A stretch of 64,000 nucleotides of DNA from positions 159,490-223,489 of the forward strand of contig JAFZAH010000023.1 of NCBI GenBank assembly GCA_017548275.1. Direction: 5' to 3'. Below the pieces are notes generated by a model that ran no database searches, had not been told where the DNA came from, and was given only the letters and a program-made list of their open reading frames with translations. This document shows positions 1 through 64,000 of the stretch, piece by piece; the stretch's first letter is position 1, and the number at the start of each line of letters is the position of its first letter. Both the position numbers and the translations under genes were made by a program. The stretch is from Prevotella sp. (lineage in GTDB: Bacteria > Bacteroidota > Bacteroidia > Bacteroidales > Bacteroidaceae).

Positions 1-554
1 CCGAAACCCTCGAGATGCGCCTTGCCCACGTTGGTGATGATGCCGCAGTCGGGTTCCACGATGTTGACCAATGTGCGTATCTCCCCCGGATGGTTGGCAC
101 CCATCTCCACCACGGCGATGTCGTGTTCGCGGGTGAGTCGCAACAACGTCTTCGGCACCCCGATATGATTGTTGAAGTTGCCCTGTGTGTAAAGCACGTT
201 GTACTTCTCGCTGAGCACCGTGGCGATGAGTTCCTTGGTCGTGGTCTTGCCGTTGGTGCCCGTCACGCCGATGATTTTCGTGCCGATGGCGCGCCGGTGT
301 TCACGGGCAAGCATCTGGAGTGTTGTCAGACAGTCATCGGTCAGGATATAACGGTCGTCGCCCTCGACGGCATACTCCTTCTCGTCGATGACGGCATAGG
401 AACAACCTTTCTCCAGTGCCATGGCAGCAAAGGCGTTACCATTAAACGACTCGCCTTTCAAGGCGAAGAAAATAGACCCCTCGGGACAGTCGCGACTGTC
501 GGTGGTCACCTGCGGATGGCGCAGGAATATGCTGTAAAGTTCTCTTATTTCCAT
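1..554 (-). CDS. murF: MurF, UDP-N-acetylmuramoyl-tripeptide--D-alanyl-D-alanine ligase (N-terminal part, runs off the window)
   Basis: Cytoplasmic Mur ligase that adds D-Ala-D-Ala to the UDP-MurNAc-tripeptide, the last soluble step of peptidoglycan precursor synthesis. Only the first ~184 residues are inside the window; the rest lies before base 1. The start MEIREL is read on the minus strand from base 554. The N-terminal substrate-binding domain includes FFALKGESFNGN (about residues 29-40). It is followed by the ATP-binding P-loop GVTGTNGKTTTKE (about 96-108) and the Mur-ligase central-domain run VVEMGANHPGEI, in which the Glu and the NHPGEI element are typical of MurF. A Bacteroidetes -7 box lies about 20 bases upstream. 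It is divergent from folP. The family is secure; the length cannot be judged because the gene is cut by the window edge. Confidence 0.93.
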   Translation of the reverse strand, partial: MEIRELYSIFLRHPQVTTDSRDCPEGSIFFALKGESFNGNAFAAMALEKGCSYAVIDEKEYAVEGDDRYILTDDCLTTLQMLAREHRRAIGTKIIGVTGTNGKTTTKELIATVLSEKYNVLYTQGNFNNHIGVPKTLLRLTREHDIAVVEMGANHPGEIRTLVNIVEPDCGIITNVGKAHLEGF

Positions 555-575
555 GTCTTTTTCTTAATGTGTTTG

Positions 576-583
576 CAAAAGTA
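576..583 (-). promoter_or_regulatory. Candidate -7 box of murF
   Basis: On the minus strand this reads TACTTTTG, a match to the Bacteroidetes TAnnTTTG element, 21 bases before the murF start. No clear -33 TTTG partner is visible, so it is only a half promoter. Confidence 0.45.
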
Positions 584-604
584 ATGTTTTTCGCCGAAAC
601 ATCG

Positions 605-635
605 TTTGATATTTGATTATTTTTTCGTAACTTCG
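605..635 (+). promoter_or_regulatory. Candidate folP promoter (TTTG-N19-TAACTTCG)
   Basis: TTTG at 605-608 and TAACTTCG at 628-635 are separated by 19 bases, the normal Bacteroidetes spacing. The -7 box has one departure from TAnnTTTG. It lies 32 bases upstream of the folP start in the divergent murF-folP gap. Confidence 0.5.
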
Positions 636-667
636 CAGCGGAATATACTTAAATCGTCAGAAAGCGA

Positions 668-1498
668 ATGCAGTATCATGATACCATCCGTGTGGGGGGC
701 AAGTTGCTCGACTTGTCGTCACCCGTCGTGATGGGCATACTCAATGTCACGCCCGACTCTTTCTATGCCGGCAGTCGCCAGCAGACGGACGATGCCGTGG
801 CGCACCGTGCAGAAGAAATCGTTGAGCAGGGCGGTGTGATAATTGATGTGGGCGCCTGCTCTACGCGTCCCGGTGGTGAGCAACCCACGGCAGAGGAGGA
901 GATGTCGCGTCTGCGTCGAGGACTGTCGGTGGTACGTCATGTCTGTCCCGATGCCATCCTCAGCATTGACACCTACCGCCCGGAAGTGGCGCAGATGAGT
1001 ATCGAGGAGTTTGGCGCGGCCATAATCAATGATGTGACCGGAGGCGTTGAGCGTGACGCGGAGGGCGTGGCTGCGATATTCCGTGTGGCGGCACGCGAGC
1101 GTGTGCCATACATACTGACCTCTGTACAACCATCGATACGTGAGGTGCTGCTGACGTTTGCCCGCGATGTGGCGCAGTTGAATGCGTTGGGTGTGGCGGA
1201 TGTCATCCTCGACCCGGGCTTCGGTTTCGGCAAGACGCTGGAGCAGAATTATGAGGTGCTCTCACGTATGGGTCAGTTACAAGTAATGGGTCTGCCGGTG
1301 CTGGCAGGTGTGTCGCGCAAATCGATGATTTACCGTGCACTGGGCATCACACCCGACGAGGCACTCAACGGCACTACCGCCCTCCATATGACGGCGTTGC
1401 GCCAAGGCGCGTCTATCTTGCGCGTGCACGATGTGCGCGAGGCTGTGGAGTGCTGCCGATTGTGGAAAATGATTATAGAATCGGAGGTTTCGGAATAA
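668..1498 (+). CDS. folP: Dihydropteroate synthase FolP
   Basis: Condenses 6-hydroxymethyl-7,8-dihydropterin pyrophosphate with p-aminobenzoate to give 7,8-dihydropteroate in folate synthesis; it is the sulfonamide target. The 276-residue product has the pterin-binding TIM-barrel signatures in order: MGILNVTPDSF (about residues 22-32), IIDVGACSTRPGG (about 58-70), SIDTYRP, AIINDVTGG, and near the end DPGFGFGKTLEQNYEVL and GVSRKSMI. The length is normal for the family. The next gene is cdaA on the same strand, 94 bases downstream; folP-cdaA adjacency is a common Bacteroidales arrangement. Identification is secure. Confidence 0.96.
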   Translation: MQYHDTIRVGGKLLDLSSPVVMGILNVTPDSFYAGSRQQTDDAVAHRAEEIVEQGGVIIDVGACSTRPGGEQPTAEEEMSRLRRGLSVVRHVCPDAILSIDTYRPEVAQMSIEEFGAAIINDVTGGVERDAEGVAAIFRVAARERVPYILTSVQPSIREVLLTFARDVAQLNALGVADVILDPGFGFGKTLEQNYEVLSRMGQLQVMGLPVLAGVSRKSMIYRALGITPDEALNGTTALHMTALRQGASILRVHDVREAVECCRLWKMIIESEVSE

Positions 1499-1520
1499 TC
1501 CTGGGGTCCCCTACAATCCC

Positions 1521-1565
1521 CAGGACTCCCAGACCTCCCAGAGTTCCCAGGACTCCCATAACCCC
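1521..1565. repeat. 9-bp tandem repeat between folP and cdaA
   Basis: Five consecutive 9-base units follow CAGGACTCC, CAGACCTCC, CAGAGTTCC, CAGGACTCC, CATAACCCC. The array fills the centre of the 94-base folP-cdaA gap and ends 27 bases before the cdaA start. Its function is unknown; similar C/T-rich short tandem arrays occur in other gaps of the window. Confidence 0.7.
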
Positions 1566-1592
1566 CAGAAGGAATAATTTAAACAGTCAGAT

Positions 1593-2384
1593 ATGTTTTT
1601 AGATTTTGGTGTGAAAGATGCCATTGACATTATTCTGGTGGCGCTTTTATTGTACTATCTCTACCGCCTGATGCGGGTGTCGCGTTCGCTCAACGTGTTC
1701 ATCGGCATTATGGTGTTTGTCGTCATCTGGCTGTTTGTGAGCCGTGTATTGGAGATGCGTCTGCTCGGGTCCATCCTCGACAAGTTGGTTAGCGTGGGTG
1801 CCATCGGCATCGTCATCCTGTTCCAAGACGACATCCGCAAATTCCTCTATAACCTGGGCGCACATCGTCGTGTGGCAAGCCTGGTCAATTTCTTCTCGTC
1901 GTCAAAACGACGCGATGAGCGAAAGAAACAGCAAAACGACTCCATCCTGCCCATCGTGAGAGCCTGTCAGAATATGGCAAGAGGCAAAGTGGGAGCGCTG
2001 ATCGTGATGGAGCGTAACAAATCGTTGGAGGAGGTGGTTGTGACCGGCGACCTCATCGATTCGGCCATCAACCAACGGCTCATCGAGAATATCTTCTTTA
2101 AGAACTCTCCCCTCCACGATGGCGGTATGATTATCGTGCGCAACCGCATCAAGGCGGCGGCGTGCATCTTGCCAGTGTCTCACGATTTGCATATCCCCAA
2201 GGAATACGGACTTCGTCATCGCGCGGCATTGGGTATCTCGCAGGAGACCGATGCCGTGGCTATCGTCGTGAGCGAGGAGACAGGACGCATCAGCGTAGCC
2301 ATCAACGGAAAACTCAACCCCCGCCTCTCAGCCGAGGATTTGGAGAGTATCCTCAGCACCGAGATGGCTGTCATGGAAGAGTGA
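1593..2384 (+). CDS. cdaA: Membrane diadenylate cyclase CdaA
   Basis: Makes the second messenger c-di-AMP from two ATP. The 263-residue protein has three N-terminal hydrophobic helices (about residues 9-26, 34-50 and 57-77) followed by a DAC catalytic domain (about 100-255), the architecture of CdaA. The catalytic LHDGA motif reads LHDGG (HDGGMIIV), and the second motif RHRAALGIS is intact, followed by VSEETG. The Ala-to-Gly change in the first motif is conservative but noted. It is downstream of folP; pta follows on the same strand. The small size and the TM-DAC order separate it from DisA and CdaS. Confidence 0.93.
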   Translation: MFLDFGVKDAIDIILVALLLYYLYRLMRVSRSLNVFIGIMVFVVIWLFVSRVLEMRLLGSILDKLVSVGAIGIVILFQDDIRKFLYNLGAHRRVASLVNFFSSSKRRDERKKQQNDSILPIVRACQNMARGKVGALIVMERNKSLEEVVVTGDLIDSAINQRLIENIFFKNSPLHDGGMIIVRNRIKAAACILPVSHDLHIPKEYGLRHRAALGISQETDAVAIVVSEETGRISVAINGKLNPRLSAEDLESILSTEMAVMEE

Positions 2385-2440
2385 CCGAAAAAACCATGAG
2401 AGATTTCAATCAAATAATAATAACCAATAACCTTAAGACT

Positions 2441-3448
2441 ATGGATTTAATAAAGCAAATCATTGAGCGTGCGAAGAGCAACAAACAACGCATCGTTCTT
2501 CCCGAGGCTACAGAAGAGCGTACACTGAGAGCCGCCGACCGTGTGTTGGCAGAGGATGTGGCCGACCTGATACTCATCGGCAATCCCGACGAGATTCATC
2601 GTTTGGCAGCGGAGTGGGGACTGACCCACATCGACAAGGCCACATTGATAGACCCTGAGAATAACCCCAAGAGCGAAGTATATGCCCAATTGCTGGCCGA
2701 GTTGCGCAAGAAGAAAGGCATGACTATCGAGCAGGCCCGTGAACTGGTGAAAAACCCGCTTTATCTGGGTTGTATGATTATCAAGACCGAGGGCGCCGAC
2801 GGGCAAATCTCTGGCGCGCTGAGCACTACGGGTGAGACACTGCGCCCTGCCCTGCAAATCATCAAATGCGCACCGGGCATCACCTGCGTGAGCGGTGCCA
2901 TGCTGCTGTTGACAAAGAAACCCGAGTTTGGCGAGAACGGCGTGCTTGTGGTCGGCGATGTGGCCGTCACTCCCATGCCCGATGCCGACCAGTTGTCGCA
3001 AATCGCCGTGTGTACCGCCCAGACAGCCAAGAGCGTGGCCGGGTTTGACGACCCGCGCGTGGCGATGCTCAGTTTCTCGACCAAAGGCAGTGCCACACAC
3101 GAGGTGGTGGACAAGGTCATCGAGGCCACACAGAAGGCTCGTGAACTGAATCCGATGCTGAAGATTGACGGCGAGTTGCAGGCTGATGCCGCTCTTGTTC
3201 CTTCAGTAGGCTCGAAGAAGGCACCGGGCAGCACCATCGCCGGCAAGGCCAACGTACTGGTGTTCCCCAACCTCGAGGTAGGTAATATCGCGTATAAACT
3301 GGTGCAGCGTCTCGGCGACGCCATCGCCATCGGCCCCATCCTGCAAGGTATCGCACGCCCGGTGAACGACCTCAGCCGCGGTTGCTCCGTCGATGACATC
3401 TACTATCTCGTCGCCATCACCGCCTGCCAAGCCATGGACGCTAAATAA
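2441..3448 (+). CDS. pta: Phosphate acetyltransferase Pta (short form)
   Basis: Interconverts acetyl-CoA and acetyl phosphate; with AckA it yields acetate and ATP, a main fermentation route. The start MDLIKQIIERAK at 2441 gives 335 residues, the usual size of the single-domain PTA_PTB enzyme. An open frame continues upstream to 2162, but that stretch overlaps cdaA and does not look like a Pta N-terminus. Recognisable runs are IVLPEATEERTLRAA (about residues 16-30), the conserved SALSTTGETLRPALQIIK, and the C-terminal NVLVFPNLEVGNIAYKLVQR. ackA is the partner gene 622 bases downstream, separated from pta by a small A+T-rich cassette with its own gene. Confidence 0.95.
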   Translation: MDLIKQIIERAKSNKQRIVLPEATEERTLRAADRVLAEDVADLILIGNPDEIHRLAAEWGLTHIDKATLIDPENNPKSEVYAQLLAELRKKKGMTIEQARELVKNPLYLGCMIIKTEGADGQISGALSTTGETLRPALQIIKCAPGITCVSGAMLLLTKKPEFGENGVLVVGDVAVTPMPDADQLSQIAVCTAQTAKSVAGFDDPRVAMLSFSTKGSATHEVVDKVIEATQKARELNPMLKIDGELQADAALVPSVGSKKAPGSTIAGKANVLVFPNLEVGNIAYKLVQRLGDAIAIGPILQGIARPVNDLSRGCSVDDIYYLVAITACQAMDAK

Positions 3449-3469
3449 TGATTTTTTAGGAAAGTAATA

Positions 3470-4029
3470 TTTCGGAAAGAAATTAGAATAATTAGCATAA
3501 TTAAGACCAGAAATTGTATTATACACTTGATTCCTATAATAAAAGGAAATGAACAAACAAGAGTATAAAGATATTTACGATGTGGTGGGTGCCGCTATGG
3601 AGGTTCACAAGACTCTCGGAAGAGGACTCTTTGAGCCAGTTTATCAGGAAGCACTTGCTATGGAAATGGCAAAAAGAGGGCTGACTGCTGAACGTGAAAA
3701 ACAACTGCGCTTGTATTACAAAGGAGTGCAGATGGAAAAAACGTATTTCGCAGATTTTTATTACAAAGGAATAATTATCGAACTGAAATCAGCCGACAGT
3801 ATCTGTTCTGAACATCGTGCTCAATTGTTTAATTATATGCGCATAACAAAAACCTTCAAAGGGATATTAATTAATTTTGGCGAAAAAAGTCTTCGGGCAG
3901 AGCGCTATTTATATCTTCCTGATGAAGATAATTTTGTTCTGTTGTCACAAGATAATTATAAAGACTACATCACTGAATAAAAAATTTTTGGATAATTATT
4001 TTAATTATTCTAATTTCTTTCTGAAAAAT
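3470..4029. mobile_element. Inverted-repeat-bounded cassette carrying a GxxExxY gene
   Basis: Bases 3470-3504 and 3992-4029 are inverted copies of one ~33-base sequence: the left arm contains CGGAAAGAAATTAGAATAA and the right arm, reverse-complemented, contains CAGAAAGAAATTAGAATAA. Between them lies a single open gene (3549-3980). The block is visibly A+T-richer than pta and ackA on either side, and pta and ackA are normally adjacent. A palindrome with the same arms but no gene is at 32131-32204. I read this as a MITE-like unit with a passenger gene. No target-site duplication is evident, and no transposase is present. Confidence 0.6.
3549..3980 (+). CDS. GxxExxY family protein (PD-(D/E)XK nuclease-like)
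   Basis: A 143-residue protein with the family signature GLFEPVY (G26, E29, Y32), the upstream VVGAAMEVHKTLGRG run, and a nuclease-like core D69 ... IELK (E78, K80), followed by HRAQLFNYMRITKTFKGILINFG. The function of GxxExxY proteins is not established; the D...ExK arrangement resembles PD-(D/E)XK nucleases, and this is inference. The gene is A+T-rich compared with pta and ackA and lies within inverted repeats (3470-3504 and 3992-4029), so it appears to be an inserted passenger rather than part of acetate metabolism. Confidence 0.85.
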   Translation: MNKQEYKDIYDVVGAAMEVHKTLGRGLFEPVYQEALAMEMAKRGLTAEREKQLRLYYKGVQMEKTYFADFYYKGIIIELKSADSICSEHRAQLFNYMRITKTFKGILINFGEKSLRAERYLYLPDEDNFVLLSQDNYKDYITE

Positions 4030-4034
4030 AACAA

Positions 4035-4069
4035 TTCAACATTCGTAATTCAACATTCAACATTATTCA
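4035..4069. repeat. Heptamer array (TTCAACA type) directly before ackA
   Basis: Five consecutive 7-base units (TTCAACA, TTCGTAA, TTCAACA, TTCAACA, TTATTCA) end one base before the ackA ATG. They belong to the same TTCAACG/TTCAATG heptamer family seen inside the gene at 27194 and at the ends of purL and the RND adaptor gene. The array occupies the ribosome-binding region of ackA. Confidence 0.6.
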
Positions 4070-4070
4070 T

Positions 4071-5261
4071 ATGAAAATTCTAGTATTAAATTGCGGTTCA
4101 TCGTCTATCAAGTATGCCTTGTATGACATGGACACAAAAACAGTGATGACATCGGGCGGCGCAGAGCGCGTAGGACTTGATGGAGCATTTGTGAAAGTGA
4201 AACTGGCTAATGGCGAGAAGAAACAGATTATGCACGACATACCCGAGCATACCGAGGGCGTGAAGTTCATCTTCTCACTGCTCACCGACCCCGAGATCGG
4301 TGTCATCAAAGACCTGAAAGAGATTGACGCCGTGGGTCACCGTATGGTGCACGGAGGTGAAAAATTCAATAAGAGCGTCATCCTCACCGACGAGGTGCTC
4401 AAGGTGTTTGAGGAGTGCTCCGACCTCGCCCCGCTGCATAACCCCGCTAACTTGAAGGGTGTCAACGCCGTGAAGGAACTGATGCCGGGACTGACACAGG
4501 TGGGTGTGTTTGACACCGCTTTCCACCAGACCATGCCCCCGAAGGCTTATATGTATGCCATCCCGTACGAACTCTATGAGAAGTACGGCATCCGCCGATA
4601 CGGATTCCACGGCACCAGCCACCGCTATGTTTCGGCACGTGCCTGCGAGTTCTTAGGCATCAAGGCTGAAGGCACCAAGATGGTGACTTGCCACGTGGGT
4701 AATGGCGGTTCCATCTGTGCTGTGAAAGACGGCAAATGCGTGGACACCTCCATGGGTCTCACTCCGCTCGAGGGCCTGATGATGGGTACCCGTGCCGGTG
4801 ATATCGACGGCGGTGCCGTGACGTTTATCGAGAAGAAACTCGGTCTGGATGCCGACGGTATGTCCAACCTGCTCAATAAGAAGAGCGGTGTGGCTGGTCT
4901 GACCGGCGGCAAGAGCGACATGCGCGACGTGGAGCAGGCTGCCCGCGAAGGCGATGACCGTGCTCGTTTGGCACAGGAAATGTACTTCTATCGCATCAAA
5001 AAATACATCGGCGCATACGCTGCAGCCATGGGCGGACTCGATGTCATCGTGTTCACTGCCGGCGTGGGCGAGAATCAGGTAAGCATGCGTTCCGAGGTCT
5101 GTAAAGACATGGAGTTCTTGGGCGTGAAGTTCGACGAGGAGAAGAACAATGTGCGCGGCGAAGAGGCCGTCATCTCTGCCGACGACTCACGTGTCAAGGT
5201 TTTGGTCATACCTACTGACGAGGAACTGATGATTGCCACCGACACGATGAATCTGTTGTAG
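4071..5261 (+). CDS. ackA: Acetate kinase AckA
   Basis: Transfers phosphate from acetyl phosphate to ADP, the ATP-yielding step after Pta. The 396-residue length is standard. Motifs: N-terminal LVLNCGSSSIKYALY (about residues 3-17), VGHRMVHGGEKF with the conserved HGG, FDTAFHQTMP (catalytic Asp), YGFHGTSHRYV (about 181-191), TCHVGNGGSI, MGLTPLEGLMMGTRAGDIDGG, and the C-terminal VFTAGVGENQ. A heptamer repeat array abuts the start codon. A hairpin terminator at 5366-5400 separates it from the convergent lpxH. Identification is secure. Confidence 0.97.
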   Translation: MKILVLNCGSSSIKYALYDMDTKTVMTSGGAERVGLDGAFVKVKLANGEKKQIMHDIPEHTEGVKFIFSLLTDPEIGVIKDLKEIDAVGHRMVHGGEKFNKSVILTDEVLKVFEECSDLAPLHNPANLKGVNAVKELMPGLTQVGVFDTAFHQTMPPKAYMYAIPYELYEKYGIRRYGFHGTSHRYVSARACEFLGIKAEGTKMVTCHVGNGGSICAVKDGKCVDTSMGLTPLEGLMMGTRAGDIDGGAVTFIEKKLGLDADGMSNLLNKKSGVAGLTGGKSDMRDVEQAAREGDDRARLAQEMYFYRIKKYIGAYAAAMGGLDVIVFTAGVGENQVSMRSEVCKDMEFLGVKFDEEKNNVRGEEAVISADDSRVKVLVIPTDEELMIATDTMNLL

Positions 5262-5268
5262 ACATATT

Positions 5269-5301
5269 GGAGTGACAGGAGTGGAGGAGTGACAGGAGTG
5301 A
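5269..5301. repeat. Octamer-type repeat (AGGAGTGA) after ackA
   Basis: About four near-copies of AGGAGTGA/C follow one another immediately after the ackA stop. This is the reverse complement of the CACTCCTN octamers found at 46434-46491 and 47887-47918. Confidence 0.5.
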
Positions 5302-5365
5302 AGACATTAGTCCGCGAATAGAGCCCTCCTCATCGGTGTTCCTGTGATTTCATATAAATAAAAAC

Positions 5366-5400
5366 AAGGCGCGTCTCGTTTTGAGATGCGCCTTATTGTT
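5366..5400. terminator. Bidirectional terminator between ackA and lpxH
   Basis: AAGGCGCGTCTC and TGAGATGCGCCTT form an imperfect ~12-base-pair stem with a short loop, flanked by A-rich and T-rich tracts. It sits between two convergent genes. Confidence 0.75.
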
Positions 5401-5403
5401 GTT

Positions 5404-6168
5404 TTATAGTTTGCTTTCACCCTCGATGTATTGTTCGTAGAAGAGGTGCTCACCGTCGAACACCACATAGGTGAAATGCCATATCCAGTCGCCCAGAATC
5501 ATCATCCTCGATTTTCGTGAGACGTTCAGGTCGAGTTCGATGTGGCGGTGCCCGAAGATGAAATAGTCGATATTGTCGTGCGTCTTGATATACTCCTTGG
5601 TGAAGAGCACCAGATGCTCTTTATCCTCACCCATGTAGGGCTCTTCCTTCCCGTCGGGATGTTTCATCCGGCTGTGTTTCGCCCAGTTCTTTCCCAGGCT
5701 CATGCCCCATCGCGGATGGATGAAATTAAGCATCTTCTGACACGTGCGGTTGTGGAATACTTTCCTGAGCAATTTGAATTTCTTGTTAGGGTCGCCCAGC
5801 CCGTCGCCATGCGCCAGGAAAAACACCTTGCCGTATATCTCGGTGGTGAGCGGTTGTTTGTGAACAGTCACACCGCATTCTTTCTCCAGATAGCCGTACG
5901 TCCACAGGTCATGGTTGCCGGTGAAGAAATGCACCTCAACACCCATGTCCGTCAGTTCCGACAGTTTACCGAGGAACCGAGTGAACCCTTTTGGCACCAC
6001 ATCGTGGTATTCGTTCCAGAAATCGAACATGTCGCCCAGCAGATAGACAGCCCCGGCCTTATGCTTGATGCTGTCGAGAAAGCGGACCAACCGCCGCTCC
6101 TGCGTGCGGGAGTGTTCGATGGCGAGCGACCCTAAATGGGCGTCGGAGAGAAAATAGATATTCTTCAT
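5404..6168 (-). CDS. lpxH: UDP-2,3-diacylglucosamine diphosphatase LpxH
   Basis: Calcineurin-like metallophosphoesterase that hydrolyses UDP-2,3-diacylglucosamine to lipid X in lipid A synthesis, at the inner face of the inner membrane. The 254-residue product has the metal-ligand motifs in order: FLSDAHLGS (about residues 5-13), LLGDMFDFWNEY (about 43-54), FTGNHDLW, FLAHGDGLGD and FGHRHIEL. It ends close to the terminator shared with ackA. Upstream on the same strand is the SufT-like gene. A role in another metallophosphatase subfamily cannot be excluded, but the fit to Bacteroidales LpxH is good. Confidence 0.88.
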   Translation of the reverse strand: MKNIYFLSDAHLGSLAIEHSRTQERRLVRFLDSIKHKAGAVYLLGDMFDFWNEYHDVVPKGFTRFLGKLSELTDMGVEVHFFTGNHDLWTYGYLEKECGVTVHKQPLTTEIYGKVFFLAHGDGLGDPNKKFKLLRKVFHNRTCQKMLNFIHPRWGMSLGKNWAKHSRMKHPDGKEEPYMGEDKEHLVLFTKEYIKTHDNIDYFIFGHRHIELDLNVSRKSRMMILGDWIWHFTYVVFDGEHLFYEQYIEGESKL

Positions 6169-6193
6169 GAGCGGTGTATGTCAAAATGATGAT

Positions 6194-6514
6194 TTAGTCC
6201 AGTCCCAATTCCACGAGAGCCTCTTCGCTCATCATGCTCTTGTCCCATTCAGGCTCGAACACCAGTTGCACATTGGCCCCTTTCACGTCTTTCACCGATT
6301 CCACCTTCTGCCGCACGTCTTCAAGGATGAAGTCGGCAGCAGGACAGGTAGGCGCCGTAAACGTCATGTCGATATCTACCGTGTAGTCGTCTTTCACGTC
6401 TATCTTGTAGATAAGTCCCAAATCATAGATGTTGACGGGTATCTCGGGGTCGAATACGGTGCGCAGCACATCTACGATGCGCTCTTCTATCTGGGTTTTC
6501 TCTTCTTGAGTCAT
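6194..6514 (-). CDS. MIP18/SufT-like (DUF59) iron-sulfur assembly protein
   Basis: A 106-residue single-domain protein of the MIP18/PaaD/SufT family, whose members help mature Fe-S proteins. Characteristic runs are VFDPEIPVNIYDLGLIYKI (about residues 20-38), with the conserved DPE and DLGL, and TFTAPTCPAADFI, with the conserved cysteine. It lies 25 bases from lpxH on the same strand, so the two may be cotranscribed. No suf genes are in view, so a specific partner cannot be named. Confidence 0.88.
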   Translation of the reverse strand: MTQEEKTQIEERIVDVLRTVFDPEIPVNIYDLGLIYKIDVKDDYTVDIDMTFTAPTCPAADFILEDVRQKVESVKDVKGANVQLVFEPEWDKSMMSEEALVELGLD

Positions 6515-6626
6515 GCGAAGAATTATGGTTTAGTGTTCTAAAAAGGAGTTAAAGTGATATTGGTCTTAAAGGTTCCTGGGGCCTCGGTTTTCTTAGGAAT
6601 TCCTAAGTTCTCCTAAAGTGGGATTT

Positions 6627-6653
6627 CCCTCCCTTTGGGAGGGTTGGGGTGGG
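6627..6653. repeat. REP-like palindrome (CCCTCCC-TTT-GGGAGGG family)
   Basis: A perfect CCCTCCC/GGGAGGG palindrome with a three-base loop, followed by a TTGGGGTGGG tail. It lies between the SufT-like gene and radC, just beyond the radC stop. It is a clean reference copy of the dispersed family described in the summary. Confidence 0.8.
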
Positions 6654-6667
6654 TGCCAGGTGTATTG

Positions 6668-7354
6668 TCATAGCCGCCCGTGTTCATTGTAACTGTAATA
6701 GTTTCCGTCGGTGACGATGATATGGTCGAGGAAATGGATACGCATTATCTCGCAGGCCTTTTTGAATCGCTCGGTCAGTCGGTCATCGTCTTTGCTGGGT
6801 TTGGTGTTTCCAGAAGGATGGTTGTGACAGAGCACCAAGATGGTGGCGTTGTTGAGCAAAGCATATTTGAGCGCGATGCGCACATCGACAGACGTCTCGC
6901 TGATGCCTCCGTGAGACAGTCGCACCTCTTTGATGAGGCGGAAGTTCTGGTTGAGCAGTATTATCCACGCCTCCTCCACATCCGTGTCGCGCAGCCGTTC
7001 TACCATCAGTTGGTACATCAGGGCAGGACTGTTGAGTTGTGCGCGTGTCTTCACCTCTTCGAGTTGGCGGCGTTTGCCCAGTTCGCAGGCTGCAATGATG
7101 GTGACAGCCTTCGCCTCGCCGATGCCTTTATAGGCTTTCAGGTCGTCGATGCTCATCTTGCCCAGCATGTTCAACTGGTCATCACAGTCATGCATCACCT
7201 GCTTCATCAGTTCCACAGCCGACACACCGGGTTGTCCCGACCCTATCAGGATAGCCAGGAGTTCGGCGTTGGAGAGAGCGGCGGCGCCATGTGCCAGCAG
7301 TCGCTCGCGCGGTCGGTCTTCCTCAGCCCATTGGGTGATGCTCAGATTTTCCAT
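6668..7354 (-). CDS. radC: RadC family JAB/MPN-domain protein
   Basis: A 228-residue RadC (UPF0758) protein. The N-terminal part (about residues 1-100) has WAEEDRPRERLLAHG, LSNAELLAILIGSG and a helix-hairpin-helix-like run KAYKGIGEAKAVTI. The C-terminal JAB domain has the zinc-ligand motif LCHNHPSGNTKPSKDD. Despite the name, a direct role in DNA repair is not firmly established for RadC. It is flanked on both sides by REP-like palindromes (6627 and 7409). Length and motifs are normal. Confidence 0.93.
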   Translation of the reverse strand: MENLSITQWAEEDRPRERLLAHGAAALSNAELLAILIGSGQPGVSAVELMKQVMHDCDDQLNMLGKMSIDDLKAYKGIGEAKAVTIIAACELGKRRQLEEVKTRAQLNSPALMYQLMVERLRDTDVEEAWIILLNQNFRLIKEVRLSHGGISETSVDVRIALKYALLNNATILVLCHNHPSGNTKPSKDDDRLTERFKKACEIMRIHFLDHIIVTDGNYYSYNEHGRL

Positions 7355-7408
7355 TTCAGGAGATTTCAGGAGTGAAGGAATTGATGGGTGACACTGATTT
7401 GCTAATTA

Positions 7409-7438
7409 CCCCTCTCCCTTTGGGAGGGTCGGGGTGGG
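7409..7438. repeat. REP-like palindrome between radC and the GT2 gene
   Basis: CCCCTCTCCC, a TTT loop, GGGAGGG, then TCGGGGTGGG. It ends two bases before the stop codon of the minus-strand glycosyltransferase gene. Confidence 0.8.
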
Positions 7439-7439
7439 T

Positions 7440-8477
7440 TTATTTATAGAACGTTTTCTCGAAGGCGTGATATTCGTCTTTGCCGAGTATGCAGCGTTTC
7501 CACCATGCGCTGATGAATCCGCAACCGTAGCCGAAGAGTTGTACGAAAGCCGCTCCGATGCTCATGAATCCGATTTTCAGACTCTTGTTGCGGATGGTCG
7601 AGTCGACGAGGATGATGAGGCAGAACAACAGAATGGGCAACCAGGGTGCCGCGCACAGCCAATAGTAACGGTGGGGATCGCAATAGTGCATCATCAGGCG
7701 TCCCACGGCCGAGGTGATGATGAGGGCGATGACGCCGACGGTGAACACCGTGGGCAACAGATGCACCAGTTTCAGCGAGTCGGGGTATTTCTTATATAGG
7801 TTAACGCGCGCGATGCCGCTGTTGTACACCTGTCGGAAAAACTTGCGGAAATCGGTGCGCCGTTTGTGCCATACCCAAGCCTCGGGGAACAGCCGGCAGC
7901 GGTATCCGCCCTTGAAGATGCGGATGCTCAGGTCGATGTCCTCGCCGAAGCGCATCTTGGAGAAACCGCCCAACTCTTGATAGACCTCGCGGCGGATGCC
8001 CATATTGAAGGAGCGGGGATAGAACTTGTCCAGTTTTTTCTTTCCTCCCCGTATGCCCCCGGTAGTGAAGAAACTCGTCATCGCGTATGAGATGGCCTTC
8101 TGCGTGTCGGTGAAGTCGGTGTGTGCGCTGTCGGGACCGCCGAAAGCATCGGCAGGTTCGCGTTGCAACTCGTCTTCCACGGCTTGCAGGTAGCCCTCGG
8201 GCAGCACCACGTCGCTGTCGAGGATGATGATGTATTCACCCTTCGCCCGTTCCGCGCCGTAGTTGCGGCTTTGTCCGGGACCGGAATTCTCTTTGAAAAA
8301 ATAATGTAAGTCGAGTGTGCCGGACAGGCCGTCACACACCGACTTACATGTTTTTTCCGAACCGTCTTCTACGATGATGACCTCGAAGTCATTGAACGTC
8401 TGCTTGGTAAGGCTTACCAACAGTTCTTCAACCTCATCGGGGCGGTTGAAGACGGGTACGATGACCGAATATCTCAT
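7440..8477 (-). CDS. Family 2 glycosyltransferase with C-terminal membrane segments
   Basis: A 345-residue GT-A fold enzyme that would transfer a sugar from a nucleotide sugar; acceptor and product are unknown. The N-terminus YSVIVPVFNRPDEVEELLVSL and the nucleotide-binding run VIIVEDGSEKT are typical of GT2. DXD-like IILDSDVVLP follows at about residues 91-100, and FGEDIDLSIRIF near 180 is the downstream acidic catalytic region. Two hydrophobic segments near residues 245-265 and 278-295 and another near 305-325 suggest membrane anchoring. It lies next to efp on the same strand, with only four bases between them. No other glycan-assembly genes are adjacent. Confidence 0.88.
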   Translation of the reverse strand: MRYSVIVPVFNRPDEVEELLVSLTKQTFNDFEVIIVEDGSEKTCKSVCDGLSGTLDLHYFFKENSGPGQSRNYGAERAKGEYIIILDSDVVLPEGYLQAVEDELQREPADAFGGPDSAHTDFTDTQKAISYAMTSFFTTGGIRGGKKKLDKFYPRSFNMGIRREVYQELGGFSKMRFGEDIDLSIRIFKGGYRCRLFPEAWVWHKRRTDFRKFFRQVYNSGIARVNLYKKYPDSLKLVHLLPTVFTVGVIALIITSAVGRLMMHYCDPHRYYWLCAAPWLPILLFCLIILVDSTIRNKSLKIGFMSIGAAFVQLFGYGCGFISAWWKRCILGKDEYHAFEKTFYK

Positions 8478-8481
8478 CCGT

Positions 8482-9048
8482 TTATTCCTTCACGCGCTGC
8501 AGGTAGGAGCCGTCGCGGGTGTCGACCTGGATGAGGTCGCCCTCGTTGATAAACAGCGGCACGCGAACTTCCACGCCTGTCTCGAGTGTGGCGGGTTTGG
8601 TGGCGTTGGTGGCGGTGTCGCCCTTGATGCCCGGCTCGCTGTGAGTGATGCGCAGGTTCGTCTTCACCGGCATCTCGGCATAGAGAATGGTGTTGGTGTC
8701 AGCGTCGCTGACCACCTCGACGATGTCGCTCTCTTTCATGAAGTCCACGCCGGTGATAAGGTCTTTGGCGATGGGAATCTGGTCGTAGGTCTCTTGGTTC
8801 ATGAAGATGTAGTCCTCACCTTCCATGTAGAGATACTGGTATGAGCGGCGCTCCACGCGCACGTCTTCCAGTGCCTCACCGATATTGAAACGTTTTTCCA
8901 GCACTCGTCCGCTCACCACGTCTTTCAGTGTGGTGCGCATGATGGTGTTACCCTTGCCAGGTTTCACGTGCAGGAAGTCGATGCAGAAATACAACTTGCC
9001 GTCCATGCGGATGCACGTGCCTTTCTTAATGTCTTGTGATTTAATCAT
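8482..9048 (-). CDS. efp: Translation elongation factor P
   Basis: EF-P relieves ribosome stalling at polyproline. The start MIKSQDIKKGTCI, read from base 9048, gives 188 residues, the normal length; an open frame extends upstream but is not EF-P-like and would cross the promoter region. Recognisable parts are the KOW-like N-terminal domain with FLHVKPGKGNTIMRTTLKDV (modification-loop region), the middle OB domain and the C-terminal GVEVRVPLFINEGDLIQVDTRDGSYLQRVKE. It is divergent from rpmH with a -7 box at 9124-9131. Its operon partner downstream is the GT2 gene. Confidence 0.96.
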   Translation of the reverse strand: MIKSQDIKKGTCIRMDGKLYFCIDFLHVKPGKGNTIMRTTLKDVVSGRVLEKRFNIGEALEDVRVERRSYQYLYMEGEDYIFMNQETYDQIPIAKDLITGVDFMKESDIVEVVSDADTNTILYAEMPVKTNLRITHSEPGIKGDTATNATKPATLETGVEVRVPLFINEGDLIQVDTRDGSYLQRVKE

Positions 9049-9123
9049 AATGGTATTTTGTAAATTTGAAAATAATCGTCTATTTAAGTGCCTTCGTGGC
9101 TGTTTTTTGTCAATTTTCAGGTG

Positions 9124-9131
9124 CAAAGTTA
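9124..9131 (-). promoter_or_regulatory. Candidate -7 box of efp
   Basis: Reads TAACTTTG on the minus strand, a full match to TAnnTTTG, 76 bases before the efp start. A weak TTTATG lies about 19 bases farther upstream. Confidence 0.5.
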
Positions 9132-9181
9132 CGGAAAATCCCGAAAAAATCATAAATATTCGCCTAAAAATCACTTAATTC

Positions 9182-9212
9182 TTTGTTATTATAAAAAAAA
9201 TGTGTACTTTTG
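9182..9212 (+). promoter_or_regulatory. Promoter of rpmH (TTTG-N19-TACTTTTG)
   Basis: TTTG at 9182-9185 and TACTTTTG at 9205-9212 give the textbook Bacteroidetes sigma-ABfr promoter with a 19-base spacer, 46 bases before the rpmH start. Confidence 0.8.
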
Positions 9213-9257
9213 CAACCCAAAATGAAAAAATAAAACAAATAAAAATAGAACAAAGCG

Positions 9258-9413
9258 ATGAAAAGAACATTTCAACCCCACAACCGCAGAAGAGTGAACA
9301 AGCACGGTTTCCGCGAGAGAATGGCTACGAAGAATGGCCGCCGCGTATTGGCTTCACGTCGTGCGAAAGGTCGTAAGAAACTGAGCGTTTCTGACGAGTT
9401 TCATGGAAAATAA
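9258..9413 (+). CDS. rpmH: 50S ribosomal protein L34
   Basis: A 51-residue, strongly basic protein beginning [19 protein letters not shown] and ending SVSDEFHGK, which is L34 with its usual KRTFQPxxRRR start and the [17 protein letters not shown] core. It is a structural protein of the large ribosomal subunit. It has a clear promoter upstream and a hairpin terminator downstream, so it appears to be a single-gene transcript. The neighbours are not the dnaA/rnpA genes that accompany rpmH in many other bacteria. The short tail after [10 protein letters not shown] is usual for Bacteroidetes. Confidence 0.97.
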
Positions 9414-9442
9414 CCGTCGGTTCATAGGCGAACAGTAAGAGG

Positions 9443-9478
9443 ACAGGAATAGGCACCCGCTTTGTTCCTGTTTTTTTT
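9443..9478 (+). terminator. Terminator of rpmH
   Basis: ACAGGAA at 9443-9449 pairs with TTCCTGT at 9465-9471, and a run of eight T follows at once. Confidence 0.75.
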
Positions 9479-9570
9479 ATGTCTGTTATTTAACGCCTTT
9501 TAACGGTTGTGAGTTCTATAACTCCGCGAAAAGCATTACCTTTGCAAGATGATATAACAGTCTGAAAACA

Positions 9571-10305
9571 ATGAGTGGATTTTTCAAGAAATTTTTGAGC
9601 AAGCATCTGTGGGGCAACCTGTTAGCGATGGCCCTGATTGTCGTTTTGCTCTTCTGGGGCATCACATACGCCATGCAACTATATACTTATCATGGCCGTT
9701 CGGTCGAGATGCCTGATATCGTTCACAAGACTTTTGACCAGGCCGAGGCCACACTCGACAGCCTGGATTTGAGTATTGAGGTGAGCGACACCGGTTATAT
9801 CAAGACGTTGCCGCCCGATTGCATTCTCGAGCAGTCGATATCCGCAGGCGAGGTCATCAAACCCGGACGCGTCATCTATGTGAAAATCAATTCAGCACAT
9901 TCGCCCCTGAAGGCCATTCCCGATATTGCTGACAACAGTTCGCTTCGCGATGCCATCTATCAGTTGGAGACCATCGGATTCAAGCGCATCGGTGTGGAGA
10001 GTGTGCCGGGCGAATACGACTGGGTCTATCGTGTGAAGAGCCGTCACCGTATGTTGAACCCCGGTGATATGCTCTCCACTGAGGATACGCTCTCGCTCGA
10101 GGTGGGCGACGGTTCGCGCGACCAGAGCATCGAGGTGCAGGTGACCGACGCTCCCGTTGACCAGTTCAATGACGATGATGACGAGGTGAAACGCCCGCGT
10201 CCGAAACCGAAGAAGACCGAGGAAGGTGAGGGTGAGCGGCATCATGAGACAGCAGCACCTGCTGCCCCGGCACCACAACCCGCAGCGCCCGCTCCCGCCA
10301 ACTAA
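9571..10305 (+). CDS. Membrane-anchored PASTA-domain protein
   Basis: A 244-residue protein with a short cytoplasmic start, one transmembrane helix (about residues 15-36) and two PASTA domains (about 42-112 and 113-181). The domains show the repeated pattern of 'MPDIVHKTFDQAEATL...' and 'GEVIKPGRVIYVKIN'. The C-terminal tail is charged and Pro/Ala-rich (about 190-244) and ends in PAPAPQPAAPAPAN. PASTA domains bind peptidoglycan or muropeptides in kinases and penicillin-binding proteins; here no kinase or transpeptidase domain is attached, as is common in Bacteroidales. It lies just upstream of the rluD-type gene (10 bases apart) and ddl, so a cell-wall link is plausible but unproven. Confidence 0.88.
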   Translation: MSGFFKKFLSKHLWGNLLAMALIVVLLFWGITYAMQLYTYHGRSVEMPDIVHKTFDQAEATLDSLDLSIEVSDTGYIKTLPPDCILEQSISAGEVIKPGRVIYVKINSAHSPLKAIPDIADNSSLRDAIYQLETIGFKRIGVESVPGEYDWVYRVKSRHRMLNPGDMLSTEDTLSLEVGDGSRDQSIEVQVTDAPVDQFNDDDDEVKRPRPKPKKTEEGEGERHHETAAPAAPAPQPAAPAPAN

Positions 10306-10315
10306 CCGATAGCCC

Positions 10316-11365
10316 ATGACCGATATCAAGACGTTGATAGAAGAACTGGAAGAGGACGACGACCAGCAACTATTTGAACATTTCCGCCTTGAGGTGGATC
10401 CGGGTCAGGTGTCTGTGCGGGTGGATAAGTTCCTCTTCGAACACATGCCCCACTCATCGCGCAACCGGATTCAGCGGGCGGGCGATGCGGGGTTTGTGCA
10501 TGTCAACGGCATACCGGCGAAGAACAGTTACAAGGTGCGCCCGGGCGACGTGGTGACACTGATGCTCGACCGCCCGAAAAACGACACGTCAATCATCCCC
10601 GAAGACATCCCGCTCAATGTGGTGTATGAAGACGATGTGCTGATGGTCATCAATAAACCCGCAGGCATGGTGGTGCATCCCGGATGCGGCAATTTCAACG
10701 GCACGCTGGTCAATGCTGTCGCATGGCATCTGCGCGACCTCGAATCCTACGACCCCAACGACCCTGAAGTGGGTTTGGTACACCGTATCGACAAGGACAC
10801 CAGTGGACTGTTGGTTGTGGCGAAGACCCCTGAGGCAAAGTCGCATCTTGGACTGCAATTCTATAACAAGACCACCCATCGCAGTTACAACGCGTTGGTC
10901 TGGGGCAATTTCACAGATGACGAGGGGCGTATCGAGGGCAATATCGGGCGCGACCCGCACGACCGTCTTCGCATGACCGTGTTCCCGCCCGACTCTGATG
11001 TCGGAAAACCTGCTGTCACCCATTACCGCGTCATGGAGCGTTTCGGCTATGTCACCCTCGTGGAATGTGTCTTGGAGACGGGGCGTACCCACCAGATACG
11101 CGCTCACATGCGCCACATAGGCCATCCGCTGTTCGCCGACGAGCGTTATGGCGGCACGGAGATTCTCCGCGGCGAGCGCAGCAGCAGTTACATGGCGTTT
11201 ATACACAATAGTCTGCAAATATGCCACCGGCAGGCACTCCATGCCCGCACATTGGGTTTCGTGCATCCGGTCACCGGTCAGCAGATGGACTTCACATCGG
11301 AATGGCCCGATGATTTCTCCAAACTCATCTCGCGCTGGCGGGCATACATCAAAGGGAAAGGTTGA
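10316..11365 (+). CDS. rluD: RluD/RluA family 23S rRNA pseudouridine synthase
   Basis: Converts uridines to pseudouridine in large-subunit rRNA. The 349-residue product starts with an acidic stretch, then an S4 RNA-binding domain (about residues 28-90; VRVDKFLFEHMPHSSRNRIQ), then the catalytic domain with VINKPAGMVVHPG and the catalytic motif GLVHRIDKDTSGLL (Asp in HRIDKDTSG, about 157-170). GRTHQIRAHMRHIGHPLFAD near the C-terminus is also typical. The order PASTA-rluD-ddl-acyltransferase on one strand points to an operon. The choice of RluD over other RluA members rests on the S4 domain and is probable rather than proven. Confidence 0.92.
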   Translation: MTDIKTLIEELEEDDDQQLFEHFRLEVDPGQVSVRVDKFLFEHMPHSSRNRIQRAGDAGFVHVNGIPAKNSYKVRPGDVVTLMLDRPKNDTSIIPEDIPLNVVYEDDVLMVINKPAGMVVHPGCGNFNGTLVNAVAWHLRDLESYDPNDPEVGLVHRIDKDTSGLLVVAKTPEAKSHLGLQFYNKTTHRSYNALVWGNFTDDEGRIEGNIGRDPHDRLRMTVFPPDSDVGKPAVTHYRVMERFGYVTLVECVLETGRTHQIRAHMRHIGHPLFADERYGGTEILRGERSSSYMAFIHNSLQICHRQALHARTLGFVHPVTGQQMDFTSEWPDDFSKLISRWRAYIKGKG

Positions 11366-11469
11366 CACCCCACATTTCTCCCGTAGTTTCCTTCCCAATG
11401 CTCCCGTCATTCTCATTTTCTCCCATAATTATCCATTGCTCCCATTACTCCCAAAATCAATATACAATA

Positions 11470-12471
11470 ATGAACTCAACCAAACGTACTATCGCAATTG
11501 TTTGTGGAGGCGACTCGTCGGAACACGACGTCTCATTGCGCTCCGCACAGGGATTGTATTCTTTTTTTGACAAAGACCGTTACAATATTTATATAGTTGA
11601 CATCAAAGGCATGGACTGGCATGTCAACCTCAATGACGGCACATCGACACCTATCGACCGCAATGATTTCTCGTTTGTCGAGGACGGTAAGAAGCGGCTG
11701 TTCGACTATGCCTATATCACCATCCACGGCACACCGGGCGAAAACGGTCTGCTGCAAGGCTATTTCGATCTCATAGGTTTGCCTTATTCCACATCGGGCG
11801 TGCTGGTCGAGGCTATGACCTTCGACAAATTTGTGCTCAATCAGTATCTGCGCGGTTTTGGCGTGAGTGTGGCAGAGAGCCTTCTCGTCCGCCGGGGTTA
11901 TGAGCATCTCGTAAGCGACGACGATATCATGAGCCGTATCGGAATGCCCTGCTTTGTGAAACCCGCCAATGACGGCAGCAGTTTCGGCGTGTCGAAGGTG
12001 AAGAACATTGACCATCTGGCTCCCGCAATGCGCAAAGCCATGATGGAGAGCGACGAGGTGATGGTGGAAGCCTTCCTCGACGGTACGGAAATCACCTGCG
12101 GATGCTATAAGACGAGAGAGAAGAGCGTCATCTTCCCCATCACCGAGGTGGTCACCAGCAACGAGTTTTTCGATTATGACGCCAAGTACAACGGTCAGGT
12201 CGACGAAATCACTCCCGCCCGCATCCCCGAGGAGACTGCTGAGCGTGTGCGCCAGATTACCAGCGCCATATACGATATCCTCCATTGCAACGGCATCATC
12301 CGCGTAGATTATATCATTACCAAGAATGCCGACGGCACAGAGAAAATCAATATGCTGGAGGTGAACACCACCCCGGGCATGACTGCCACCAGTTTCATAC
12401 CCCAGCAGGTGCGTGCCGCCGGACTCGACATCAAAGATGTCCTGACCGATATAGTGGAGAATCAGTTTTAA
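11470..12471 (+). CDS. ddl: D-alanine--D-alanine ligase
   Basis: ATP-dependent ligase that makes D-Ala-D-Ala, the dipeptide that MurF adds to the precursor. The start MNSTKRTIAIVCGGDSSEHD at 11470 gives 333 residues; an open frame begins earlier at 11362, but the extra segment is C/T-rich repeat sequence and lies before the conserved N-terminus. Motifs: GGDSSEHDVSL (about residues 13-23), ITIHGTPGENGLLQGYFDLIGLPYS, the ATP-grasp loop CFVKPANDGSSFGVSKV, and the C-terminal MLEVNTTPGMTATSFIPQQ. It is the third gene of the PASTA-rluD-ddl-acyltransferase cluster. Confidence 0.96.
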   Translation: MNSTKRTIAIVCGGDSSEHDVSLRSAQGLYSFFDKDRYNIYIVDIKGMDWHVNLNDGTSTPIDRNDFSFVEDGKKRLFDYAYITIHGTPGENGLLQGYFDLIGLPYSTSGVLVEAMTFDKFVLNQYLRGFGVSVAESLLVRRGYEHLVSDDDIMSRIGMPCFVKPANDGSSFGVSKVKNIDHLAPAMRKAMMESDEVMVEAFLDGTEITCGCYKTREKSVIFPITEVVTSNEFFDYDAKYNGQVDEITPARIPEETAERVRQITSAIYDILHCNGIIRVDYIITKNADGTEKINMLEVNTTPGMTATSFIPQQVRAAGLDIKDVLTDIVENQF

Positions 12472-12487
12472 GGTATTCACCCAGACA

Positions 12488-12516
12488 CCCACCCCGACCC
12501 TCCCAAAGGGAGGGAG
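12488..12516. repeat. REP-like palindrome between ddl and the acyltransferase gene
   Basis: The copy is in the opposite orientation to most others: CCCACCCCGA then CCCTCCC, AAA, GGGAGGG. Beyond it (12527-12572) lies CCTAGGAGAATCTAGGATGC and CCAGGCCCCAGGAACC, a mirror of the sequence at 6565-6610 near the other REP copy, so the repeat and its flank may have spread together. Confidence 0.7.
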
Positions 12517-12602
12517 ACGCCCTCGTCCTAGGAGAATCTAGGATGCCCCAGGCCCCAGGAACCTTTAAGACCAATGTCCTTTTAACTTCCAAATACCCAC
12601 CC

Positions 12603-13751
12603 ATGAATATACACGATTTTGACGACATCAGGCCTTTTGAGCCCGAGGAATTGCCGGCAGCATTTGACCGTCTGCTGGCCGACCCGCAGTTTATGGCTGT
12701 TTTGCCTTATGTGCTGCCTGCCGTGCCTGTTAACTTGGTGGCGGAAAAGATGCGCGATTGTCATGATAGCCTGGAGTTTCAGAAAACGTTTTGTTACGGT
12801 TTCCTCGTCAACTTGTTGGAAAAGGCAAGTCTCGGGTGCGACATGGATTCCTCGGCGATTGACAATACCCGCCGTTACACCTTTGTGAGCAACCACCGCG
12901 ACATTGTGCTCGATTCGGCGCTGCTCGACAAACTGCTTATCGACGCGGGGTTCACCACCACCTGCGAGATAGCCATCGGTGATAACCTCCTGTCACTGCC
13001 ATGGGTGAAAGACCTCGTCAGGGTCAACAAAGCATTTATCGTGGAGCGTGACCTGCCGCCACGACAACTGCTTATGGCGAGCAAGCGGCTGTCGGAATAC
13101 ATGCACTACGCCATCAGCGAGAAGAACGAGAACATCTGGATCGCACAACGCGAGGGTAGGGCGAAAGACTCCGACGACCGTACGCAGGCTGCCATCCTGA
13201 AGATGATGGCAATGGGCGGCGAGGGTTCGGTCATTGATCGTCTGACAGCGCTACATATCGTGCCATTGGCCATTTCTTACGAGTTTGACCCGTGCGACTA
13301 CCTGAAAGCCAGCGAGTTACAGCAACGGCGGGACATAGAGGGATTCTCCAAAACCAAGATTGAAGATGTCATCAGTATGAAAACGGGCATCATGGGCTAT
13401 AAGGGACACATCCATTACCATTGTGCATCGTGCATCGACGATTACCTGCGTTCGCTTGACCCCGATATGCCCAAGGCCGAACTCTTTGATGCTGTGGCGG
13501 CTCATATCGACAGTGAGATACACCGCCACTACCGTCTCTATCCTGCCAATTTCATCGCACTCGATCTGCTCGAAAACAGCCGGGCACATGCCAACCTTTA
13601 TACGCCCGAGGATGAGACTGCTTTCGCACAATATTTCATGGCACAGATGGGAAAAATCGTACTTCCCCAACCCGACCAGACCTTCCTGCGCGAGCGCATG
13701 CTGACCATGTACGCCAATCCGGCCCGCAACCAAATGAAAGTTCTCTCATAA
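12603..13751 (+). CDS. 1-acyl-glycerol-3-phosphate acyltransferase-like protein (PlsC superfamily)
   Basis: A 382-residue acyltransferase. The start MNIHDFDDIRPFEPEELPAA at 12603 is preferred; an open frame runs back to 12285 but overlaps ddl and the REP repeat. The catalytic HX4D motif is present as NHRDIVLDSALL (about residues 97-108), and FIVERDLPPRQLL resembles block II. It is larger than ordinary PlsC (about 240 residues), with a long C-terminal region of unknown role ending in NPARNQMKVLS. Large family members of this kind are frequent in Bacteroidales after ddl. The specific acyl acceptor is not known. Confidence 0.82.
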   Translation: MNIHDFDDIRPFEPEELPAAFDRLLADPQFMAVLPYVLPAVPVNLVAEKMRDCHDSLEFQKTFCYGFLVNLLEKASLGCDMDSSAIDNTRRYTFVSNHRDIVLDSALLDKLLIDAGFTTTCEIAIGDNLLSLPWVKDLVRVNKAFIVERDLPPRQLLMASKRLSEYMHYAISEKNENIWIAQREGRAKDSDDRTQAAILKMMAMGGEGSVIDRLTALHIVPLAISYEFDPCDYLKASELQQRRDIEGFSKTKIEDVISMKTGIMGYKGHIHYHCASCIDDYLRSLDPDMPKAELFDAVAAHIDSEIHRHYRLYPANFIALDLLENSRAHANLYTPEDETAFAQYFMAQMGKIVLPQPDQTFLRERMLTMYANPARNQMKVLS

Positions 13752-13772
13752 AATATAATAGTCTCTAGTATA

Positions 13773-14483
13773 ATGATGCCAAACTCTCAACATATTACAC
13801 CCTCCCCTCGGGGAGGGATGGGGTGGGGGCTTTTTCTCCTTCTCTTCCTCGCGTCTTGTACCACAGAGAACTATGACACGGGCGACGGCACCTATTCATA
13901 TCTCACCGCTGAGTTTGGCGAGGTTTATACCGGCAGCGATGCGAAGATGCAGCGCTTTGTCAGTGACGATGGTTCCGCTGTTGATTTCTGCGAAGCCTAC
14001 GAGCGCGATTGGGCCAAGACGCCCGACTCGCTTTATCGTGCCTATGTGCTCTACGACGGGAAAGCCGACCGTACCGGACGCCACGAGGCTTTCTCCATCT
14101 CTCAGGTGCCTGTGCTCCAGGTCAAGGATGCGAAAGACTTGAAAGATGACCTCGCTGATGACCCGATAGTCTGGGAGAGTATATGGGAAAGTCACAACCA
14201 CCGCTACCTGAACCTCTCATTGCGGGTGATGATGGGCGACACGGGTCAGGATAAAGTGTTGCAGAAGGTGGGCGTGGTCTGCGAGGAGACCATTGACCGC
14301 GGCGACGGCACCCATGAGCACCACCTTCGTCTTTATCATGACCAGAACGGTGTGCCCGAGTATTATTCCGCCTCGACGTACGTCAGCATACCTCTCGACG
14401 GTTATCAGTCTGGCGATGAAATCGTTCTGACCATTAAAACCTACGACGGCGATGTCACCCGCCACATCACGTTAACCAAATAA
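13773..14483 (+). CDS. Small lipoprotein, NigD-like; signal peptide partly encoded by a REP repeat
   Basis: A 236-residue predicted lipoprotein. The hydrophobic segment GLFLLLFLASC ends in a lipobox with Cys29 (Cys14 if the internal ATG at 13818 is used). After it comes TTENYDTGDGTYSYLTAEFGEVYTG, then an all-beta-looking domain ending in GDVTRHITLTK. The shape resembles the NigD-like lipoproteins of Bacteroidales, but I cannot confirm this. Residues about 10-19 (PSPRGGMGWG) are encoded by the REP palindrome at 13800-13829, so the start region has been built from or invaded by the repeat. The GGGAGGG before ATG13818 could mimic a ribosome-binding site. Confidence 0.6.
   Translation: MMPNSQHITPSPRGGMGWGLFLLLFLASCTTENYDTGDGTYSYLTAEFGEVYTGSDAKMQRFVSDDGSAVDFCEAYERDWAKTPDSLYRAYVLYDGKADRTGRHEAFSISQVPVLQVKDAKDLKDDLADDPIVWESIWESHNHRYLNLSLRVMMGDTGQDKVLQKVGVVCEETIDRGDGTHEHHLRLYHDQNGVPEYYSASTYVSIPLDGYQSGDEIVLTIKTYDGDVTRHITLTK
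13800..13829. repeat. REP-like palindrome inside the lipoprotein signal-peptide region
   Basis: CCCTCCCC, TC, GGGGAGGG, then ATGGGGTGGGGG. It is in frame with the coding sequence of the lipoprotein and contains an ATG that could serve as its start. Confidence 0.8.
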
Positions 14484-14797
14484 AAAGGTAAAAGAGTCTC
14501 TCATTAAAGTATTAAAACAATTGGTATAATTCATTCTGTACATTCTTTCATTGTGGTGAATTATACCAATTGTTCTTATTTCTTTCCTAATCAAAATCCG
14601 CTAATCCGTTGTCTCTATGGATTAGGGTTTAGAGTTTAGGGTTTAGTGTCCTATTAGGGGAGTACTCTTTTGCTCTTTGCTCCTTTCCCTCTATCAATTA
14701 CAATCCGTCTAATCCGTCAAATCCGTTGTCTTTTTTTGTATTCGTAAAATTCGCTTAATTCGTAGTCGCAAATAAACGTCGGGTGGGTAGTGACTTC
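14484..14797. other. Gene-free gap with a perfect 18-bp hairpin and low-complexity repeats
   Basis: AACAATTGGTATAATTCA (14516-14533) and its exact inverse TGAATTATACCAATTGTT (14557-14574) enclose a 23-base loop; a pyrimidine-rich run follows, so the hairpin may be a terminator or a small inverted-repeat element. The rest has iterated TAATCCG(T/C) motifs (14590-14770) and AGGGTTTAG repeats near 14625-14650. I see no coding sequence. Confidence 0.6.
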
Positions 14798-15754
14798 TTA
14801 AGGTTTCAGTCGTGCTGAGAGTTTTTTCAGCATATCTTGAGTCATGCGGGTAATGTCGTAGTTCGGGGCCCATCCCCATTCGCGCCGTGCGCAGGTGTCG
14901 TCCATCTTGTCGGGCCAACTCTCCGCGATACTTTGTTTGAGCGGGTCCACATCGTATTCCATTTCAAACTCCGGCTTGTATTTCTTGATTTCAGCGTAAA
15001 TCGTTTCCGGGGCGAAACTCATGGCAGCCACGTTGAAACCGTTGCGGTGAACTAGGCGTTTGGGGTTCGCCTCCATCAGCATGATAGCCGCATTGAGTGC
15101 GTCGGGCATGTACATCATGTCGAGCAGTGTTCCTTTTTTCAACGGGCAGATGAATTTCTCGCCTCTTACCGCACTGTAGAAGATATCGACAGCATAGTCG
15201 GTGGTGCCGCCGCCCGGAGGGGTGATGTATGAGATAATGCCCGGGAAGCGTACCGAACGGGTATCCACACCGTATTTATGAAAATAATAGGTGCTGAGCA
15301 GTTCGGTCGTCACCTTCGACACTCCGTAGATGGTGCGCGGGCGCTGGATGGTGTCTTGAGGCGTACGCGTGTGAGGTGTGGTCAGGCCGAATGAGCCGAT
15401 GCTCGACGGCGTGAACACAGCGCAGTGCTCCTCGCGAGCCACCTCGAGGATGTTCCACAGTCCGTCGATGCCGATTTTCCATGCCAGACGCGGCTTTGAC
15501 TCCGCCACCACCGACAGCAGGGCTGCCAGGTTGTAGATGGCATCGATGTCATACTTCTTGACCACTTCGCTAATCATCTCGCCGTCGGTCACATCTGCCA
15601 TCGCCGAGGGACCTGACTCCTTCAGTTCGCCTTTGGGCTCTGCGCCTTTGATGTATCCGGCAACAACATGTTCATTCCCGTAACGTTTCCGTAATTCCAT
15701 CGTCAGTTCCGAGCCAATCTGCCCTGTAGAACCGATGACCAAGATATTTTTCAT
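14798..15754 (-). CDS. L-threonine 3-dehydrogenase, SDR (epimerase-like) type
   Basis: Oxidises L-threonine with NAD+ to 2-amino-3-ketobutyrate, which Kbl then splits with CoA to glycine and acetyl-CoA. The start MKNILVIGSTGQIGSELTMEL at 15754 gives 318 residues; the open frame continues upstream but the Rossmann motif GSTGQIGSEL (about residues 8-17) must lie near the N-terminus. Other marks are NLAALLS (about 81-87), the YGVSK catalytic tyrosine-lysine (YxxxK, near 145), SVRFPGIISY, and WPDKMDDTCARREWGW near the C-terminus. This is the short-chain enzyme, unrelated to the zinc Tdh of Escherichia coli. Its divergent neighbour kbl supports the assignment over generic UDP-sugar epimerase. Confidence 0.9.
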   Translation of the reverse strand: MKNILVIGSTGQIGSELTMELRKRYGNEHVVAGYIKGAEPKGELKESGPSAMADVTDGEMISEVVKKYDIDAIYNLAALLSVVAESKPRLAWKIGIDGLWNILEVAREEHCAVFTPSSIGSFGLTTPHTRTPQDTIQRPRTIYGVSKVTTELLSTYYFHKYGVDTRSVRFPGIISYITPPGGGTTDYAVDIFYSAVRGEKFICPLKKGTLLDMMYMPDALNAAIMLMEANPKRLVHRNGFNVAAMSFAPETIYAEIKKYKPEFEMEYDVDPLKQSIAESWPDKMDDTCARREWGWAPNYDITRMTQDMLKKLSARLKP

Positions 15755-16072
15755 ACGATAATCATTTAAGGTTGTGTTTTCGTATGCAAAGTAAATGTTT
15801 TTTTTTGAGATATGCTCATTTCTCTCCAAAAAAATCGATAAATATTGAACTTTTATAAAAAATAACATTTCATCTTTCTCAAGTGTCGAAAAAAAGTAGT
15901 TACTTTGTAGGGGGAAAACCGACCCCAATCTCTCGATAGTTAAAAGGGCGTTAGCCAGTTCCCCTCCCATGTAGGGGCGATTTAGTCCTTAAGCGGACAA
16001 AATCTTCAAGCAGGGGTGGGGTCAGTAATTTAAAACCTCAAACCTCAAACCTCAAACCTCAAATCAAATACT
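15755..16072. other. Divergent intergenic region between threonine dehydrogenase and kbl
   Basis: Contains a TACTTTG-type -7-like element for each direction (near 15786-15792 on the minus strand and 15901-15907 on the plus strand), each one base short of TAnnTTTG. It also contains a degenerate REP-like segment (CCCCTCCCATG...GGGGTGGGG, about 15960-16021) and the AAACCTC array. No coding sequence was seen. Confidence 0.5.
16033..16060. repeat. AAACCTC heptamer, four perfect tandem copies before kbl
   Basis: Four exact 7-base copies, followed by AAATCAAATACT and then the kbl ATG at 16073. The array occupies the 5' leader, only 12 bases from the start codon. Slippage here would change leader length without affecting the reading frame. 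Confidence 0.9.
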
Positions 16073-17260
16073 ATGTACGGAAAAATGAAAGAACATCTCA
16101 GCCAGACGCTTGCTGAGATTCGTGAAGCAGGACTTTACAAAGAAGAACGGCTGATTGAAAGTCCGCAACGGGCTGCCATTCAAGTGAAAGGACAGGAAGT
16201 GCTCAACTTCTGCGCCAACAATTACCTGGGCTTGAGCGACCATCCCCGACTCATCGAGGGTGCCAAGCAGATGATGGACCGCCGCGGCTTCGGCATGTCG
16301 TCGGTACGTTTTATCTGCGGTACGCAAGACATCCACAAAGAGTTGGAGGCCGCCATCTCGGAGTATTTCCACACAGATGACACCATTCTCTATGCCGCGT
16401 GTTTCGATGCCAACGGCGGTGTGTTCGAACCCCTCTTCACCGAGGAGGACGCCATCATCAGCGATGCGCTCAACCATGCCTCCATCATCGACGGCGTGCG
16501 CCTGTGCAAGGCCAAACGCTATCGCTATGCCAATGCCGACATGGCCGACCTTGAGCGTTGTCTGCAAGAGGCACAGGCTCAGCGGTTCCGCATCATCTGC
16601 ACCGACGGCGTGTTCTCTATGGACGGCAATGTGGCGCCGATGGACCAGATTTGCGACCTGGCCGAGAAATATGACGCGTTGGTGATGGTCGATGAGTCGC
16701 ACTCTGCCGGCGTGGTGGGCGCCACAGGCCACGGTGTGAGCGAGTTCTTCAACACCTACGGACGTGTGGATATCTACACCGGCACCCTTGGCAAATCATT
16801 TGGCGGAGCCCTCGGCGGATTCACCACCGGCCGCAAAGAGATTATCGACCTGCTGCGTCAGCGCTCACGGCCTTATCTCTTCTCCAACTCGTTGGCACCT
16901 TGCATCATCGGCGCCTCGCTCGAAGTGTTCAAGATGCTCAAAGAGAGTGACGAGATACACGACCGCCTCGTGGAGAACGTCAATTATTTCCGCGACAAGA
17001 TGATGGCTGCAGGATTCGACATCAAACCCACACAGAGTGCCATCTGCGCCGTAATGCTCTACGATGCCAAACTGTCGCAGGTCTATGCCGCCCGCATGCA
17101 GGAAGAGGGCATCTATGTCACCGGTTTCTATTATCCCGTGGTTCCGAAGGGACAGGCCCGCATCCGTGTGCAGATTTCCGCAGGTCACACCCGCGAGCAA
17201 CTCGACAAGTGCATTGCCGCCTTCATCAAAGTGGGCAAAGACCTCGATGTGCTGAAGTAA
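16073..17260 (+). CDS. kbl: Glycine C-acetyltransferase (2-amino-3-ketobutyrate CoA ligase)
   Basis: PLP enzyme that cleaves 2-amino-3-ketobutyrate with CoA to glycine and acetyl-CoA. The 395-residue length matches the family. Motifs: NFCANNYLGLSDHPRLIEGA (about residues 44-63), GFGMSSVRFICGTQDIHKELE, DALNHASIIDGVRL, FSMDGNVAPMDQICDLAEKYDALVMVDESHSAGVVG, and the PLP-lysine run TGTLGKSFGGALGG (about 238-251). It is divergent from the SDR threonine dehydrogenase, completing the two-step threonine degradation route. A tandem AAACCTC array precedes the start. Confidence 0.96.
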   Translation: MYGKMKEHLSQTLAEIREAGLYKEERLIESPQRAAIQVKGQEVLNFCANNYLGLSDHPRLIEGAKQMMDRRGFGMSSVRFICGTQDIHKELEAAISEYFHTDDTILYAACFDANGGVFEPLFTEEDAIISDALNHASIIDGVRLCKAKRYRYANADMADLERCLQEAQAQRFRIICTDGVFSMDGNVAPMDQICDLAEKYDALVMVDESHSAGVVGATGHGVSEFFNTYGRVDIYTGTLGKSFGGALGGFTTGRKEIIDLLRQRSRPYLFSNSLAPCIIGASLEVFKMLKESDEIHDRLVENVNYFRDKMMAAGFDIKPTQSAICAVMLYDAKLSQVYAARMQEEGIYVTGFYYPVVPKGQARIRVQISAGHTREQLDKCIAAFIKVGKDLDVLK

Positions 17261-17697
17261 AACTTTAATAGGGCAAATGAGTCCAATTGACCCAATAAGG
17301 ACAATAACCCTTTTAACCTCATTTTTCCAACCCTTTTCCTCCTGTTTTGGAGGAAGAGGGTGTTTTTTTAACACTTTTCCCCTCAGAAAACCCCTAAATA
17401 TAAAAAAGTATCAAAAAAAAACAACAAAAGATGATAATATTTTTCAATTTTACTTTATCTTTGCACCTTGAAAATATGTACGAATACTTGATTTACCTCA
17501 AATCACAGAAAAAAGAACCTAAGGAAATATTATCATAAAGTCAAACTTAAAGTTTATGCCTATCGAAAAAAGACGGAATTGAACAAAAAGTTTTCACTGC
17601 CTTATATATATAATAAGGTGGTGAGTATGGTCATTGTGACTAAGTGAACAATCAACAAAGAGTTTATACTATTTAACCTAAGAAAAATAATTAAAGT
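17261..17697. other. Gap and long 5' leader of the SusC/SusD operon
   Basis: Between kbl and susC. TATCTTTG at 17456-17463 is a good -7 box, although no clear -33 TTTG is seen. This would give a 5' untranslated leader of about 230 bases, A+T-rich, with a small hairpin CCTTAT...ATAAGG at about 17601-17619. Before it, a G/C-poor tract with 'CCTTTTCCTCCTGTTTTGGAGGAAGAGG' character (17334-17362) may be the kbl terminator. No coding sequence was seen. Confidence 0.5.
17456..17463 (+). promoter_or_regulatory. Candidate -7 box of the SusC/SusD operon
   Basis: TATCTTTG, an exact TAnnTTTG match followed by C, 234 bases before the susC start. The -33 position is A/T-rich without TTTG, which may mean that an activator is needed. 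Confidence 0.5.
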
Positions 17698-20600
17698 ATG
17701 AATTTGAATCTCAGAAAAACAGTGCTGCTGATGAGCGCATGTGCCGCAATGGGTTTCGCTTACCCGGCATACGCCTCCAACGATTCTGCCCCTCAGGCAG
17801 TACAGCAGTCAAAGACGGTGAGTGGTACTGTCGTCGACGCTGATGGCCCCGTTATCGGTGCCACCGTTATCGAAAAAGGTACTACTAACGGAACGGTTAC
17901 CGACATCGACGGTAACTTTACTCTCAACGTGCAGCCCGGTGCTACTATCGTGATTTCTTACGTGGGCTTCAAAACCCAGGAAATCGTAGTGGGCAACCAG
18001 TCGTTCATCAACGTTAACCTCGCTGAGGACGCTGACGTGCTCGAGGAAGTAGTGGTCGTGGGTTATGGTGTGCAGAAAAAGAAACTCGTCACCGGTGCTA
18101 CCGTACAGGTGAAGGGTGAAGACATCGCCAAACTCAACACCACCAACGCTCTTGAAGCCATGCAGTCAAGTTCACCTGGTGTGCAAATCACCCAGTCGTC
18201 TTCACAGCCTGGTAAAGGTTACAATGTTTACATCCGTGGTAAGGGCACCATCGGTGATAACACACCTCTTTATGTTATCGACGGTGTGGCAGGTGGTAGT
18301 CTCGACGGCATCAACCCCAATGATATCGAGAGCATCGACGTGCTGAAAGATGCTGCATCGGCTGCCATCTATGGTTCCCGTGCTGCTAACGGCGTCATCC
18401 TCGTTACCACAAAACAGGGTAAGGCTGGTAAGATTGAACTCTCCTACAATGGTGCTATCGGTTGGTCGAACGTTTACAAGCGTCCTCAACTGCTCAATGC
18501 ACAGCAGTACATGACCATCTTTGACGAGTACAACTATAACTCTAATGGTGCTAAGATTGATTGGTCAGGTTATGTGCCTGCTGACATTCTTAATAAGGTG
18601 GCCAACGGTTGGGAAGGCACTGACTGGTGGGATGTGTTCACCAACAAGAATGCCGTCCAGAATAACCATTCTGTGACCTTGACTGGTGGTACAGACCGCT
18701 CCAAGTTCGCTATGTCTTACACCTATACCGGCAACGAAGGTATCATGGGTGCTGACAAGGCTTCATTCTACAAACGTCACACCGTCCGCATCAACAGCGA
18801 CCATGTGCTCTTGAGAGTGAAGGACTTCGATGCCATCACCATCGGTGAGAACATCTCCATTGGCTATAATAAGAGCCATGACCTGGCTGAGGGTGGTATG
18901 TATTGGAGCTATATCCACAGCCTGCTCCAGGTGTCTCCGCTCATGCCGCAGTATGCTGACAACGGCGATATCTATAATTATCAGGATCCTGCTGGTAATG
19001 TGACTTATGGTAATGGCTGGAGCACAGGTATGTTCAACAACCCGTGGGAGGCCCTCTCAAAAGGTGGTTGGAACTCTATGGCTGAGAGCCGCAACGTCAA
19101 CACCAGTGTTACTGCTTTCGCTGTTATCCAGCCTATCAAGGGCTTGAGATTCCGCTCACAGTTCAACTATAACTGGGGTTCTGGAGCATACCGCAACTAT
19201 TCAGAACCACGTGCTGATAATCCTATTGGTCCCGTATCTACATATGGTGTAAGCCAGAGTGCTTGGATAAGTGGCAACTGGTCAGTTGAGAACACCCTTA
19301 CTTACGACCTTCCTGTTTTCAGTGGTCACAAAATCTCCGCTATGGTCGGTCAGAGTTTCCAGAGCACAGACTGGAGTGCAAACATCAGTGGAAACAACAG
19401 CGTTTCTTGGGGTAGCCAACTCGCAACACTGAAAGGATGGGATTCCGCATGGTTGTCAAACGTCAAACTTACTGATGTTACTACTGCTGGCATCACAGGT
19501 AATCCTAATGACGAAGAGTATCTTGCTTCTTGGTTCGGTCGTGTGACTTGGGACTGGAACGAGACCTATATGGCTACTGTCACTATGCGTTATGACGGTT
19601 CAAGTATCTTCTCCGACGGTCACCGTTGGGGTCTGTTCCCCTCTGTATCTGCAGGTTGGGTGCTCACCAACGAGCCCTTCATGGAGAGTGTACACAGTTG
19701 GATGGACTTCTTCAAACTCCGCGCATCTTGGGGTCAGAACGGTAACAACCGTATCACCAAATACCAGTATCTGGCAACCATCGCCCTGTCTGGCAGTGCC
19801 AACGACAGTGGTTACAAGTTTGGTTCCGACATGGCAACTTCTACCGCAGGTATTCCTAACACCGGTGCTTACGCAAACATCGTGCCTAACCCCGACCTGA
19901 CTTGGGAGACATCTGAGCAGTTAGACTTCGGTTTCGACGCTCGTTTCCTCGACAGCCGCTTGAATGTGAACTTCGACTGGTATAAGAAGACCACGAAGGA
20001 CTGGCTTGTCACTGGTCCGAGGATTGGTATTATGGGTACCAACCCTGCTTACATCAATGGTGGTGACGTGGAGAATACCGGTATTGAACTCGCTCTCAAC
20101 TGGAATGACAAAATCGGCAGCGACTTCCGTTACAACGTGGGTGTGAACTTCGCTACCAACAAGAACAAGGTAACCCGTATTGCTAACGAGAATCACTATA
20201 TCGCAGGTAATGGTAATGTCCTCTCACAGGGTACTGACTATGTCTCACGTGCTGAGGAAGGCTATCCCATCGGTTATTTCTATGGCATGTCATACAGCGG
20301 CATCTGGCAGAATCAGGCTGAAATCGAAGCCGCACGTGCTGCCGGCAAGGCTGTCCTCGACGATGCAAAACCTGGTGACTGCATCTGGGACGACTGGAAC
20401 GGTGACGGTGTGATTGTCGGTAAAGGTGAAGGTGCTGGTACCGATAAGCATCAAATCGGTAATCCTAACCCCGACGTGATGCTCGGTGTTAACCTCGGCT
20501 TCTCATGGAAAGGCTTTGACTTCGCTGTCAACGGTGCCGGTGCATTTGGAATGCAGATCATGCGTTCTTACCGTTCATACGGTGACGACCCCGACCAGAA

Positions 20601-20964
20601 CTACGATACCACCATCCTGAACCGTTGGCATGGTGAGGGTACCTCCAACACAATGCCGCGTATTTCCAATAACGGTCACCCGAACACTATCTGGGTATCC
20701 ACACGTTATATGGAGGATGCTGACTACTTCAAGATTAAGACTGTGACGCTCGGTTACGACTTCAAGAACATTTGGAAGACTTGTCCGTTCCAGCAACTCC
20801 GTCTCTATGTGCAGGCTCAGAACCTCTACACCTTCACAGGTTACACCGGTCTCGACCCAGAGGTAGGTTCAACAGGTGGTGACGTATCCTGGGCATCCGG
20901 TATCGACCTCGGTCTGTACCCGCCAGCCCGTACTTTCTTGGTTGGTGCAAGTATTAAATTCTAA
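17698..20964 (+). CDS. SusC-like TonB-dependent outer-membrane transporter
   Basis: A 1088-residue TonB-dependent receptor of the SusC/RagA family, which imports glycans or peptides with a SusD lid. Order: signal peptide (about residues 1-26, cut near AYA), carboxypeptidase-regulatory-like beta domain (about 38-115; VSGTVVDADGPVIGATVIEKGTTNGTV... and ISYVGFKTQEI), TonB-box region EEVVVVGYGVQKK (about 117-129), plug domain with the SusC signature VYIRGKGTIGDNTPLYVIDGV and DAASAAIYGSRAANGVILVTTKQGK (about 217-241), then the barrel ending in ARTFLVGASIKF. The SusD partner follows 17 bases downstream. No glycoside hydrolase or sigma/anti-sigma gene is adjacent, so the substrate is unknown. Confidence 0.95.
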   Translation: MNLNLRKTVLLMSACAAMGFAYPAYASNDSAPQAVQQSKTVSGTVVDADGPVIGATVIEKGTTNGTVTDIDGNFTLNVQPGATIVISYVGFKTQEIVVGNQSFINVNLAEDADVLEEVVVVGYGVQKKKLVTGATVQVKGEDIAKLNTTNALEAMQSSSPGVQITQSSSQPGKGYNVYIRGKGTIGDNTPLYVIDGVAGGSLDGINPNDIESIDVLKDAASAAIYGSRAANGVILVTTKQGKAGKIELSYNGAIGWSNVYKRPQLLNAQQYMTIFDEYNYNSNGAKIDWSGYVPADILNKVANGWEGTDWWDVFTNKNAVQNNHSVTLTGGTDRSKFAMSYTYTGNEGIMGADKASFYKRHTVRINSDHVLLRVKDFDAITIGENISIGYNKSHDLAEGGMYWSYIHSLLQVSPLMPQYADNGDIYNYQDPAGNVTYGNGWSTGMFNNPWEALSKGGWNSMAESRNVNTSVTAFAVIQPIKGLRFRSQFNYNWGSGAYRNYSEPRADNPIGPVSTYGVSQSAWISGNWSVENTLTYDLPVFSGHKISAMVGQSFQSTDWSANISGNNSVSWGSQLATLKGWDSAWLSNVKLTDVTTAGITGNPNDEEYLASWFGRVTWDWNETYMATVTMRYDGSSIFSDGHRWGLFPSVSAGWVLTNEPFMESVHSWMDFFKLRASWGQNGNNRITKYQYLATIALSGSANDSGYKFGSDMATSTAGIPNTGAYANIVPNPDLTWETSEQLDFGFDARFLDSRLNVNFDWYKKTTKDWLVTGPRIGIMGTNPAYINGGDVENTGIELALNWNDKIGSDFRYNVGVNFATNKNKVTRIANENHYIAGNGNVLSQGTDYVSRAEEGYPIGYFYGMSYSGIWQNQAEIEAARAAGKAVLDDAKPGDCIWDDWNGDGVIVGKGEGAGTDKHQIGNPNPDVMLGVNLGFSWKGFDFAVNGAGAFGMQIMRSYRSYGDDPDQNYDTTILNRWHGEGTSNTMPRISNNGHPNTIWVSTRYMEDADYFKIKTVTLGYDFKNIWKTCPFQQLRLYVQAQNLYTFTGYTGLDPEVGSTGGDVSWASGIDLGLYPPARTFLVGASIKF

Positions 20965-20981
20965 TTTGTCAATAATAAGTT

Positions 20982-22901
20982 ATGAAGAAATATATTCTTT
21001 CATCGTTGGCTGTTTTGGCAGCAACTTTGTTTACATCTTGTAACGACATGCTGGACACTGATCCGCGTGTGACGGAGATGACCTCAGCAACATTCCCGGG
21101 CAAACCTGCTGATGTTGAGGCATTGAATGCGGCTACCTACAGTATCATGAGTACGTTGGGTGGCGGAGATAATAGTGACTCCTTAAATAATATTTTCTTC
21201 TGGTGGTGTTGTATGTCTGACGACTGCTACGGCAGTGGCGGTCTGCAAGACTATATGCCTAAGTCATGGCATCATTTTACAATGCAGGATGCCAACCAGT
21301 ATGAATATGACTGGATTCTTCTCTATGGTGGTATCTCACGTGCCAACAACCAGATTGAAACTATAGACAATGTGCCTTGGACTGATGCTGAGAAAGCACA
21401 GCGCGATCAACTCCTCGGTGAGGCGTTCTTCATGCGTGGACTCTACACCATGTGGCTCACACAGATGTATGGTGACATTCCTGTGCTCACTTCTACCCTT
21501 ATTACTGAAGAGTCGTATCAGCAGGTTAGCGCTGAGGATGTTGTCTATCCGCAGATTATCGCCGACTTCGTTTCCGCCAAGAACCTTATGACAGTTACAA
21601 AGGCCAATGGTTCAGGTCATGCTGACAAGTACTGTGCCGAGGCATTCATGGCTCGTGCATACATGTTCTGGGCTGGCTTCTACAAAGGCGTAGGTGAAAT
21701 TAAGAACGGTGCTCCTGAAATCGCTCTTCTTGACCGTAACGGCGAGCCTATCGCTCAGGAGGGTTTGAACGTGTCTTCCGTTTCTAAGGATGATATCGTC
21801 AGCGGCCTGAGAGAAATCATCAACAATGGTGGCTACAAACTCTGCGAGGACTTCCGCTCACTCTGGCAGTACTCCAACAGCCTTCTCTGGGATGAGGCTC
21901 ATGATGGCGTAGGCCACGATTACCCGTTCATCGCTGACATGAAACGTGAGAACTGTTTCGACCAGCCCGGTATGGGTAATGGTAACACTGAGGAACTCTT
22001 TGCTATTCAGTTCATGAATGCTTCTTCTTGGAACATTGGCGGTACATATTGCAACCCGCGTATGTATTCTAACTATCTGTCATGTTTCTGGGGTCTTCGT
22101 AACGGTGCCTCCAACGTGAATGGTACCCGTGACTTGACTTATCCGTTCAACCAGGGTTGGGGACAGGGTACTCCTTCTTGCAACATTTGGGATGACTGGA
22201 CAGCAGCAGAGAAAGCCGGTGGTTATACAGACAGCCGTAAACTCGCTTCTATGATTGACCTCGAGAACGAACTTGCATCCTATTGCTACGAGAAAGACGA
22301 CAACGAGGAGTCAGGTTATGCTGTGAAGAAGTACGCCGATGTTAACCTTGACGCTAACGATGCAGACAATAAAACCTGGTGGGTCCAGTGCGACGGTTAT
22401 AGTGGCAGCGGTTCCCTCGGCAACAGTATGCAGGGTGACCACTTCGAGGACTTCTACCTGATGCGTTATGCTGACGTTCTTTTGATGATGACCGAACTTA
22501 CCGGTGATGCTCAGTACATGAACCAGGTACAGCGTCGTGCTGGCGTTCCTGAGACTGGCTATTCATTGGCAAACGTTCAGAACGAGCGTCGTTGGGAGTT
22601 TGCATTCGAGGGTCTGCGTTTCAATGATATGCGTCGTTGGACCGGTAAGGACTGCAAGAATAGCGACTATGCTCCAAAGGCTCTTCAGGCACAGGCTGGT
22701 AAGCAGATTGTCTGCCTCGGCGACAAGGCAAACAAGAAAACTATGCAGCACATGACGTGTTCTTGGACTGAGCGTTATCAGGCTACCAATGGTTTCCTGC
22801 CTAAACCTCAGAACCAGATTTCTCTCCATAATGGTGGATTGGAGCAGAACCCCGGTTGGGACACTGCTGACCCCAAGACACAATATAAAGCACTTTATTA
22901 A
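20982..22901 (+). CDS. SusD-like outer-membrane lipoprotein
   Basis: A 639-residue RagB/SusD family surface lipoprotein that captures nutrient and closes the SusC barrel. The signal peptide ends at a lipobox LFTSC (Cys20), followed by NDMLDTDPR. The TPR-like helical core includes LLGEAFFMRGLYTMWLTQMYGDIPVL (about residues 143-170), and the typical C-terminal RRWEFAFEGLRFNDMRRW is present. It is longer than many SusD proteins (about 500-600) but in range. It is translated from the susC transcript and is followed by a third lipoprotein gene. The substrate cannot be inferred. Confidence 0.94.
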   Translation: MKKYILSSLAVLAATLFTSCNDMLDTDPRVTEMTSATFPGKPADVEALNAATYSIMSTLGGGDNSDSLNNIFFWWCCMSDDCYGSGGLQDYMPKSWHHFTMQDANQYEYDWILLYGGISRANNQIETIDNVPWTDAEKAQRDQLLGEAFFMRGLYTMWLTQMYGDIPVLTSTLITEESYQQVSAEDVVYPQIIADFVSAKNLMTVTKANGSGHADKYCAEAFMARAYMFWAGFYKGVGEIKNGAPEIALLDRNGEPIAQEGLNVSSVSKDDIVSGLREIINNGGYKLCEDFRSLWQYSNSLLWDEAHDGVGHDYPFIADMKRENCFDQPGMGNGNTEELFAIQFMNASSWNIGGTYCNPRMYSNYLSCFWGLRNGASNVNGTRDLTYPFNQGWGQGTPSCNIWDDWTAAEKAGGYTDSRKLASMIDLENELASYCYEKDDNEESGYAVKKYADVNLDANDADNKTWWVQCDGYSGSGSLGNSMQGDHFEDFYLMRYADVLLMMTELTGDAQYMNQVQRRAGVPETGYSLANVQNERRWEFAFEGLRFNDMRRWTGKDCKNSDYAPKALQAQAGKQIVCLGDKANKKTMQHMTCSWTERYQATNGFLPKPQNQISLHNGGLEQNPGWDTADPKTQYKALY

Positions 22902-22923
22902 TATTTTATATTAAGTAATCAAT

Positions 22924-23667
22924 ATGAAAAAGATATTTTTGTTATTTTCCGCAGTATGTGCTTTCATCGCTTGCGATCCTGTTTCGGAGGATATCAGCAA
23001 TGACGGTCACATCACTCTTGACGAACTCAAGGCGAAGACCACTGTCACTGTTGACAAGGCTGCTGATGGCCTAAACGGTAATGTGATCTCCTGTGAGACC
23101 TTGGCACCTGTCAATGCAAAGTGGGATATTGGTGGTAAGGAATTCGTCGGTAACTATGCTAAAAAGAAGATGAAACTCGGTGATTACGTCGTAGTTCTGA
23201 ATGCTCTTTGTGCAGATGGTACCCTACTGACTGCTGATTTCCCCGTATCTTGTCAGGAAATCACTGAGGAACTCCAGAAAATCTACATCTATGGTGCGGA
23301 TCCTCAAGCGCAGCCGCCGTTCTCACCCGGTGCTTGGGATGCATCTGCCATGCGTTTCAGCGATAACGAGGGTCAGCATTTCCCCTATCTCTCTGATGAT
23401 GTATATTGGGGTTTCAAGACTCTTATCATTGACGTTTCTCAGGCCACTGATGATTTGACCGTAAGAGTAATGTCTGGTTGGTGGGATAATTTCAATGCTG
23501 ATGGCTCTGAAACAATTGTTACATGGGTTTCTGGTTTGAATGAGCTCCAACTCACCGAGGATATTGCTAAGATTTGCGCCAAAGGTAATGGAGGCGGTGC
23601 ACATGACCTTCAGTTCATGGTCAAAAGCGGTTCATGTATCGTCAATTCTGTTTACTACGAGGAATAA
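22924..23667 (+). CDS. Lipoprotein of the SusC/SusD operon (SusE/F-like position)
   Basis: A 247-residue predicted lipoprotein with the lipobox AFIAC (Cys17) and then DPVSEDISNDGHITLDELKAK. The body looks all-beta, with aromatic runs such as GAWDASAMRF, YWGFKTLIID and VMSGWWDNF that resemble a carbohydrate-binding or surface-binding domain. Its place directly after susD is where SusE/SusF-type binding lipoproteins are normally encoded, so a role in substrate capture at the cell surface is inferred. I do not recognise a specific family. A strong terminator follows. Confidence 0.7.
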   Translation: MKKIFLLFSAVCAFIACDPVSEDISNDGHITLDELKAKTTVTVDKAADGLNGNVISCETLAPVNAKWDIGGKEFVGNYAKKKMKLGDYVVVLNALCADGTLLTADFPVSCQEITEELQKIYIYGADPQAQPPFSPGAWDASAMRFSDNEGQHFPYLSDDVYWGFKTLIIDVSQATDDLTVRVMSGWWDNFNADGSETIVTWVSGLNELQLTEDIAKICAKGNGGGAHDLQFMVKSGSCIVNSVYYEE

Positions 23668-23692
23668 TCATTCCTTATCGGTATAATTTAAT

Positions 23693-23729
23693 AATAGGCT
23701 GACTCATTCTAATGGGTCAGCCTATTTTA
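23693..23729 (+). terminator. Terminator after the SusC/SusD operon
   Basis: AATAGGCTGAC (23693-23703) pairs with GTCAGCCTATT (23716-23726) around a short loop, and T-rich sequence follows. It separates this operon from the next promoter. Confidence 0.85.
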
Positions 23730-23758
23730 TTGGGTATATGATACAAATACTTGCTTAA

Positions 23759-23791
23759 TTTGTGGAGTATGAACTTTTTTTTGTAAATTTG
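23759..23791 (+). promoter_or_regulatory. Promoter of the duplicated membrane/propeller operon
   Basis: TTTG at 23759-23762 and TAAATTTG at 23784-23791 with a 21-base spacer, 29 bases before the start at 23821. Together with the terminator at 23693 this makes the four downstream genes a separate transcription unit. Confidence 0.6.
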
Positions 23792-23820
23792 CACGAAATT
23801 AAATACAGTTGTCTTTATCT

Positions 23821-25665
23821 ATGGAAATGAAGAAACCCGACAAAGTCTCCAAAATCTTTCTCTATGTAAGTCTGTTGGCTTTCATGGCTTTTGTCTTATA
23901 TATTTTTCACATCAATCAAGAGGTGTTTTATACGGCACATGACCGTTCTGAATTTGTTGTCGGAGAACCTTTTTACCACACTCTCCTTTCAAAGCCTTTT
24001 GGTCCGATGCAGTATGTGGGAGCCTGGCTTACACAGTTTTTCTATCATCCGGCTTTAGGTGCAGGGGTGTTAATAGCCATTTGGATTCTGATATTCTTTG
24101 TGGGTGTCAAAGCGTTCCGCCTGCACGGAAGTTCCATTGCGCTGATGCTTTTGCCCGTCGCTTGTCTGCTTGCATCTGTTGTCGATTTGGGTTATTGGAT
24201 TTATATCTCCACCATCAGAGGCTATTGGTTCTCGCAGTCCGTGGGTTATCTCGTCATGTTGCTGCTCTTATGGGCAGCACGATGCACTCCGCGTAAATGG
24301 CATATCGTATGGTATCTGGTCGCCTTTTTTATCTATCCGGTGCTTGGGTGGTTTGCTTTGCTATTCATACTGTGTCTGGCACTTTCCGAAAAACCGACTT
24401 GGCGTGAACTTATAGGCGTTGTCCTGCTTTTCTTTACCGCCCACATTTGGCATAACCAACTCTATTCGAACCTGAAAATCGACGATGTGGTGTTGGCTGG
24501 ATTTCCTCGTTTCTTTACTTCACTCGACAATAGTAAGCATCTTTCCATCCCGTTCTGGGTGCTCAGTGCTTTATCTATAATCATACCGCTATGCGAGAAG
24601 TTTCTGGCAACCAAAGTTCAAGGTCTTTCGACGAGCGAAACAGCAAAGCCGAGCGTAAAGTTCAAAATTCATAGTTTTGTCGTTCCCGTCTTTTGTGCCG
24701 TTGCTGGCATCGTCTTCACCTTATCTTTGATGTACTACGACAAGAACTATATCAACGAGATGCGCATGGTGCGCCATGCCGAGGATAACAACTGGAAGGA
24801 GATTCTCCGTATGGCGGAGGAGAATCCGAAACCGACCCGCACGATGGTTTTCCTCAAGAACATAGCCCTGATGAACGAAGGCGGCCTGCTCGACCGTTCG
24901 TTTAAATTGGGCAACGACGCTGTCAAACTCAACAACCCTGATTCGCTCCATGTCACCCTTTTGGAAATCGCTTCGCCGCTTGTTTACTACAACTATGGTA
25001 TGATAAATGAGGCCATCCGATTGAATTTCGAAAATGGCATACAATATGGTTTCTCGCCCTTCTTGTTGAAGACGCTTTCCCGCTGTGCCTTGGCTGCTGG
25101 AGATGAGAAATTGGTAGAACGCTATACCACTATATTACATCATCATCCTTTCTATGGTAACTGGCAGCCTGCTCCTGTCTCAGAAAAGGTCAAGGAACTG
25201 CAGAAAGCCTACCCCGACGAACTCACCGGTGTGGAGAACAGCGACAGTTATATTGTCAATACGATTAGTCAATGGACCGATTCCGTCAGCAAGGTGGCTT
25301 CAGAACAGGCATTATTCTATTCCATGATACGTTGCGACTCTCGTCGCTTTTGGGCATCGTTGCGCAACTGGGTGAAATCGCACATGGATGAAGAATTCCC
25401 CCCGCATGCACAGGAAGCATATATGCTATACATGGAAAAGGCCCCGGAAAAGAAGCGCATCATGCTCCCTGTCAGTCAGACTGTCTATGACCGTTACAAG
25501 CGGTTCTGGGATACACTTGAAAACCTGGCAAAACCTGGAATGACTCTTGAACAGGTTGGTGAAAAGATGCGTGAAGAATTTGGTGACACCTACTGGTGGT
25601 ACAATCTTTTCGGAAATAAGTTTTTTATCGCAAATAGACCTCTTGGTTATGAACTACATTCATAA
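23821..25665 (+). CDS. Polytopic membrane protein with C-terminal helical domain (DUF6057-like), copy 1
   Basis: 614 residues if started at MEMKKPDKVSK. The N-terminal half (about residues 10-310) is rich in transmembrane segments, among them FLYVSLLAFMAFVLYIF, ALGAGVLIAIWILIFFVGV and FVVPVFCAVAGIVFTLSLMYY. The C-terminal half is soluble, with helical repeats; it opens YINEMRMVRHAEDNNWKEILRMAEENPKP and ends near YWWYNLFGNKFF. It is homologous in layout to the protein at 27194-29026 (shared start-of-C-terminal-domain pattern and a final 'GDTYWWY' / 'GGTYWYY' run). I assign it to the Bacteroidales DUF6057-like group from memory, so the name is tentative. Its function is unknown. Confidence 0.7.
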   Translation: MEMKKPDKVSKIFLYVSLLAFMAFVLYIFHINQEVFYTAHDRSEFVVGEPFYHTLLSKPFGPMQYVGAWLTQFFYHPALGAGVLIAIWILIFFVGVKAFRLHGSSIALMLLPVACLLASVVDLGYWIYISTIRGYWFSQSVGYLVMLLLLWAARCTPRKWHIVWYLVAFFIYPVLGWFALLFILCLALSEKPTWRELIGVVLLFFTAHIWHNQLYSNLKIDDVVLAGFPRFFTSLDNSKHLSIPFWVLSALSIIIPLCEKFLATKVQGLSTSETAKPSVKFKIHSFVVPVFCAVAGIVFTLSLMYYDKNYINEMRMVRHAEDNNWKEILRMAEENPKPTRTMVFLKNIALMNEGGLLDRSFKLGNDAVKLNNPDSLHVTLLEIASPLVYYNYGMINEAIRLNFENGIQYGFSPFLLKTLSRCALAAGDEKLVERYTTILHHHPFYGNWQPAPVSEKVKELQKAYPDELTGVENSDSYIVNTISQWTDSVSKVASEQALFYSMIRCDSRRFWASLRNWVKSHMDEEFPPHAQEAYMLYMEKAPEKKRIMLPVSQTVYDRYKRFWDTLENLAKPGMTLEQVGEKMREEFGDTYWWYNLFGNKFFIANRPLGYELHS

Positions 25666-25672
25666 GAAAACG

Positions 25673-27187
25673 ATGAAAAGATATATTAGTCCCTGGTTAC
25701 AGTTTCTGACAACTGCTTTGCTGCTGTTGTCTGCGTGTGCTAATCACCCCGATGTGCCTTCTTCAGCCAAGGAGGCCCAGTGTCTGCCACCTGTCTTCCC
25801 CGATTATTGCAATATCACCGCGCCTTGCAATATCGCTCCGCTCAACTTCATGCTCCCTGCGGACGAGTACGAAGAGTGTGTGGCGCGTTTCACTACTCCT
25901 GACGGCCAGCAGCAGACATACGGCAGCGGCGTGAAAGTGCAGATGCCTGAGTCGGAATGGCACGAGATGCTTGATGCCTCGAAGGGAAAGAGCATCAAGG
26001 TCGAGGTCTGGGGACAAAAAGGGGGCGAATGGTTGGCGTTCAACCCGTTTGAAATAAATGTGGCCGAAGACCCCATCGACGAATATGTGTCGTATCGCCT
26101 TATCGAGCCGTCGTATATCGCATGGAGTTTCATGGAGATAGCCCAGCGCAACCTCACGTCATTCGAAGAGTCACAGATTTTCAACAACGTGATTACAAGT
26201 AATGACATAAAAAAAGGCCAGTGCGTCAACTGTCACAGTTATCAGAACTACAAGACTGATAATATGCTCTTCCATGTGCGCCTTTCTAATGGCGGTACAG
26301 TTATCGTGAACGACGGCAAGATTTCGAAAGTGGATTTGAAGCGCGACTATACAATCTCTGGCGGTGTCTATCCGGCATGGCACCCTAAAGCCAAACTGAT
26401 AGCCTTCTCGACCAACAGGACACGTCAGGTATTCCATACTTCAAATCCCAACAAGATAGAGGTTTATGACGAAGCCAGCGACATGATTCTTTACGATGTG
26501 GAGACCGACTCGGTGAGCATCGTCAGCAACGATTCCACGTTGTTGGAGGTCTATCCCACCTGGTCGCCCGATGGCAAATACCTCTACTACTGCAAGTCAG
26601 TGCCGCTGCCTGAAGAGATGCTCGACAAGGATATAAGAACTTTCTACCCAAAAGTTCAATACAACCTCTATCGCCGTTCGTTTGACTTGGCGTCGCATGG
26701 CTTTGGCGATGAGGAACTGGTCTATGATGCTGCTTCGGCTGACAAGAGTGTTACCTTGCCACGTATTAGCCCCGACGGCCGCTATCTGCTTTTCGCCTTG
26801 GGTCAGTATGGCTGTTTCCATAGCCGCCACCGTGATGCCGACATTGTCTGTATCCCGATGGAGCAGTATGCCGGTACTGCCCTCACTGTGGAAACTTCAT
26901 CGCCCGTTGACCTGACGCTCCTCAATAGCGATCGCTATTCCGACAGTTACCCCTCATGGTCGAGCAACGGACATTGGATCATGGTTGCCAGTCGTCGTGT
27001 CGATGACAATTACAGCCGCATTTTCTTTGCTTATTTCAACAATGGAAAAGTTAGTAAGGCTTTCCTCATGCCGCAGAAAGACCCCGAATACAATACCTTC
27101 CTTCTGAAGAGTTATAACCGTCCGGAGTTCATGGTAGAACCTGTGAAAATCAGTGTCGAAGAGTTCAGCAGGGTATTTGACCGTTAA
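25673..27187 (+). CDS. CxxCH beta-propeller (TolB/PD40-like) lipoprotein, copy 1
   Basis: 504 residues from MKRYISPWLQF. Lipobox LLLSAC (Cys22). An N-terminal beta domain (about residues 40-150) with PVFPDYCNITAPCNIAPLNF is followed by a single c-type haem-like motif CVNCH (184-188) in KKGQCVNCHSYQNY, and then PD40/WD40-like propeller blades: YPAWHPKAKLIAFSTN, VYPTWSPDGKYLYYCKS, LPRISPDGRYLLFALG, YPSWSSNGHWIMVASRR. It would be a periplasmic or surface lipoprotein; haem attachment is an inference from CxxCH. The gene starts seven bases after the membrane protein stop, and the same gene pair is repeated downstream. Confidence 0.82.
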   Translation: MKRYISPWLQFLTTALLLLSACANHPDVPSSAKEAQCLPPVFPDYCNITAPCNIAPLNFMLPADEYEECVARFTTPDGQQQTYGSGVKVQMPESEWHEMLDASKGKSIKVEVWGQKGGEWLAFNPFEINVAEDPIDEYVSYRLIEPSYIAWSFMEIAQRNLTSFEESQIFNNVITSNDIKKGQCVNCHSYQNYKTDNMLFHVRLSNGGTVIVNDGKISKVDLKRDYTISGGVYPAWHPKAKLIAFSTNRTRQVFHTSNPNKIEVYDEASDMILYDVETDSVSIVSNDSTLLEVYPTWSPDGKYLYYCKSVPLPEEMLDKDIRTFYPKVQYNLYRRSFDLASHGFGDEELVYDAASADKSVTLPRISPDGRYLLFALGQYGCFHSRHRDADIVCIPMEQYAGTALTVETSSPVDLTLLNSDRYSDSYPSWSSNGHWIMVASRRVDDNYSRIFFAYFNNGKVSKAFLMPQKDPEYNTFLLKSYNRPEFMVEPVKISVEEFSRVFDR

Positions 27188-27193
27188 GTTCAA

Positions 27194-29026
27194 ATGAAGC
27201 ATATCCATCTTATATACACGCTCCTTTTCGGTGTGGCGGTCCTCTTGTTTTTCGGGTTGGCATATCCGAATCATCTGCATCATCAGGAGCAGTATCAACT
27301 GTTCCTCTTCGACTGTGACTATGTGTGGGGTATTGTCAAACTCCCCGGTGGCGTCGCCGACTTGTTAGGCCGTTTTTGCACACAGTTCTTCCTTTATGCT
27401 TGGGTGGGCGCACTGATTATAGCGGTTCTGCTCATGGCGGTGCAACTCTGGACGCTTCGCCTGTTCAATGTTCAACGTTCAACGTTCAATGTTCAACGTT
27501 CAACGTTCAATGTTCAATGGTTCTATGGCCTGAGTTTTGTGCCTTCGTTCCTGCTTTGGCTCTTCCTGCTCGACGAGAATGCTCTGTTGGGTGGTGTATG
27601 GGCAGTCTTGCTCACCCTTCACGCCTCTTGGGCCTTCGACAAGTTGCCTGATGGTTGGTTGCGGCGCATTCTGCTCGTTGTCGCTGTTCCCGTACTCTAT
27701 TGGATAGTGGGTCCCGTCTGTGTGTTGTTCTTCCTCCTGCAGATTTTCCAACGTTCTACTTCCAATAATGTTCAACGTTCAACGTTCAATAATGCCCAAC
27801 GTCCAACTTCCAATAATGTTCAACGTTCAACGTTCAACGTTCAACGTATAATCTTGCTTGTCCTTTTGCTTGCCATGCCCTTCATCCTGTCTTGGCTCCC
27901 GGTATCCGCCCGTAGTCTGTGGACAGGCATCCATTATCACCGCTATCCGACAGAAACCCCGGTCCTCCTTTGGGCAGCGGTTTTGTCCGTCTTCGTCCTT
28001 GTTCTCATTGTTCAACGTTCAACGTCCAATGTTCAACGTTCAACGTTCAATGTTCAACGTCCATTGTTTTTTGCTCTGGTGGCTGTTTGTATGGGATTCT
28101 TCGTCTGGAAGAACAGCAATTTCAAGGCGGAAAAGGTGATGCAATATGATTTCATGGCCTGTCACCAGCAATGGAACCGCATTATCGGTACCATTAATGC
28201 TGACAAACCGAACAACCAGATAGGTGTCACGGTGCAGAATCTCGCCTTGGCAATGCGCGGTCTGCTCGGCGACCACATGTTCGAATTCAACCAGAACGGC
28301 ACCTTAGGCCTTTTACCCGATGTCGAGCGCGATGCGACCAGCCCTATGCCCACAGCCGAGGCGTTCTACCAGTTAGGTCTGGTGAATGTGGCACAACGGT
28401 CGGTGTTCGAGGCTCAGGAGGCCATTCTTGACTTCCAAAAGAGTGCCCGCTGTTACAAACGGCTGGCGCAGACCAACCTCATCAACGGCAACTACGATGT
28501 GGCACGCAAATATCTCATGGCGTTGCAGAAAACCCTCTTCTACCGCGATTGGGCCAATGAGACACTGCCCCTGTTAGGAGATGAGGAGGCGATAAACAAA
28601 CATCCCGAATACGGACGCATGCGCCAGTTGGTTTGCAAAGAAGACTTTTTCTTTGGTGACCGAGTGACCCCCGAGATGCTCCAGAAACTTTTCTTAAGCA
28701 ACACAGACAACCGGCTGGCCTATGAATATCTGATGGCCTATTATCTGCTGACGGGCGACCTCGACAACTTTGCCAACTATGTAGGGTGGGGCGAGAAACT
28801 GGGTTATGAGGCCATTCCGCGCCATTTCCAAGAGGCGTTGGCACTACGGTGGAGTATTCATCATGAGCCAGACGAACGTATGCCCATTCAGGTCAGTCCG
28901 GCCATCGCGCAGCGTTTCACCCATTTCATCTCGTTCATCCAGTCACCGGCTATGAGCGACGAGGGACTGAAGCAAAACTTCGGCGGCACTTATTGGTATT
29001 ACTATTTCAATTCCAATCAACGATGA
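27194..29026 (+). CDS. Polytopic membrane protein with C-terminal helical domain, copy 2, containing three in-frame heptamer arrays
   Basis: 610 residues from MKHIHLIYTLLFGVAVLLFFG. Same plan as the protein at 23821: membrane segments in the first ~310 residues, then a soluble helical domain beginning near FKAEKVMQYDFMACHQQWN and ending GGTYWYYYFNSNQR. It differs in carrying three low-complexity stretches between hydrophobic segments, at about residues 91-109, 185-218 and 273-289, each made of iterated NVQRSTF encoded by 7-base TTCAACG/TTCAATG units. The equivalent sites in copy 1 have ordinary short loops (FRLHGSS, SEKPTWRE), so these stretches look inserted. The stop overlaps the next gene (ATGA). 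Its function is unknown. Confidence 0.7.
   Translation: MKHIHLIYTLLFGVAVLLFFGLAYPNHLHHQEQYQLFLFDCDYVWGIVKLPGGVADLLGRFCTQFFLYAWVGALIIAVLLMAVQLWTLRLFNVQRSTFNVQRSTFNVQWFYGLSFVPSFLLWLFLLDENALLGGVWAVLLTLHASWAFDKLPDGWLRRILLVVAVPVLYWIVGPVCVLFFLLQIFQRSTSNNVQRSTFNNAQRPTSNNVQRSTFNVQRIILLVLLLAMPFILSWLPVSARSLWTGIHYHRYPTETPVLLWAAVLSVFVLVLIVQRSTSNVQRSTFNVQRPLFFALVAVCMGFFVWKNSNFKAEKVMQYDFMACHQQWNRIIGTINADKPNNQIGVTVQNLALAMRGLLGDHMFEFNQNGTLGLLPDVERDATSPMPTAEAFYQLGLVNVAQRSVFEAQEAILDFQKSARCYKRLAQTNLINGNYDVARKYLMALQKTLFYRDWANETLPLLGDEEAINKHPEYGRMRQLVCKEDFFFGDRVTPEMLQKLFLSNTDNRLAYEYLMAYYLLTGDLDNFANYVGWGEKLGYEAIPRHFQEALALRWSIHHEPDERMPIQVSPAIAQRFTHFISFIQSPAMSDEGLKQNFGGTYWYYYFNSNQR
27464..27519. repeat. Heptamer array 1 in the membrane-protein gene (eight units)
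   Basis: Eight consecutive 7-base units alternating TTCAATG and TTCAACG. Three units (21 bases) encode one FNVQRST heptapeptide, so a change of one or two units would shift the reading frame. Confidence 0.9.
27747..27846. repeat. Heptamer array 2 in the membrane-protein gene (degenerate plus four perfect units)
   Basis: Degenerate TTCCAATAATG segments mixed with TTCAACG units and ending in four perfect TTCAACG copies (27819-27846). Encodes about 33 residues of the type NNVQRSTF between two hydrophobic segments. Confidence 0.85.
28011..28059. repeat. Heptamer array 3 in the membrane-protein gene (seven units)
   Basis: Seven units: TTCAACG twice, TCCAATG, TTCAACG twice, TTCAATG, TTCAACG. In frame, encoding a run of the NVQRSTF type. 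Confidence 0.9.
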
Positions 29027-30483
29027 AAAAGGCTCTATATACTCTCCTTGCCCTGTTCCTCCTCGCTGCTTGTGCTGACCGCCCCGAAAACCCGCAGGTA
29101 GTGGCGGAGCAACCGCATATCTATCCCGATTATGTCGATGTGACGGTGCCCGTGGGCATCGCACCCCTCAATTTCAATATGCGCGACGATTGCGACCGTA
29201 TGGATGTGACCGTACGTGGACAAAATGGGGGCGAGATAAACGCCAATGGCGATTTCGCTGATTTCGACATCTCCGACTGGCATGACTTGCTCGAGCAGAA
29301 CCGGGGAAAAGACCTCACCGTGACCGTTTGTGTCAAAAACGACGGACAGTGGAAGCAATACCAGGATTTCACCATCCATGTCAGCCCTTACGCCCTCGAC
29401 GAGTGGGGACTGACCTACCGTCGCATTGCACCGGGTTATGAGGTGTTCAGCCACATGGGTATTTATCAGCGCGACCTCGCCTCCTTCGATGAGTATGAGA
29501 TTATTGACAACGGCCGGATACCGGGACAGTGCGTCAATTGTCACATGTCAAACCAGACCGACCCCGAACGGTTCGTGTTCCACGTCCGTGGTAATCATGG
29601 TGCCACGATGATTCAGCAACAGAGCAAGCGCGAGTGGCTGCAGGCGAAAAACGAATTGCTCGGCGGCTCGATGGTCTATCCCTATTGGCATCCGTCAGGC
29701 AAATACTGCGCCTTCTCTACCAACCAGACGCAACAGAGTTTCCATGCCATGGCGGGAAAGCGTATAGAGGTGTTCGACCTCTCGTCAGATGTCTTTGTCT
29801 ATCAGCCCGACACGCACGAGATGATTACCGACTCGCTGCTCTCCACGCCCGACTGGTCGGAAAACTCGCCCGTGTTCTCGCCCGACGGCAAGACACTCTA
29901 TTACATGACTTGTCGGCAGCAGGAGTATCCCGCACACTACAAAGATGAGCAATACAACCTCTGCAAAATCAGTTTCGACCCCGCTACAGGAACCTACGGA
30001 CAACAGGTCGACACGCTGTTCAATGCGGTAAAAATGGGCAAGAGCCTCACATGGCCCAGACCCTCCTATGACGGAAAATACATCCTTTTCACCTTGACGG
30101 ATTACGGTTATTTCTCCATCTGGCACAAAGAGGCCGACCAGTGGCTCCTCGACCTGCAGACGGGCGAGGCGCGACCTCTTGACGAAATCAACAGCCCCGA
30201 CGCCGAATCATATCACAACTGGAATGTGAACAGCCATTGGATTGTCTTCACCTCACGGCGTGACAACGGTCTTTACACCCAACTCTATCTGGCTTCGGTC
30301 GATGACAACGGTCATTTCTCGAAACCTTTCCTTCTGCCACAACAGAATCCCCGCACCTATTACGGCAAGACGGTCTATTCCTTCAATACCCCCGATTTCA
30401 CCAAGACAAAAGTTGATTTCTCCTCTCGCTCCGCCGCCACCGAAATACTCAGCGACCAGCGCGTAAAAACGAATGTGAGATGA
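29023..30483 (+). CDS. CxxCH beta-propeller (TolB/PD40-like) lipoprotein, copy 2
   Basis: 486 residues from MKKALYTLLALFLLAACADRP; lipobox Cys17. The start ATG overlaps the stop of the preceding gene (ATGA), so translational coupling is likely. It parallels the protein at 25673: IYPDYVDVTVPVGIAPLNF, then CVNCH (170-174) in GQCVNCHMSNQTD, then propeller blades YPYWHPSGKYCAFSTNQTQ, NSPVFSPDGKTLYYMTC, WPRPSYDGKYILFTLTDYG and YHNWNVNSHWIVFTSRRDNG. Again one c-type haem motif in a propeller lipoprotein. I infer that the two pairs arose by duplication and act with their adjacent membrane protein. Confidence 0.82.
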   Translation: MKKALYTLLALFLLAACADRPENPQVVAEQPHIYPDYVDVTVPVGIAPLNFNMRDDCDRMDVTVRGQNGGEINANGDFADFDISDWHDLLEQNRGKDLTVTVCVKNDGQWKQYQDFTIHVSPYALDEWGLTYRRIAPGYEVFSHMGIYQRDLASFDEYEIIDNGRIPGQCVNCHMSNQTDPERFVFHVRGNHGATMIQQQSKREWLQAKNELLGGSMVYPYWHPSGKYCAFSTNQTQQSFHAMAGKRIEVFDLSSDVFVYQPDTHEMITDSLLSTPDWSENSPVFSPDGKTLYYMTCRQQEYPAHYKDEQYNLCKISFDPATGTYGQQVDTLFNAVKMGKSLTWPRPSYDGKYILFTLTDYGYFSIWHKEADQWLLDLQTGEARPLDEINSPDAESYHNWNVNSHWIVFTSRRDNGLYTQLYLASVDDNGHFSKPFLLPQQNPRTYYGKTVYSFNTPDFTKTKVDFSSRSAATEILSDQRVKTNVR

Positions 30484-30885
30484 AGAGATGGTGAAATAAT
30501 GGTATTTATATCATTGCTGTCCGCTAAACGGCATCAAACTATCTCAAGGGCGTCAGCCAGTTCCCCACCCCTTCAAGGGGCGGGGTAGGGGCGGGGTCTG
30601 TAACCAATTGAGAATAAGGCGTTTTCAGCGGTCGTGTCATTTTTTTACAAACCACCCCTGCCCCTCCTTTGAAAAAGGAGGGGAGTGGGCTGACGCCTTT
30701 GGTATGATAAACAAGCCCTCATGGTTGTAAGACTCTCAAACAACCAGTATTTGCACATCATTCCAGATGGTTGAGATAGTTTTACCGGACACCAATATAT
30801 TTATATAACAAGGTCCTTAAAGTCTTTAACGACCTTAAGGACCTTAATGCCAACAGGCTTTAATCTTTAACTTCTCCCCACAAAA
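30484..30885. other. Convergent gap filled by a MITE-like element
   Basis: Most of this 402-base gap is the inverted-repeat element at 30513-30796, which itself contains two G/C-rich REP-like palindromes. The remainder (30800-30870) has iterated AAGGTCCTTAAAGTC / GACCTTAAGGACCTTAA motifs. No coding sequence was seen. Confidence 0.6.
30513..30796. mobile_element. MITE-like inverted-repeat element, 284 bp
   Basis: The left end reads ATTGCTGTCCGCTAAA and then ATCAAACTATCTCAA; the right end is TTGAGATAGTTTTACCGGAC followed by ACCAAT, its imperfect inverse. The same termini (ATTGGTGTCCGCTAAA... and ...TTTTAGCGGACACCAAT) bound the 125-base core at 52521-52645. Inside are two G/C-rich REP-like palindromes (about 30561-30597 and 30652-30690). 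No open reading frame of note, so any movement would need a transposase in trans. Confidence 0.65.
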
Positions 30886-31902
30886 TCACTTTTCCGCTAT
30901 GCACTCCATCTCCACCAACCACTCGGGTCGGCACACTTTGGCGTGAACTAACACACGGGGAATGTCGGGGAAGGCTTTTTGCATGAATTCATCGACCTCT
31001 TGGCCGTCGGACCCGTCGCGCAGGTAGATGACGAAATACTGTATGTCGTTCATTGTGGCTCCACCGTTTTTGAGCAGTGCGCCGATATTCTCCAATAGGC
31101 GGGCCGTCTGTCGCCGGATGTCGCCGATGTAAATTACATGACCGTGTTTGTCGATGCTGGCGGTGCCCGAGATGTAGAAAATCTGTTTGTCGCCTAATGT
31201 CAGCCGTGTGCCTCGTTCGAAGGCCACACCGTATTCGTGGGTATGGTTCAGATGGTCGAGCGCGTTAAGATAGGTCTTGTCGCTCTCTTGGATGTTGGGG
31301 TAGGTCAGGAAATCCATGGCCACAGAAGCGCTGCGTGTCTGTGAGAATCCTCCGATGCCCGTGCTGGCGATGAAATGGGTGTCGATGGTCAGCCCGTAAC
31401 GGCGGAAGATGTCATTGCGCGCCTTCACCGCACCCTGGTAGTTGACGTCGATGTCTGCCACATAAATCCATGTGCGCACACAATGGGTGTCAAGGCGTAG
31501 CCCGTGCTCGTCCATCCAGCGCAGGTATTTCTCAAACAGCATCATCGTCTGCAGGTACGAGTTATTGCCGCGCGTCTCGTCTTCGGTCAACCGGATGCTT
31601 TGGAAGTGGTAGGCGACTTTTTCGTCGCTGGTCTTTAGCATCAGTGTCACCTTCGAGTTGTCAAGCGGGGCCTGTTCCACTACCGACGAGAAAGCCGGAG
31701 AAATCAGTTCTTGGAAGAGTTCCGACTCTATCAGTTGTTGGTACTGGTTTTGCGCGTCGCTCAGAAAAATCTTGCAAAACTCCAACTGTCGGCCCTCTAA
31801 TTTCTCAGCGTCTAAGTAATTGCCAACGCTCAGGTATAGTTCGGCCAACCTTTCAGCGAAAGCCCCTCTACTTTTCGGGGCCATCATCATGTATTTGTCC
31901 AT
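30886..31902 (-). CDS. RidA-fold (YjgF/chorismatase-like) protein, two-domain
   Basis: A 338-residue protein. The C-terminal ~130 residues are RidA-like: IFYISGTASIDKHGHVIYIGDIRRQTARLLENIGALLKNGGATMNDI..., then VHAKVCRPEWLVEMECIAEK, where the conserved Arg/Glu region of the Rid family would lie. The N-terminal half is a second, divergent domain. The layout resembles FkbO/Hyg5 chorismatases, which are two-domain Rid-fold enzymes, but I cannot assign a substrate. No shikimate or secondary-metabolism gene is adjacent. A good promoter is at 31921-31952. Confidence 0.7.
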   Translation of the reverse strand: MDKYMMMAPKSRGAFAERLAELYLSVGNYLDAEKLEGRQLEFCKIFLSDAQNQYQQLIESELFQELISPAFSSVVEQAPLDNSKVTLMLKTSDEKVAYHFQSIRLTEDETRGNNSYLQTMMLFEKYLRWMDEHGLRLDTHCVRTWIYVADIDVNYQGAVKARNDIFRRYGLTIDTHFIASTGIGGFSQTRSASVAMDFLTYPNIQESDKTYLNALDHLNHTHEYGVAFERGTRLTLGDKQIFYISGTASIDKHGHVIYIGDIRRQTARLLENIGALLKNGGATMNDIQYFVIYLRDGSDGQEVDEFMQKAFPDIPRVLVHAKVCRPEWLVEMECIAEK

Positions 31903-31920
31903 TAATCCTTAATTTGTCTG

Positions 31921-31952
31921 CAAAGGTAGTGCAAGTTGAGTGAAAAACCAAA
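31921..31952 (-). promoter_or_regulatory. Promoter of the RidA-fold gene
   Basis: On the minus strand TTTG (31949-31952), a 20-base spacer and TACCTTTG (31921-31928), about 19 bases before the start codon. Confidence 0.7.
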
Positions 31953-32130
31953 TTTTGGAACAGCGAAAGCAGAATATGTTTTCATATTCTGCTGAGTCGC
32001 GACAAAATTCGGTTGAAAACCAAATTTATTTGGGTTTTTCCGAAGCGCCGCCTATCTTATTGAAAGGTAGTAAATAAAAAACGAATTACGAAATACGAAA
32101 TAATATCACTCCATGAGAATTGTAAAATAA

Positions 32131-32204
32131 AATCGGAAAGAAATTAGGATAACTATCATAATTATGTCAAAAATTATTCTAATTATTCCAATTTCTTTCC
32201 GAAA
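32131..32204. mobile_element. Empty palindrome matching the ends of the GxxExxY cassette
   Basis: The left arm AATCGGAAAGAAATTAGGAT and the right arm, which reverse-complements to ATTTCGGAAAGAAATTGGAA, form a 74-base near-perfect inverted repeat. The arms match the left arm at 3470-3504 and the right arm at 3992-4029, so this looks like the same element without its passenger gene. Confidence 0.65.
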
Positions 32205-32253
32205 TGTATGTCTCGGACATAAACCATGTCCCTACAGCATCTGGAGTATCCAT

Positions 32254-32308
32254 CCCCTCTCCCTCGGATAGGAGTTGGGGATGAGGCTGGAGAGGGGTTA
32301 GGGGTGAG
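32254..32308. repeat. REP-like block downstream of the first BspA-like gene
   Basis: CCCCTCTCCCTCGGATAGGA, GTTGGGGATGAGG, then GGAGAGGGGTTAGGGGTGAG: a duplicated tail form of the family that also lies inside the two neighbouring BspA-like genes. Confidence 0.65.
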
Positions 32309-32317
32309 ACCCGGCTA

Positions 32318-35300
32318 CTACTTCACGACCACCTTCTTTCCGTTCACGATATACACGCCCTTCTGGGTCGGTTTCTTATCGAGTTTCTTGCCGTCTAAGG
32401 TGAAGTAATCACCCCCCTCTCCCGTTGGAGAGGGGTTGGGGGTGAGGCTGTCGATGCCCGTCGTCTGACTGTAGCCCACATCGATGCCCGCAGCGGTATC
32501 GGCCAGTGTCGTTTTCACACCGTCAGGGTCTGAGACCTTGGCGTTGAGGATACGCACCTCGTACATGCCCTCCTCATAGTCGGCGGGGATGTTGACCGTG
32601 ATGCGTGCCACCTCGCCGTCATTGCCTGCGAAGGTGTACAAGCGGCCTGTTGTGCGGTTCTCGGTCATCGAGGCGCAGAGAATCTTCATCGATCCGTCGC
32701 TCATCAGCGAACTGCCGAAATAGTCGGGTTTGCCCATGGTGGTGCGCTTGTCGCTCATCTCTGCCATGGCGAGGCCGTCGGCATTGGTGGCGATGGTGAT
32801 GCCCTCGGGCAACAGCAGACTGAACTCCAGACCGCTTACCTCCACATTGTTCTTCATCCTGACAGAAATCACCTGCTGTGTGCCGGGCTCTGCCGTCACT
32901 GGCTCCACGTAGATGGCATTATCCATCGCGTCGATGTTGGTGTCAACCGCTGCAGCCCGTCTGGGTGCGCCCAATAATGTGTTATTGCTGTGCAGGATGA
33001 TGTTGGCGATACCTGTCAGGTCGGCTACGTCGATTTCACCGTCGGGACCGCCCGTTGTGCTGCCCGCCACGTCGGCTGCCGAGGGATTGAATCCTTCAGT
33101 CGGTAAGCCGAGCAGGTACTTGGCCAGCACGGTAAAGTCGGCCACATCCACCTCTTCGTCGCCGTCAACGTCGCCCGGGGTGACGGGAGCCATCTCCACG
33201 ATATTGGTGAAATTGCACCAGACGGTAGCATTCTGATAGGCTTCCACACAACCTTCCGGCACATAGAGCGTGGCGGTGTCGTAGCAGTCGAACGTCCATC
33301 CGCCTGTAATGACAGGTGGCGTCGTGGCATAACTGTATATTTCCGTCAGCGGACAATTGGTGAAAGCACCATTACCGATACTCGTCACATTCTTCGGCAA
33401 GGTAAGGCTCGTCAGGCTGGTACAGGTGGAAAATGCAATTTCTCCGATGGTGGTCACGCTCTCGGGCAAGTAGACATTAGAGATGTTGCCGCAATGGAAG
33501 AACGCCCCGCTGCCAATGGTTGTCATTCCGGGGGCAAGACTCACGCTCGTCAACGTGGAACACATAATGAACCCCCACTCGGAGATGCCTGTCAAAGTGT
33601 ATTCTATGTTCTCATAACCGTCAAAAACCATCACCTTGTTGGAAGTAAGGTTGAGTACCGTCGGGTCGCTACTGCCTTTACTGACTTCTGCCGTCTGGTC
33701 GTCATGCAGAACCAGTCTATAACTGCCAAAATCGCCTATCTGGTTTATATCTAAGAAATCCTGCCATCCTTCAGCCTCCTGATAGAGATTCGGGTTGGAC
33801 ATCACGTTAAGTCTGATCATGCCTGACGGGAACACGGTGGAATTGATGGTCGGCGGTTCTTCGCTATGGACATATACTTGACACCAAGTTGGTACATTGG
33901 CAAATGCACCGTCGCCGATGCTCGTCAGGCTCTCGGGTAAGGCTATTGGAGACAACTGATAGCAGTCGGCAAAAGCCCCTGCCGCGATGGTCGTCACAGA
34001 GTAAGTCCCGCTCAGAGTGGTCACCTCCGCAGGGATGGCAACTCTGGTTAATGAGGAATAATCGCCCGCTATGACTGTGGCCGTGCCGTCATCGTTCAAA
34101 TGGTAGGTGATGCCGTCGATGATTACCTCGGTTGGCATCTCGGAGATACTCTTGAAATCTTTCCATATATCAGCACTCTGATAAGCGGACACTGTGCCGA
34201 TGGGTACAAAGAGGTCGGCTTGCCCTTTGGCCGAGAACGTCTGAGTGCCTGTGGTCGTCGGTGGCGTGGAAGCCTTGCAGACGACCCGCTCCAGAGCGGT
34301 GCAGCCCCTGAAAGCATTCAGGCCGATGCTTGTCATTGTCGTGGGTAACGTCACATATTTGAGGCTTGTACAGTATCTAAAAGTGTTTGATAGGCAGGTT
34401 GTCACACCCTCGCAGAAGACCACTTCTACCAAATCAGGACAATTGCTGAAGGCAAACGTTCCGACAGTGCAGGTACCAGGAATGGACACGGTCTGCAGTC
34501 CGGATCCTATGAAAGCATTCAGGCCGATAGACGTTACACCCTCGGGGATGATGATGCTCGTCAGGCCGGTGCAACCGGAGAATGCATCTTCTTCTATGGT
34601 TTTCAGACCTTCACAAAGCGTCACATCGGTAAGGCGTATGCAGTTAGAGAACGCGTTTACTCCGATGCTTACCACATCGTATGAATCGCCGTTGAAGTTG
34701 ACGGTGCCAGGTATCAACACACTGGTCAGCGAGGAATAGTCGCCCTGAATCACCGTAGCCGTGTGGTTGGTTGTGTCGTACTCATATAAGAGCGTCTCGA
34801 CGATTTCGCTGAAATTCTGCCAATATGTGGCGGCCTCGTAGGCGCTCTTGCTGCCCATGGGCACGTAGAGCGTGGCGCCATAGACATCTGAGAAAGTATC
34901 ACTATATAAATTTATACCTTGCGGATTCCCAGACGTGCAGTAAATACTCGTCAAATTGGTATCAAACATGAATGCAGCGGATTCGATGTCCGTCAGAGTT
35001 GAGGGTAAGGTCACGCACGTAAGACTGCGGCACACACAGAATGCCATATAACCGATGCTGGTCACACCTTCGGGAATGTTGATGCTTGTCAGACCGGAAC
35101 CTTGAAAAGCACACGGGCCGATGGTCGTCACACTTTCGGGGATAGTGGTACCCTTGCATCCTTCAATCAATATGTTGTTGGCCGTCTCAATAATGGCATT
35201 GCAATTATTCCTTGAATCATAAACCGGGTTTCCGGTTTCAACCTGCATGCTTGTCACGTTGGGACAATGGGCGAATGCCTGCTTATCGATGCTTGTCACG

Positions 35301-35707
35301 CTGGCGGGAATGGTAATACTCGTCAGGCCGGTGCAGTATTCGAACGGAAACGCGCCGATGGTTGTCAGCGTTGAGGGTAAGTCCAAACTTGTCAGGCCGG
35401 TGCAGCCAGCGAATGCATTTTTTTCTATGGTTTTCAGACCTTCACAGAGCGTCACATCGGTAAGCCCGTTGCAGTTAAAGAACGCGTTTTCGCCGATGCT
35501 AACCACATCGTATGAATAGCCGCTAACGTTGATGGTGCCAGGTATCAACACACTGGTCAGAGAGGAGTAGTTGTCCTGAATCACCGTTGCTTCGAAAGTG
35601 GCAGAATTGAGACTGTACTTGATGTTGTTGACGACGGTCTCATTTTGAGCCAACATGCCGATAGGGACTGCCAGCATCATGAGCAATAGGGATAGTAGTT
35701 TTTTCAT
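32318..35707 (-). CDS. BspA-like leucine-rich-repeat surface protein with dockerin- and cohesin-like modules (A)
   Basis: 1129 residues. Signal peptide about 1-21 (MKKLLSLLLMMLAVPIG...). Many LRR_5/BspA repeats (about 25-840) of the pattern TSIGxxAFxxCxxLTSxxIPxxVT, interrupted by 'ATLYVPxGSxxAYxxAxxWxxF' segments typical of the family. A dockerin-like pair of Ca2+-loop repeats (about 844-905; DVDGDEEVDVADFTVLAKYLLG and DGEIDVADLTGIANIIL). A cohesin-like beta domain (about 925-1070; VSGLEFSLLLPEGITIATN, DGEVARITVNIP). The C-terminal 40 residues, ending GVYIVNGKKVVVK, resemble a type IX secretion sorting tail. Residues about 1088-1099 (LTPNPSPTGEGG) are encoded by a REP repeat. It is a paralogue of B. 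Confidence 0.85.
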   Translation of the reverse strand: MKKLLSLLLMMLAVPIGMLAQNETVVNNIKYSLNSATFEATVIQDNYSSLTSVLIPGTINVSGYSYDVVSIGENAFFNCNGLTDVTLCEGLKTIEKNAFAGCTGLTSLDLPSTLTTIGAFPFEYCTGLTSITIPASVTSIDKQAFAHCPNVTSMQVETGNPVYDSRNNCNAIIETANNILIEGCKGTTIPESVTTIGPCAFQGSGLTSINIPEGVTSIGYMAFCVCRSLTCVTLPSTLTDIESAAFMFDTNLTSIYCTSGNPQGINLYSDTFSDVYGATLYVPMGSKSAYEAATYWQNFSEIVETLLYEYDTTNHTATVIQGDYSSLTSVLIPGTVNFNGDSYDVVSIGVNAFSNCIRLTDVTLCEGLKTIEEDAFSGCTGLTSIIIPEGVTSIGLNAFIGSGLQTVSIPGTCTVGTFAFSNCPDLVEVVFCEGVTTCLSNTFRYCTSLKYVTLPTTMTSIGLNAFRGCTALERVVCKASTPPTTTGTQTFSAKGQADLFVPIGTVSAYQSADIWKDFKSISEMPTEVIIDGITYHLNDDGTATVIAGDYSSLTRVAIPAEVTTLSGTYSVTTIAAGAFADCYQLSPIALPESLTSIGDGAFANVPTWCQVYVHSEEPPTINSTVFPSGMIRLNVMSNPNLYQEAEGWQDFLDINQIGDFGSYRLVLHDDQTAEVSKGSSDPTVLNLTSNKVMVFDGYENIEYTLTGISEWGFIMCSTLTSVSLAPGMTTIGSGAFFHCGNISNVYLPESVTTIGEIAFSTCTSLTSLTLPKNVTSIGNGAFTNCPLTEIYSYATTPPVITGGWTFDCYDTATLYVPEGCVEAYQNATVWCNFTNIVEMAPVTPGDVDGDEEVDVADFTVLAKYLLGLPTEGFNPSAADVAGSTTGGPDGEIDVADLTGIANIILHSNNTLLGAPRRAAAVDTNIDAMDNAIYVEPVTAEPGTQQVISVRMKNNVEVSGLEFSLLLPEGITIATNADGLAMAEMSDKRTTMGKPDYFGSSLMSDGSMKILCASMTENRTTGRLYTFAGNDGEVARITVNIPADYEEGMYEVRILNAKVSDPDGVKTTLADTAAGIDVGYSQTTGIDSLTPNPSPTGEGGDYFTLDGKKLDKKPTQKGVYIVNGKKVVVK
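32412..32447. repeat. REP-like repeat inside BspA-like gene A
   Basis: CCCCCCTCTCCCGTTGGAGA followed by GGGGTTGGGGGTGAGG. It is translated in frame as LTPNPSPTGEGG just before the sorting tail (GDYFTLDGKK...). Confidence 0.85.
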
Positions 35708-35762
35708 ATCTGTTGGTTTTAATGATTATTTCAGAAATAAGTTTTTATGTCTTTGCCAAAGA

Positions 35763-35800
35763 CCGTACGGCGATGCGGGTTCAACCGCATTGCCGTACGG
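35763..35800. other. Strong hairpin between BspA-like genes B and A
   Basis: CCGTACGGCGATGCGG and CCGCATTGCCGTACGG form a 16-base-pair stem with one mismatch. It abuts a perfect palindrome GTCTTTGCCAAAGAC (35749-35763). There is no T-run, so a regulatory or attenuation hairpin in the leader of gene A, or an inverted-repeat element, is as likely as a terminator. Confidence 0.7.
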
Positions 35801-35857
35801 AACTTGACAAGCAACAATCCCTGCTTATGTGGAATTATCAGGTAGCAGGAAGGCGGA

Positions 35858-38800
35858 TTATTTCACCACCACCTTCTTGCCGTTCAAGATATACACGCCT
35901 TTCTGGGTCGGTTTCTTATCGAGTTTCTTGCCGTCTAAGGTGAAGTAATCACCCCCCTCTCCCGTTGGAGAGGGGTTAGGGGTGAGGCCGTTGATGTCTG
36001 TCGTCTGACTGTAGCCCACATTGATGCTCGTACCCGTATCGTCCAGCACGGTTTTCACACCGTCGGCGTCAGACACCTTGGCGTTGAGGATAAGCACCTC
36101 GTACATGCCCTCCTCATAGTCAGCGGGTATGTTGACCGTGATGCGTGCCACCTCGCCGTCATTTCCCGCGAAGGTGTACAAGCGGCCTGTGGAGCGGTTT
36201 TCGGAGATTGAGCCACAGAGTGTCTTCAGCGAGCCGTCGGCAAACAGGTGTCCGCTGAAGTGACTGTGCGCTGCGTTGGTGCGGTCCTCGCTCATCTCAT
36301 AGTCGGCGATGGTAATGCCCTCAGGCAACAGCAGACTGAACTCCAGACCGCTCACCTCCACATTGTTCTTCATCCTGACAGAGAGCACCTGCTGTGTGCC
36401 TGGCTCTGCCGTCACAGGCTCCACGTAGATGGCGTTATCCATCGCGTCGATGTCGGTGTCAACCGCGGCAGCCCGTCTGGGCGCGCCCGAGGATGTGTTA
36501 CCGCTGTGCAGGATGATGTTGGCGATACCTGTCAGGTCGGCTACGTCGATTTCGCCGTCAGGTACACCGCCTATGCCACCTGCCACGTCGGCTGCTTCCA
36601 TGATAAACACCGAGAGTGTTTTGCCCAGCAGGTAGTTGGCCATCAGGGTGAAGTCAGCCACATCCACCTCCAAGTCACCGTTCACGTCGCCGGGGATGAC
36701 ATCGATTACGCTGAGGGTTGATTTCAGATGGTCGATGCTGTGTGACTCGTTCAGGGTGTTGCTCAGGCTCACATTCTTCAACTTGATGTCGTAGTCGCCT
36801 TTTGCCATGGTAGAGGCTAAGTTGACCTTGATGCGTACCACCTCGCCGTCATTGCCGTCGAAGGAGGAGCCGTTCTTTAATGAGTATAACACACGCAGAT
36901 TGCCGTCGGCATCGATGTTCGAACCGAAGAAGTCGGTCTTGCGTATGGTGGTGCGCTCCAAACTCTGTTCCACCATGAGCATGCCGTCGGTGCCAGTGGC
37001 GACCGTCACGCCCTCGGGCAATACGAGAGTGAACGTAAAGGCCTGGATAGACTCCGTGTTCTTCATCTTTACCGAGAGCGTCGTTTGTCCGCCGGCCACA
37101 CCTCGTGCGGGCTCGAGATAAACGGTGTTGTCGATGAGACTGTAGTCGGTGTCGGGCTCAATATTGGTGAGTGACATATCGTCGAAATAATAGATGGTTG
37201 ATTGCGGCTCCACGTTCAAGAAGAACGCGATGCACTGTGAGCCATCCATATCTGGAGTGACGGTCAACGTATAGGTATAGGTCTGCCATTCTGTGGTCAA
37301 GTCAAAACCACCGAGAAAATTATAATACTTATAACCGCCAGGATAGGTATGTGCCTGAGTGGAGATGCTGGCGTTTCTGCTGGCCTTGGCACGCATGGAG
37401 AAATAGAGCGTCTCACCCTCGACCACGGGTCGTGACAGATTGACGAAGAACTGTGAATCCCAATTAGTCGACACTCTGTCAATGGATTGGATGGCCAGAT
37501 AATGGTTGCCGCCTTCTGTCTCTATAAAGGAACTGGGGACGGCGTTATAACTGTTGTCATCACCTGCTAAGTGATAGCAGAACGCGGAGATGTCGGCGTC
37601 TTCGAATGTGCCGTTGACGATGAGTTCGTCACTTACGGGTGCGGGGATAAACTCCTCGATATGGGTGAACATGCTCCAAATTTCCGCATTCTGGTATGCC
37701 TCCACACATCCTACAGGCACATGAAGCGTGGCGGTGTCGTAACAAGTGAATGTCCATGCGCCGGTAGAAGAAATGACGGGCGGTGTCGTGGCACAGCAAT
37801 ACACATCCGTCAGGGGACAATCGTAGAAAGCACCATCGCCGATGCTCGCCACACTTTCTGGGATAGTAATATTCGTCAGGCTGGTGCAGCCATATAATGC
37901 CATCTGGCCAATCTCAGTCACACTTTCGGGAATGGTGATGTCAGTGAGATTGGTGCAACCGAAGAATGTACCTCCTTGAAGGGTGGTCATATAGGGAGAA
38001 AGACTCACGCTGGTCAAAGCGTCGCATGAGATGAATGCCCAACCCTGAATCTCTGTTATGGTGTATTCCGTATCTTGATAACCGTTGAAAATCGTCAGTT
38101 TACCGCTTGAGAAGTCAAGGGTCGTAACGTTTTGGGTATCCCAGTCGCTTGCCACTGTTGCCGTAAAGCCATCATCATTCACGTACAGTTTAAAATAGGC
38201 AAAACTGTTGATCTCATATACCTTACCGAAATCCTTCCATCCTTCAGCCTCCTCGTAGGCGCTGATGCAGTCGTTTTTCACAAAAACAAAAAACATGCCT
38301 GACGGGAACGCGGTGGAACTGATGGCCGGCGGTGTGGTATTATGACTGAATATACGCGCCCATGTCGGTATCGAGGAGAAAGCACCGTCGCCGATGCGTG
38401 TCAGTGTGGGGGGAAGGGTCACAGTATAGATTGAATACGGGCTGCAACTGGCGAAAGCATTCGCTGCGATGGCCGTCACGTTAAAGTCCTCGCCGCCGTA
38501 TGTCACGGTCGGGGGAATGATGATGGAGCCGCTCAGTCCGGAATAATCGCCCTCGACAACAGTGGCCGTGCCTGTATGCTCATCGAGACTGTAGTAGATG
38601 CCGTCGATGAGGACGGTGGTGGTGGGAATCTCCACGATATTGGTGAAATTTCTCCAAGTGTAAGCATTCCGATAGGCCTCCACACAACCTGCCGGCACAT
38701 AGAGCGTGGCGGTGCCGTAGCAGTCGAACGTCCACCATTCGGCGTCAAGTCTGGTGACGGGCGGTGTCGTGGCATAACTGTATATTTCCGTTAGCGGACA

Positions 38801-41104
38801 ATAGTTGAAAGAGCCTTCACCGACTCTTGTCACATTCTCCGGCAAGGTAATACTCGTCAGACTGGTACAATGGTTAAATGCATATCCTTCAATGGTGGTC
38901 ACACTCTCTGGCAAGTAGACATTGGTGAGATTGGTGCATCCGTAGAACGCCCCTTCTCCAATGGTTGTCATACCGGGAGCAAGACTCACGCTCGTCAGAC
39001 TGGAACAATTTATGAACGACCAAGATCCGTAGATGCCTGTCAAAGTGTATTCTATGTTATCATAACCGTCAAAAACCATCACTTTGTTGAGGGGAAAGTC
39101 GAGTTCCGTCGGGGCGCTGCTGCCTCTTGCGACTTCTGCCGTCAGGTCGTCATGCAAAATCAGTCTATAACTGCCAAAATCGCCTATATAGTTTATATTT
39201 GAGAAATCCCCCCATCCTTCTGCCTCCTGATAGAGATTAAGGCCGGACTTCACGTTAAGAACGAGCATGCCTGACGGGAACACGGTGGAATTGATGGTCG
39301 GTGGCGTGTCGCTATGGACATATACAGCAACCCAAGTTGGTACACTGGCAAATGCACCGTCGCCGATGCTTGTCAGGCTCTCGGGTAAGGCTATTACGCA
39401 CAACTGATTGCAGTCGGCAAAAGCCCCTGCCGCGATGGTAGTCACAGAGAAAGTTCTTCCTTCAGAGGTCACCTTCGCAGGGATGGCAAGGGTGGACCAA
39501 TAGGTATAATTGCCCGCAACGACTGTGGCCGTGCCGTCATTGTTCAACTGGTAGTTGATGCCGTCGATGGTGATGGTGGAACTCATCTCCACGATATTGG
39601 TGAAATTGCTCCAGACAGCAGCATTCTGATATGCGCTCAGACTGCCTTCGGGCACATGGAGCGTGGCGCTGTTGTAGCAGGAGAATGCGTTGGCGTCAGC
39701 CACGCTCGGCGGCGTTGCGGCATAACAATAAATGTCTGTCAGGGGGCAATCAGCGAATGCTGCCTCGTCAATGTTCGACACATTCTCTAATAAGGAGATG
39801 CTCGTCAGGCTGGTGCAACCCGAGAACGCATAATTGCCGATGCTCGTCAGATTCTGCGATAAGGTGATTTCAGAGAGAGCGGTGCAATTCATGAACGTAT
39901 AGCCTTCAAGGGTTGTCATTGCCGGAGGAAGAATCACCTTTTCCAAAGTATAAACTGACATAAAAGCGTCCCTGTCGAGGCCTACAATCGTGTATTCCAT
40001 ATATCGATAACCGGTATAAAATCTAGCGATTCCGCTGGAAAAGTCAAGCACCCTCGGAGAAAGGTATCCTCTTGTGATGGTTGCAGTAGTCGCATCTTGC
40101 ACATGTATTGTATAATCGCCAACATTTGATATTTCGTGTATCTCAGAGAAATCCTGCCATACGGGAGTCTCCTGGTAAGCACTGACACAGTCAAATGGCA
40201 CCCTCAGGAAGTAGGGATGTTCAGGTAGCGCGTTGGAATTGATGGCCGGCGGAGTAGGGCTAATCATATACATTTCAAATTGTTCGTACGGCACACCGGC
40301 AAAAGCATTGTCGCCGATGCTGGTGAGCGTGTAAGGAAGGGTCACGTAATATAAATTGTAGCCGGCGAAAGCCCCCGGAGCGATGGTCGTCACGGTGTAG
40401 TTTGTGTCTTCATAAATCACCATTTCCGGAATGCGTATTTGCACGCCAAGTGAGGAATAATCGCCCGTGATGACAGTGGCCTGCTGTGTCTGCGGGAAAA
40501 GGAGGTAGTTGATGCCGTCCACTGTCGTGGTGAGCGGGTCTTGCACAAGCCAGGATATATCGTCAACCGCCACGGCGGCCGTGCTCGTACCCTTATTGCC
40601 GATGAGCACACGCATGGTGCTCATCCCCGCGTCGAGCATGGCTTGCGACACCGTGCCTGTCACAGTGTATTTCCTCCATCCCAATGCGGTAGTTGACGAT
40701 TGAGAAGTTATGTTGTCGTCGGTGATGACCGTGGCATTTTTGCCGATGCCGTCGGTCAGCGATATCTTAACAGAGATGTTGCTGGAGGTTATATTCATCC
40801 ATATCGAGAATGTGAAACGCTCGCCCAGCACCCATTGGTGGTTAAACGGGGTGACGTATAGGGCTGTGGCGTTAGTGATGCTGGATCCGGTTCTCGCTTG
40901 TACTGGCAACAAAACGCCGTTGGAACTGTTTCTTCCGGCACCGTCAGTGACTTCCACGGTCTGGGGGTCCGAGTTGTAAACCCCTGCCTTGTATTCACGC
41001 AGGCCGGACCCCTCAAAATCACCATTGGTGAGAATCTCTGTTTGCGCCATGAGCCCGATGGGGACTGCCAGCGCCATTAGGAGTAGTGATAGTAGTTTTT
41101 TCAT
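35858..41104 (-). CDS. BspA-like leucine-rich-repeat surface protein with two CBM-like, two cohesin-like and one dockerin-like module (B)
   Basis: 1748 residues from MKKLLSLLLMALAVPIGLMAQ (start at 41104; an open frame extends 15 codons upstream). Order: signal peptide; a CBM-like jelly-roll (about 22-205; TNGDFEGSGLREYKAGVYN ... VDDISWL); a long tract of BspA repeats (about 210-1155); a second CBM-like domain (about 1158-1325; IVNGTFEDADISAF ... YYFDDMSLTN); cohesin-like 1 (about 1335-1465; TLSVKMKNTESIQAFTFTL); dockerin-like (about 1470-1530; DVNGDLEVDVADFTLMANYLLG); cohesin-like 2 (about 1550-1695); REP-encoded LTPNPSPTGEGG (about 1707-1718); sorting tail ending GVYILNGKKVVVK. The last ~280 residues are nearly the same as in A. 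Confidence 0.85.
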   Translation of the reverse strand: MKKLLSLLLMALAVPIGLMAQTEILTNGDFEGSGLREYKAGVYNSDPQTVEVTDGAGRNSSNGVLLPVQARTGSSITNATALYVTPFNHQWVLGERFTFSIWMNITSSNISVKISLTDGIGKNATVITDDNITSQSSTTALGWRKYTVTGTVSQAMLDAGMSTMRVLIGNKGTSTAAVAVDDISWLVQDPLTTTVDGINYLLFPQTQQATVITGDYSSLGVQIRIPEMVIYEDTNYTVTTIAPGAFAGYNLYYVTLPYTLTSIGDNAFAGVPYEQFEMYMISPTPPAINSNALPEHPYFLRVPFDCVSAYQETPVWQDFSEIHEISNVGDYTIHVQDATTATITRGYLSPRVLDFSSGIARFYTGYRYMEYTIVGLDRDAFMSVYTLEKVILPPAMTTLEGYTFMNCTALSEITLSQNLTSIGNYAFSGCTSLTSISLLENVSNIDEAAFADCPLTDIYCYAATPPSVADANAFSCYNSATLHVPEGSLSAYQNAAVWSNFTNIVEMSSTITIDGINYQLNNDGTATVVAGNYTYWSTLAIPAKVTSEGRTFSVTTIAAGAFADCNQLCVIALPESLTSIGDGAFASVPTWVAVYVHSDTPPTINSTVFPSGMLVLNVKSGLNLYQEAEGWGDFSNINYIGDFGSYRLILHDDLTAEVARGSSAPTELDFPLNKVMVFDGYDNIEYTLTGIYGSWSFINCSSLTSVSLAPGMTTIGEGAFYGCTNLTNVYLPESVTTIEGYAFNHCTSLTSITLPENVTRVGEGSFNYCPLTEIYSYATTPPVTRLDAEWWTFDCYGTATLYVPAGCVEAYRNAYTWRNFTNIVEIPTTTVLIDGIYYSLDEHTGTATVVEGDYSGLSGSIIIPPTVTYGGEDFNVTAIAANAFASCSPYSIYTVTLPPTLTRIGDGAFSSIPTWARIFSHNTTPPAISSTAFPSGMFFVFVKNDCISAYEEAEGWKDFGKVYEINSFAYFKLYVNDDGFTATVASDWDTQNVTTLDFSSGKLTIFNGYQDTEYTITEIQGWAFISCDALTSVSLSPYMTTLQGGTFFGCTNLTDITIPESVTEIGQMALYGCTSLTNITIPESVASIGDGAFYDCPLTDVYCCATTPPVISSTGAWTFTCYDTATLHVPVGCVEAYQNAEIWSMFTHIEEFIPAPVSDELIVNGTFEDADISAFCYHLAGDDNSYNAVPSSFIETEGGNHYLAIQSIDRVSTNWDSQFFVNLSRPVVEGETLYFSMRAKASRNASISTQAHTYPGGYKYYNFLGGFDLTTEWQTYTYTLTVTPDMDGSQCIAFFLNVEPQSTIYYFDDMSLTNIEPDTDYSLIDNTVYLEPARGVAGGQTTLSVKMKNTESIQAFTFTLVLPEGVTVATGTDGMLMVEQSLERTTIRKTDFFGSNIDADGNLRVLYSLKNGSSFDGNDGEVVRIKVNLASTMAKGDYDIKLKNVSLSNTLNESHSIDHLKSTLSVIDVIPGDVNGDLEVDVADFTLMANYLLGKTLSVFIMEAADVAGGIGGVPDGEIDVADLTGIANIILHSGNTSSGAPRRAAAVDTDIDAMDNAIYVEPVTAEPGTQQVLSVRMKNNVEVSGLEFSLLLPEGITIADYEMSEDRTNAAHSHFSGHLFADGSLKTLCGSISENRSTGRLYTFAGNDGEVARITVNIPADYEEGMYEVLILNAKVSDADGVKTVLDDTGTSINVGYSQTTDINGLTPNPSPTGEGGDYFTLDGKKLDKKPTQKGVYILNGKKVVVK
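35952..35987. repeat. REP-like repeat inside BspA-like gene B
   Basis: Same sequence, frame and place as the copy in gene A (one base differs: GGGGTTAGGGG against GGGGTTGGGGG). The shared position implies that it was present before the duplication or was spread by gene conversion. Confidence 0.85.
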
Positions 41105-41290
41105 AATGATACTTTTTATAAAATTATTGTTGTTATTCAAGTTACGCATGTTAAGAAGATATGGGAAGATAAAGGGAGATAGCCACTTTTAAGCGGCGGA
41201 AGATAGAGGACAATACTCTTTCATTTGTGAATCTGTATCAGAACATACGTCTTTTATCTCCTTCTATCTACATGGCAAGCGACGCTTGCG

Positions 41291-41317
41291 CCCTCCCTAT
41301 GGGAGGGCCGGGGTGGG
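41291..41317. repeat. REP-like palindrome that provides the stop codon of BspA-like gene C
   Basis: CCCTCCC, TAT, GGGAGGG, then CCGGGGTGGG. On the minus strand the TAG stop lies in the loop (41297-41299), and the upstream part encodes the last residues IPTPALP. Confidence 0.9.
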
Positions 41318-44300
41318 TATTAGAGCAGGTGATTTCCTGGGTGCGCCGGATGCGTTTCCGCTGTGCAGGATGATGTTGGCGATACCGGTCAGGTCGGCTA
41401 CGTCGACAGCGCCGTCAGGTGTGCCACCAGGGCCACCTGCCACGTCGGCCGCCTGGATGTTGAAATTAAAGAGAGGTATGCCGAGCAGGTACTTGGCCAA
41501 CACGGTGAAGTCGGCCACATCCACCACTCCGTCGCCGTCAACGTCGCCCGATAGGGTTCCTATCTCAAGGATTCTATTGAAGTCTTCCCAAATAGGGGCG
41601 TTAGAATAGGCTTCCACGCAGCCTGCTGGCACATAGAGTGTGGCGGTGCTGCGGCTGGGGAAGGTGATGCCTCCTGAGTCAAGCGTCGGGGGTGTTTGCA
41701 GGTAACAATAAACACTGCTAAGATTGTCGCAATTGTTGAACATATACCATCCGAAGGAGGTCACGGTCGATGGGATGGTGACGCTTTCCAGAGCAGTACA
41801 ATTTCCGAATGCCTCTCTGCCGATGGAGGTCACACCCTCGGGAATAACCAGACTGGTCAATCCCAGACTCCTGAATGCGCAGTCACCTATGGTTGTCACA
41901 CTGCTCGGAATAGTAAGACTCGTCATTGCCACGGCTCCTTCGAAAGCCATAACGCCGATTGTGGTCAGCGTAGAGGGAAGGTCGACTTCTGCCAATGTAT
42001 TACAATTCATGAAAGCATAGTCGTCGATGCTGGTGACACCTGAAGGTATCGCGATGGCGGTCAAAGCGGAAAAACCGTTGAAGGCACTCTGTCCGATGGC
42101 TGTGGTACCTTGAGGGATGATGGTGGTGGAGCATCCTTGAATCAAGGTGTTCGATACTGTCTCGATGATGGCATTGCATCCGTTTCTCGAGTCATATGTC
42201 GTATTTCCGCTTGCCACTTGGATAGAGATCAGCCCTGTGGCGGCAAATACAGAATGACCGATGGATGTCACGTTTTGGGGGATGACGACAGAGGACAATC
42301 CCAAGCAGTTGGCAAAGGCGTCATCACCGAGGGTAGTCAGGCTTTCAGGCAGGGTGATGGCCGTCAGATCTTGGCAGTAACTGAAAGCACTCTTGCCAAT
42401 CGTAGTCAATCCTTCAGGCAGACTGATGCTTGTCAGCGGGCAACTGCTGAATGCGAATTCCCCAACGGTTATAATGGATGAAGGCAGGGTGGCACTGGTC
42501 AGTTGTGTGCATGACTGGAACGCCTTGTTCCCGATGGCTGTCACGGTGTAGGTGATGCCGTTTCGGGTTATGGTCTGTGGGATGTTGACGGAGGTAAGAG
42601 CAGCGTATTCGCCCTTGATAACGGTCGCTTGATTGTCATAGAGCAGGTATTTGAGACCGTCAATCTCTGCCATGTAGGCATTTCCCTCAATGATGTTGAA
42701 CTGGCTCCAATACGGGTCGGCCTGATAATCACTTGTGCAACCCTCCGGCACATAGAGCGTGGCATCGGTAGCCGAGAAGAAAGTGTTTTCTTCAACTGCG
42801 GGGGGTGTCTGAGCATGGGAAATCACCATACCCAAATTATAACACAAGTGAAATGCATTCTCGCCGATGCTTGTCAATGTGGACGGGAGAATCAGTATTT
42901 CCATAGAGCCGCAGCCTGAGCACATGTCGTTAGGAAGGGCGGTTATACCCTCGGGGATGGTCAGACTCGTTATGTTGGTATTGGCAAACGCATAACTGCC
43001 GATAGACGTAAGCGTTTCGGGAAGCGTGATGCTGGTTATATTCTTAAACCGGAACGCTGATGCGTCAACGGCTGTCACAGTGTAGGTCCTGCCGTTAGAT
43101 GTGAAGGTGTCGGGTATGGTGATGTCGCCGGAGTATTGGCCAGTAATGACAGTGGCCGTGCCATCCGCATTCAACCGGTAATTGATGCCGTCGATGGTGA
43201 CGGTGGAACTCATCTCCACGATATTGGCGAAATTGCTCCAGATGTTAGCGCCCTGATAGGCTTCTACACAGCCTGCTGGCACATGGAGTGTGGCGGTGTT
43301 GTAACAGGAGAATGCGTTGTCAGATTCCACGCTCGGCGGTGTTGTGGCATAACTGTATATTTCCGTCAGGGGGCATTCGTTGAAAGCACCGATTTCGATG
43401 CTTGTCACACTCTCGGGGATAGTAATGCTTGTCAGACTGGTGCAGCCACATAATGCGAACTGTTCGATTGTTGTCACGCCTTCGGGGATGGTGATGTCAG
43501 TAAGGTTGGTGCAACCGTAGAAAGTACCTCTTTCAAGGGTGGTCATATAGGGAGAAAGAGTCACACTGGTCAATGCCTCGCATTCCATGAATGCCCAACG
43601 CTGAATTCCTGTCACGGTAAAGTCCTCGCCGCCGTTTGTCACAGTCTCGGGGATATTTACGGCGGTCAGGTCAGCGTAATCGCCCGCGACAACCGTGGCC
43701 GTGCCGTCCGCATTCAACCGGTAATTGATGCCGTCGATGGTGACGGTGTTGACGATGGCATTGATATGTGCGAACTCGCTCCAAATGTCAGCGCCCTGAT
43801 AGGCCTCCACGCTGCCCTCCGGCACATAGAGTGTGGCGGTGCCGCGGCTGGGGAAGGCGGAGGTGTTGAGGGTCTTGGGCGTCTCGAGATAGCAATAGAC
43901 TGTTGTGATGTTCTCACATCCGCTAAAAGCGGCTTTGTCAAAGTATGTCATCTGAGTGGGCAGGATGTAGACGGTGGTCAGGCCGGTACAGTCCTTGAAT
44001 ACAGTTGTGCCCAACACATCTGTACTTGCGGGTATGGTGATTTCTGTCAGGCCGGTGCATCCTTCGAAGGCTGACTCGTCAATGTAGGTCACTCCCTCCG
44101 GAATGGTTATCTCCGTCAGACCCGAACAATGATAGAATGCGCTGTAGGGTATCGTTGTCACACCTGAAGGAATGTTGACGCTGGTCAGGTTGGTAGAACC
44201 TGAAAACGCTCCATGCTCTATTGTAGTCACGGTCTCGGGCAGTGTCACGCTTGTCAGCCCCATACAGAAGCAGAACGCGCTGACGCCGACTGAAGTGACA

Positions 44301-45937
44301 GTGTAGGTCTGTTCGCCGGCGGTGATGGTCTCGGGCACCACCACGTCGCCCGCGTAATCATTGTCAAAGTCAAGCGGATCGATAATCTTCGCTTGGTTGC
44401 CATAGTAAATATAATAGAGTCCGCCGGTGTAGGTCACGTTGGCGTATCCGGGCGTGATGGTATGGAAATCCTGCCATACGTCGGCGGCTTCGTATGCGCT
44501 TTGCGCTTCCTCGGGCACATACAGTGTGGCCGAGAAACGTGAGAACATCTCTCCGGATATTGCCAGAGGTGTCTGTAAGTGAGAAATGACCTGATTGAGG
44601 TTGGGGCAGTACAGTGCTTTCTCTCCTAAAGTGGTGAGGGTTGATGGAATTATGAGCACATGTACATTGAAACAAGTCTCAAATGCCGACTCGCCTATCT
44701 CAGTCACTCCCTCGGGGATGTCAAGCAGCCCTCCGAAGTAGCAGCCTTTGAATGCCCGGGCACCGATGGTCTTCAGCGTGGAGGGAAGGGTAAGGGTGCT
44801 GAAATGCGTGCAATTCATAAATGCCTCGTCGGCGATGGCTGTCACCGTGAAGGTGATATTCTCGTATGTCACAGTCTCGGGGATATTTACGGCGGTCAGG
44901 TCAGCGTAATCGCCCTCGATGACGGTGGCCGTGCCGGTGTTGGCGTCAAGACTGTAAGTGATGCCGTCGATGGTGGCGGTGGAGGAGATGGCCTTAATGA
45001 ACGCGAAGTTCTTCCAATAGTTTTTGTTCTGATATGTTGACACACTGCCTTCGGGCACAAAGAGCGTGTGATTGCTGGTGGTGGCGGAGTTGAAGGTTGT
45101 CCTTTCAACCGTCGGTGGTGTCTCGGCATAGCAGAAGAGGGTTTTCAGGTTGCTTAAGCCGGCGAGTGCTCTTCCCTCTATTGTTTCCATGGTCGAGGGG
45201 AGGACCATCTTTTTAATTCCCGTGCAACCGTAGAAGGCCGATGCGCCGATGGTCGTCACCCCTTCGCCGATGGTCACACTGAGAAGTTGTTTGTTATTTT
45301 GATATACGCCATCATAGATGTTTGTCACAGTGAATTCAAGACCTTGATAGTTGAATGTGCCGGGTATGACGAGGTCTCCTGAGGCGTTTGTTGCTGAAGC
45401 GATGACTGTCGCTTCCCTCTTTCCTACCGTCAGCAAATATTGGATGCCGTCAACAACCGTTGTAATCTCGAAAATCTTTCCGAAGGCCCCCCAATCCGAT
45501 GAGCCATAAGCGTCCAGACATCCCATTGGCACATAAAGCAGGGTTGTGCTGATATTGGAGGGGAAGACCGGACGGGGGAAATTACTGGTTGTCGGCGGTG
45601 TCACAGCACGGCAGACCAAAGCCGTCAGGGTTGTGCCGTAGAATGCGCCTCCCTCGATATTTGTCAGGGTCGAGGGCAGGTCGACAATCTTGAGGCGGGT
45701 GCAATTGGTAAACGCAGCCGAACCGATTTTCGTTACGGTATAGGTGTCATCAATGTATGTCACGGTTTCCGGAATGGTGATGCTGGTCTTTGAGGAATAG
45801 TCGCCATAGGTGACGGTGGCTGTTCCATCTTCATTCAATTGATAATTGATGTCGTCGATGGTGACATCTTCAGCCTTAGCGTTTGCCGACAGCAATAATG
45901 CGGCAAATAGGGTTAGTAGTATTCTGATGGCTTTCAT
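41297..45937 (-). CDS. BspA-like leucine-rich-repeat protein with dockerin-like end, truncated by a REP repeat (C)
   Basis: 1546 residues from MKAIRILLTLFAALLLSANAKA (signal peptide about 1-22). BspA repeats fill about 25-1460, with CxxLTS-IPxxVTxIGxxAF units. A dockerin-like module follows (about 1462-1525; DVDGDGVVDVADFTVLAKYLLG, DGAVDVADLTGIANIILHSGN). In A and B this is followed by GAPRRAAAVDT and ~200 residues of cohesin-like domain and sorting tail; here the sequence departs after GAPRK and ends in SPALIPTPALP, encoded by a REP repeat that supplies the stop. So the cohesin-like and type IX-like tail are missing. Whether the product is still surface-anchored is doubtful. Confidence 0.82.
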   Translation of the reverse strand: MKAIRILLTLFAALLLSANAKAEDVTIDDINYQLNEDGTATVTYGDYSSKTSITIPETVTYIDDTYTVTKIGSAAFTNCTRLKIVDLPSTLTNIEGGAFYGTTLTALVCRAVTPPTTSNFPRPVFPSNISTTLLYVPMGCLDAYGSSDWGAFGKIFEITTVVDGIQYLLTVGKREATVIASATNASGDLVIPGTFNYQGLEFTVTNIYDGVYQNNKQLLSVTIGEGVTTIGASAFYGCTGIKKMVLPSTMETIEGRALAGLSNLKTLFCYAETPPTVERTTFNSATTSNHTLFVPEGSVSTYQNKNYWKNFAFIKAISSTATIDGITYSLDANTGTATVIEGDYADLTAVNIPETVTYENITFTVTAIADEAFMNCTHFSTLTLPSTLKTIGARAFKGCYFGGLLDIPEGVTEIGESAFETCFNVHVLIIPSTLTTLGEKALYCPNLNQVISHLQTPLAISGEMFSRFSATLYVPEEAQSAYEAADVWQDFHTITPGYANVTYTGGLYYIYYGNQAKIIDPLDFDNDYAGDVVVPETITAGEQTYTVTSVGVSAFCFCMGLTSVTLPETVTTIEHGAFSGSTNLTSVNIPSGVTTIPYSAFYHCSGLTEITIPEGVTYIDESAFEGCTGLTEITIPASTDVLGTTVFKDCTGLTTVYILPTQMTYFDKAAFSGCENITTVYCYLETPKTLNTSAFPSRGTATLYVPEGSVEAYQGADIWSEFAHINAIVNTVTIDGINYRLNADGTATVVAGDYADLTAVNIPETVTNGGEDFTVTGIQRWAFMECEALTSVTLSPYMTTLERGTFYGCTNLTDITIPEGVTTIEQFALCGCTSLTSITIPESVTSIEIGAFNECPLTEIYSYATTPPSVESDNAFSCYNTATLHVPAGCVEAYQGANIWSNFANIVEMSSTVTIDGINYRLNADGTATVITGQYSGDITIPDTFTSNGRTYTVTAVDASAFRFKNITSITLPETLTSIGSYAFANTNITSLTIPEGITALPNDMCSGCGSMEILILPSTLTSIGENAFHLCYNLGMVISHAQTPPAVEENTFFSATDATLYVPEGCTSDYQADPYWSQFNIIEGNAYMAEIDGLKYLLYDNQATVIKGEYAALTSVNIPQTITRNGITYTVTAIGNKAFQSCTQLTSATLPSSIITVGEFAFSSCPLTSISLPEGLTTIGKSAFSYCQDLTAITLPESLTTLGDDAFANCLGLSSVVIPQNVTSIGHSVFAATGLISIQVASGNTTYDSRNGCNAIIETVSNTLIQGCSTTIIPQGTTAIGQSAFNGFSALTAIAIPSGVTSIDDYAFMNCNTLAEVDLPSTLTTIGVMAFEGAVAMTSLTIPSSVTTIGDCAFRSLGLTSLVIPEGVTSIGREAFGNCTALESVTIPSTVTSFGWYMFNNCDNLSSVYCYLQTPPTLDSGGITFPSRSTATLYVPAGCVEAYSNAPIWEDFNRILEIGTLSGDVDGDGVVDVADFTVLAKYLLGIPLFNFNIQAADVAGGPGGTPDGAVDVADLTGIANIILHSGNASGAPRKSPALIPTPALP

Positions 45938-46219
45938 AAGGTGATAGTTGTCCGTTTTTGTTTTATTTCTTGTTTTCTTAAGAGTAATACATGATGAGAA
46001 GATAATAATCGAAGGTATTTCTTCGCGTTTTTTCAGTGTACTGCCATGTGGCTGTTAATATTTGGCAAATTTAATGATTTTCAGGCACATTTGCCCACCT
46101 TATCTGTTAAAAAATGTAAAATCACCCCTTTTCGGATAGAAAAATTAATAATAACGCAAATTATCGGTGTCTGAAAACATAATGTGCAAGGATATGGTGC
46201 AAGAGCATTGCGCGTTTGC

Positions 46220-46395
46220 AGGGGCGGTGCCCCCGTTCCCGCCCTGGTCGAGCGGAGCCATACTCCCCCTACCAAATGGCATCTCCTTCTCTCCAAAATC
46301 TCCGTAGAGACAACTGTTAATGATTCTACGGAGCAAAGGAGAAGGGGTGACTCCCCTTTCTTCCATAGAAAGGCGGGCACGGGGGCACCGCCCCT
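46220..46395. repeat. 176-bp imperfect inverted repeat
   Basis: The outer arms AGGGGCGGTGCCCCCGTTCC and GGCACGGGGGCACCGCCCCT (with one mismatch) and the inner arms CTCCTTCTC...TCTCCGTAGAG and CTACGGAGCAAAGGAGAAG would fold into one long stem with internal loops. It resembles a MITE or a large hairpin; there is no open reading frame. Confidence 0.65.
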
Positions 46396-46433
46396 ACATT
46401 CACCCATGTCTCTCAATTAGAGTATTATTGTCT

Positions 46434-46491
46434 AAACTCCTACACTCCAATACTCCTACACTCCTACACTTCTTCACTCCTTCACTTCCAT
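46434..46491. repeat. CACTCCTN-type octamer array upstream of the RND adaptor gene
   Basis: About seven near-copies of CACTCCTA/CACTCCTT/CACTTCTT with an 8-base period, preceded by ATTGTCTAAACTCC. The same lead-in and octamers recur at 47878-47918. Confidence 0.75.
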
Positions 46492-46639
46492 CAAAAACTC
46501 CATCATACCCCCCCAAAAACTCATCAAAAATAGGTATTTTTTGTCCTTTTTTTTCTTTTCGCGTGTTATTTGTGCCGAATAAGACTATAGTAATTAAGAT
46601 TTTTTCCCCATCTTTGCAGTAAATTTTGAAAATAACCGT

Positions 46640-47770
46640 ATGAAAAAGAAAACCATCCTTTTTCTGGCTGCGGTAATCATCATGGTCGCCTGCGGCAAAA
46701 AAAGTGAGAATCAGGAGAAACCACCCGTGAAAGTGAAAACCGAACAGGTGAGCACCTCGTACGAGGGTGCCGGACAAACGTATGTCGGCATCGTGGAGGA
46801 GAGTGAAGCCACTGCCGTGAGTTTCACGTCGATGGGCGTGGTGCGCCGTATGCTCGTGAGCGAAGGCCAATATGTGAGCCGCGGACAGTTGTTGGCCGAG
46901 ATGGATCCCTCGACCATGAGCAACAGTGTGACAGCCGCAGCGGCAACCACCAGTCAGGCCAATGACATGGTGGCTCAGGCACAGGCTACGTACGACCAGG
47001 CCAAAGATGCCTACGACCGCATGAAACTGCTGCACGACAACGGCTCGTTGCCTGAGATTAAATGGATAGAGATGGAAACCAAACTTCAGCAGGCGGAGAC
47101 GATGTTGAAATCGGCCAAGTCGAGCGTAAAATCGGCCAGTGCCACAGAGAGAATCGCTCGCAAAGGCCTTTCCGATACACGACTCGTGGCTCCCGTGAGC
47201 GGTGTCGTCGGAAAAAAACAGGTCAACGCGGGCGAGACGGCAATGCCCTCGCAGTCAGTGGTCACCATCCTCAACATCAACACGGTGAAGGTGAAGGTGT
47301 CGGTGCCTGAGGCGGAGATGTCCGCCATCGGCGAAAACACCCGTTCGCTGGTCCGTGTCGAGGCCGCCAACAGACAGGTGCCGGGCGGTAGGGTAGAGAA
47401 GGGGGTGCAGGCCGACGCCATGACACACACCTACGACATACGGGTGAATGTGGCCAACAGCGACCGCAAACTGCTGCCGGGCATGGTGGCCAATGTCACG
47501 CTATATACAGGCCGCAAGGGCGACGGTTCGATGGTCTCAGGCGGTGGTGTCACCGTGCCGGTCAATTGTGTGCAGCGCCGTGCCGACGGCACCCATTTCG
47601 TATGGGTTATAAACAAAGACAACAAGGCGCACCGTCAGACCGTGACTCTCGGCCCGACCTCGGACAACCGCGTCTATATCATCGACGGTCTATCCGACGG
47701 ACAGCGGGTGGTTATCGACGGTTACCAGAAACTGAGTGAAGGAACGAAGACTCAGGACGTTGAACATTGA
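46640..47770 (+). CDS. RND efflux periplasmic adaptor (HlyD/MFP family) lipoprotein
   Basis: 376 residues; bridges the inner-membrane RND pump and the outer-membrane channel. Lipobox IMVAC (Cys18), then GKKSENQEKPPVKVKTEQV. The membrane-fusion fold is seen in SYEGAGQTYVGIVEESEATAVSFTSMGVVRRMLVSEGQYVSRGQLLAEMD (barrel-sandwich entry), a helical hairpin rich in Gln/Ala (about residues 95-160), GLSDTRLVAPVSGVVGKKQVNAGETA (lipoyl-like exit, about 176-201) and a beta-barrel domain to the end. The last codons DVEH and the stop lie in a heptamer repeat. The pump gene follows 154 bases downstream. Confidence 0.93.
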   Translation: MKKKTILFLAAVIIMVACGKKSENQEKPPVKVKTEQVSTSYEGAGQTYVGIVEESEATAVSFTSMGVVRRMLVSEGQYVSRGQLLAEMDPSTMSNSVTAAAATTSQANDMVAQAQATYDQAKDAYDRMKLLHDNGSLPEIKWIEMETKLQQAETMLKSAKSSVKSASATERIARKGLSDTRLVAPVSGVVGKKQVNAGETAMPSQSVVTILNINTVKVKVSVPEAEMSAIGENTRSLVRVEAANRQVPGGRVEKGVQADAMTHTYDIRVNVANSDRKLLPGMVANVTLYTGRKGDGSMVSGGGVTVPVNCVQRRADGTHFVWVINKDNKAHRQTVTLGPTSDNRVYIIDGLSDGQRVVIDGYQKLSEGTKTQDVEH

Positions 47771-47788
47771 ACGTTGGACGTTGTGCAT
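47754..47788. repeat. Heptamer array covering the end of the adaptor gene
   Basis: AGGACGT, TGAACAT, TGAACGT, TGGACGT, TGTGCAT: five 7-base units, the reverse complement of the TTCAACG family. The stop TGA (47768-47770) lies in the third unit. Confidence 0.8.
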
Positions 47789-47886
47789 TAAGGTCGTTAA
47801 GTAGGCTAAAGACCTTAAGGAGGGAACAGATGGGGAACGACGCAGACATCCCCTACAACCACTCCCTATTCGCAAACTATTGTCTA

Positions 47887-47918
47887 AACTCCTCCACTCC
47901 TTCACTCCTACACTCCTA
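47887..47918. repeat. Octamer array directly before the RND pump gene
   Basis: AACTCCTC, CACTCCTT, CACTCCTA, CACTCCTA: four 8-base units ending six bases before the ATG at 47925, in the ribosome-binding region. Confidence 0.85.
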
Positions 47919-47924
47919 AAAATA

Positions 47925-50900
47925 ATGAACAATAAGATGAATTGGCTGAAATGGCCGTTAGAACACTATCCGATAACCATCCTGATGGTTGTCATCCTGT
48001 TCGTCTTGGGCATTGTGGGCATGGACCTGATGCCGAAAGACGAATTCCCCGCCTTCACCATCCGTCAGGGGGTGGTCGTGGCCGTCTATCCAGGTGCCAC
48101 GAGTGAAGAGGTGGAGGAACAGGTGGCAAAGCCTTTGGAACGCTATCTTTTCACTTACAAGGAGGTGAACCGCACCAAGACCACCACTACCGCGCAAAAC
48201 GGAATGTGTATCGTGATGGTGAGACTCAATGACGATGTGAACAACAAGGATGAGGTGTGGAGCAAAATCAAGCATGGATTGGCGCTCTTCAAACAGAGCC
48301 TTCCCGCCGGGGTACTGGCGGTGGTGGCTAATGACGATTTCGGCAACACCTCGGCCCTGCTCATCGCCGTGGAAAGTCCCGAGCGCAGTTACCGTGAGTT
48401 GCACGATTATACCGACCGTCTGGGCGACCGCCTGCGTCGTATCCCCTCGGTGGCGAATGTGCGCGTCTATGGCGAGTTGAAAGAGCAAATCAGCCTGTAT
48501 GTGGACCGTCAGCGGTTGGAGGCTTATGGCATCGGTCAGCAGATGCTTTTCTCGCAGTTGCAACAACAGGGACTGACCACCATGAGCGGCAGCATCAACA
48601 CGATGAGCCAGCAGACGCCTATCCATATAGAACCGACGCAGCACGGCGAGGAAGAAGTGGCCAACCAAATTATCTTTAGCGACCCGATTACAGGAAAAAC
48701 GGTGCGGGTGAGAGATGTGGCGCAAGTGGTGCGCGAATACGACATCAACAACGGTTATATCGAGCAAAACGGCCATCCATGCATCCTACTGTCATTGGAG
48801 ATGACGCCCGGCAACAATATCGTAGCTTATGGCGAGGAGGTGGACAAGGTGCTCGACGATTTCCGCATGAACGAATTGCCTGAGGATGTGACGCTCACAC
48901 GTATTGCCGACCAACCCAAAGTGGTGAGCACTAGTGTGAGCGACTTCCTGCGCGATCTGATTATCTCCATGGTCATCATCATCCTGGTGATGATGGTGCT
49001 CTTCCCATTGCGTTCGGCCATCGTGGCGGCCATTACCATCCCGCTGAGTACTTTCATCTCAGTGGGCATCATGTGGATGGTCAATATCGAGTTGAACATC
49101 GTCACGCTGGCGGCGCTCATTGTGGTGCTGGGCATGGTGGTCGACAACTCCATCGTGGTCATCGACGGCTATCTGGAGTATTTGGGCAAGGGCTATGAGC
49201 CGAAAGAGGCGGCCATGGAGTCGTCACGACAGTATTTCATGCCGATGATGCTGGCCACGCTGTGCATCTGTGTCATCTTCTATCCGCTGTTAATCACGAT
49301 GCATGGCGAATTCCGGGATGCAATGCAATCGTTCCCCTGGACCATCACCATCAACCTGATGGTGTCGCTCTTCCTTGCGGTCACGGTCATCCCGTTCCTC
49401 GAGGTGCTCATCATCCGTCCCGACAAGGTGACCACTGGCGGCAACGTCATCACCAAGACGGTGCAATCGCTCTATAACCGTGTGCTCGATGTCACCTTCC
49501 GTCATCCGTGGTTGACCATTTTTGGCGGCATCGCAATTGTGTTGCTCTCGTGTCTGATTATCCCTTCGTTGAAGATACGTATGTTCCCCTACGCCGACCG
49601 CGACCAGTTTGCCTTGGAGATGTTCCTGCCCGAGGGCAAAGGGCTGGACGATACGCGTCAGATAGCCGACTCGATGCGCCATGTGTTGGAGAAAGACAGC
49701 CGTGTGGAGGGTATCACCAGTTTCATCGGATGCTCGTCACCGCGGTTCATGACTTGCTATGCGCCGCAGATGGCTGGCGACAACTATGCGCAGTTTATTG
49801 TCAACACCGAGTCGCAGGATGCCACGTTGGCGCTATTGGCCGAATATCAGCCGCTTTGGAGCGAGGCCTTCCCCGACGCATACGTGAAATTCAAACGGTT
49901 GGACTACCTGTCCGTGCCTGAACTGGAATACCGGTTCTATGGCGAGAATATCGACTCGTTGCATATCGTGGCCGAGCGATTGATGGAGAAGATGCGCGAG
50001 ATGCCCGAGGTGGAGTGGGTACACACCGATTTCATGCAGCCATTCCCGTTGGTCAACGTGGAGTTAGACCCGGTGGCATCGGCGCAGTTAGGCATCAGCC
50101 GCACTACGGCAGCCCTCTCACTGGGTGCCGCCACCAATGACCTGTCGGTAGGGTCATTGTGGGAGGACGATTACCAGTTGCCCATCGTTGTGAGAGATAC
50201 GGCTGCACTCACATTCTCCTCTATCGAGAATCTGGGCATCACATCGCCTCTCACCGTCATTGCGGGAGAACTGGGCGGTACGGCAGCCTCCGTGCCCCTG
50301 CGCCAGATAGCGGAAGTGAAACCCAAATGGAGCGAGAGTCGCATCATGCACCGCGGAGGTGAGCGGTGTATGACTGTCACCGGTCAGTTTGCACAGGGGG
50401 TGTATGCCGCTCCTGTGGAGAGCCATATCGCCGAGATGATGAACGAACTGCCGTTGCCTGAGGGTGTGCGTGCTGAGGTGGGAGGTGAGACCGAATATAA
50501 TGGCGAATCAATACCGATGATTTTCGGCGGTGTGGCCATCGCTATGGTCATCATCTTCTTCTTTCTCCTGTTCAACTTCAAGAAATACGGCATCACCTCC
50601 ATCTGTATGGCTGCGCTCGGCCTGATGATGCCCGGCGCGCTTATCGGACTGGGTCTCATGAACCGCACATTGGGTCTGACTTCGGTCATGGGCGTCATCA
50701 CGCTGATGGGTATGATCATGCGTAACGAGATACTCATTTTCGAGCATGCTTTAGAGCGCATCAAGGTGTATGTGGCGGAGCATGGCGACTGGCGTAAAGA
50801 CTGCGACGCCTATAACGAGGCGGTGCGGCAAGCGGCTTACGAGGCGGGTAAGCGCCGCATGGTGCCCATCTTCCTCACCACCGCCACGACCGCAGTGGGT

Positions 50901-51053
50901 GTGGTGCCGATGATTCTTGCCGGGTCGTCGTTCTGGATGCCGGTGGGTGTGACCATCTTCGCCGGTGGCATTGGCTCGCTCATCATGGTCGTCACCATGT
51001 TGCCCGTCATCTATTGGAAAGTGTCATTGAAGAAAAAGAATACATCAACCTGA
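47925..51053 (+). CDS. RND family efflux pump (AcrB/HAE-like), inner membrane
   Basis: 1042 residues from MNNKMNWLKWPLEHYPITILM; a proton-driven RND transporter. First TM helix about residues 12-30, then the motif DEFPAFTIRQGVVVAVYPGATSEEVEEQVAKPLE near 40-75. The central TM bundle includes IVTLAALIVVLGMVVDNSIVVIDGYLEY (about 395-422, with the conserved acidic pair in TM4) and LATLCICVIFYPLLI. The second half repeats the plan: MIFGGVAIAMVIIFFFLLFNF, LTSVMGVITLMGMIMRNEILIFEHAL and MVPIFLTTATTAVGVVPMILAG. An in-frame upstream extension to 47880 lies in the octamer array and is not used. It is the middle gene of adaptor-pump-TolC. The substrate is unknown. Confidence 0.94.
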   Translation: MNNKMNWLKWPLEHYPITILMVVILFVLGIVGMDLMPKDEFPAFTIRQGVVVAVYPGATSEEVEEQVAKPLERYLFTYKEVNRTKTTTTAQNGMCIVMVRLNDDVNNKDEVWSKIKHGLALFKQSLPAGVLAVVANDDFGNTSALLIAVESPERSYRELHDYTDRLGDRLRRIPSVANVRVYGELKEQISLYVDRQRLEAYGIGQQMLFSQLQQQGLTTMSGSINTMSQQTPIHIEPTQHGEEEVANQIIFSDPITGKTVRVRDVAQVVREYDINNGYIEQNGHPCILLSLEMTPGNNIVAYGEEVDKVLDDFRMNELPEDVTLTRIADQPKVVSTSVSDFLRDLIISMVIIILVMMVLFPLRSAIVAAITIPLSTFISVGIMWMVNIELNIVTLAALIVVLGMVVDNSIVVIDGYLEYLGKGYEPKEAAMESSRQYFMPMMLATLCICVIFYPLLITMHGEFRDAMQSFPWTITINLMVSLFLAVTVIPFLEVLIIRPDKVTTGGNVITKTVQSLYNRVLDVTFRHPWLTIFGGIAIVLLSCLIIPSLKIRMFPYADRDQFALEMFLPEGKGLDDTRQIADSMRHVLEKDSRVEGITSFIGCSSPRFMTCYAPQMAGDNYAQFIVNTESQDATLALLAEYQPLWSEAFPDAYVKFKRLDYLSVPELEYRFYGENIDSLHIVAERLMEKMREMPEVEWVHTDFMQPFPLVNVELDPVASAQLGISRTTAALSLGAATNDLSVGSLWEDDYQLPIVVRDTAALTFSSIENLGITSPLTVIAGELGGTAASVPLRQIAEVKPKWSESRIMHRGGERCMTVTGQFAQGVYAAPVESHIAEMMNELPLPEGVRAEVGGETEYNGESIPMIFGGVAIAMVIIFFFLLFNFKKYGITSICMAALGLMMPGALIGLGLMNRTLGLTSVMGVITLMGMIMRNEILIFEHALERIKVYVAEHGDWRKDCDAYNEAVRQAAYEAGKRRMVPIFLTTATTAVGVVPMILAGSSFWMPVGVTIFAGGIGSLIMVVTMLPVIYWKVSLKKKNTST

Positions 51054-51079
51054 GGTAAGAGAATACTCCACTAATTCCA

Positions 51080-51108
51080 CCCTCCCCTGGGGAGGGATGG
51101 GGAGGGGG
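51080..51108. repeat. REP-like palindrome between the pump and TolC genes
   Basis: CCCTCCCC, TG, GGGGAGGG, then ATGGGGAGGGGG, 22 bases before the TolC start. The in-frame extension MGRGLPQTTKI of the next gene comes from this repeat. Confidence 0.8.
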
Positions 51109-51129
51109 CTCCCCCAAACGACCAAAATA

Positions 51130-52482
51130 ATGAGAAAAATCATCATAACCATAGCACTTCTGGCAGGGCTGAACGTTTCGGCCCAGACCTATACCGTCGA
51201 ACAACTGGTGGATTCGGCATTGCACAACAATGTGGCAGTGCGCAATGCACAGTTGAGTGTAGAGGCTGCCCAACAACAAAAGAAGGAGTTATTCACTAAG
51301 TTCTTCCCAACTGTCAGCGGCACGGGACTGTGGTTCAATACCAACCGTGGCATGGCAGAGATGAAGATTGACCCCCAATCGATGGTGCCTGAGACCTTGC
51401 AGCAGATGATGGCGCAATACGCGCAGATGCTGCCCCCGGAGATAATCAGCGCATTCGGTTCGCTGGGCAATCCTATCTCGCTGTCGATGATGAAAAACGG
51501 CACCATCGCCAGTGTCATGGCGGTGCAACCAGTCTTTGCCGGTGGGCAGATTGTCAACGGCAACAAACTGGCAAAGGTGGGCGCGGAGGCGAGCGAACTG
51601 CAGTTACGTATGTCGCAAAATGAGGTGGAGAAAACCACGGAGCAGTATTTCTGGCAACTGGCGTCGCTGCAAGAGAAGATGAAAACCATCGCTGCGGTGG
51701 AGGAACTGCTCAATGGCATCAACAAAGACGTGACTGTGGCGGTGCAGGCAGGCGTGGCGATGAGAAACGACCTCCTGCAGGTGCAACTGCGCCAAAACGA
51801 GGTGGAGAGCCAGAAGGTGAAACTGCAAAACGGCATCTCTGTCTTGCAGATGGTTTTGGCGCAGTACTGTGGACTGAAAACGACAGATTATCAACTCCGT
51901 TACGATACAAGCACGACGATGACTCTTGCCGCAAGGCACGACCATCAGCAGGCGTTGCATAACACTGCCGAGTATCAGTTGCTCAACAAACAAGTGGAAG
52001 CCGCGCGTTTGCAAAAGCGATTGGAAGTGGGGAAAAACCTGCCCACCGTGGCTGTCGGTGCGGGGTATAACTATCATAACCTGATGGACCGCGACCATAC
52101 CTTCGGCATGATTTTCGCCACCGTGGCGGTGCCTATCTCCAGTTGGTGGGGCGGTTCCTACGCCATTAAACGGAAAAGTCTGGAATTGCAGAAGGCGCAG
52201 GAGCAGTTGGACGATAATTCCCAACTCTTGAAAATCCGTATGCAAAAGGCGTGGAATGATGTGGAGGAGGCTTTTCAGCAACTCTCCATCGCCGACCGCA
52301 GCATAGAACAGGCGGAGGAAAATCTGCGTCTGAACCGTAATTATTACCAAGCCGGAACCTGTGCCATGAGCGATTTGTTGCAGGCTCAATTACTCTATCA
52401 GCAAGCCTTGGACAAACGCACCGACGCCTTCGCCGACTATCAAAACAAAGTGATAGAATACCGCCAAGCGGTAGGGGAATAA
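51130..52482 (+). CDS. TolC family outer-membrane efflux channel
   Basis: 450 residues from MRKIIITIALLAGLNVSAQ (signal peptide about 1-19; start at 51130). Two OEP repeats with long Gln/Glu/Ala-rich helices: QTYTVEQLVDSALHNNVAVRNAQLSVEAAQQQKKE, and later ...TAEYQLLNKQVEAARLQKRLEVGKNLPTVAVGAGYNYHNLMD, then SLELQKAQEQLDD and AYQAGTCAMSDLLQAQLLYQQALDKRTDAF-like features near the end. It completes the tripartite system with the adaptor and pump genes upstream on the same strand. A REP repeat sits in the 76-base gap before it. Confidence 0.93.
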   Translation: MRKIIITIALLAGLNVSAQTYTVEQLVDSALHNNVAVRNAQLSVEAAQQQKKELFTKFFPTVSGTGLWFNTNRGMAEMKIDPQSMVPETLQQMMAQYAQMLPPEIISAFGSLGNPISLSMMKNGTIASVMAVQPVFAGGQIVNGNKLAKVGAEASELQLRMSQNEVEKTTEQYFWQLASLQEKMKTIAAVEELLNGINKDVTVAVQAGVAMRNDLLQVQLRQNEVESQKVKLQNGISVLQMVLAQYCGLKTTDYQLRYDTSTTMTLAARHDHQQALHNTAEYQLLNKQVEAARLQKRLEVGKNLPTVAVGAGYNYHNLMDRDHTFGMIFATVAVPISSWWGGSYAIKRKSLELQKAQEQLDDNSQLLKIRMQKAWNDVEEAFQQLSIADRSIEQAEENLRLNRNYYQAGTCAMSDLLQAQLLYQQALDKRTDAFADYQNKVIEYRQAVGE

Positions 52483-52492
52483 GGAGTAGTAA

Positions 52493-52673
52493 GAAGTAGG
52501 AGGTGAGAGGTTAGAAAATGATTGGTGTCCGCTAAATAACATCAAACTATCTCAAGGGTGTCAGCCTATATGACAATAAGACCCTCAAACCACTTGGATT
52601 TACAACTAATCCAAGAGTATTGAGATCGTTTTAGCGGACACCAATCATTTTCTAACCTCTCACCCCCTACTTC
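52493..52673. mobile_element. MITE-like element with 44-bp near-perfect inverted arms
   Basis: 52493-52536 and 52630-52673 are inverse copies over about 44 bases with one mismatch, including GAGGTTAGAAAATGATTGG followed by TGTCCGCTAAA. The core ends ATTGGTGTCCGCTAAA / TTTTAGCGGACACCAAT match the element at 30513-30796. It is only 181 bases long with no gene. It lies just after tolC, so its transcript would fold into a strong hairpin. Confidence 0.75.
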
Positions 52674-52700
52674 TCATCTATCGCCTTTGAAGTAATCACG

Positions 52701-52734
52701 CCCCTCGCCACTTGGAGAGGGGTTGGGGGTGAGG
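52701..52734. repeat. REP-like repeat, with flank shared with the BspA-like genes
   Basis: CCCCTCGCCACTTGGAGAGG followed by GGTTGGGGGTGAGG. It is preceded by TGAAGTAATCAC, exactly the bases that precede the copies in the two BspA-like genes (where they encode part of GDYFT). Confidence 0.75.
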
Positions 52735-52736
52735 CT

Positions 52737-53762
52737 TTACAGATTCCAATCGCTGGTGTTGACTTCTCGCTCCGCCTCTTCCTCGATGTCGTCGGGCAGG
52801 TTGCAGAAGAAGTCGATACCGGTCCTTTCTTCCAATTCGTCGATACTGATGGCGTATTTTTTCAGGTCTTCTTTTGTGCGCGACACATTTTCATGAAGGC
52901 TCCAGAAGCCGATAGCCTTGTAACTGCCGTTTTTCACGCACAACACGGCCATATAGAAATACCGTGGCACGGTGAGACCGGTGCCTGTGGTGGTCAGTTG
53001 GTCATAGATGGTGGCTGCTTTCACCACATAGAGCGTATCGCGGAAATTGTCAGTGTTCCATTTGTTGGTCACCTGTTGTTCCATGCTTTGCCAGAGGCCG
53101 CCGTTGTGGTTCTGATACTGCGGCATCATGTTGCTGTAATAGAACGTATGGGCGTTTTGCTCTCTCGAACACAGGCGGTCGCTCGACGGACAGAGGTGTC
53201 CGCGTGAGAAATTGGAAGTGAAGTCAGCGCTGCTTGTACGGTATTGATAGGGGATGTTGGGGTCGTCGCCCCAGGCATTGGTACGTGTTACGTTTTTGTA
53301 AGAGTTGCCCTTGTGCATCTGATAGGTCACCCACCGTGCCAGCCGTTTGTTGCAGTCATATTCCAAACCGAAGGTGATGCCATAGTCTTTGGTGCTGTGT
53401 ATGCTCAGGATATCCATGTTGCCCTCGCGCAGACGGGGATATTCCAGCAACATTGCCCTCGGGTTGGTATTCTTGTTCACATTGTTGTTGGGCGGGTCGG
53501 GCGTCACATTCTCATCGTAAAAAAACTCGATATACTCGACGTTGGAGAAGAGAACAGCACGATTGGCTGAACCGTCGTTGAACACATTGTTCCAACCTTT
53601 ATTACCCACTTTTTGCAATCGGTCGAGTGATGAAATCTTCACATCGAAGGTTGTGCCGTCGGTCATGTGATACCGCAACATATTAGGCTCATGCTCTTCG
53701 GTTTGAGCCTTCAGGCTGACAGCCATCAGCGCTGAAAGGAAAATGGTCAGTAGTCGTTTCAT
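52737..53762 (-). CDS. Secreted DNA/RNA non-specific endonuclease (NUC1-like)
   Basis: 341 residues from MKRLLTIFLSALMAVSLKA (signal peptide about 1-19; start at 53762, with an alternative start five codons upstream at 53777). An N-terminal beta region of about 70 residues precedes the nuclease domain. Catalytic-type motif NFSRGHLCPSSDR (about residues 176-190), where the family consensus is DRGH, so the first Asp is Ser here while the catalytic His is kept. Next, FYYSNMMPQYQNHNGGLWQSMEQQV contains the conserved metal-binding Asn. Other consensus elements (VPRYFYMAVL) follow. It is probably periplasmic or extracellular. The frame upstream of 53777 runs into a REP repeat and is not coding. Confidence 0.85.
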   Translation of the reverse strand: MKRLLTIFLSALMAVSLKAQTEEHEPNMLRYHMTDGTTFDVKISSLDRLQKVGNKGWNNVFNDGSANRAVLFSNVEYIEFFYDENVTPDPPNNNVNKNTNPRAMLLEYPRLREGNMDILSIHSTKDYGITFGLEYDCNKRLARWVTYQMHKGNSYKNVTRTNAWGDDPNIPYQYRTSSADFTSNFSRGHLCPSSDRLCSREQNAHTFYYSNMMPQYQNHNGGLWQSMEQQVTNKWNTDNFRDTLYVVKAATIYDQLTTTGTGLTVPRYFYMAVLCVKNGSYKAIGFWSLHENVSRTKEDLKKYAISIDELEERTGIDFFCNLPDDIEEEAEREVNTSDWNL

Positions 53763-53827
53763 ATATCGTTTTGTCATTTTGTCATTTAGGTCATTTGGGG
53801 GTGGAAGTTTTTTCTCCTCAATTTTCT

Positions 53828-53854
53828 CCCTCCCTTGGGGAGGGTCGGGGTGGG
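53828..53854. repeat. REP-like palindrome between the nuclease and chromate transporter genes
   Basis: CCCTCCC, TT, GGGGAGGG, then TCGGGGTGGG, three bases from the stop of the chromate transporter subunit. Confidence 0.8.
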
Positions 53855-53857
53855 TAT

Positions 53858-54433
53858 TTAATACAACAGCACCAGTCCCGCAAAGCCTGCATAGCAAATC
53901 ATGCGGATGGGGTTGATTTTGAGGAATTTTGTGCCGACAAAAGTGGCGACAAACAGTGCGGTGCTCACGCAGAATCGCCAGAGGTTGATGCTGGGCGCAG
54001 AGAAGTTTTCCACGTTCATCAGCATGAGCGTGGCGGCTGCGAGCAGTCCCACAACGGCGGGGCGCAAACCGCTGAAAATATCCTTCACCACCTGTGATTC
54101 CATGTATTTCATGAGAATCTTAGCGATGAGTATCATCAGGATGAATGACGGCAACACCAATGCGAATGTGGCGATGCCGCTGCCCAAGATAGCCATGCTG
54201 TCGCTCATGCCGGCATTATGAATGGCGGTGTATCCGCAATAGGTGGCAGAGTTGATGCCGATGGGACCCGGTGTCATCTGACTGACAGCCACCACATTAG
54301 TGAATTGCGCCGAGGTCATCCAGTCGTTGTTGCGCACCACTTCGGTTTGGATAAGCGACAGCATGCCGTAGCCGCCGCCAAACCCAAACAGGCCTATTTT
54401 GAAGAACGTATAAAACAACTTAAGGAAAATCAT
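53858..54433 (-). CDS. Chromate transporter, short-chain subunit 2
   Basis: 191 residues with the CHR domain. The start FLKLFYTFFKIGLFGFGGGYGMLSLIQTEVV (about residues 3-33) has the conserved FGFGGGYGM, followed by the QMTPGPIGINSATYCGY run (about 52-68). About five hydrophobic segments follow. Two half-length CHR proteins encoded side by side form a heteromeric ChrA-like transporter in other bacteria. The ATG overlaps the stop of the upstream subunit gene (four bases), so translation is coupled. The transported substrate may not be chromate; that is family naming. Confidence 0.9.
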   Translation of the reverse strand: MIFLKLFYTFFKIGLFGFGGGYGMLSLIQTEVVRNNDWMTSAQFTNVVAVSQMTPGPIGINSATYCGYTAIHNAGMSDSMAILGSGIATFALVLPSFILMILIAKILMKYMESQVVKDIFSGLRPAVVGLLAAATLMLMNVENFSAPSINLWRFCVSTALFVATFVGTKFLKINPIRMICYAGFAGLVLLY

Positions 54434-54996
54434 GACTCGGCGTTCTTTTCAGTGTTGTTCTCGTTGTTGACAAATTTACCAAACAGATAGCCGCCCGCTC
54501 CGGCAGCGATAATCACATAGATGGGGTTCACTCCCAAGAGCCAAATCAGCAGCGTGCTGATAATCGGTATCCAGCAGTTGGTCAGCGTGATGTTGGCACG
54601 CTTGGCCAGATTGAACGTGGGCACAGCGATTAACGCCACGACCGCCGGACGGATGCCGTTGAAGATGGCTGCCACCACTTTGTTGTCTTGAAACTGCTGA
54701 AAGAACATGGCTATCAGCAGGATAATGACAAAAGAGGGTAGGGCGGTGCCCAAAGCCGTACACAATGCACCCGGTATGCCACGTTTCTTATAGCCGATAA
54801 ACACGCTCATGTTGATGGCGAAGACACCCGGGCAACTCTGTGCGATGGCGATGAGGTCAAGGCACTCTTCTTTCGTCAGCCATTGGTTGTTCTCCACCAC
54901 TTCGCGCTCAATAATGGGTATCATGGCGTATCCACCGCCCAAGGTGAATGCGCCGATTTTGAAAAACGTCTTAAAACCTTTCCAGTAGAAACCCAT
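54430..54996 (-). CDS. Chromate transporter, short-chain subunit 1
   Basis: 188 residues, the first gene of the pair on this strand. MGFYWKGFKTFFKIGAFTLGGGYAMIPIIEREVV (about residues 1-34) has the CHR motif FTLGGGYAM. AQSCPGVFAINMSVFIGYK (about 52-70) corresponds to the TPGP region, here CPGV. Hydrophobic segments continue to IYVIIAAGAGGYLFGKF near the C-terminus. It is homologous to the other subunit but only moderately similar, as expected for the bipartite short-chain CHR family. Confidence 0.9.
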   Translation of the reverse strand: MGFYWKGFKTFFKIGAFTLGGGYAMIPIIEREVVENNQWLTKEECLDLIAIAQSCPGVFAINMSVFIGYKKRGIPGALCTALGTALPSFVIILLIAMFFQQFQDNKVVAAIFNGIRPAVVALIAVPTFNLAKRANITLTNCWIPIISTLLIWLLGVNPIYVIIAAGAGGYLFGKFVNNENNTEKNAES

Positions 54997-55016
54997 TTCA
55001 GAAATCCTCCTCCGTG

Positions 55017-55034
55017 CCCCCTCCCAAGGAGGGG
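55017..55034. repeat. Short REP-like palindrome between chromate transporter and purL
   Basis: CCCCCTCCCAAGGAGGGG, a truncated copy without the GGGGTGGG tail. Confidence 0.6.
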
Positions 55035-55065
55035 AACACTATCATAGATGAATGATTAAATAAAT

Positions 55066-55107
55066 ATCAATGTTCAACGTTCCACGTTCAATGTTCAACG
55101 TACAACA
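55066..55107. repeat. Heptamer array covering the end of purL
   Basis: TTCAACG, TTCCACG, TTCAATG, TTCAACG, TACAACA with 7-base spacing (55073-55107). On the minus strand the purL stop TGA lies in the fourth unit (55095-55097); the last codons ENVVR lie in the array. Confidence 0.8.
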
Positions 55108-58100
55108 TTCTCAATCCATTTTCTGGCATTCACGAAGGCCTCAATCCACGGAGTCACTTCATCGTTGAGGTGACGGGCGGGATAACAACCGCACTGCCAG
55201 GGGAAGATGGCGCGCTCCAGGTGGGGCATCATCGCCAGATGACGGCCGTCGGCGCTGCAGATGCCTGCCACGTCGTAGTCCGAGCCGTTGGGGTTGGCGG
55301 GATAGCCGCTGTAGTTGTATTTAGCCACTACGTGATACTTGTCGGCAGCCTCGGGCAGAGAGAATTTTCCCTCACCGTGAGCCACCCAGATGCCGAGTTT
55401 GCTGCCGCTCAGCGAGCCGAACATCACACTTTTGTTCTCGGGGATGGCCACGCTCAGGTAACCGCTCTCGAATTTATGCGAGTCGTTGTGCAACATACGT
55501 GCGCGCTGCTCGTGCTCGGGATTGATCAGGTTGAGTTCCACCATCAGTTGGCAACCATTGCAGATGCCCAATGACAGCGTGTCTTTACGGGCATAGAAAC
55601 GGTCGAGCGCCTCTTTCGCCTTCGGATTGTAGAGGAAGGCTCCGGCCCAACCTTTCGCGCTGCCCAGCACATCGCTGTTGGAGAATCCGCCGCAGAACAC
55701 AATCATATTGATGTCTTCCAGAGTCTCGCGTCCGCTGATGAGGTCGGTCATCATCACGTCTTTCACGTCGAAGCCCGCCAGATAGAGCGAGTAAGCCATC
55801 TCGCGCTCACCATTGGTACCCTTCTCACGGATGATGGCTGCTTTCACACCTGACGGTTTGCGGCGGTCGGCGCTGATGCCATATTGTGACAACTTACCTG
55901 AAAAACCTTTGGGGAGTACAATCTCCACGGGTTGGTTCTTGTAGTTGTCGAAACGCTCGCGAGCCTTGCCGTTCTTGCTTTGTTTGCGGTCGAGCAGATA
56001 TGAGGTGCGATACCACACATCGCGCAGGACATCGATGTCGAACGTGTGTGTATAGTCGTCTTTCTTCACCACGACGGTGCGCTCTTTGGGTGCGGGATAA
56101 CCTATCTTGGCGAATCCTACGCCCATGTCTTCGAGATATTCGCGCAGGTCGTTCTTATGTTCGTCGCTCACTTGGATGACCACGCCGGGATTCTCCGCGA
56201 AGAGTGTTTTCACGAGGTCGTCACCGCCCATGTCATGCAGGTTGATGTGCATACCGCCTGTCGTGTTGGCGAAGCACATCTCCAGCAAGGTGGTAATCAG
56301 TCCGCCTGCGCTGACGTCATGACCCGCCATAATCCAACCACGGCGAATCAACTCCTGTATGGCGTTGAAGCAGTCGGCAAAATACTCGGGATTATCGACC
56401 GTGGGAACATCACTGCCCACGCGGCCTAAAGTTTGTGCGAAGGCCGAACCGCCGAGACGTTGCTCGCAGAAACTGAAATCGATATGATAGAGCGATGAGT
56501 TCTTGTCGTTGACCATCACGGGCGACACCACCTTTCGGATGTCGCTCACCTCGCCGCCGGAAGTGACGATGACGGTGCCCGGAGAGATGATTTTCTCACC
56601 GTTGGGATATTGCTGGCTGAGTGAGAGCGAGTCTTTACCCGTGGGCACGTTGATGCCAAGGGCGCAGCAGAAATCGCTCAATGCTTCGACGGCATTGTAC
56701 AGACGTGCATCTTCGCCTTTCTGTGAACGGCAGGGCCACATCCAGTTGGCGGAGAGCGAGAGGCTCTTCATGCCGTCGGCCAAAGGTGCCCAGACGATGT
56801 TTGTCAAAGATTCTGCCACCGACAGCACACTGCCCGCCTCGGGTGAGGCCAATCCTGCTTGTGGGGCGTGACCGAGTGCTGTGGCAATACCTTTGCGGCC
56901 ACGGTAGTCGAGTGCCACCACACCACAGTCGGACAACGGCAATTGCAACTCGCCCTGGCACTGCTGACGGGCAATCTTACCGGTCACCGAACGGTCCACC
57001 TTATTGGTCAGCCAGTCTTTGCAGGCCACAGCCTCCAGTTGCAGCACACGCTGCACATAGTCGTCTATTTGGTCTTGGGTATATGTCACACCTTCGTAAG
57101 TGCGTTCCACGGTCTCGTCGCGCATGACGGTCTTGGGTGAGTGGCCGAACATCTGCGCCACATCCAGGTCGAAAGGTTTCACACCGTCGCCCTGCACAAA
57201 CGAGAAATGGGCGTCGCCGGTCGTCTCACCCACCACATACAACGGGGCACGCTCGCGCTCGGCGATACGGCGCACATGGTCGATATGTTTCTCGTCGATG
57301 AGCAGTCCCATGCGTTCCTGACTCTCGTTGGCGATAATCTCTTTGGCTGAAAGTGTGGTGTCGCCGATGGGCAGTTGGGTCATGTCGATGCGTCCGCCGC
57401 ACTCCTCGACCAGTTCAGAGAGACAGTTGAGGTGACCCGCCGATCCGTGGTCATGAATGCTTACCACAGGGTTGACCTCTTCTTCGCAGAGTGCGCGCAC
57501 CAAGTTGTAGGCGCGTTTCTGCATCTCGGGGTTGGCACGCTGCACGGCGTTCAGTTCGATACCGTTGGAATAGCGGCCCGTATCTACCGACGACACGCTG
57601 CCGCCGCCCAGACCGATGCGGTAATTGTCGCCGCCCACGACCACGATTTTGTTGCCTTTCTGCGGCTCGCGCTTCAGACAGTCACGTTTGGTGCCATAGC
57701 CTACGCCGCCCGCCAGCATGATGACTTTGTCGTAAGCGTATTTCTCGTCGCCCTCCTGATGTTCGAAGGTCAGCACCGAACCGCAGATGAGCGGCTGGCC
57801 GAACTTATTGCCGAAGTCGGAGGCGCCGTTTGAGGCTTTGATGAGTATCTGCTCAGGCGTCTGGTAAAGCCATTGGCGCACGGGCAGGATATCTTCCCAA
57901 TCGCGCAGTTCCACGTCATCGCCCTTGTCGTCTTTCAATCGTGGATAGGCGGTCATATACACCGCTGTGCCTGCAATGGGCCATGAACCCGTGCCGCCGC
58001 CCATACGGTCGCGTATCTCGCCGCCGGTGCCGGTGGCTGCGCCGTTGAACGGCTCGACAGTGGTGGGGAAATTGTGTGTCTCTGCCTTGAGCGAGATGAC

Positions 58101-58820
58101 GCTCTCCACGTCAGTCACCTCGAAATAGTCGCTGGTCGATTGGTCTTTGGGGGCAAATTGCTCAACGACGGGTCCCTGTGCAAAAGCCACATTATCTTTG
58201 TATGCTGAGAGGATTTTGTTGGGGTTCTCTTTCGTCGTTTTCTTAATCATGGCGAAGAGCGAAGACTCTTTCTCCTCGCCGTCGATGATGAACGTACCGC
58301 CGAAAATCTTGTGACGGCAGTGCTCGGAGTTGATTTGTGCAAAACCGAATATCTCAGAGTCGGTGAGCGGACGGCCCAACTGGCTCTCGATATGGTGCAG
58401 GTATTCGATTTCTTCGGGCGAGAGGGCCAGTCCCTCCTGCTCATTGTATTCCTCCAGATTCTCCACCTGTTTGATGGGTTCAGGCGTGATATGTACGGTA
58501 AAAATGTCCTGGTTCAACCCGTGATACATACGTTGCAGCATCGGGTCGTGGTCGGCGTCCTCGTTGGCTACGGGGAAATACTCCTCGATGCGGCGGATGC
58601 CGTGCAGGTTCATGTTCTGAGTGATTTCCACGGCGTTGGTGCTCCATGGGGTAACCATCTCGCGCCGGGGACCGACGAAATATCCGTCGAGGGCGTCACT
58701 GTCTATCACTTGCGCATCGCCGTAGAGCCATGACAACTCATTGATTTCTTCCTGAGTGAGTGCATGATCGGCCTCGGTGGCGATGATGCTCTGAGAGGGG
58801 GTTTTGAAAAAACGAATCAT
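55095..58820 (-). CDS. purL: Phosphoribosylformylglycinamidine synthase (single-chain PurL)
   Basis: 1241 residues from MIRFFKTPSQSIIATEADHAL (start at 58820). It makes FGAM from FGAR, glutamine and ATP in purine synthesis. The large single-chain form combines the PurS-like N-terminal region (about 1-150), the two synthase domains (LAGGVGYGTKRDCLKREPQKGNKIVVVGGDNYRIGLGGGSVSS) and a C-terminal glutaminase domain with the nucleophile motif GICNGCQLMVEL (about 1090-1101) and the downstream His-Glu region. The early motif GFAQINSEHCRHKIFGG is conserved. The stop codon is provided by a heptamer repeat array. Confidence 0.96.
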   Translation of the reverse strand: MIRFFKTPSQSIIATEADHALTQEEINELSWLYGDAQVIDSDALDGYFVGPRREMVTPWSTNAVEITQNMNLHGIRRIEEYFPVANEDADHDPMLQRMYHGLNQDIFTVHITPEPIKQVENLEEYNEQEGLALSPEEIEYLHHIESQLGRPLTDSEIFGFAQINSEHCRHKIFGGTFIIDGEEKESSLFAMIKKTTKENPNKILSAYKDNVAFAQGPVVEQFAPKDQSTSDYFEVTDVESVISLKAETHNFPTTVEPFNGAATGTGGEIRDRMGGGTGSWPIAGTAVYMTAYPRLKDDKGDDVELRDWEDILPVRQWLYQTPEQILIKASNGASDFGNKFGQPLICGSVLTFEHQEGDEKYAYDKVIMLAGGVGYGTKRDCLKREPQKGNKIVVVGGDNYRIGLGGGSVSSVDTGRYSNGIELNAVQRANPEMQKRAYNLVRALCEEEVNPVVSIHDHGSAGHLNCLSELVEECGGRIDMTQLPIGDTTLSAKEIIANESQERMGLLIDEKHIDHVRRIAERERAPLYVVGETTGDAHFSFVQGDGVKPFDLDVAQMFGHSPKTVMRDETVERTYEGVTYTQDQIDDYVQRVLQLEAVACKDWLTNKVDRSVTGKIARQQCQGELQLPLSDCGVVALDYRGRKGIATALGHAPQAGLASPEAGSVLSVAESLTNIVWAPLADGMKSLSLSANWMWPCRSQKGEDARLYNAVEALSDFCCALGINVPTGKDSLSLSQQYPNGEKIISPGTVIVTSGGEVSDIRKVVSPVMVNDKNSSLYHIDFSFCEQRLGGSAFAQTLGRVGSDVPTVDNPEYFADCFNAIQELIRRGWIMAGHDVSAGGLITTLLEMCFANTTGGMHINLHDMGGDDLVKTLFAENPGVVIQVSDEHKNDLREYLEDMGVGFAKIGYPAPKERTVVVKKDDYTHTFDIDVLRDVWYRTSYLLDRKQSKNGKARERFDNYKNQPVEIVLPKGFSGKLSQYGISADRRKPSGVKAAIIREKGTNGEREMAYSLYLAGFDVKDVMMTDLISGRETLEDINMIVFCGGFSNSDVLGSAKGWAGAFLYNPKAKEALDRFYARKDTLSLGICNGCQLMVELNLINPEHEQRARMLHNDSHKFESGYLSVAIPENKSVMFGSLSGSKLGIWVAHGEGKFSLPEAADKYHVVAKYNYSGYPANPNGSDYDVAGICSADGRHLAMMPHLERAIFPWQCGCYPARHLNDEVTPWIEAFVNARKWIENVVR

Positions 58821-58850
58821 TCTTTTTATGTTATGTTTGCTATTTCGCTG

Positions 58851-58858
58851 CAAAGGTA
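58851..58858 (-). promoter_or_regulatory. Candidate -7 box of purL
   Basis: TACCTTTG on the minus strand, 31 bases before the purL start; no clear -33 TTTG. I see no PurR-type or riboswitch-like structure. Confidence 0.45.
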
Positions 58859-59188
58859 CAAAATAATTATGATAATAAGTCTTCTTGCCCGTTATAATTG
58901 TTTAGAACGAAATGGAAAATGATGCGCTGAGCACCCATATGTGCATATGTTTCTTAGTTGTCGAAGAACTTTTTAGACGGTTTGAGATTTGTCGGGCTGA
59001 ATTTCAAATCGGTGACTCTCGGCGAGATGCCTGTTCTGGGTGCCGAGAAATAAACCTGATAATTTAGTATTTATCATACTCAGATGCTTTGTTTCTGCAA
59101 AGGTAATCATAAAGTTCATTGATTAATGTTCAATGTTCAAAGTATTTACATAATATTGGTTAAAAATCTCTAATCTGGCAATATCTTT

Positions 59189-59219
59189 TTTGGATTTCTC
59201 CGTTATATATGTACATTTG
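59189..59219 (+). promoter_or_regulatory. Promoter of the OmpA-family gene
   Basis: TTTG (59189-59192), 19-base spacer and TACATTTG (59212-59219), an exact match to the Bacteroidetes consensus, 45 bases before the start. Confidence 0.8.
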
Positions 59220-59263
59220 CAGCAAAATCATTTACAAACCTAAATTGATAAACAGTAAGAATT

Positions 59264-60100
59264 ATGAAAAAAGGATTATTGCTTTCAGTGATAGCAGCAG
59301 GCGCATTGCTCATGAGCAGTTGTGCCAGCAAGAAAGATTTGGCCGACTGCCAGCAGACCAACCGCAACCTGACAGACCAGTACCAGACCGCGAAAGAGCA
59401 GTTGGCTGCCAGCAACGCCCGGGTGACCAGTCTTGAGCAACAACTCGAACAGGCACGGAAAGACTACGCCAAACTGCAGCGCTCGCTCGACAAGAGCCTT
59501 ACCAATGCCAATCAGAACAATGTGAGCATTGAGAAACTCGTTGACCAAATCAATGAGTCGAACCAGTATATCCGCCATCTGGTGGATGTGAAGAGCAAGA
59601 GCGACTCGCTCAATATGGTGCTCACCAACAACCTGACCCGCTCGCTCAGCAAAGAGGAACTCAAAGAGGTGGATGTGCAGGTGCTCAAAGGTGTGGTCTA
59701 TATCTCCCTTGCCGACAATATGCTCTATAAGACAGGCAGTTATGAGATTCAGGACCGTGCAGCGCAGACCCTCAGCAAAATCGCGAAAATCATCATGGAT
59801 TATTCCGATTACGATGTACTCGTAGAGGGTAACACCGACGATGTTCCTATCTCGCGCGAGAATATCCGCAACAACTGGGACCTCTCCTGTCTGCGCGCTT
59901 CGAGTGTGGTGCAGTATCTGCAAAACAACTACGGTGTTGACCCCAAACGCCTCACTGCCGGCGGACGCGGTGAATACAACCCCATCGCTACCAACTCCAC
60001 CGAAGTGGGCAAACAGCGCAACCGCCGTACACAAATTATTATCACGCCTAAACTCGACCAGTTTATGGAACTCATCGAGCAGGCACCCGACGAGAAGTAG
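59264..60100 (+). CDS. OmpA-family peptidoglycan-binding lipoprotein
   Basis: 278 residues. Signal peptide with lipobox LLMSSC (Cys20), then ASKKDLADCQQTNRNLTDQY and a long coiled-coil (about residues 25-115) of heptads such as QLAASNARVTSLEQQLEQARKDYAKLQRSL. The C-terminal OmpA domain (about 145-265) includes VLVEGNTDDVPISRENIRNNWDLSCLRASSVVQYLQNNYGVDPKRLTAGGRGEYNPIATNSTEVGKQRNRRTQIII, with the usual Asp and the NRRTQI Arg that contact peptidoglycan. It is probably an envelope stabiliser. Strong promoter and terminator, so a single-gene unit. Confidence 0.93.
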   Translation: MKKGLLLSVIAAGALLMSSCASKKDLADCQQTNRNLTDQYQTAKEQLAASNARVTSLEQQLEQARKDYAKLQRSLDKSLTNANQNNVSIEKLVDQINESNQYIRHLVDVKSKSDSLNMVLTNNLTRSLSKEELKEVDVQVLKGVVYISLADNMLYKTGSYEIQDRAAQTLSKIAKIIMDYSDYDVLVEGNTDDVPISRENIRNNWDLSCLRASSVVQYLQNNYGVDPKRLTAGGRGEYNPIATNSTEVGKQRNRRTQIIITPKLDQFMELIEQAPDEK

Positions 60101-60130
60101 TTCTTCTCTAAGCAAACAGTTTATTTGACA

Positions 60131-60168
60131 CAAGGGCATAAGCGACACCGCTTATGCCCTTGCTTTTT
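60131..60168 (+). terminator. Terminator after the OmpA-family gene
   Basis: CAAGGGCATAAGCG and CGCTTATGCCCTTG are exact inverses around a four-base loop, followed by CTTTTT. This is the clearest terminator in the window. Confidence 0.92.
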
Positions 60169-60274
60169 GTAGAACCTAGAAGGATTAGAAACACCTGGTA
60201 CGACCTATACCTTGAATAGCCTGGTATTCCTTGGCCTTCCCTGGAAAATCCTATAAAGTCCAGAATTGAGGCTC

Positions 60275-61177
60275 TTATATTCCCGCCCCATCCGTGAAAC
60301 CCACATCTTGGGCTTTGCCTTGCAGAATATGGGAGTAGGGTGCCAGGTCATGAGTCACCCATACGTTACCGCCGATGATGGTGTCGTGACCGATGGTGAT
60401 GCGCCCTAAAAGGGTGGAATTTGAATAGACAGTCACGCGGTCCTCGAGGATGGGGTGGCGTGCGATGACTTCGCGGCAACTGCGTGACTCGCGCTCGCCG
60501 CTTCCCGCCCGTGCGCCGAGGGTAACACCTTGATAGAGTGTGACATGATTGCCGATAACGCATGTCTCGCCGATGACCACACCCGTGCCGTGGTCGATGG
60601 CGAAATACTCACCTATCTTCGCGCCCGGATGGATGTCAATGCCCGTGATGGCGTGCGCCTGCTCGGTGATGATGCGCGGCAGGATAGGCACGCCCATCTC
60701 ATGCAGGGCGTGGGCGGTGCGGTAATGTACCATGGCGCGGATGACGGGATAGCAGAATATCACCTCGCTGTAATTGCACACGCTCTGGTCTTTTTCATAG
60801 ATGGCCCGCACGTCGGTGAGCAGCAAACGTTTGATTTCCGGCAGTTGGTCAATTAAGCGTGTGGCAAGGTCATCGGCCGCGGTGTGGACGGTGCACTGAC
60901 AATTGCTGTCATCGAACAACAACGCCAGTTCTATCTGTTTGCTCAGCAACTGTTGCAACTGCTCAATATACACACCGATATGATAAGAACGGATGCCGCT
61001 GTCACCGTGACGAAGGTCGAAGAAACCTGGGAACACCAGTTTCTTCACCAGTTCGACGATGCGCTCCACGGCGTCCACCGAGGGCAGCGGGGCGGTGTGT
61101 CCCGGCACGATATGCCGCTCGGCCGCGGTTTGAGATGACAGCAGTGCTACGTTTTTTTGAAATAACTCTTGATCCAT
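60275..61177 (-). CDS. cysE: Serine O-acetyltransferase
   Basis: 300 residues; makes O-acetylserine from serine and acetyl-CoA for cysteine synthesis. A helical N-terminal domain (about residues 1-160) precedes the left-handed beta-helix (about 165-300) with hexapeptide repeats. Marks: TAHALHEMGVPILPRIITEQAHAITGIDIHPGAKIGEYFAIDHGTGVVIGETCVIGNHVTLYQGVTLGARAG, with the catalytic His of DIHPGA and the Asp-His of IDHGTG, then ESRSCREVIARHPILEDRVTVYSNSTLLG. The loop after LGARAG is longer than in E. coli CysE but usual for SatA/EpsC-like enzymes in Bacteroidales. The aspartyl-protease gene lies 12 bases upstream on the same strand. Confidence 0.92.
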   Translation of the reverse strand: MDQELFQKNVALLSSQTAAERHIVPGHTAPLPSVDAVERIVELVKKLVFPGFFDLRHGDSGIRSYHIGVYIEQLQQLLSKQIELALLFDDSNCQCTVHTAADDLATRLIDQLPEIKRLLLTDVRAIYEKDQSVCNYSEVIFCYPVIRAMVHYRTAHALHEMGVPILPRIITEQAHAITGIDIHPGAKIGEYFAIDHGTGVVIGETCVIGNHVTLYQGVTLGARAGSGERESRSCREVIARHPILEDRVTVYSNSTLLGRITIGHDTIIGGNVWVTHDLAPYSHILQGKAQDVGFTDGAGI

Positions 61178-61189
61178 GATGAAGTGTGC

Positions 61190-62374
61190 TTACCGTTCGC
61201 TGACTATCTCGTGGATGGATCCGTTGAGGCTGCGCACTAGAAAAACGTGCTGGCGACCCTCGATAAACGGGTAGGAGAGAAAATCGTTGAACGTATTGAT
61301 AAAATGATTGTCTATCTGTAAAATCATGTCGCCCTGACGGAAACCGTTGCGGTAGTGGGGACTGCCTTCCCAGACCATGCCTACCACGGGGCGGTCGTTC
61401 TGCGGCACAAAGGCGATGTTGGTCTGGCTGTTGCTCACCATCATGGCGTCGCCTTCGTTGTAGGGCTGGAATGTCATCGTCTTCCTACGGGGATTGATGA
61501 TAAGGCTGCCGTAGCGGAGCAGTTCTCCGCCGATACGCGAATAACCCTGTGTGGTCATGGTGTGGTAATCGCGAAACTCATAGCCGCCGAGGTTGAAACC
61601 GTCGAGCCAGAGAAAGGTCAGACGGTCGGCCTTCTCCGCACCGAAACCGCCCACGGCACGGTTGCCATGGCTGCGGCTCTCTATCTGGCTGGAGATGTCG
61701 GGGAACCGGTCGTAAAACAGGTCGAGGCTGCGGTTGCCCATCACATACAGACGACGGCTGCCCGTGTCGAACAGCGCTTCATCGATACAGTTGGGGTAGG
61801 GCGACAATTTCACGTTTGGCACAAAACGCAACAAACGGTATTTGAAACGGTAACCCTCTTCCAAGTCGAAATAATTACGGATGTCGGTCAGTATCATGAT
61901 GCCCTGACGTGTGTCAATCTTCGCGCTCAACCCCTTGTTGAACAGGTCGAAGCCGATGATGGCATCGTATTTCGCAGGTGCATGATGACGACGGAATAGC
62001 GAACCGCTGTAGCCGCTGATGGTCAGGTTTCCGATGGTGAATGTGGGAAACGCCACTGCCTGTATCGTGTCGATGCGTCCGTTAGCGTCGCGCGACTCCA
62101 CTTTGCCCAAGACGCGTCCGTAAGGCAGGTGCCCGTTAGCATAAGCGATGCCCTGACTCGATCCCGTGTCAATGTTCAGACGGTAGTCGAGTCCGTTGAC
62201 GGTAGCGTGGATATATATCTGGTCGTCTTCAAACTCGATGGGAATCGTATCCACGAAATTCACGGCCGAGAGTGTGAACTTCGTGTTGTAGCGATGCATC
62301 GGGTCGGACTGAGCCTGTGCGTTAAGCGCCGTCAAAGTCAACAACAGAAGATAGTAGCGCTTGATTACATTCAT
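61190..62374 (-). CDS. Aspartyl-protease-like protein with a PDZ domain
   Basis: 394 residues. A predicted signal peptide ends near AQAQ (about 1-22). Two retropepsin/pepsin-type motifs are visible: LNIDTGSSQGIAY (Asp near 70) and a second DTGSRRLYV (near 210). A C-terminal PDZ-like domain (about 305-385) contains PVVGMVWEGSPHYRNGFRQGDMILQIDNHFINTFNDF. A PDZ with a double-DTG protease fold is common in Bacteroidetes; function is unknown. The predicted promoter places transcription start at or within the start codon, so the message may be leaderless. Confidence 0.82.
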   Translation of the reverse strand: MNVIKRYYLLLLTLTALNAQAQSDPMHRYNTKFTLSAVNFVDTIPIEFEDDQIYIHATVNGLDYRLNIDTGSSQGIAYANGHLPYGRVLGKVESRDANGRIDTIQAVAFPTFTIGNLTISGYSGSLFRRHHAPAKYDAIIGFDLFNKGLSAKIDTRQGIMILTDIRNYFDLEEGYRFKYRLLRFVPNVKLSPYPNCIDEALFDTGSRRLYVMGNRSLDLFYDRFPDISSQIESRSHGNRAVGGFGAEKADRLTFLWLDGFNLGGYEFRDYHTMTTQGYSRIGGELLRYGSLIINPRRKTMTFQPYNEGDAMMVSNSQTNIAFVPQNDRPVVGMVWEGSPHYRNGFRQGDMILQIDNHFINTFNDFLSYPFIEGRQHVFLVRSLNGSIHEIVSER

Positions 62375-62378
62375 GGTG

Positions 62379-62409
62379 CAAAGATACGGTTAAGCGAGCA
62401 AAAAGCAAA
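62379..62409 (-). promoter_or_regulatory. Promoter of the aspartyl-protease-like gene, -33 box in a 73-bp repeat
   Basis: On the minus strand TTTG (62406-62409), a 19-base spacer and TATCTTTG (62379-62386). The -7 box ends only four bases before the ATG, leaving no room for a normal leader. The -33 box and part of the spacer lie in the first copy of the 73-base repeat. Confidence 0.65.
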
Positions 62410-62552
62410 ACTTTTTTTGCTTTTTCGAGCGTGAGTATCTTCGGCGGAGCCAAAGTAGCCTCATAAGCGAGCAAAAAGCAAAACTTTTTTTGCTTTTTCG
62501 AGCGTGAGTGTCTTCGGCGGAGCCAGAGATGATGATTAAACGAGCAAAAAAT
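62391..62552. repeat. 73-bp tandem repeat (two full copies and a start of a third)
   Basis: Copies begin at 62391, 62464 and 62537, a period of exactly 73 bases, each opening TAAGCGAGCAAAAAGCAAAA (third copy TAAACGAGCAAAAAA only). Each full copy contains a palindrome AAAAAGCAAAA/CTTTTTTTGCTTTTT, which could act as a terminator on either strand, and TCTTCGGCGGAGCC. Confidence 0.88.
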
Positions 62553-62570
62553 CACTTTTTCCCGTGAAAG

Positions 62571-62602
62571 TTTGGTGACATAAAGCATTTCACGTATATT
62601 TG
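62571..62602 (+). promoter_or_regulatory. Promoter of the small secreted protein gene
   Basis: TTTG (62571-62574), 20-base spacer and TATATTTG (62595-62602), 47 bases before the start at 62650. Confidence 0.75.
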
Positions 62603-62649
62603 CAGATGAATTCAATCATATTTACCACTATCTATCATATTTTTTGACG

Positions 62650-63372
62650 ATGAAAAAAATAGCATTATTAGTCTTTATGGCGTTTATGACTGTGACCATG
62701 CAAGCGCAGGGCATAGGCGACTGGCGCCAACAGGATATGACGCAACGCTATCAGTTGCTGCGTATAGGCGACTATTCTTCTGTATTCTGGAGCACCACCA
62801 CCACTTGGCACGACGGCAAGTCATGTTATATCATGCAACCAGCCAACGCTCCCGCCACCAAAGTGCTGCTCACCAAGGTGGAGTTGCCCTCCTTCCAACA
62901 GACCGAGACGATGACCATCAAGGTCAACGGTGAGAAGGCCACATGCAAAGGAAAGAAGGTGACTCATGAGACGCTCGGCACATGGGACATGCTGGTGTTC
63001 CGCGACGGTAAGGGAAACATCCGTGACGTGCTGCTCAGAGTGGAAGACAACAGTCAGGAGGCGATGGAGCGTGCCGTTGCCCATGACGCGGAGGTGGCGC
63101 AGGAGGGATACCCCGAGGTGGACGGACTTTTCGGTCTCGTGTCGGTTCGCCCCATGACAAGAGGCATCCTTGAGCGGTTCTCAAAGGAAGACCTCCGGCT
63201 CATGCAGTGGGAAATCTACGCCCGCCATAACGCTCCCATACCCGACCCGAGATATTGGGAATATTTCGACAACCAACCGTGGTATAACAAGAACGCCGTG
63301 AACAAAACGTTGTTGTCCGATTTGGAGTTCTTCAACATCTCGCTCATCAAAACCATCGAAGCAGGGAAATAA
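62650..63372 (+). CDS. Secreted protein of unknown function
   Basis: 240 residues from MKKIALLVFMAFMTVTMQAQ (signal peptide about 1-20). The C-terminal part LERFSKEDLRLMQWEIYARHNAPIPDPRYWEYFDNQPWYN (about residues 175-215) resembles a YARHN motif domain that occurs in other Bacteroidetes secreted proteins, where a short helical domain contains 'IYARHG'. The N-terminal part is a beta-rich region of unknown type. I do not recognise a function. It has its own promoter and is followed by a hairpin. Confidence 0.7.
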   Translation: MKKIALLVFMAFMTVTMQAQGIGDWRQQDMTQRYQLLRIGDYSSVFWSTTTTWHDGKSCYIMQPANAPATKVLLTKVELPSFQQTETMTIKVNGEKATCKGKKVTHETLGTWDMLVFRDGKGNIRDVLLRVEDNSQEAMERAVAHDAEVAQEGYPEVDGLFGLVSVRPMTRGILERFSKEDLRLMQWEIYARHNAPIPDPRYWEYFDNQPWYNKNAVNKTLLSDLEFFNISLIKTIEAGK

Positions 63373-63390
63373 ATACTGCTTCTTCTGACC

Positions 63391-63455
63391 AAATCGGCAG
63401 AAAATCATACGCTTTTTATATATTACTATAAGGTGTATGGTTATCTGCCGAAATT
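63391..63455 (+). terminator. Long imperfect hairpin after the secreted protein gene
   Basis: AAATCGGCAGAAAATCATAC (63391-63410) pairs with GTATGGTTATCTGCCGAAAT (63435-63454) over about 20 bases with a few mismatches, around a U-rich loop, then A/T-rich sequence. Probable terminator or inverted-repeat element that keeps readthrough out of the rRNA operon. Confidence 0.6.
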
Positions 63456-63512
63456 ATTTTGTAAAGAAATCGGAAAATTTTCACCAAATTTGCAAAAAAA
63501 TAGTATGAAAAT

Positions 63513-63543
63513 TTGGCGGGTATAAATTTTTGCCGTAATTTTG
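63513..63543 (+). promoter_or_regulatory. rRNA operon promoter
   Basis: TTG (63513-63515), 20-base spacer and TAATTTTG (63536-63543), a Bacteroidetes -33/-7 pair, about 285 bases before mature 16S. The -33 region is A/T-rich upstream, which would fit UP-element-like stimulation. Confidence 0.65.
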
Positions 63544-63826
63544 CACCCGCTTTCGGAAAAAGTGAGGTTTTAACCTCCTGTCGACAGCCATCAATAAAGA
63601 GTTCTTTGAAAGGATTACATACAGAGACAGAGAAGAAGTACAAGAAGCAAGGCGCCGTTGGCTTGTCCATCGTCGCCGTTGGGTTAAAGAATACGAACCG
63701 TCAATGAATTGACAGGAACCGTTTACGGGCTTTAAACCGGGCTTGAGATGCTCTTTTCCGGATAGTGACACCGGGCTTGGAATCAGACAGTTTTCCCCTT
63801 TCTTGGGGAGGCAAGATATAATATTT
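63544..63826 (+). other. rRNA precursor leader
   Basis: Transcribed leader between the promoter and 16S. It includes GAGGTTTTAACCTC (63564-63577, a small hairpin), TTCTTTGAAAGG, typical of rRNA leaders, GTCAATGAATTGAC (63700-63713) and, just before 16S, CCCCTTTCTTGGGG (63795-63808), probably part of the processing stem. No coding sequence is supported. Confidence 0.6.
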
Positions 63827-64000
63827 ACAATGGAGAGGTTGATCCTGGCTCAGGATGAACGCTAGCTACAGGCTTAACACATGCAAGTCGCGGGGCAGCG
63901 TGGGGGAGGCTTGCCTCCCCTGACGGCGACCGGCGCACGGGTGAGTAACGCGTATCCAACCTGCCCCTTACCACGGGATAGCCCTCCGAAAGGGGGATTA
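63827..64000 (+). rRNA. 16S ribosomal RNA, 5' end (continues past the window)
   Basis: Contains GATCCTGGCTCAGGATGAAC and GCTTAACACATGCAAGTCG, then ACGGGTGAGTAACGCGTATC, all universal or Bacteroidales 16S sequence. The first helix reads GGAGAGGTTGATCC rather than the usual GGAGAGTTTGATCC. The V1 loop GCGTGGGGGAGGCTTGCCTC and the CGCGTATCCAACCTGCCC tail fit Prevotellaceae. Only about the first 174 bases are in view. Confidence 0.95.

Follow-up and report, generated by a model that had tools for sequence, protein, structure and literature searches.

The heptanucleotide arrays found within a membrane-protein gene of Prevotella are probably local copies of a genome-wide GTTCAAY repeat family, lodged in length-tolerant loops of a DUF6057 protein as passengers that have at most a linker role and do not act as a switch. 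The earlier note on this DNA had named tolerated passengers as one of two possibilities, the other being phase variation. The passenger reading is supported by the genome-wide occurrence of the heptamer, by heptamer swaps between species, and by the 21-nt step in length at the first array site.

The DUF6057 gene and its arrays

The gene occupies positions 27194 to 29026 (plus strand) of the window, i.e., of the whole stretch of 64,000 nucleotides that was analysed (contig C23:159490-223489 of host genome G000). It is a single open frame of 610 amino acids, the product of which matches the PF19529 (DUF6057) profile with an E-value of 2.6e-158 (residues 4-605; profile positions 3-567 of 569). 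It should be noted that the host genome is a draft (3.22 Mb, 56 contigs, 87% complete), so that unit counts could carry assembly error. Named relatives of the 610-residue protein come mostly from ruminant-gut Prevotella and Prevotellaceae genomes, and the host is a probable rumen bacterium.

Four GTTCAAY arrays are found in the open frame of this gene, all on the plus strand. Array A (27463-27518; site I) has eight units and is translated as FNVQRST. Site II consists of arrays B1 (27770-27790, three units) and B2 (27818-27845, four units), which are separated by degenerate units and extra AAT triplets, with a TRF period of 24 nt there, and site III is array C (28010-28058, seven units). The earlier count of eight, several and seven units at three sites is thus confirmed, the middle site being split (3 + 4) and degenerate. 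Equally correct was the statement that a paralogue lacks the arrays: no period-7 run was found in the gene at 23824-25665 (plus strand), which belongs to the same Pfam family. The window contains 39 two-unit heptamer matches with up to two mismatches; 100 shuffles gave 1.89 such matches on average and never more than 6.

The arrays encode residues 90-109, 193-199, 209-218 and 273-289, and the hydrophobic segments of the protein, according to hydropathy, span residues 60-93, 154-189, 212-242, 252-280 and 285-305. By hydropathy the arrays thus lie between the segments, as previously suggested, and partly overlap segment edges. The term "loop" as used here rests on hydropathy and on the places where orthologues vary in length. 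The frame arithmetic proved accurate: when one or two units are added to or removed from any one of the four arrays, the computed product has 110-320 residues, whereas a change of three units gives 603 or 617 residues. In the arrays of this gene, the variable C/T position of the unit is occupied by T in 6 of the 7 cases where it is silent in the codon, versus 1 of 15 other positions (one-sided Fisher p about 0.0006, calculated by hand). Such a bias is consistent with 21-nt block growth, or with selection for Arg/Thr over Cys/Met, inside the gene.

Recurrence of arrays in orthologues

Orthologues were collected from 70 loci. An alignment was built of the window gene, its paralogue and the 65 loci for which more than 95% lies in a single open frame, a few of them being partial at a contig end. 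Of the 66 proteins counted (the 65 loci and the window), 39 have a period-7 array at one or more of the three sites. Site I arrays occur in 21 proteins and are built of 10 distinct units, site II arrays occur in 2 proteins, and site III arrays in 28 proteins with 13 distinct units, the window being included in each count (n = 66). In 53 of 56 arrays at these sites, the unit would hold a stop codon if reversed.

The closest protein match among 40 relatives, from genome G019, has arrays at sites II and III that are built of another heptamer, CTCACCY. The presence of different heptamers in the same loops of different species indicates that the loops are recurrent sites, while the unit is not fixed. 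Two G019 contigs end inside the site II heptamer stretch of this gene (the end of L051, G019:C38, and the start of L032, G019:C6), and heptamer repeats may fragment metagenome assemblies.

The length of site I falls into two modal classes, which are 21 nt apart. It is 16 residues in 24 of 64 orthologues, none of which has an array, and 23 residues in 15, of which 14 have one; in the window gene it is 30 residues. The recurrence of arrays at the same loops, together with a codon-phase bias that keeps Arg/Thr rather than Cys/Met in the window gene, would be expected if the NVQRSTF repeats were functional linkers, selected to tune loop length or surface chemistry. Such a role is, in our opinion, very unlikely to account for the arrays, as the 24 short site I forms are free of them, the unit sequences, and hence the peptides, vary widely, unrelated sequence occupies the same loops in other proteins, and the GTTCAAY repeat is also present outside proteins.

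Array length differences between related species

Array lengths were compared between related species in 31 distinct cases from 23 pairs (18 in the DUF6057 gene and 13 in neighbouring genes). Lengths were read from flank to flank, both directions of a pair were counted once, and arrays with flanks unaligned or less than 60% identical were left out; since pairs share members, the 31 comparisons are not independent events. The arrays were equal in length in 12 comparisons, with 40-nt flanks 68-100% identical between the species. They differed by 21, 42 or 63 nt in 7, including one (L080 vs L078) in which the second copy is array-free. In 10 comparisons the difference was another multiple of 3, mostly with one side not a clean array, the repeat having been replaced; in one of the 10, L124/L127 near 6049, the unit number differs and neighbouring sequence brings the net change to 3 nt. 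The remaining 2 differences (40 and 61 nt) are not divisible by 3, and in both the flanking sequence is altered too. None of the 31 between-species comparisons showed a difference of one or two units. The 42-nt class is illustrated by L062 and L063, which share 98.3% identity across 5973 aligned bases and whose site I arrays differ by exactly 42 nt. Arrays of equal length with point-diverged units (L104/L122, L070/L102) do not have the look of hypermutable sequence.

Reading of unit changes from single alignment gaps was given up as unreliable. In a control of 13 close pairs, only 48 of 119 in-gene alignment gaps of at least 5 nt were divisible by 3; gaps placed by the pairwise aligner are therefore a poor guide, and flank-to-flank lengths were used instead.

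These lengths bear directly on phase variation, in which slipped-strand changes of a single 7-nt unit would switch DUF6057 on and off, several arrays allowing several frame combinations. The unit length is not a multiple of 3, and a change of one or two units truncates the product to 110-320 residues, as such a switch would need. Similar repeats are known in Haemophilus influenzae, where the available part of one report describes heptanucleotide repeats, four in four genomes, in or by genes such as those of the hmw adhesins and a TonB receptor; they vary between strains, and those in or near surface genes were proposed to act as switches through promoter output or reading frame (PMC2651432). 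The present arrays resemble these in having 7-nt units, some of which are inside open frames, but differ in that the host heptamer is widely dispersed, unlike the few repeats described there. We nevertheless regard a phase-variable DUF6057 gene, one of the two options of the earlier note, as highly improbable. The complete lack of one- and two-unit differences among the 31 comparisons, 12 of which show equal lengths, argues against it, as do the 65 of 70 loci that lie more than 95% in one open frame. The heptamer also ends the housekeeping genes cysS, ispD and dnaG, which is the pattern of a dispersed repeat rather than of a contingency locus.

The open frames are partly a sampling condition, because a gene whose frame is lost has a lower chance of being detected or retained. 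Five of the 70 loci (L093, L105, L125, L129 and L130) do not lie more than 95% in one frame. L105 contains an in-frame stop, and the gene has no listed period-7 array; in L125 the frame shifts near 4672-4687, some 50 nt away from a degenerate heptamer-like tract; in L129 a piece is missing near 457-478, away from the arrays. The frame shift of L093 falls, according to which relative it is compared with, somewhere from about 4570 to 4624, and the heptamer tract 4591-4608 of site II is part of these roughly 50 nt. In L130, which is distantly related (33% identity over residues 65-229), the frame stops at 4301, at the start of a 91-nt array. The frame is thus broken at a heptamer tract in 2 of 70 loci, by decay or assembly error possibly, and these two breaks are hints in favour of switching. 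Restriction to three-unit steps, which had been taken beforehand to speak against a switch, was found between species, with L093 and L130 as the exceptions.

Spread of heptamers in the host genome and the genus

When up to two mismatches are allowed, the host genome contains 316 overlapping three-unit GTTCAAY matches, compared with 0 for a reversed control pattern. This genome-wide spread went unnoticed in the initial reading of the sequence alone. Contigs C23, C7, C32 and C12, in which arrays were known beforehand, contain 33 period-7 arrays and 8 period-8 arrays in 461 kb. No tandem array of period 3 to 6 was found in the same 461 kb, and no period-7 array in third-order Markov copies, one per contig. 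Period 7 is thus dominant among the short tandem repeats of the host genome. Separate GTTCMAY arrays number 36 in 694,699 bases, a set that was partly chosen for arrays. Further heptamer families of the AAACCTC, ATTCACA, TCTCACC, GGGCAAG and TTTAGGG types are also present. The idea of heptamer dialects, with one heptamer used by each species, was dropped. Units within an orthologue locus did resemble one another more than in shuffles (22 of 91 pairs; reached in 15 of 2000), an effect that was gone without the array-dense L130 (12 of 76 pairs; 411 of 2000), and the host genome itself holds several families.

Three-unit GTTCAAY matches with up to one mismatch are found in 52 of 120 genomes of the genus and in 15 of 295 genomes of an order-wide draw, the host being counted in both. 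G016, a one-contig genome of the genus, has a single period-7 array in the 200 kb sampled; array abundance thus differs strongly between species.

Several other repeats were observed in the window. An AAACCTC array of 4.4 units (16033-16063) is located 9 nt upstream of an ORF start; in stretches of the host genome, 7 of 8 arrays that share this consensus have a 5' end, in sense, as their nearest gene end, and reverse-oriented, TGA-holding AAACCTC arrays are found at 3' gene ends. A TTAGGGT array (14622-14646) has a similar counterpart on host contig C32; its unit is, as we take it, the plant-type telomere repeat, probably by coincidence. Two arrays of the 8-nt unit CTACACTC, about 1.4 kb apart (46432-46486 and 47884-47918), represent a second family with another period. 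A 73-nt tandem repeat at 62390-62550 has 2.2 copies with 88% matches, and an ORF of 1129 residues at 32318-35707 (minus strand), presumably BspA-like, has many leucine-rich-repeat-like segments.

Orientation of arrays and placement at stop codons

Gene calls were made by a simple ORF rule (ATG, at least 90 residues, longest first), so that the placement counts that follow are approximate. The four host contigs were found to contain 44 period-7 arrays of all families, of which 6 are in genes, 24 are nearest a 3' gene end and 14 are nearest a 5' end, although random placement would put 80% of them in genes. The array start lies between -25 and +8 of a stop codon in 21 of 38 non-genic arrays, compared with an expectation of 10.6% (binomial p 1.6e-11), and in 18 of these 21 the sense strand of the array carries a stop codon. 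The same test for start codons gave no excess (4 of 38 non-genic arrays; 10.6% expected). The arrays within genes on these contigs, 4 of which are from the DUF6057 gene, are stop-free in sense and stop-bearing in antisense in 6 of 6 cases.

The 36 GTTCMAY arrays of the larger set are placed as follows. Ten are inside an ORF, all in sense, two of the ORFs (90 and 156 residues) being doubtful; 21 are at a gene end in the antisense, TGA-bearing orientation, in 20 cases at a distance of -33 to +5 from the stop; and 5 are placed otherwise. The stop codon is the array's own TGA in 14 of the 20 near-stop arrays, and all three frames are used (distances -5, -12, -19, -33). Two examples are in the window. 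Three GTTCAAY units on the minus strand (47759-47779) lie at the 3' end of an RND adaptor gene (46640-47770, plus strand), and five units reading GTTCMAY on the plus strand (55072-55106) lie at the 3' end of a 1241-residue ORF (55095-58820, minus strand); in both, the TGA of a unit is the stop codon.

Truncation of genes by insertion was considered as the cause of gene-end arrays and rejected for most of the genes tested, as 7 of 10 look whole. Ten of at most 14 genes with the stop codon inside an array were checked for the reach of their NCBIfam profile matches, which end at most 7 positions from the profile end in seven: those for an AraC-type regulator (286/287), the RND adaptor (318/322), cysS (464/466), isochorismate synthase (348/349), a CobS-type protein (252/255), a phosphoglycolate phosphatase-type protein (206/213) and ispD (214/219). 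The AraC-, CobS- and phosphatase-type scores are under the NCBIfam curated cut-off, so that the exact names are loose; the CobS-type protein passes the Pfam cut-off. The dnaG match leaves the C-terminus uncovered, and two of the ten genes had no match in NCBIfam or Pfam.

A 3'-end rule common to all array-rich species was not retained as a claim, since its support is weaker in G071. In that genome 13 of 14 in-gene arrays of the GTTCAAY type are in the open orientation. Stretches chosen for their arrays yielded 22 that were assigned to a 3' end, and 13 of these lie close to the stop; at 3' ends, the TGA-bearing orientation of GTTCAAY was found 9 times and the open one 6 times. Ten further stretches gave 12 entries, of which one, a run of N, was discarded; 3 of the 6 non-genic arrays left are near a stop.

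A more far-reaching reading of these placements is that the native gene ends of some Prevotella species are supplied with a few heptamer "words" by a dedicated process with sequence specificity, the TGA face serving as a terminator and the stop-free face as in-frame filler; the DUF6057 gene would then display the coding face of a genome-wide punctuation. A TGA-bearing array has a stop in every frame, so that it would be a frame-independent terminator at any length, free to change in 14-nt steps, and the reversed, stop-free array would be a protein filler that changes by 21 nt only. We consider such a process distinctly unlikely. The single RVT_1 reverse transcriptase match in the host genome is neutral with regard to templated addition of heptamers.

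Internal order, borders and composite inserts

The order of unit variants outside genes has a 14-nt period. In 20 non-genic GTTCMAY arrays of at least 5 units (235 units in total), unit identity at lag 2 is 0.431, compared with 0.281 in shuffled arrays (0 of 2000 shuffles), and identical units are below chance at lags one and three. Six genic arrays of the host, one of which is in the doubtful 156-residue ORF, have a lag-3 identity of 0.50 versus 0.37 when shuffled (101 of 2000). No lag stands out in 21 orthologue arrays (lag 3: 981 of 2000 shuffles), and lag 3 is not significant in the 27 genic arrays pooled (233 of 2000). The 14-nt order outside genes is thus firmer than the weak lean toward 21 nt inside them.

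The borders of the arrays are sharp. Among the 35 host arrays with full flanks, GT follows 26 and AAY precedes 23, and unique sequence begins thereafter. In two other genes, arrays are located in linkers or variable stretches, joined to other modules. The P-type ATPase gene of L185 (13552-15765; HMA, E1-E2 ATPase and hydrolase domains) has two in-frame composite inserts with GTTCMAY arrays; the stretch after DKTGT seems, on our assumption about the usual size of this region, short for a full nucleotide-binding domain, which may be real or an assembly join. In the NRPS gene of L188 (9723-13826), GTTCMAY arrays are found in the linker that leads to the reductase domain and also ahead of TSGSTG, which we take to be the adenylation domain motif. 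All four inserts contain a GC-rich palindrome and some have GGAGCAAG-like runs as well, and copies of these modules are found elsewhere in the genome. More than 10 further matches to a dispersed GC-rich palindrome around CCCTCCCGAAAGGAGGG were observed in host contigs C7, C12, C23 and C32 and other stretches, and this palindrome is apparently a separate interspersed repeat. With palindromes, runs and heptamers, the genome carries several interspersed short repeats.

In-frame palindromic elements, such as the Rickettsia palindromic element, insert as a block. The sharp borders, with GT after 26 and AAY before 23 of the 35 arrays, and the joining of arrays in the ATPase and NRPS inserts to modules with copies elsewhere, would be consistent with the arrays themselves being short mobile elements with defined ends, inserted as blocks and not grown in place. 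A target-site duplication is unreadable in such arrays, because the element is its own repeat. The graded unit numbers at site I, with partial or divergent units in several species, speak against insertion as a block, which we deem unlikely.

Relation to described repeats and biological meaning

The reading that we favour, that of passengers in tolerant loops, suggests the following course of events. Copies of GTTCAAY would settle in length-tolerant loops of the membrane protein, and slippage or unequal recombination would then add and remove units. Inside genes, changes of one and two units would be purged by selection for an intact frame, there being presumably no such filter outside. With such purging, the step that remains visible would be 21 nt, i.e., seven residues (NVQRSTF) at a time.

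Simple sequence repeats in coding regions have reportedly been treated by Lin and Kussell. Heptamers are more frequent than other long simple repeats in the majority of surveyed genomes, for which an explanation through polymerase contacts has been given, as summarized in the available text of one paper (PMC4679880, citing Mrazek). The accessible sections of another describe GGGAATC and GGGGA(C/T)T arrays of Xanthomonas and Nostoc, with 186 and 183 patterns in two Xanthomonas; these are intergenic in 89% and 93% of cases in Xanthomonas and 68% in Nostoc, those of Xanthomonas are on average 28 nt from the 5' neighbour gene, and a role in phase variation was judged unlikely (PMC4692102). As far as those sections go, the present arrays are similar in that one heptamer is dispersed over the host genome, mostly between genes and near the 3' end of the upstream gene. 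They differ in that GTTCAAY has no run of G, in contrast to the G-rich Xanthomonas/Nostoc unit, which forms quadruplexes in vitro, in that several heptamers are present, in that host arrays overlap the stop codon itself, and in that in-gene arrays differ by 21-nt blocks.

Heptamer repeats of the TAACTGA type have been described in Beggiatoaceae, Cyanobacteria and a few Bacteroidetes, and in the Beggiatoaceae genome covered by the available excerpt they are mostly just upstream of start codons (PMC4679880). They, too, are dispersed direct heptamers with a preferred position relative to genes, but their sequence is different, and it is the host AAACCTC family (7 of 8) that comes nearer to this 5' pattern. 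Tandem repeats in ORFs of Borgs, as presented in the part of the report available, encode in-frame amino-acid repeats, often in membrane or extracellular proteins, with units divisible by three (PMC9879509). The in-ORF arrays described here also keep the frame; the host unit, unlike those of Borgs, is 7 nt, and three-unit blocks are what differs. A literature search for these heptamer arrays in Prevotella found none among the matches listed. Dispersed heptamers near gene ends were already known from Xanthomonas; the frame and orientation pattern, and arrays that act as stop codons, are new here.

A single genome with one heptamer outside genes, at stop codons and inside genes provides a natural experiment on repeat growth and on the filter imposed by selection. 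It also raises a testable question, namely how the heptamer came to spread to many gene ends in some Prevotella-type species and to be nearly absent from G016. If our reading is true, a repeat in an open frame whose unit is not a multiple of three is, by itself, no evidence of phase variation.
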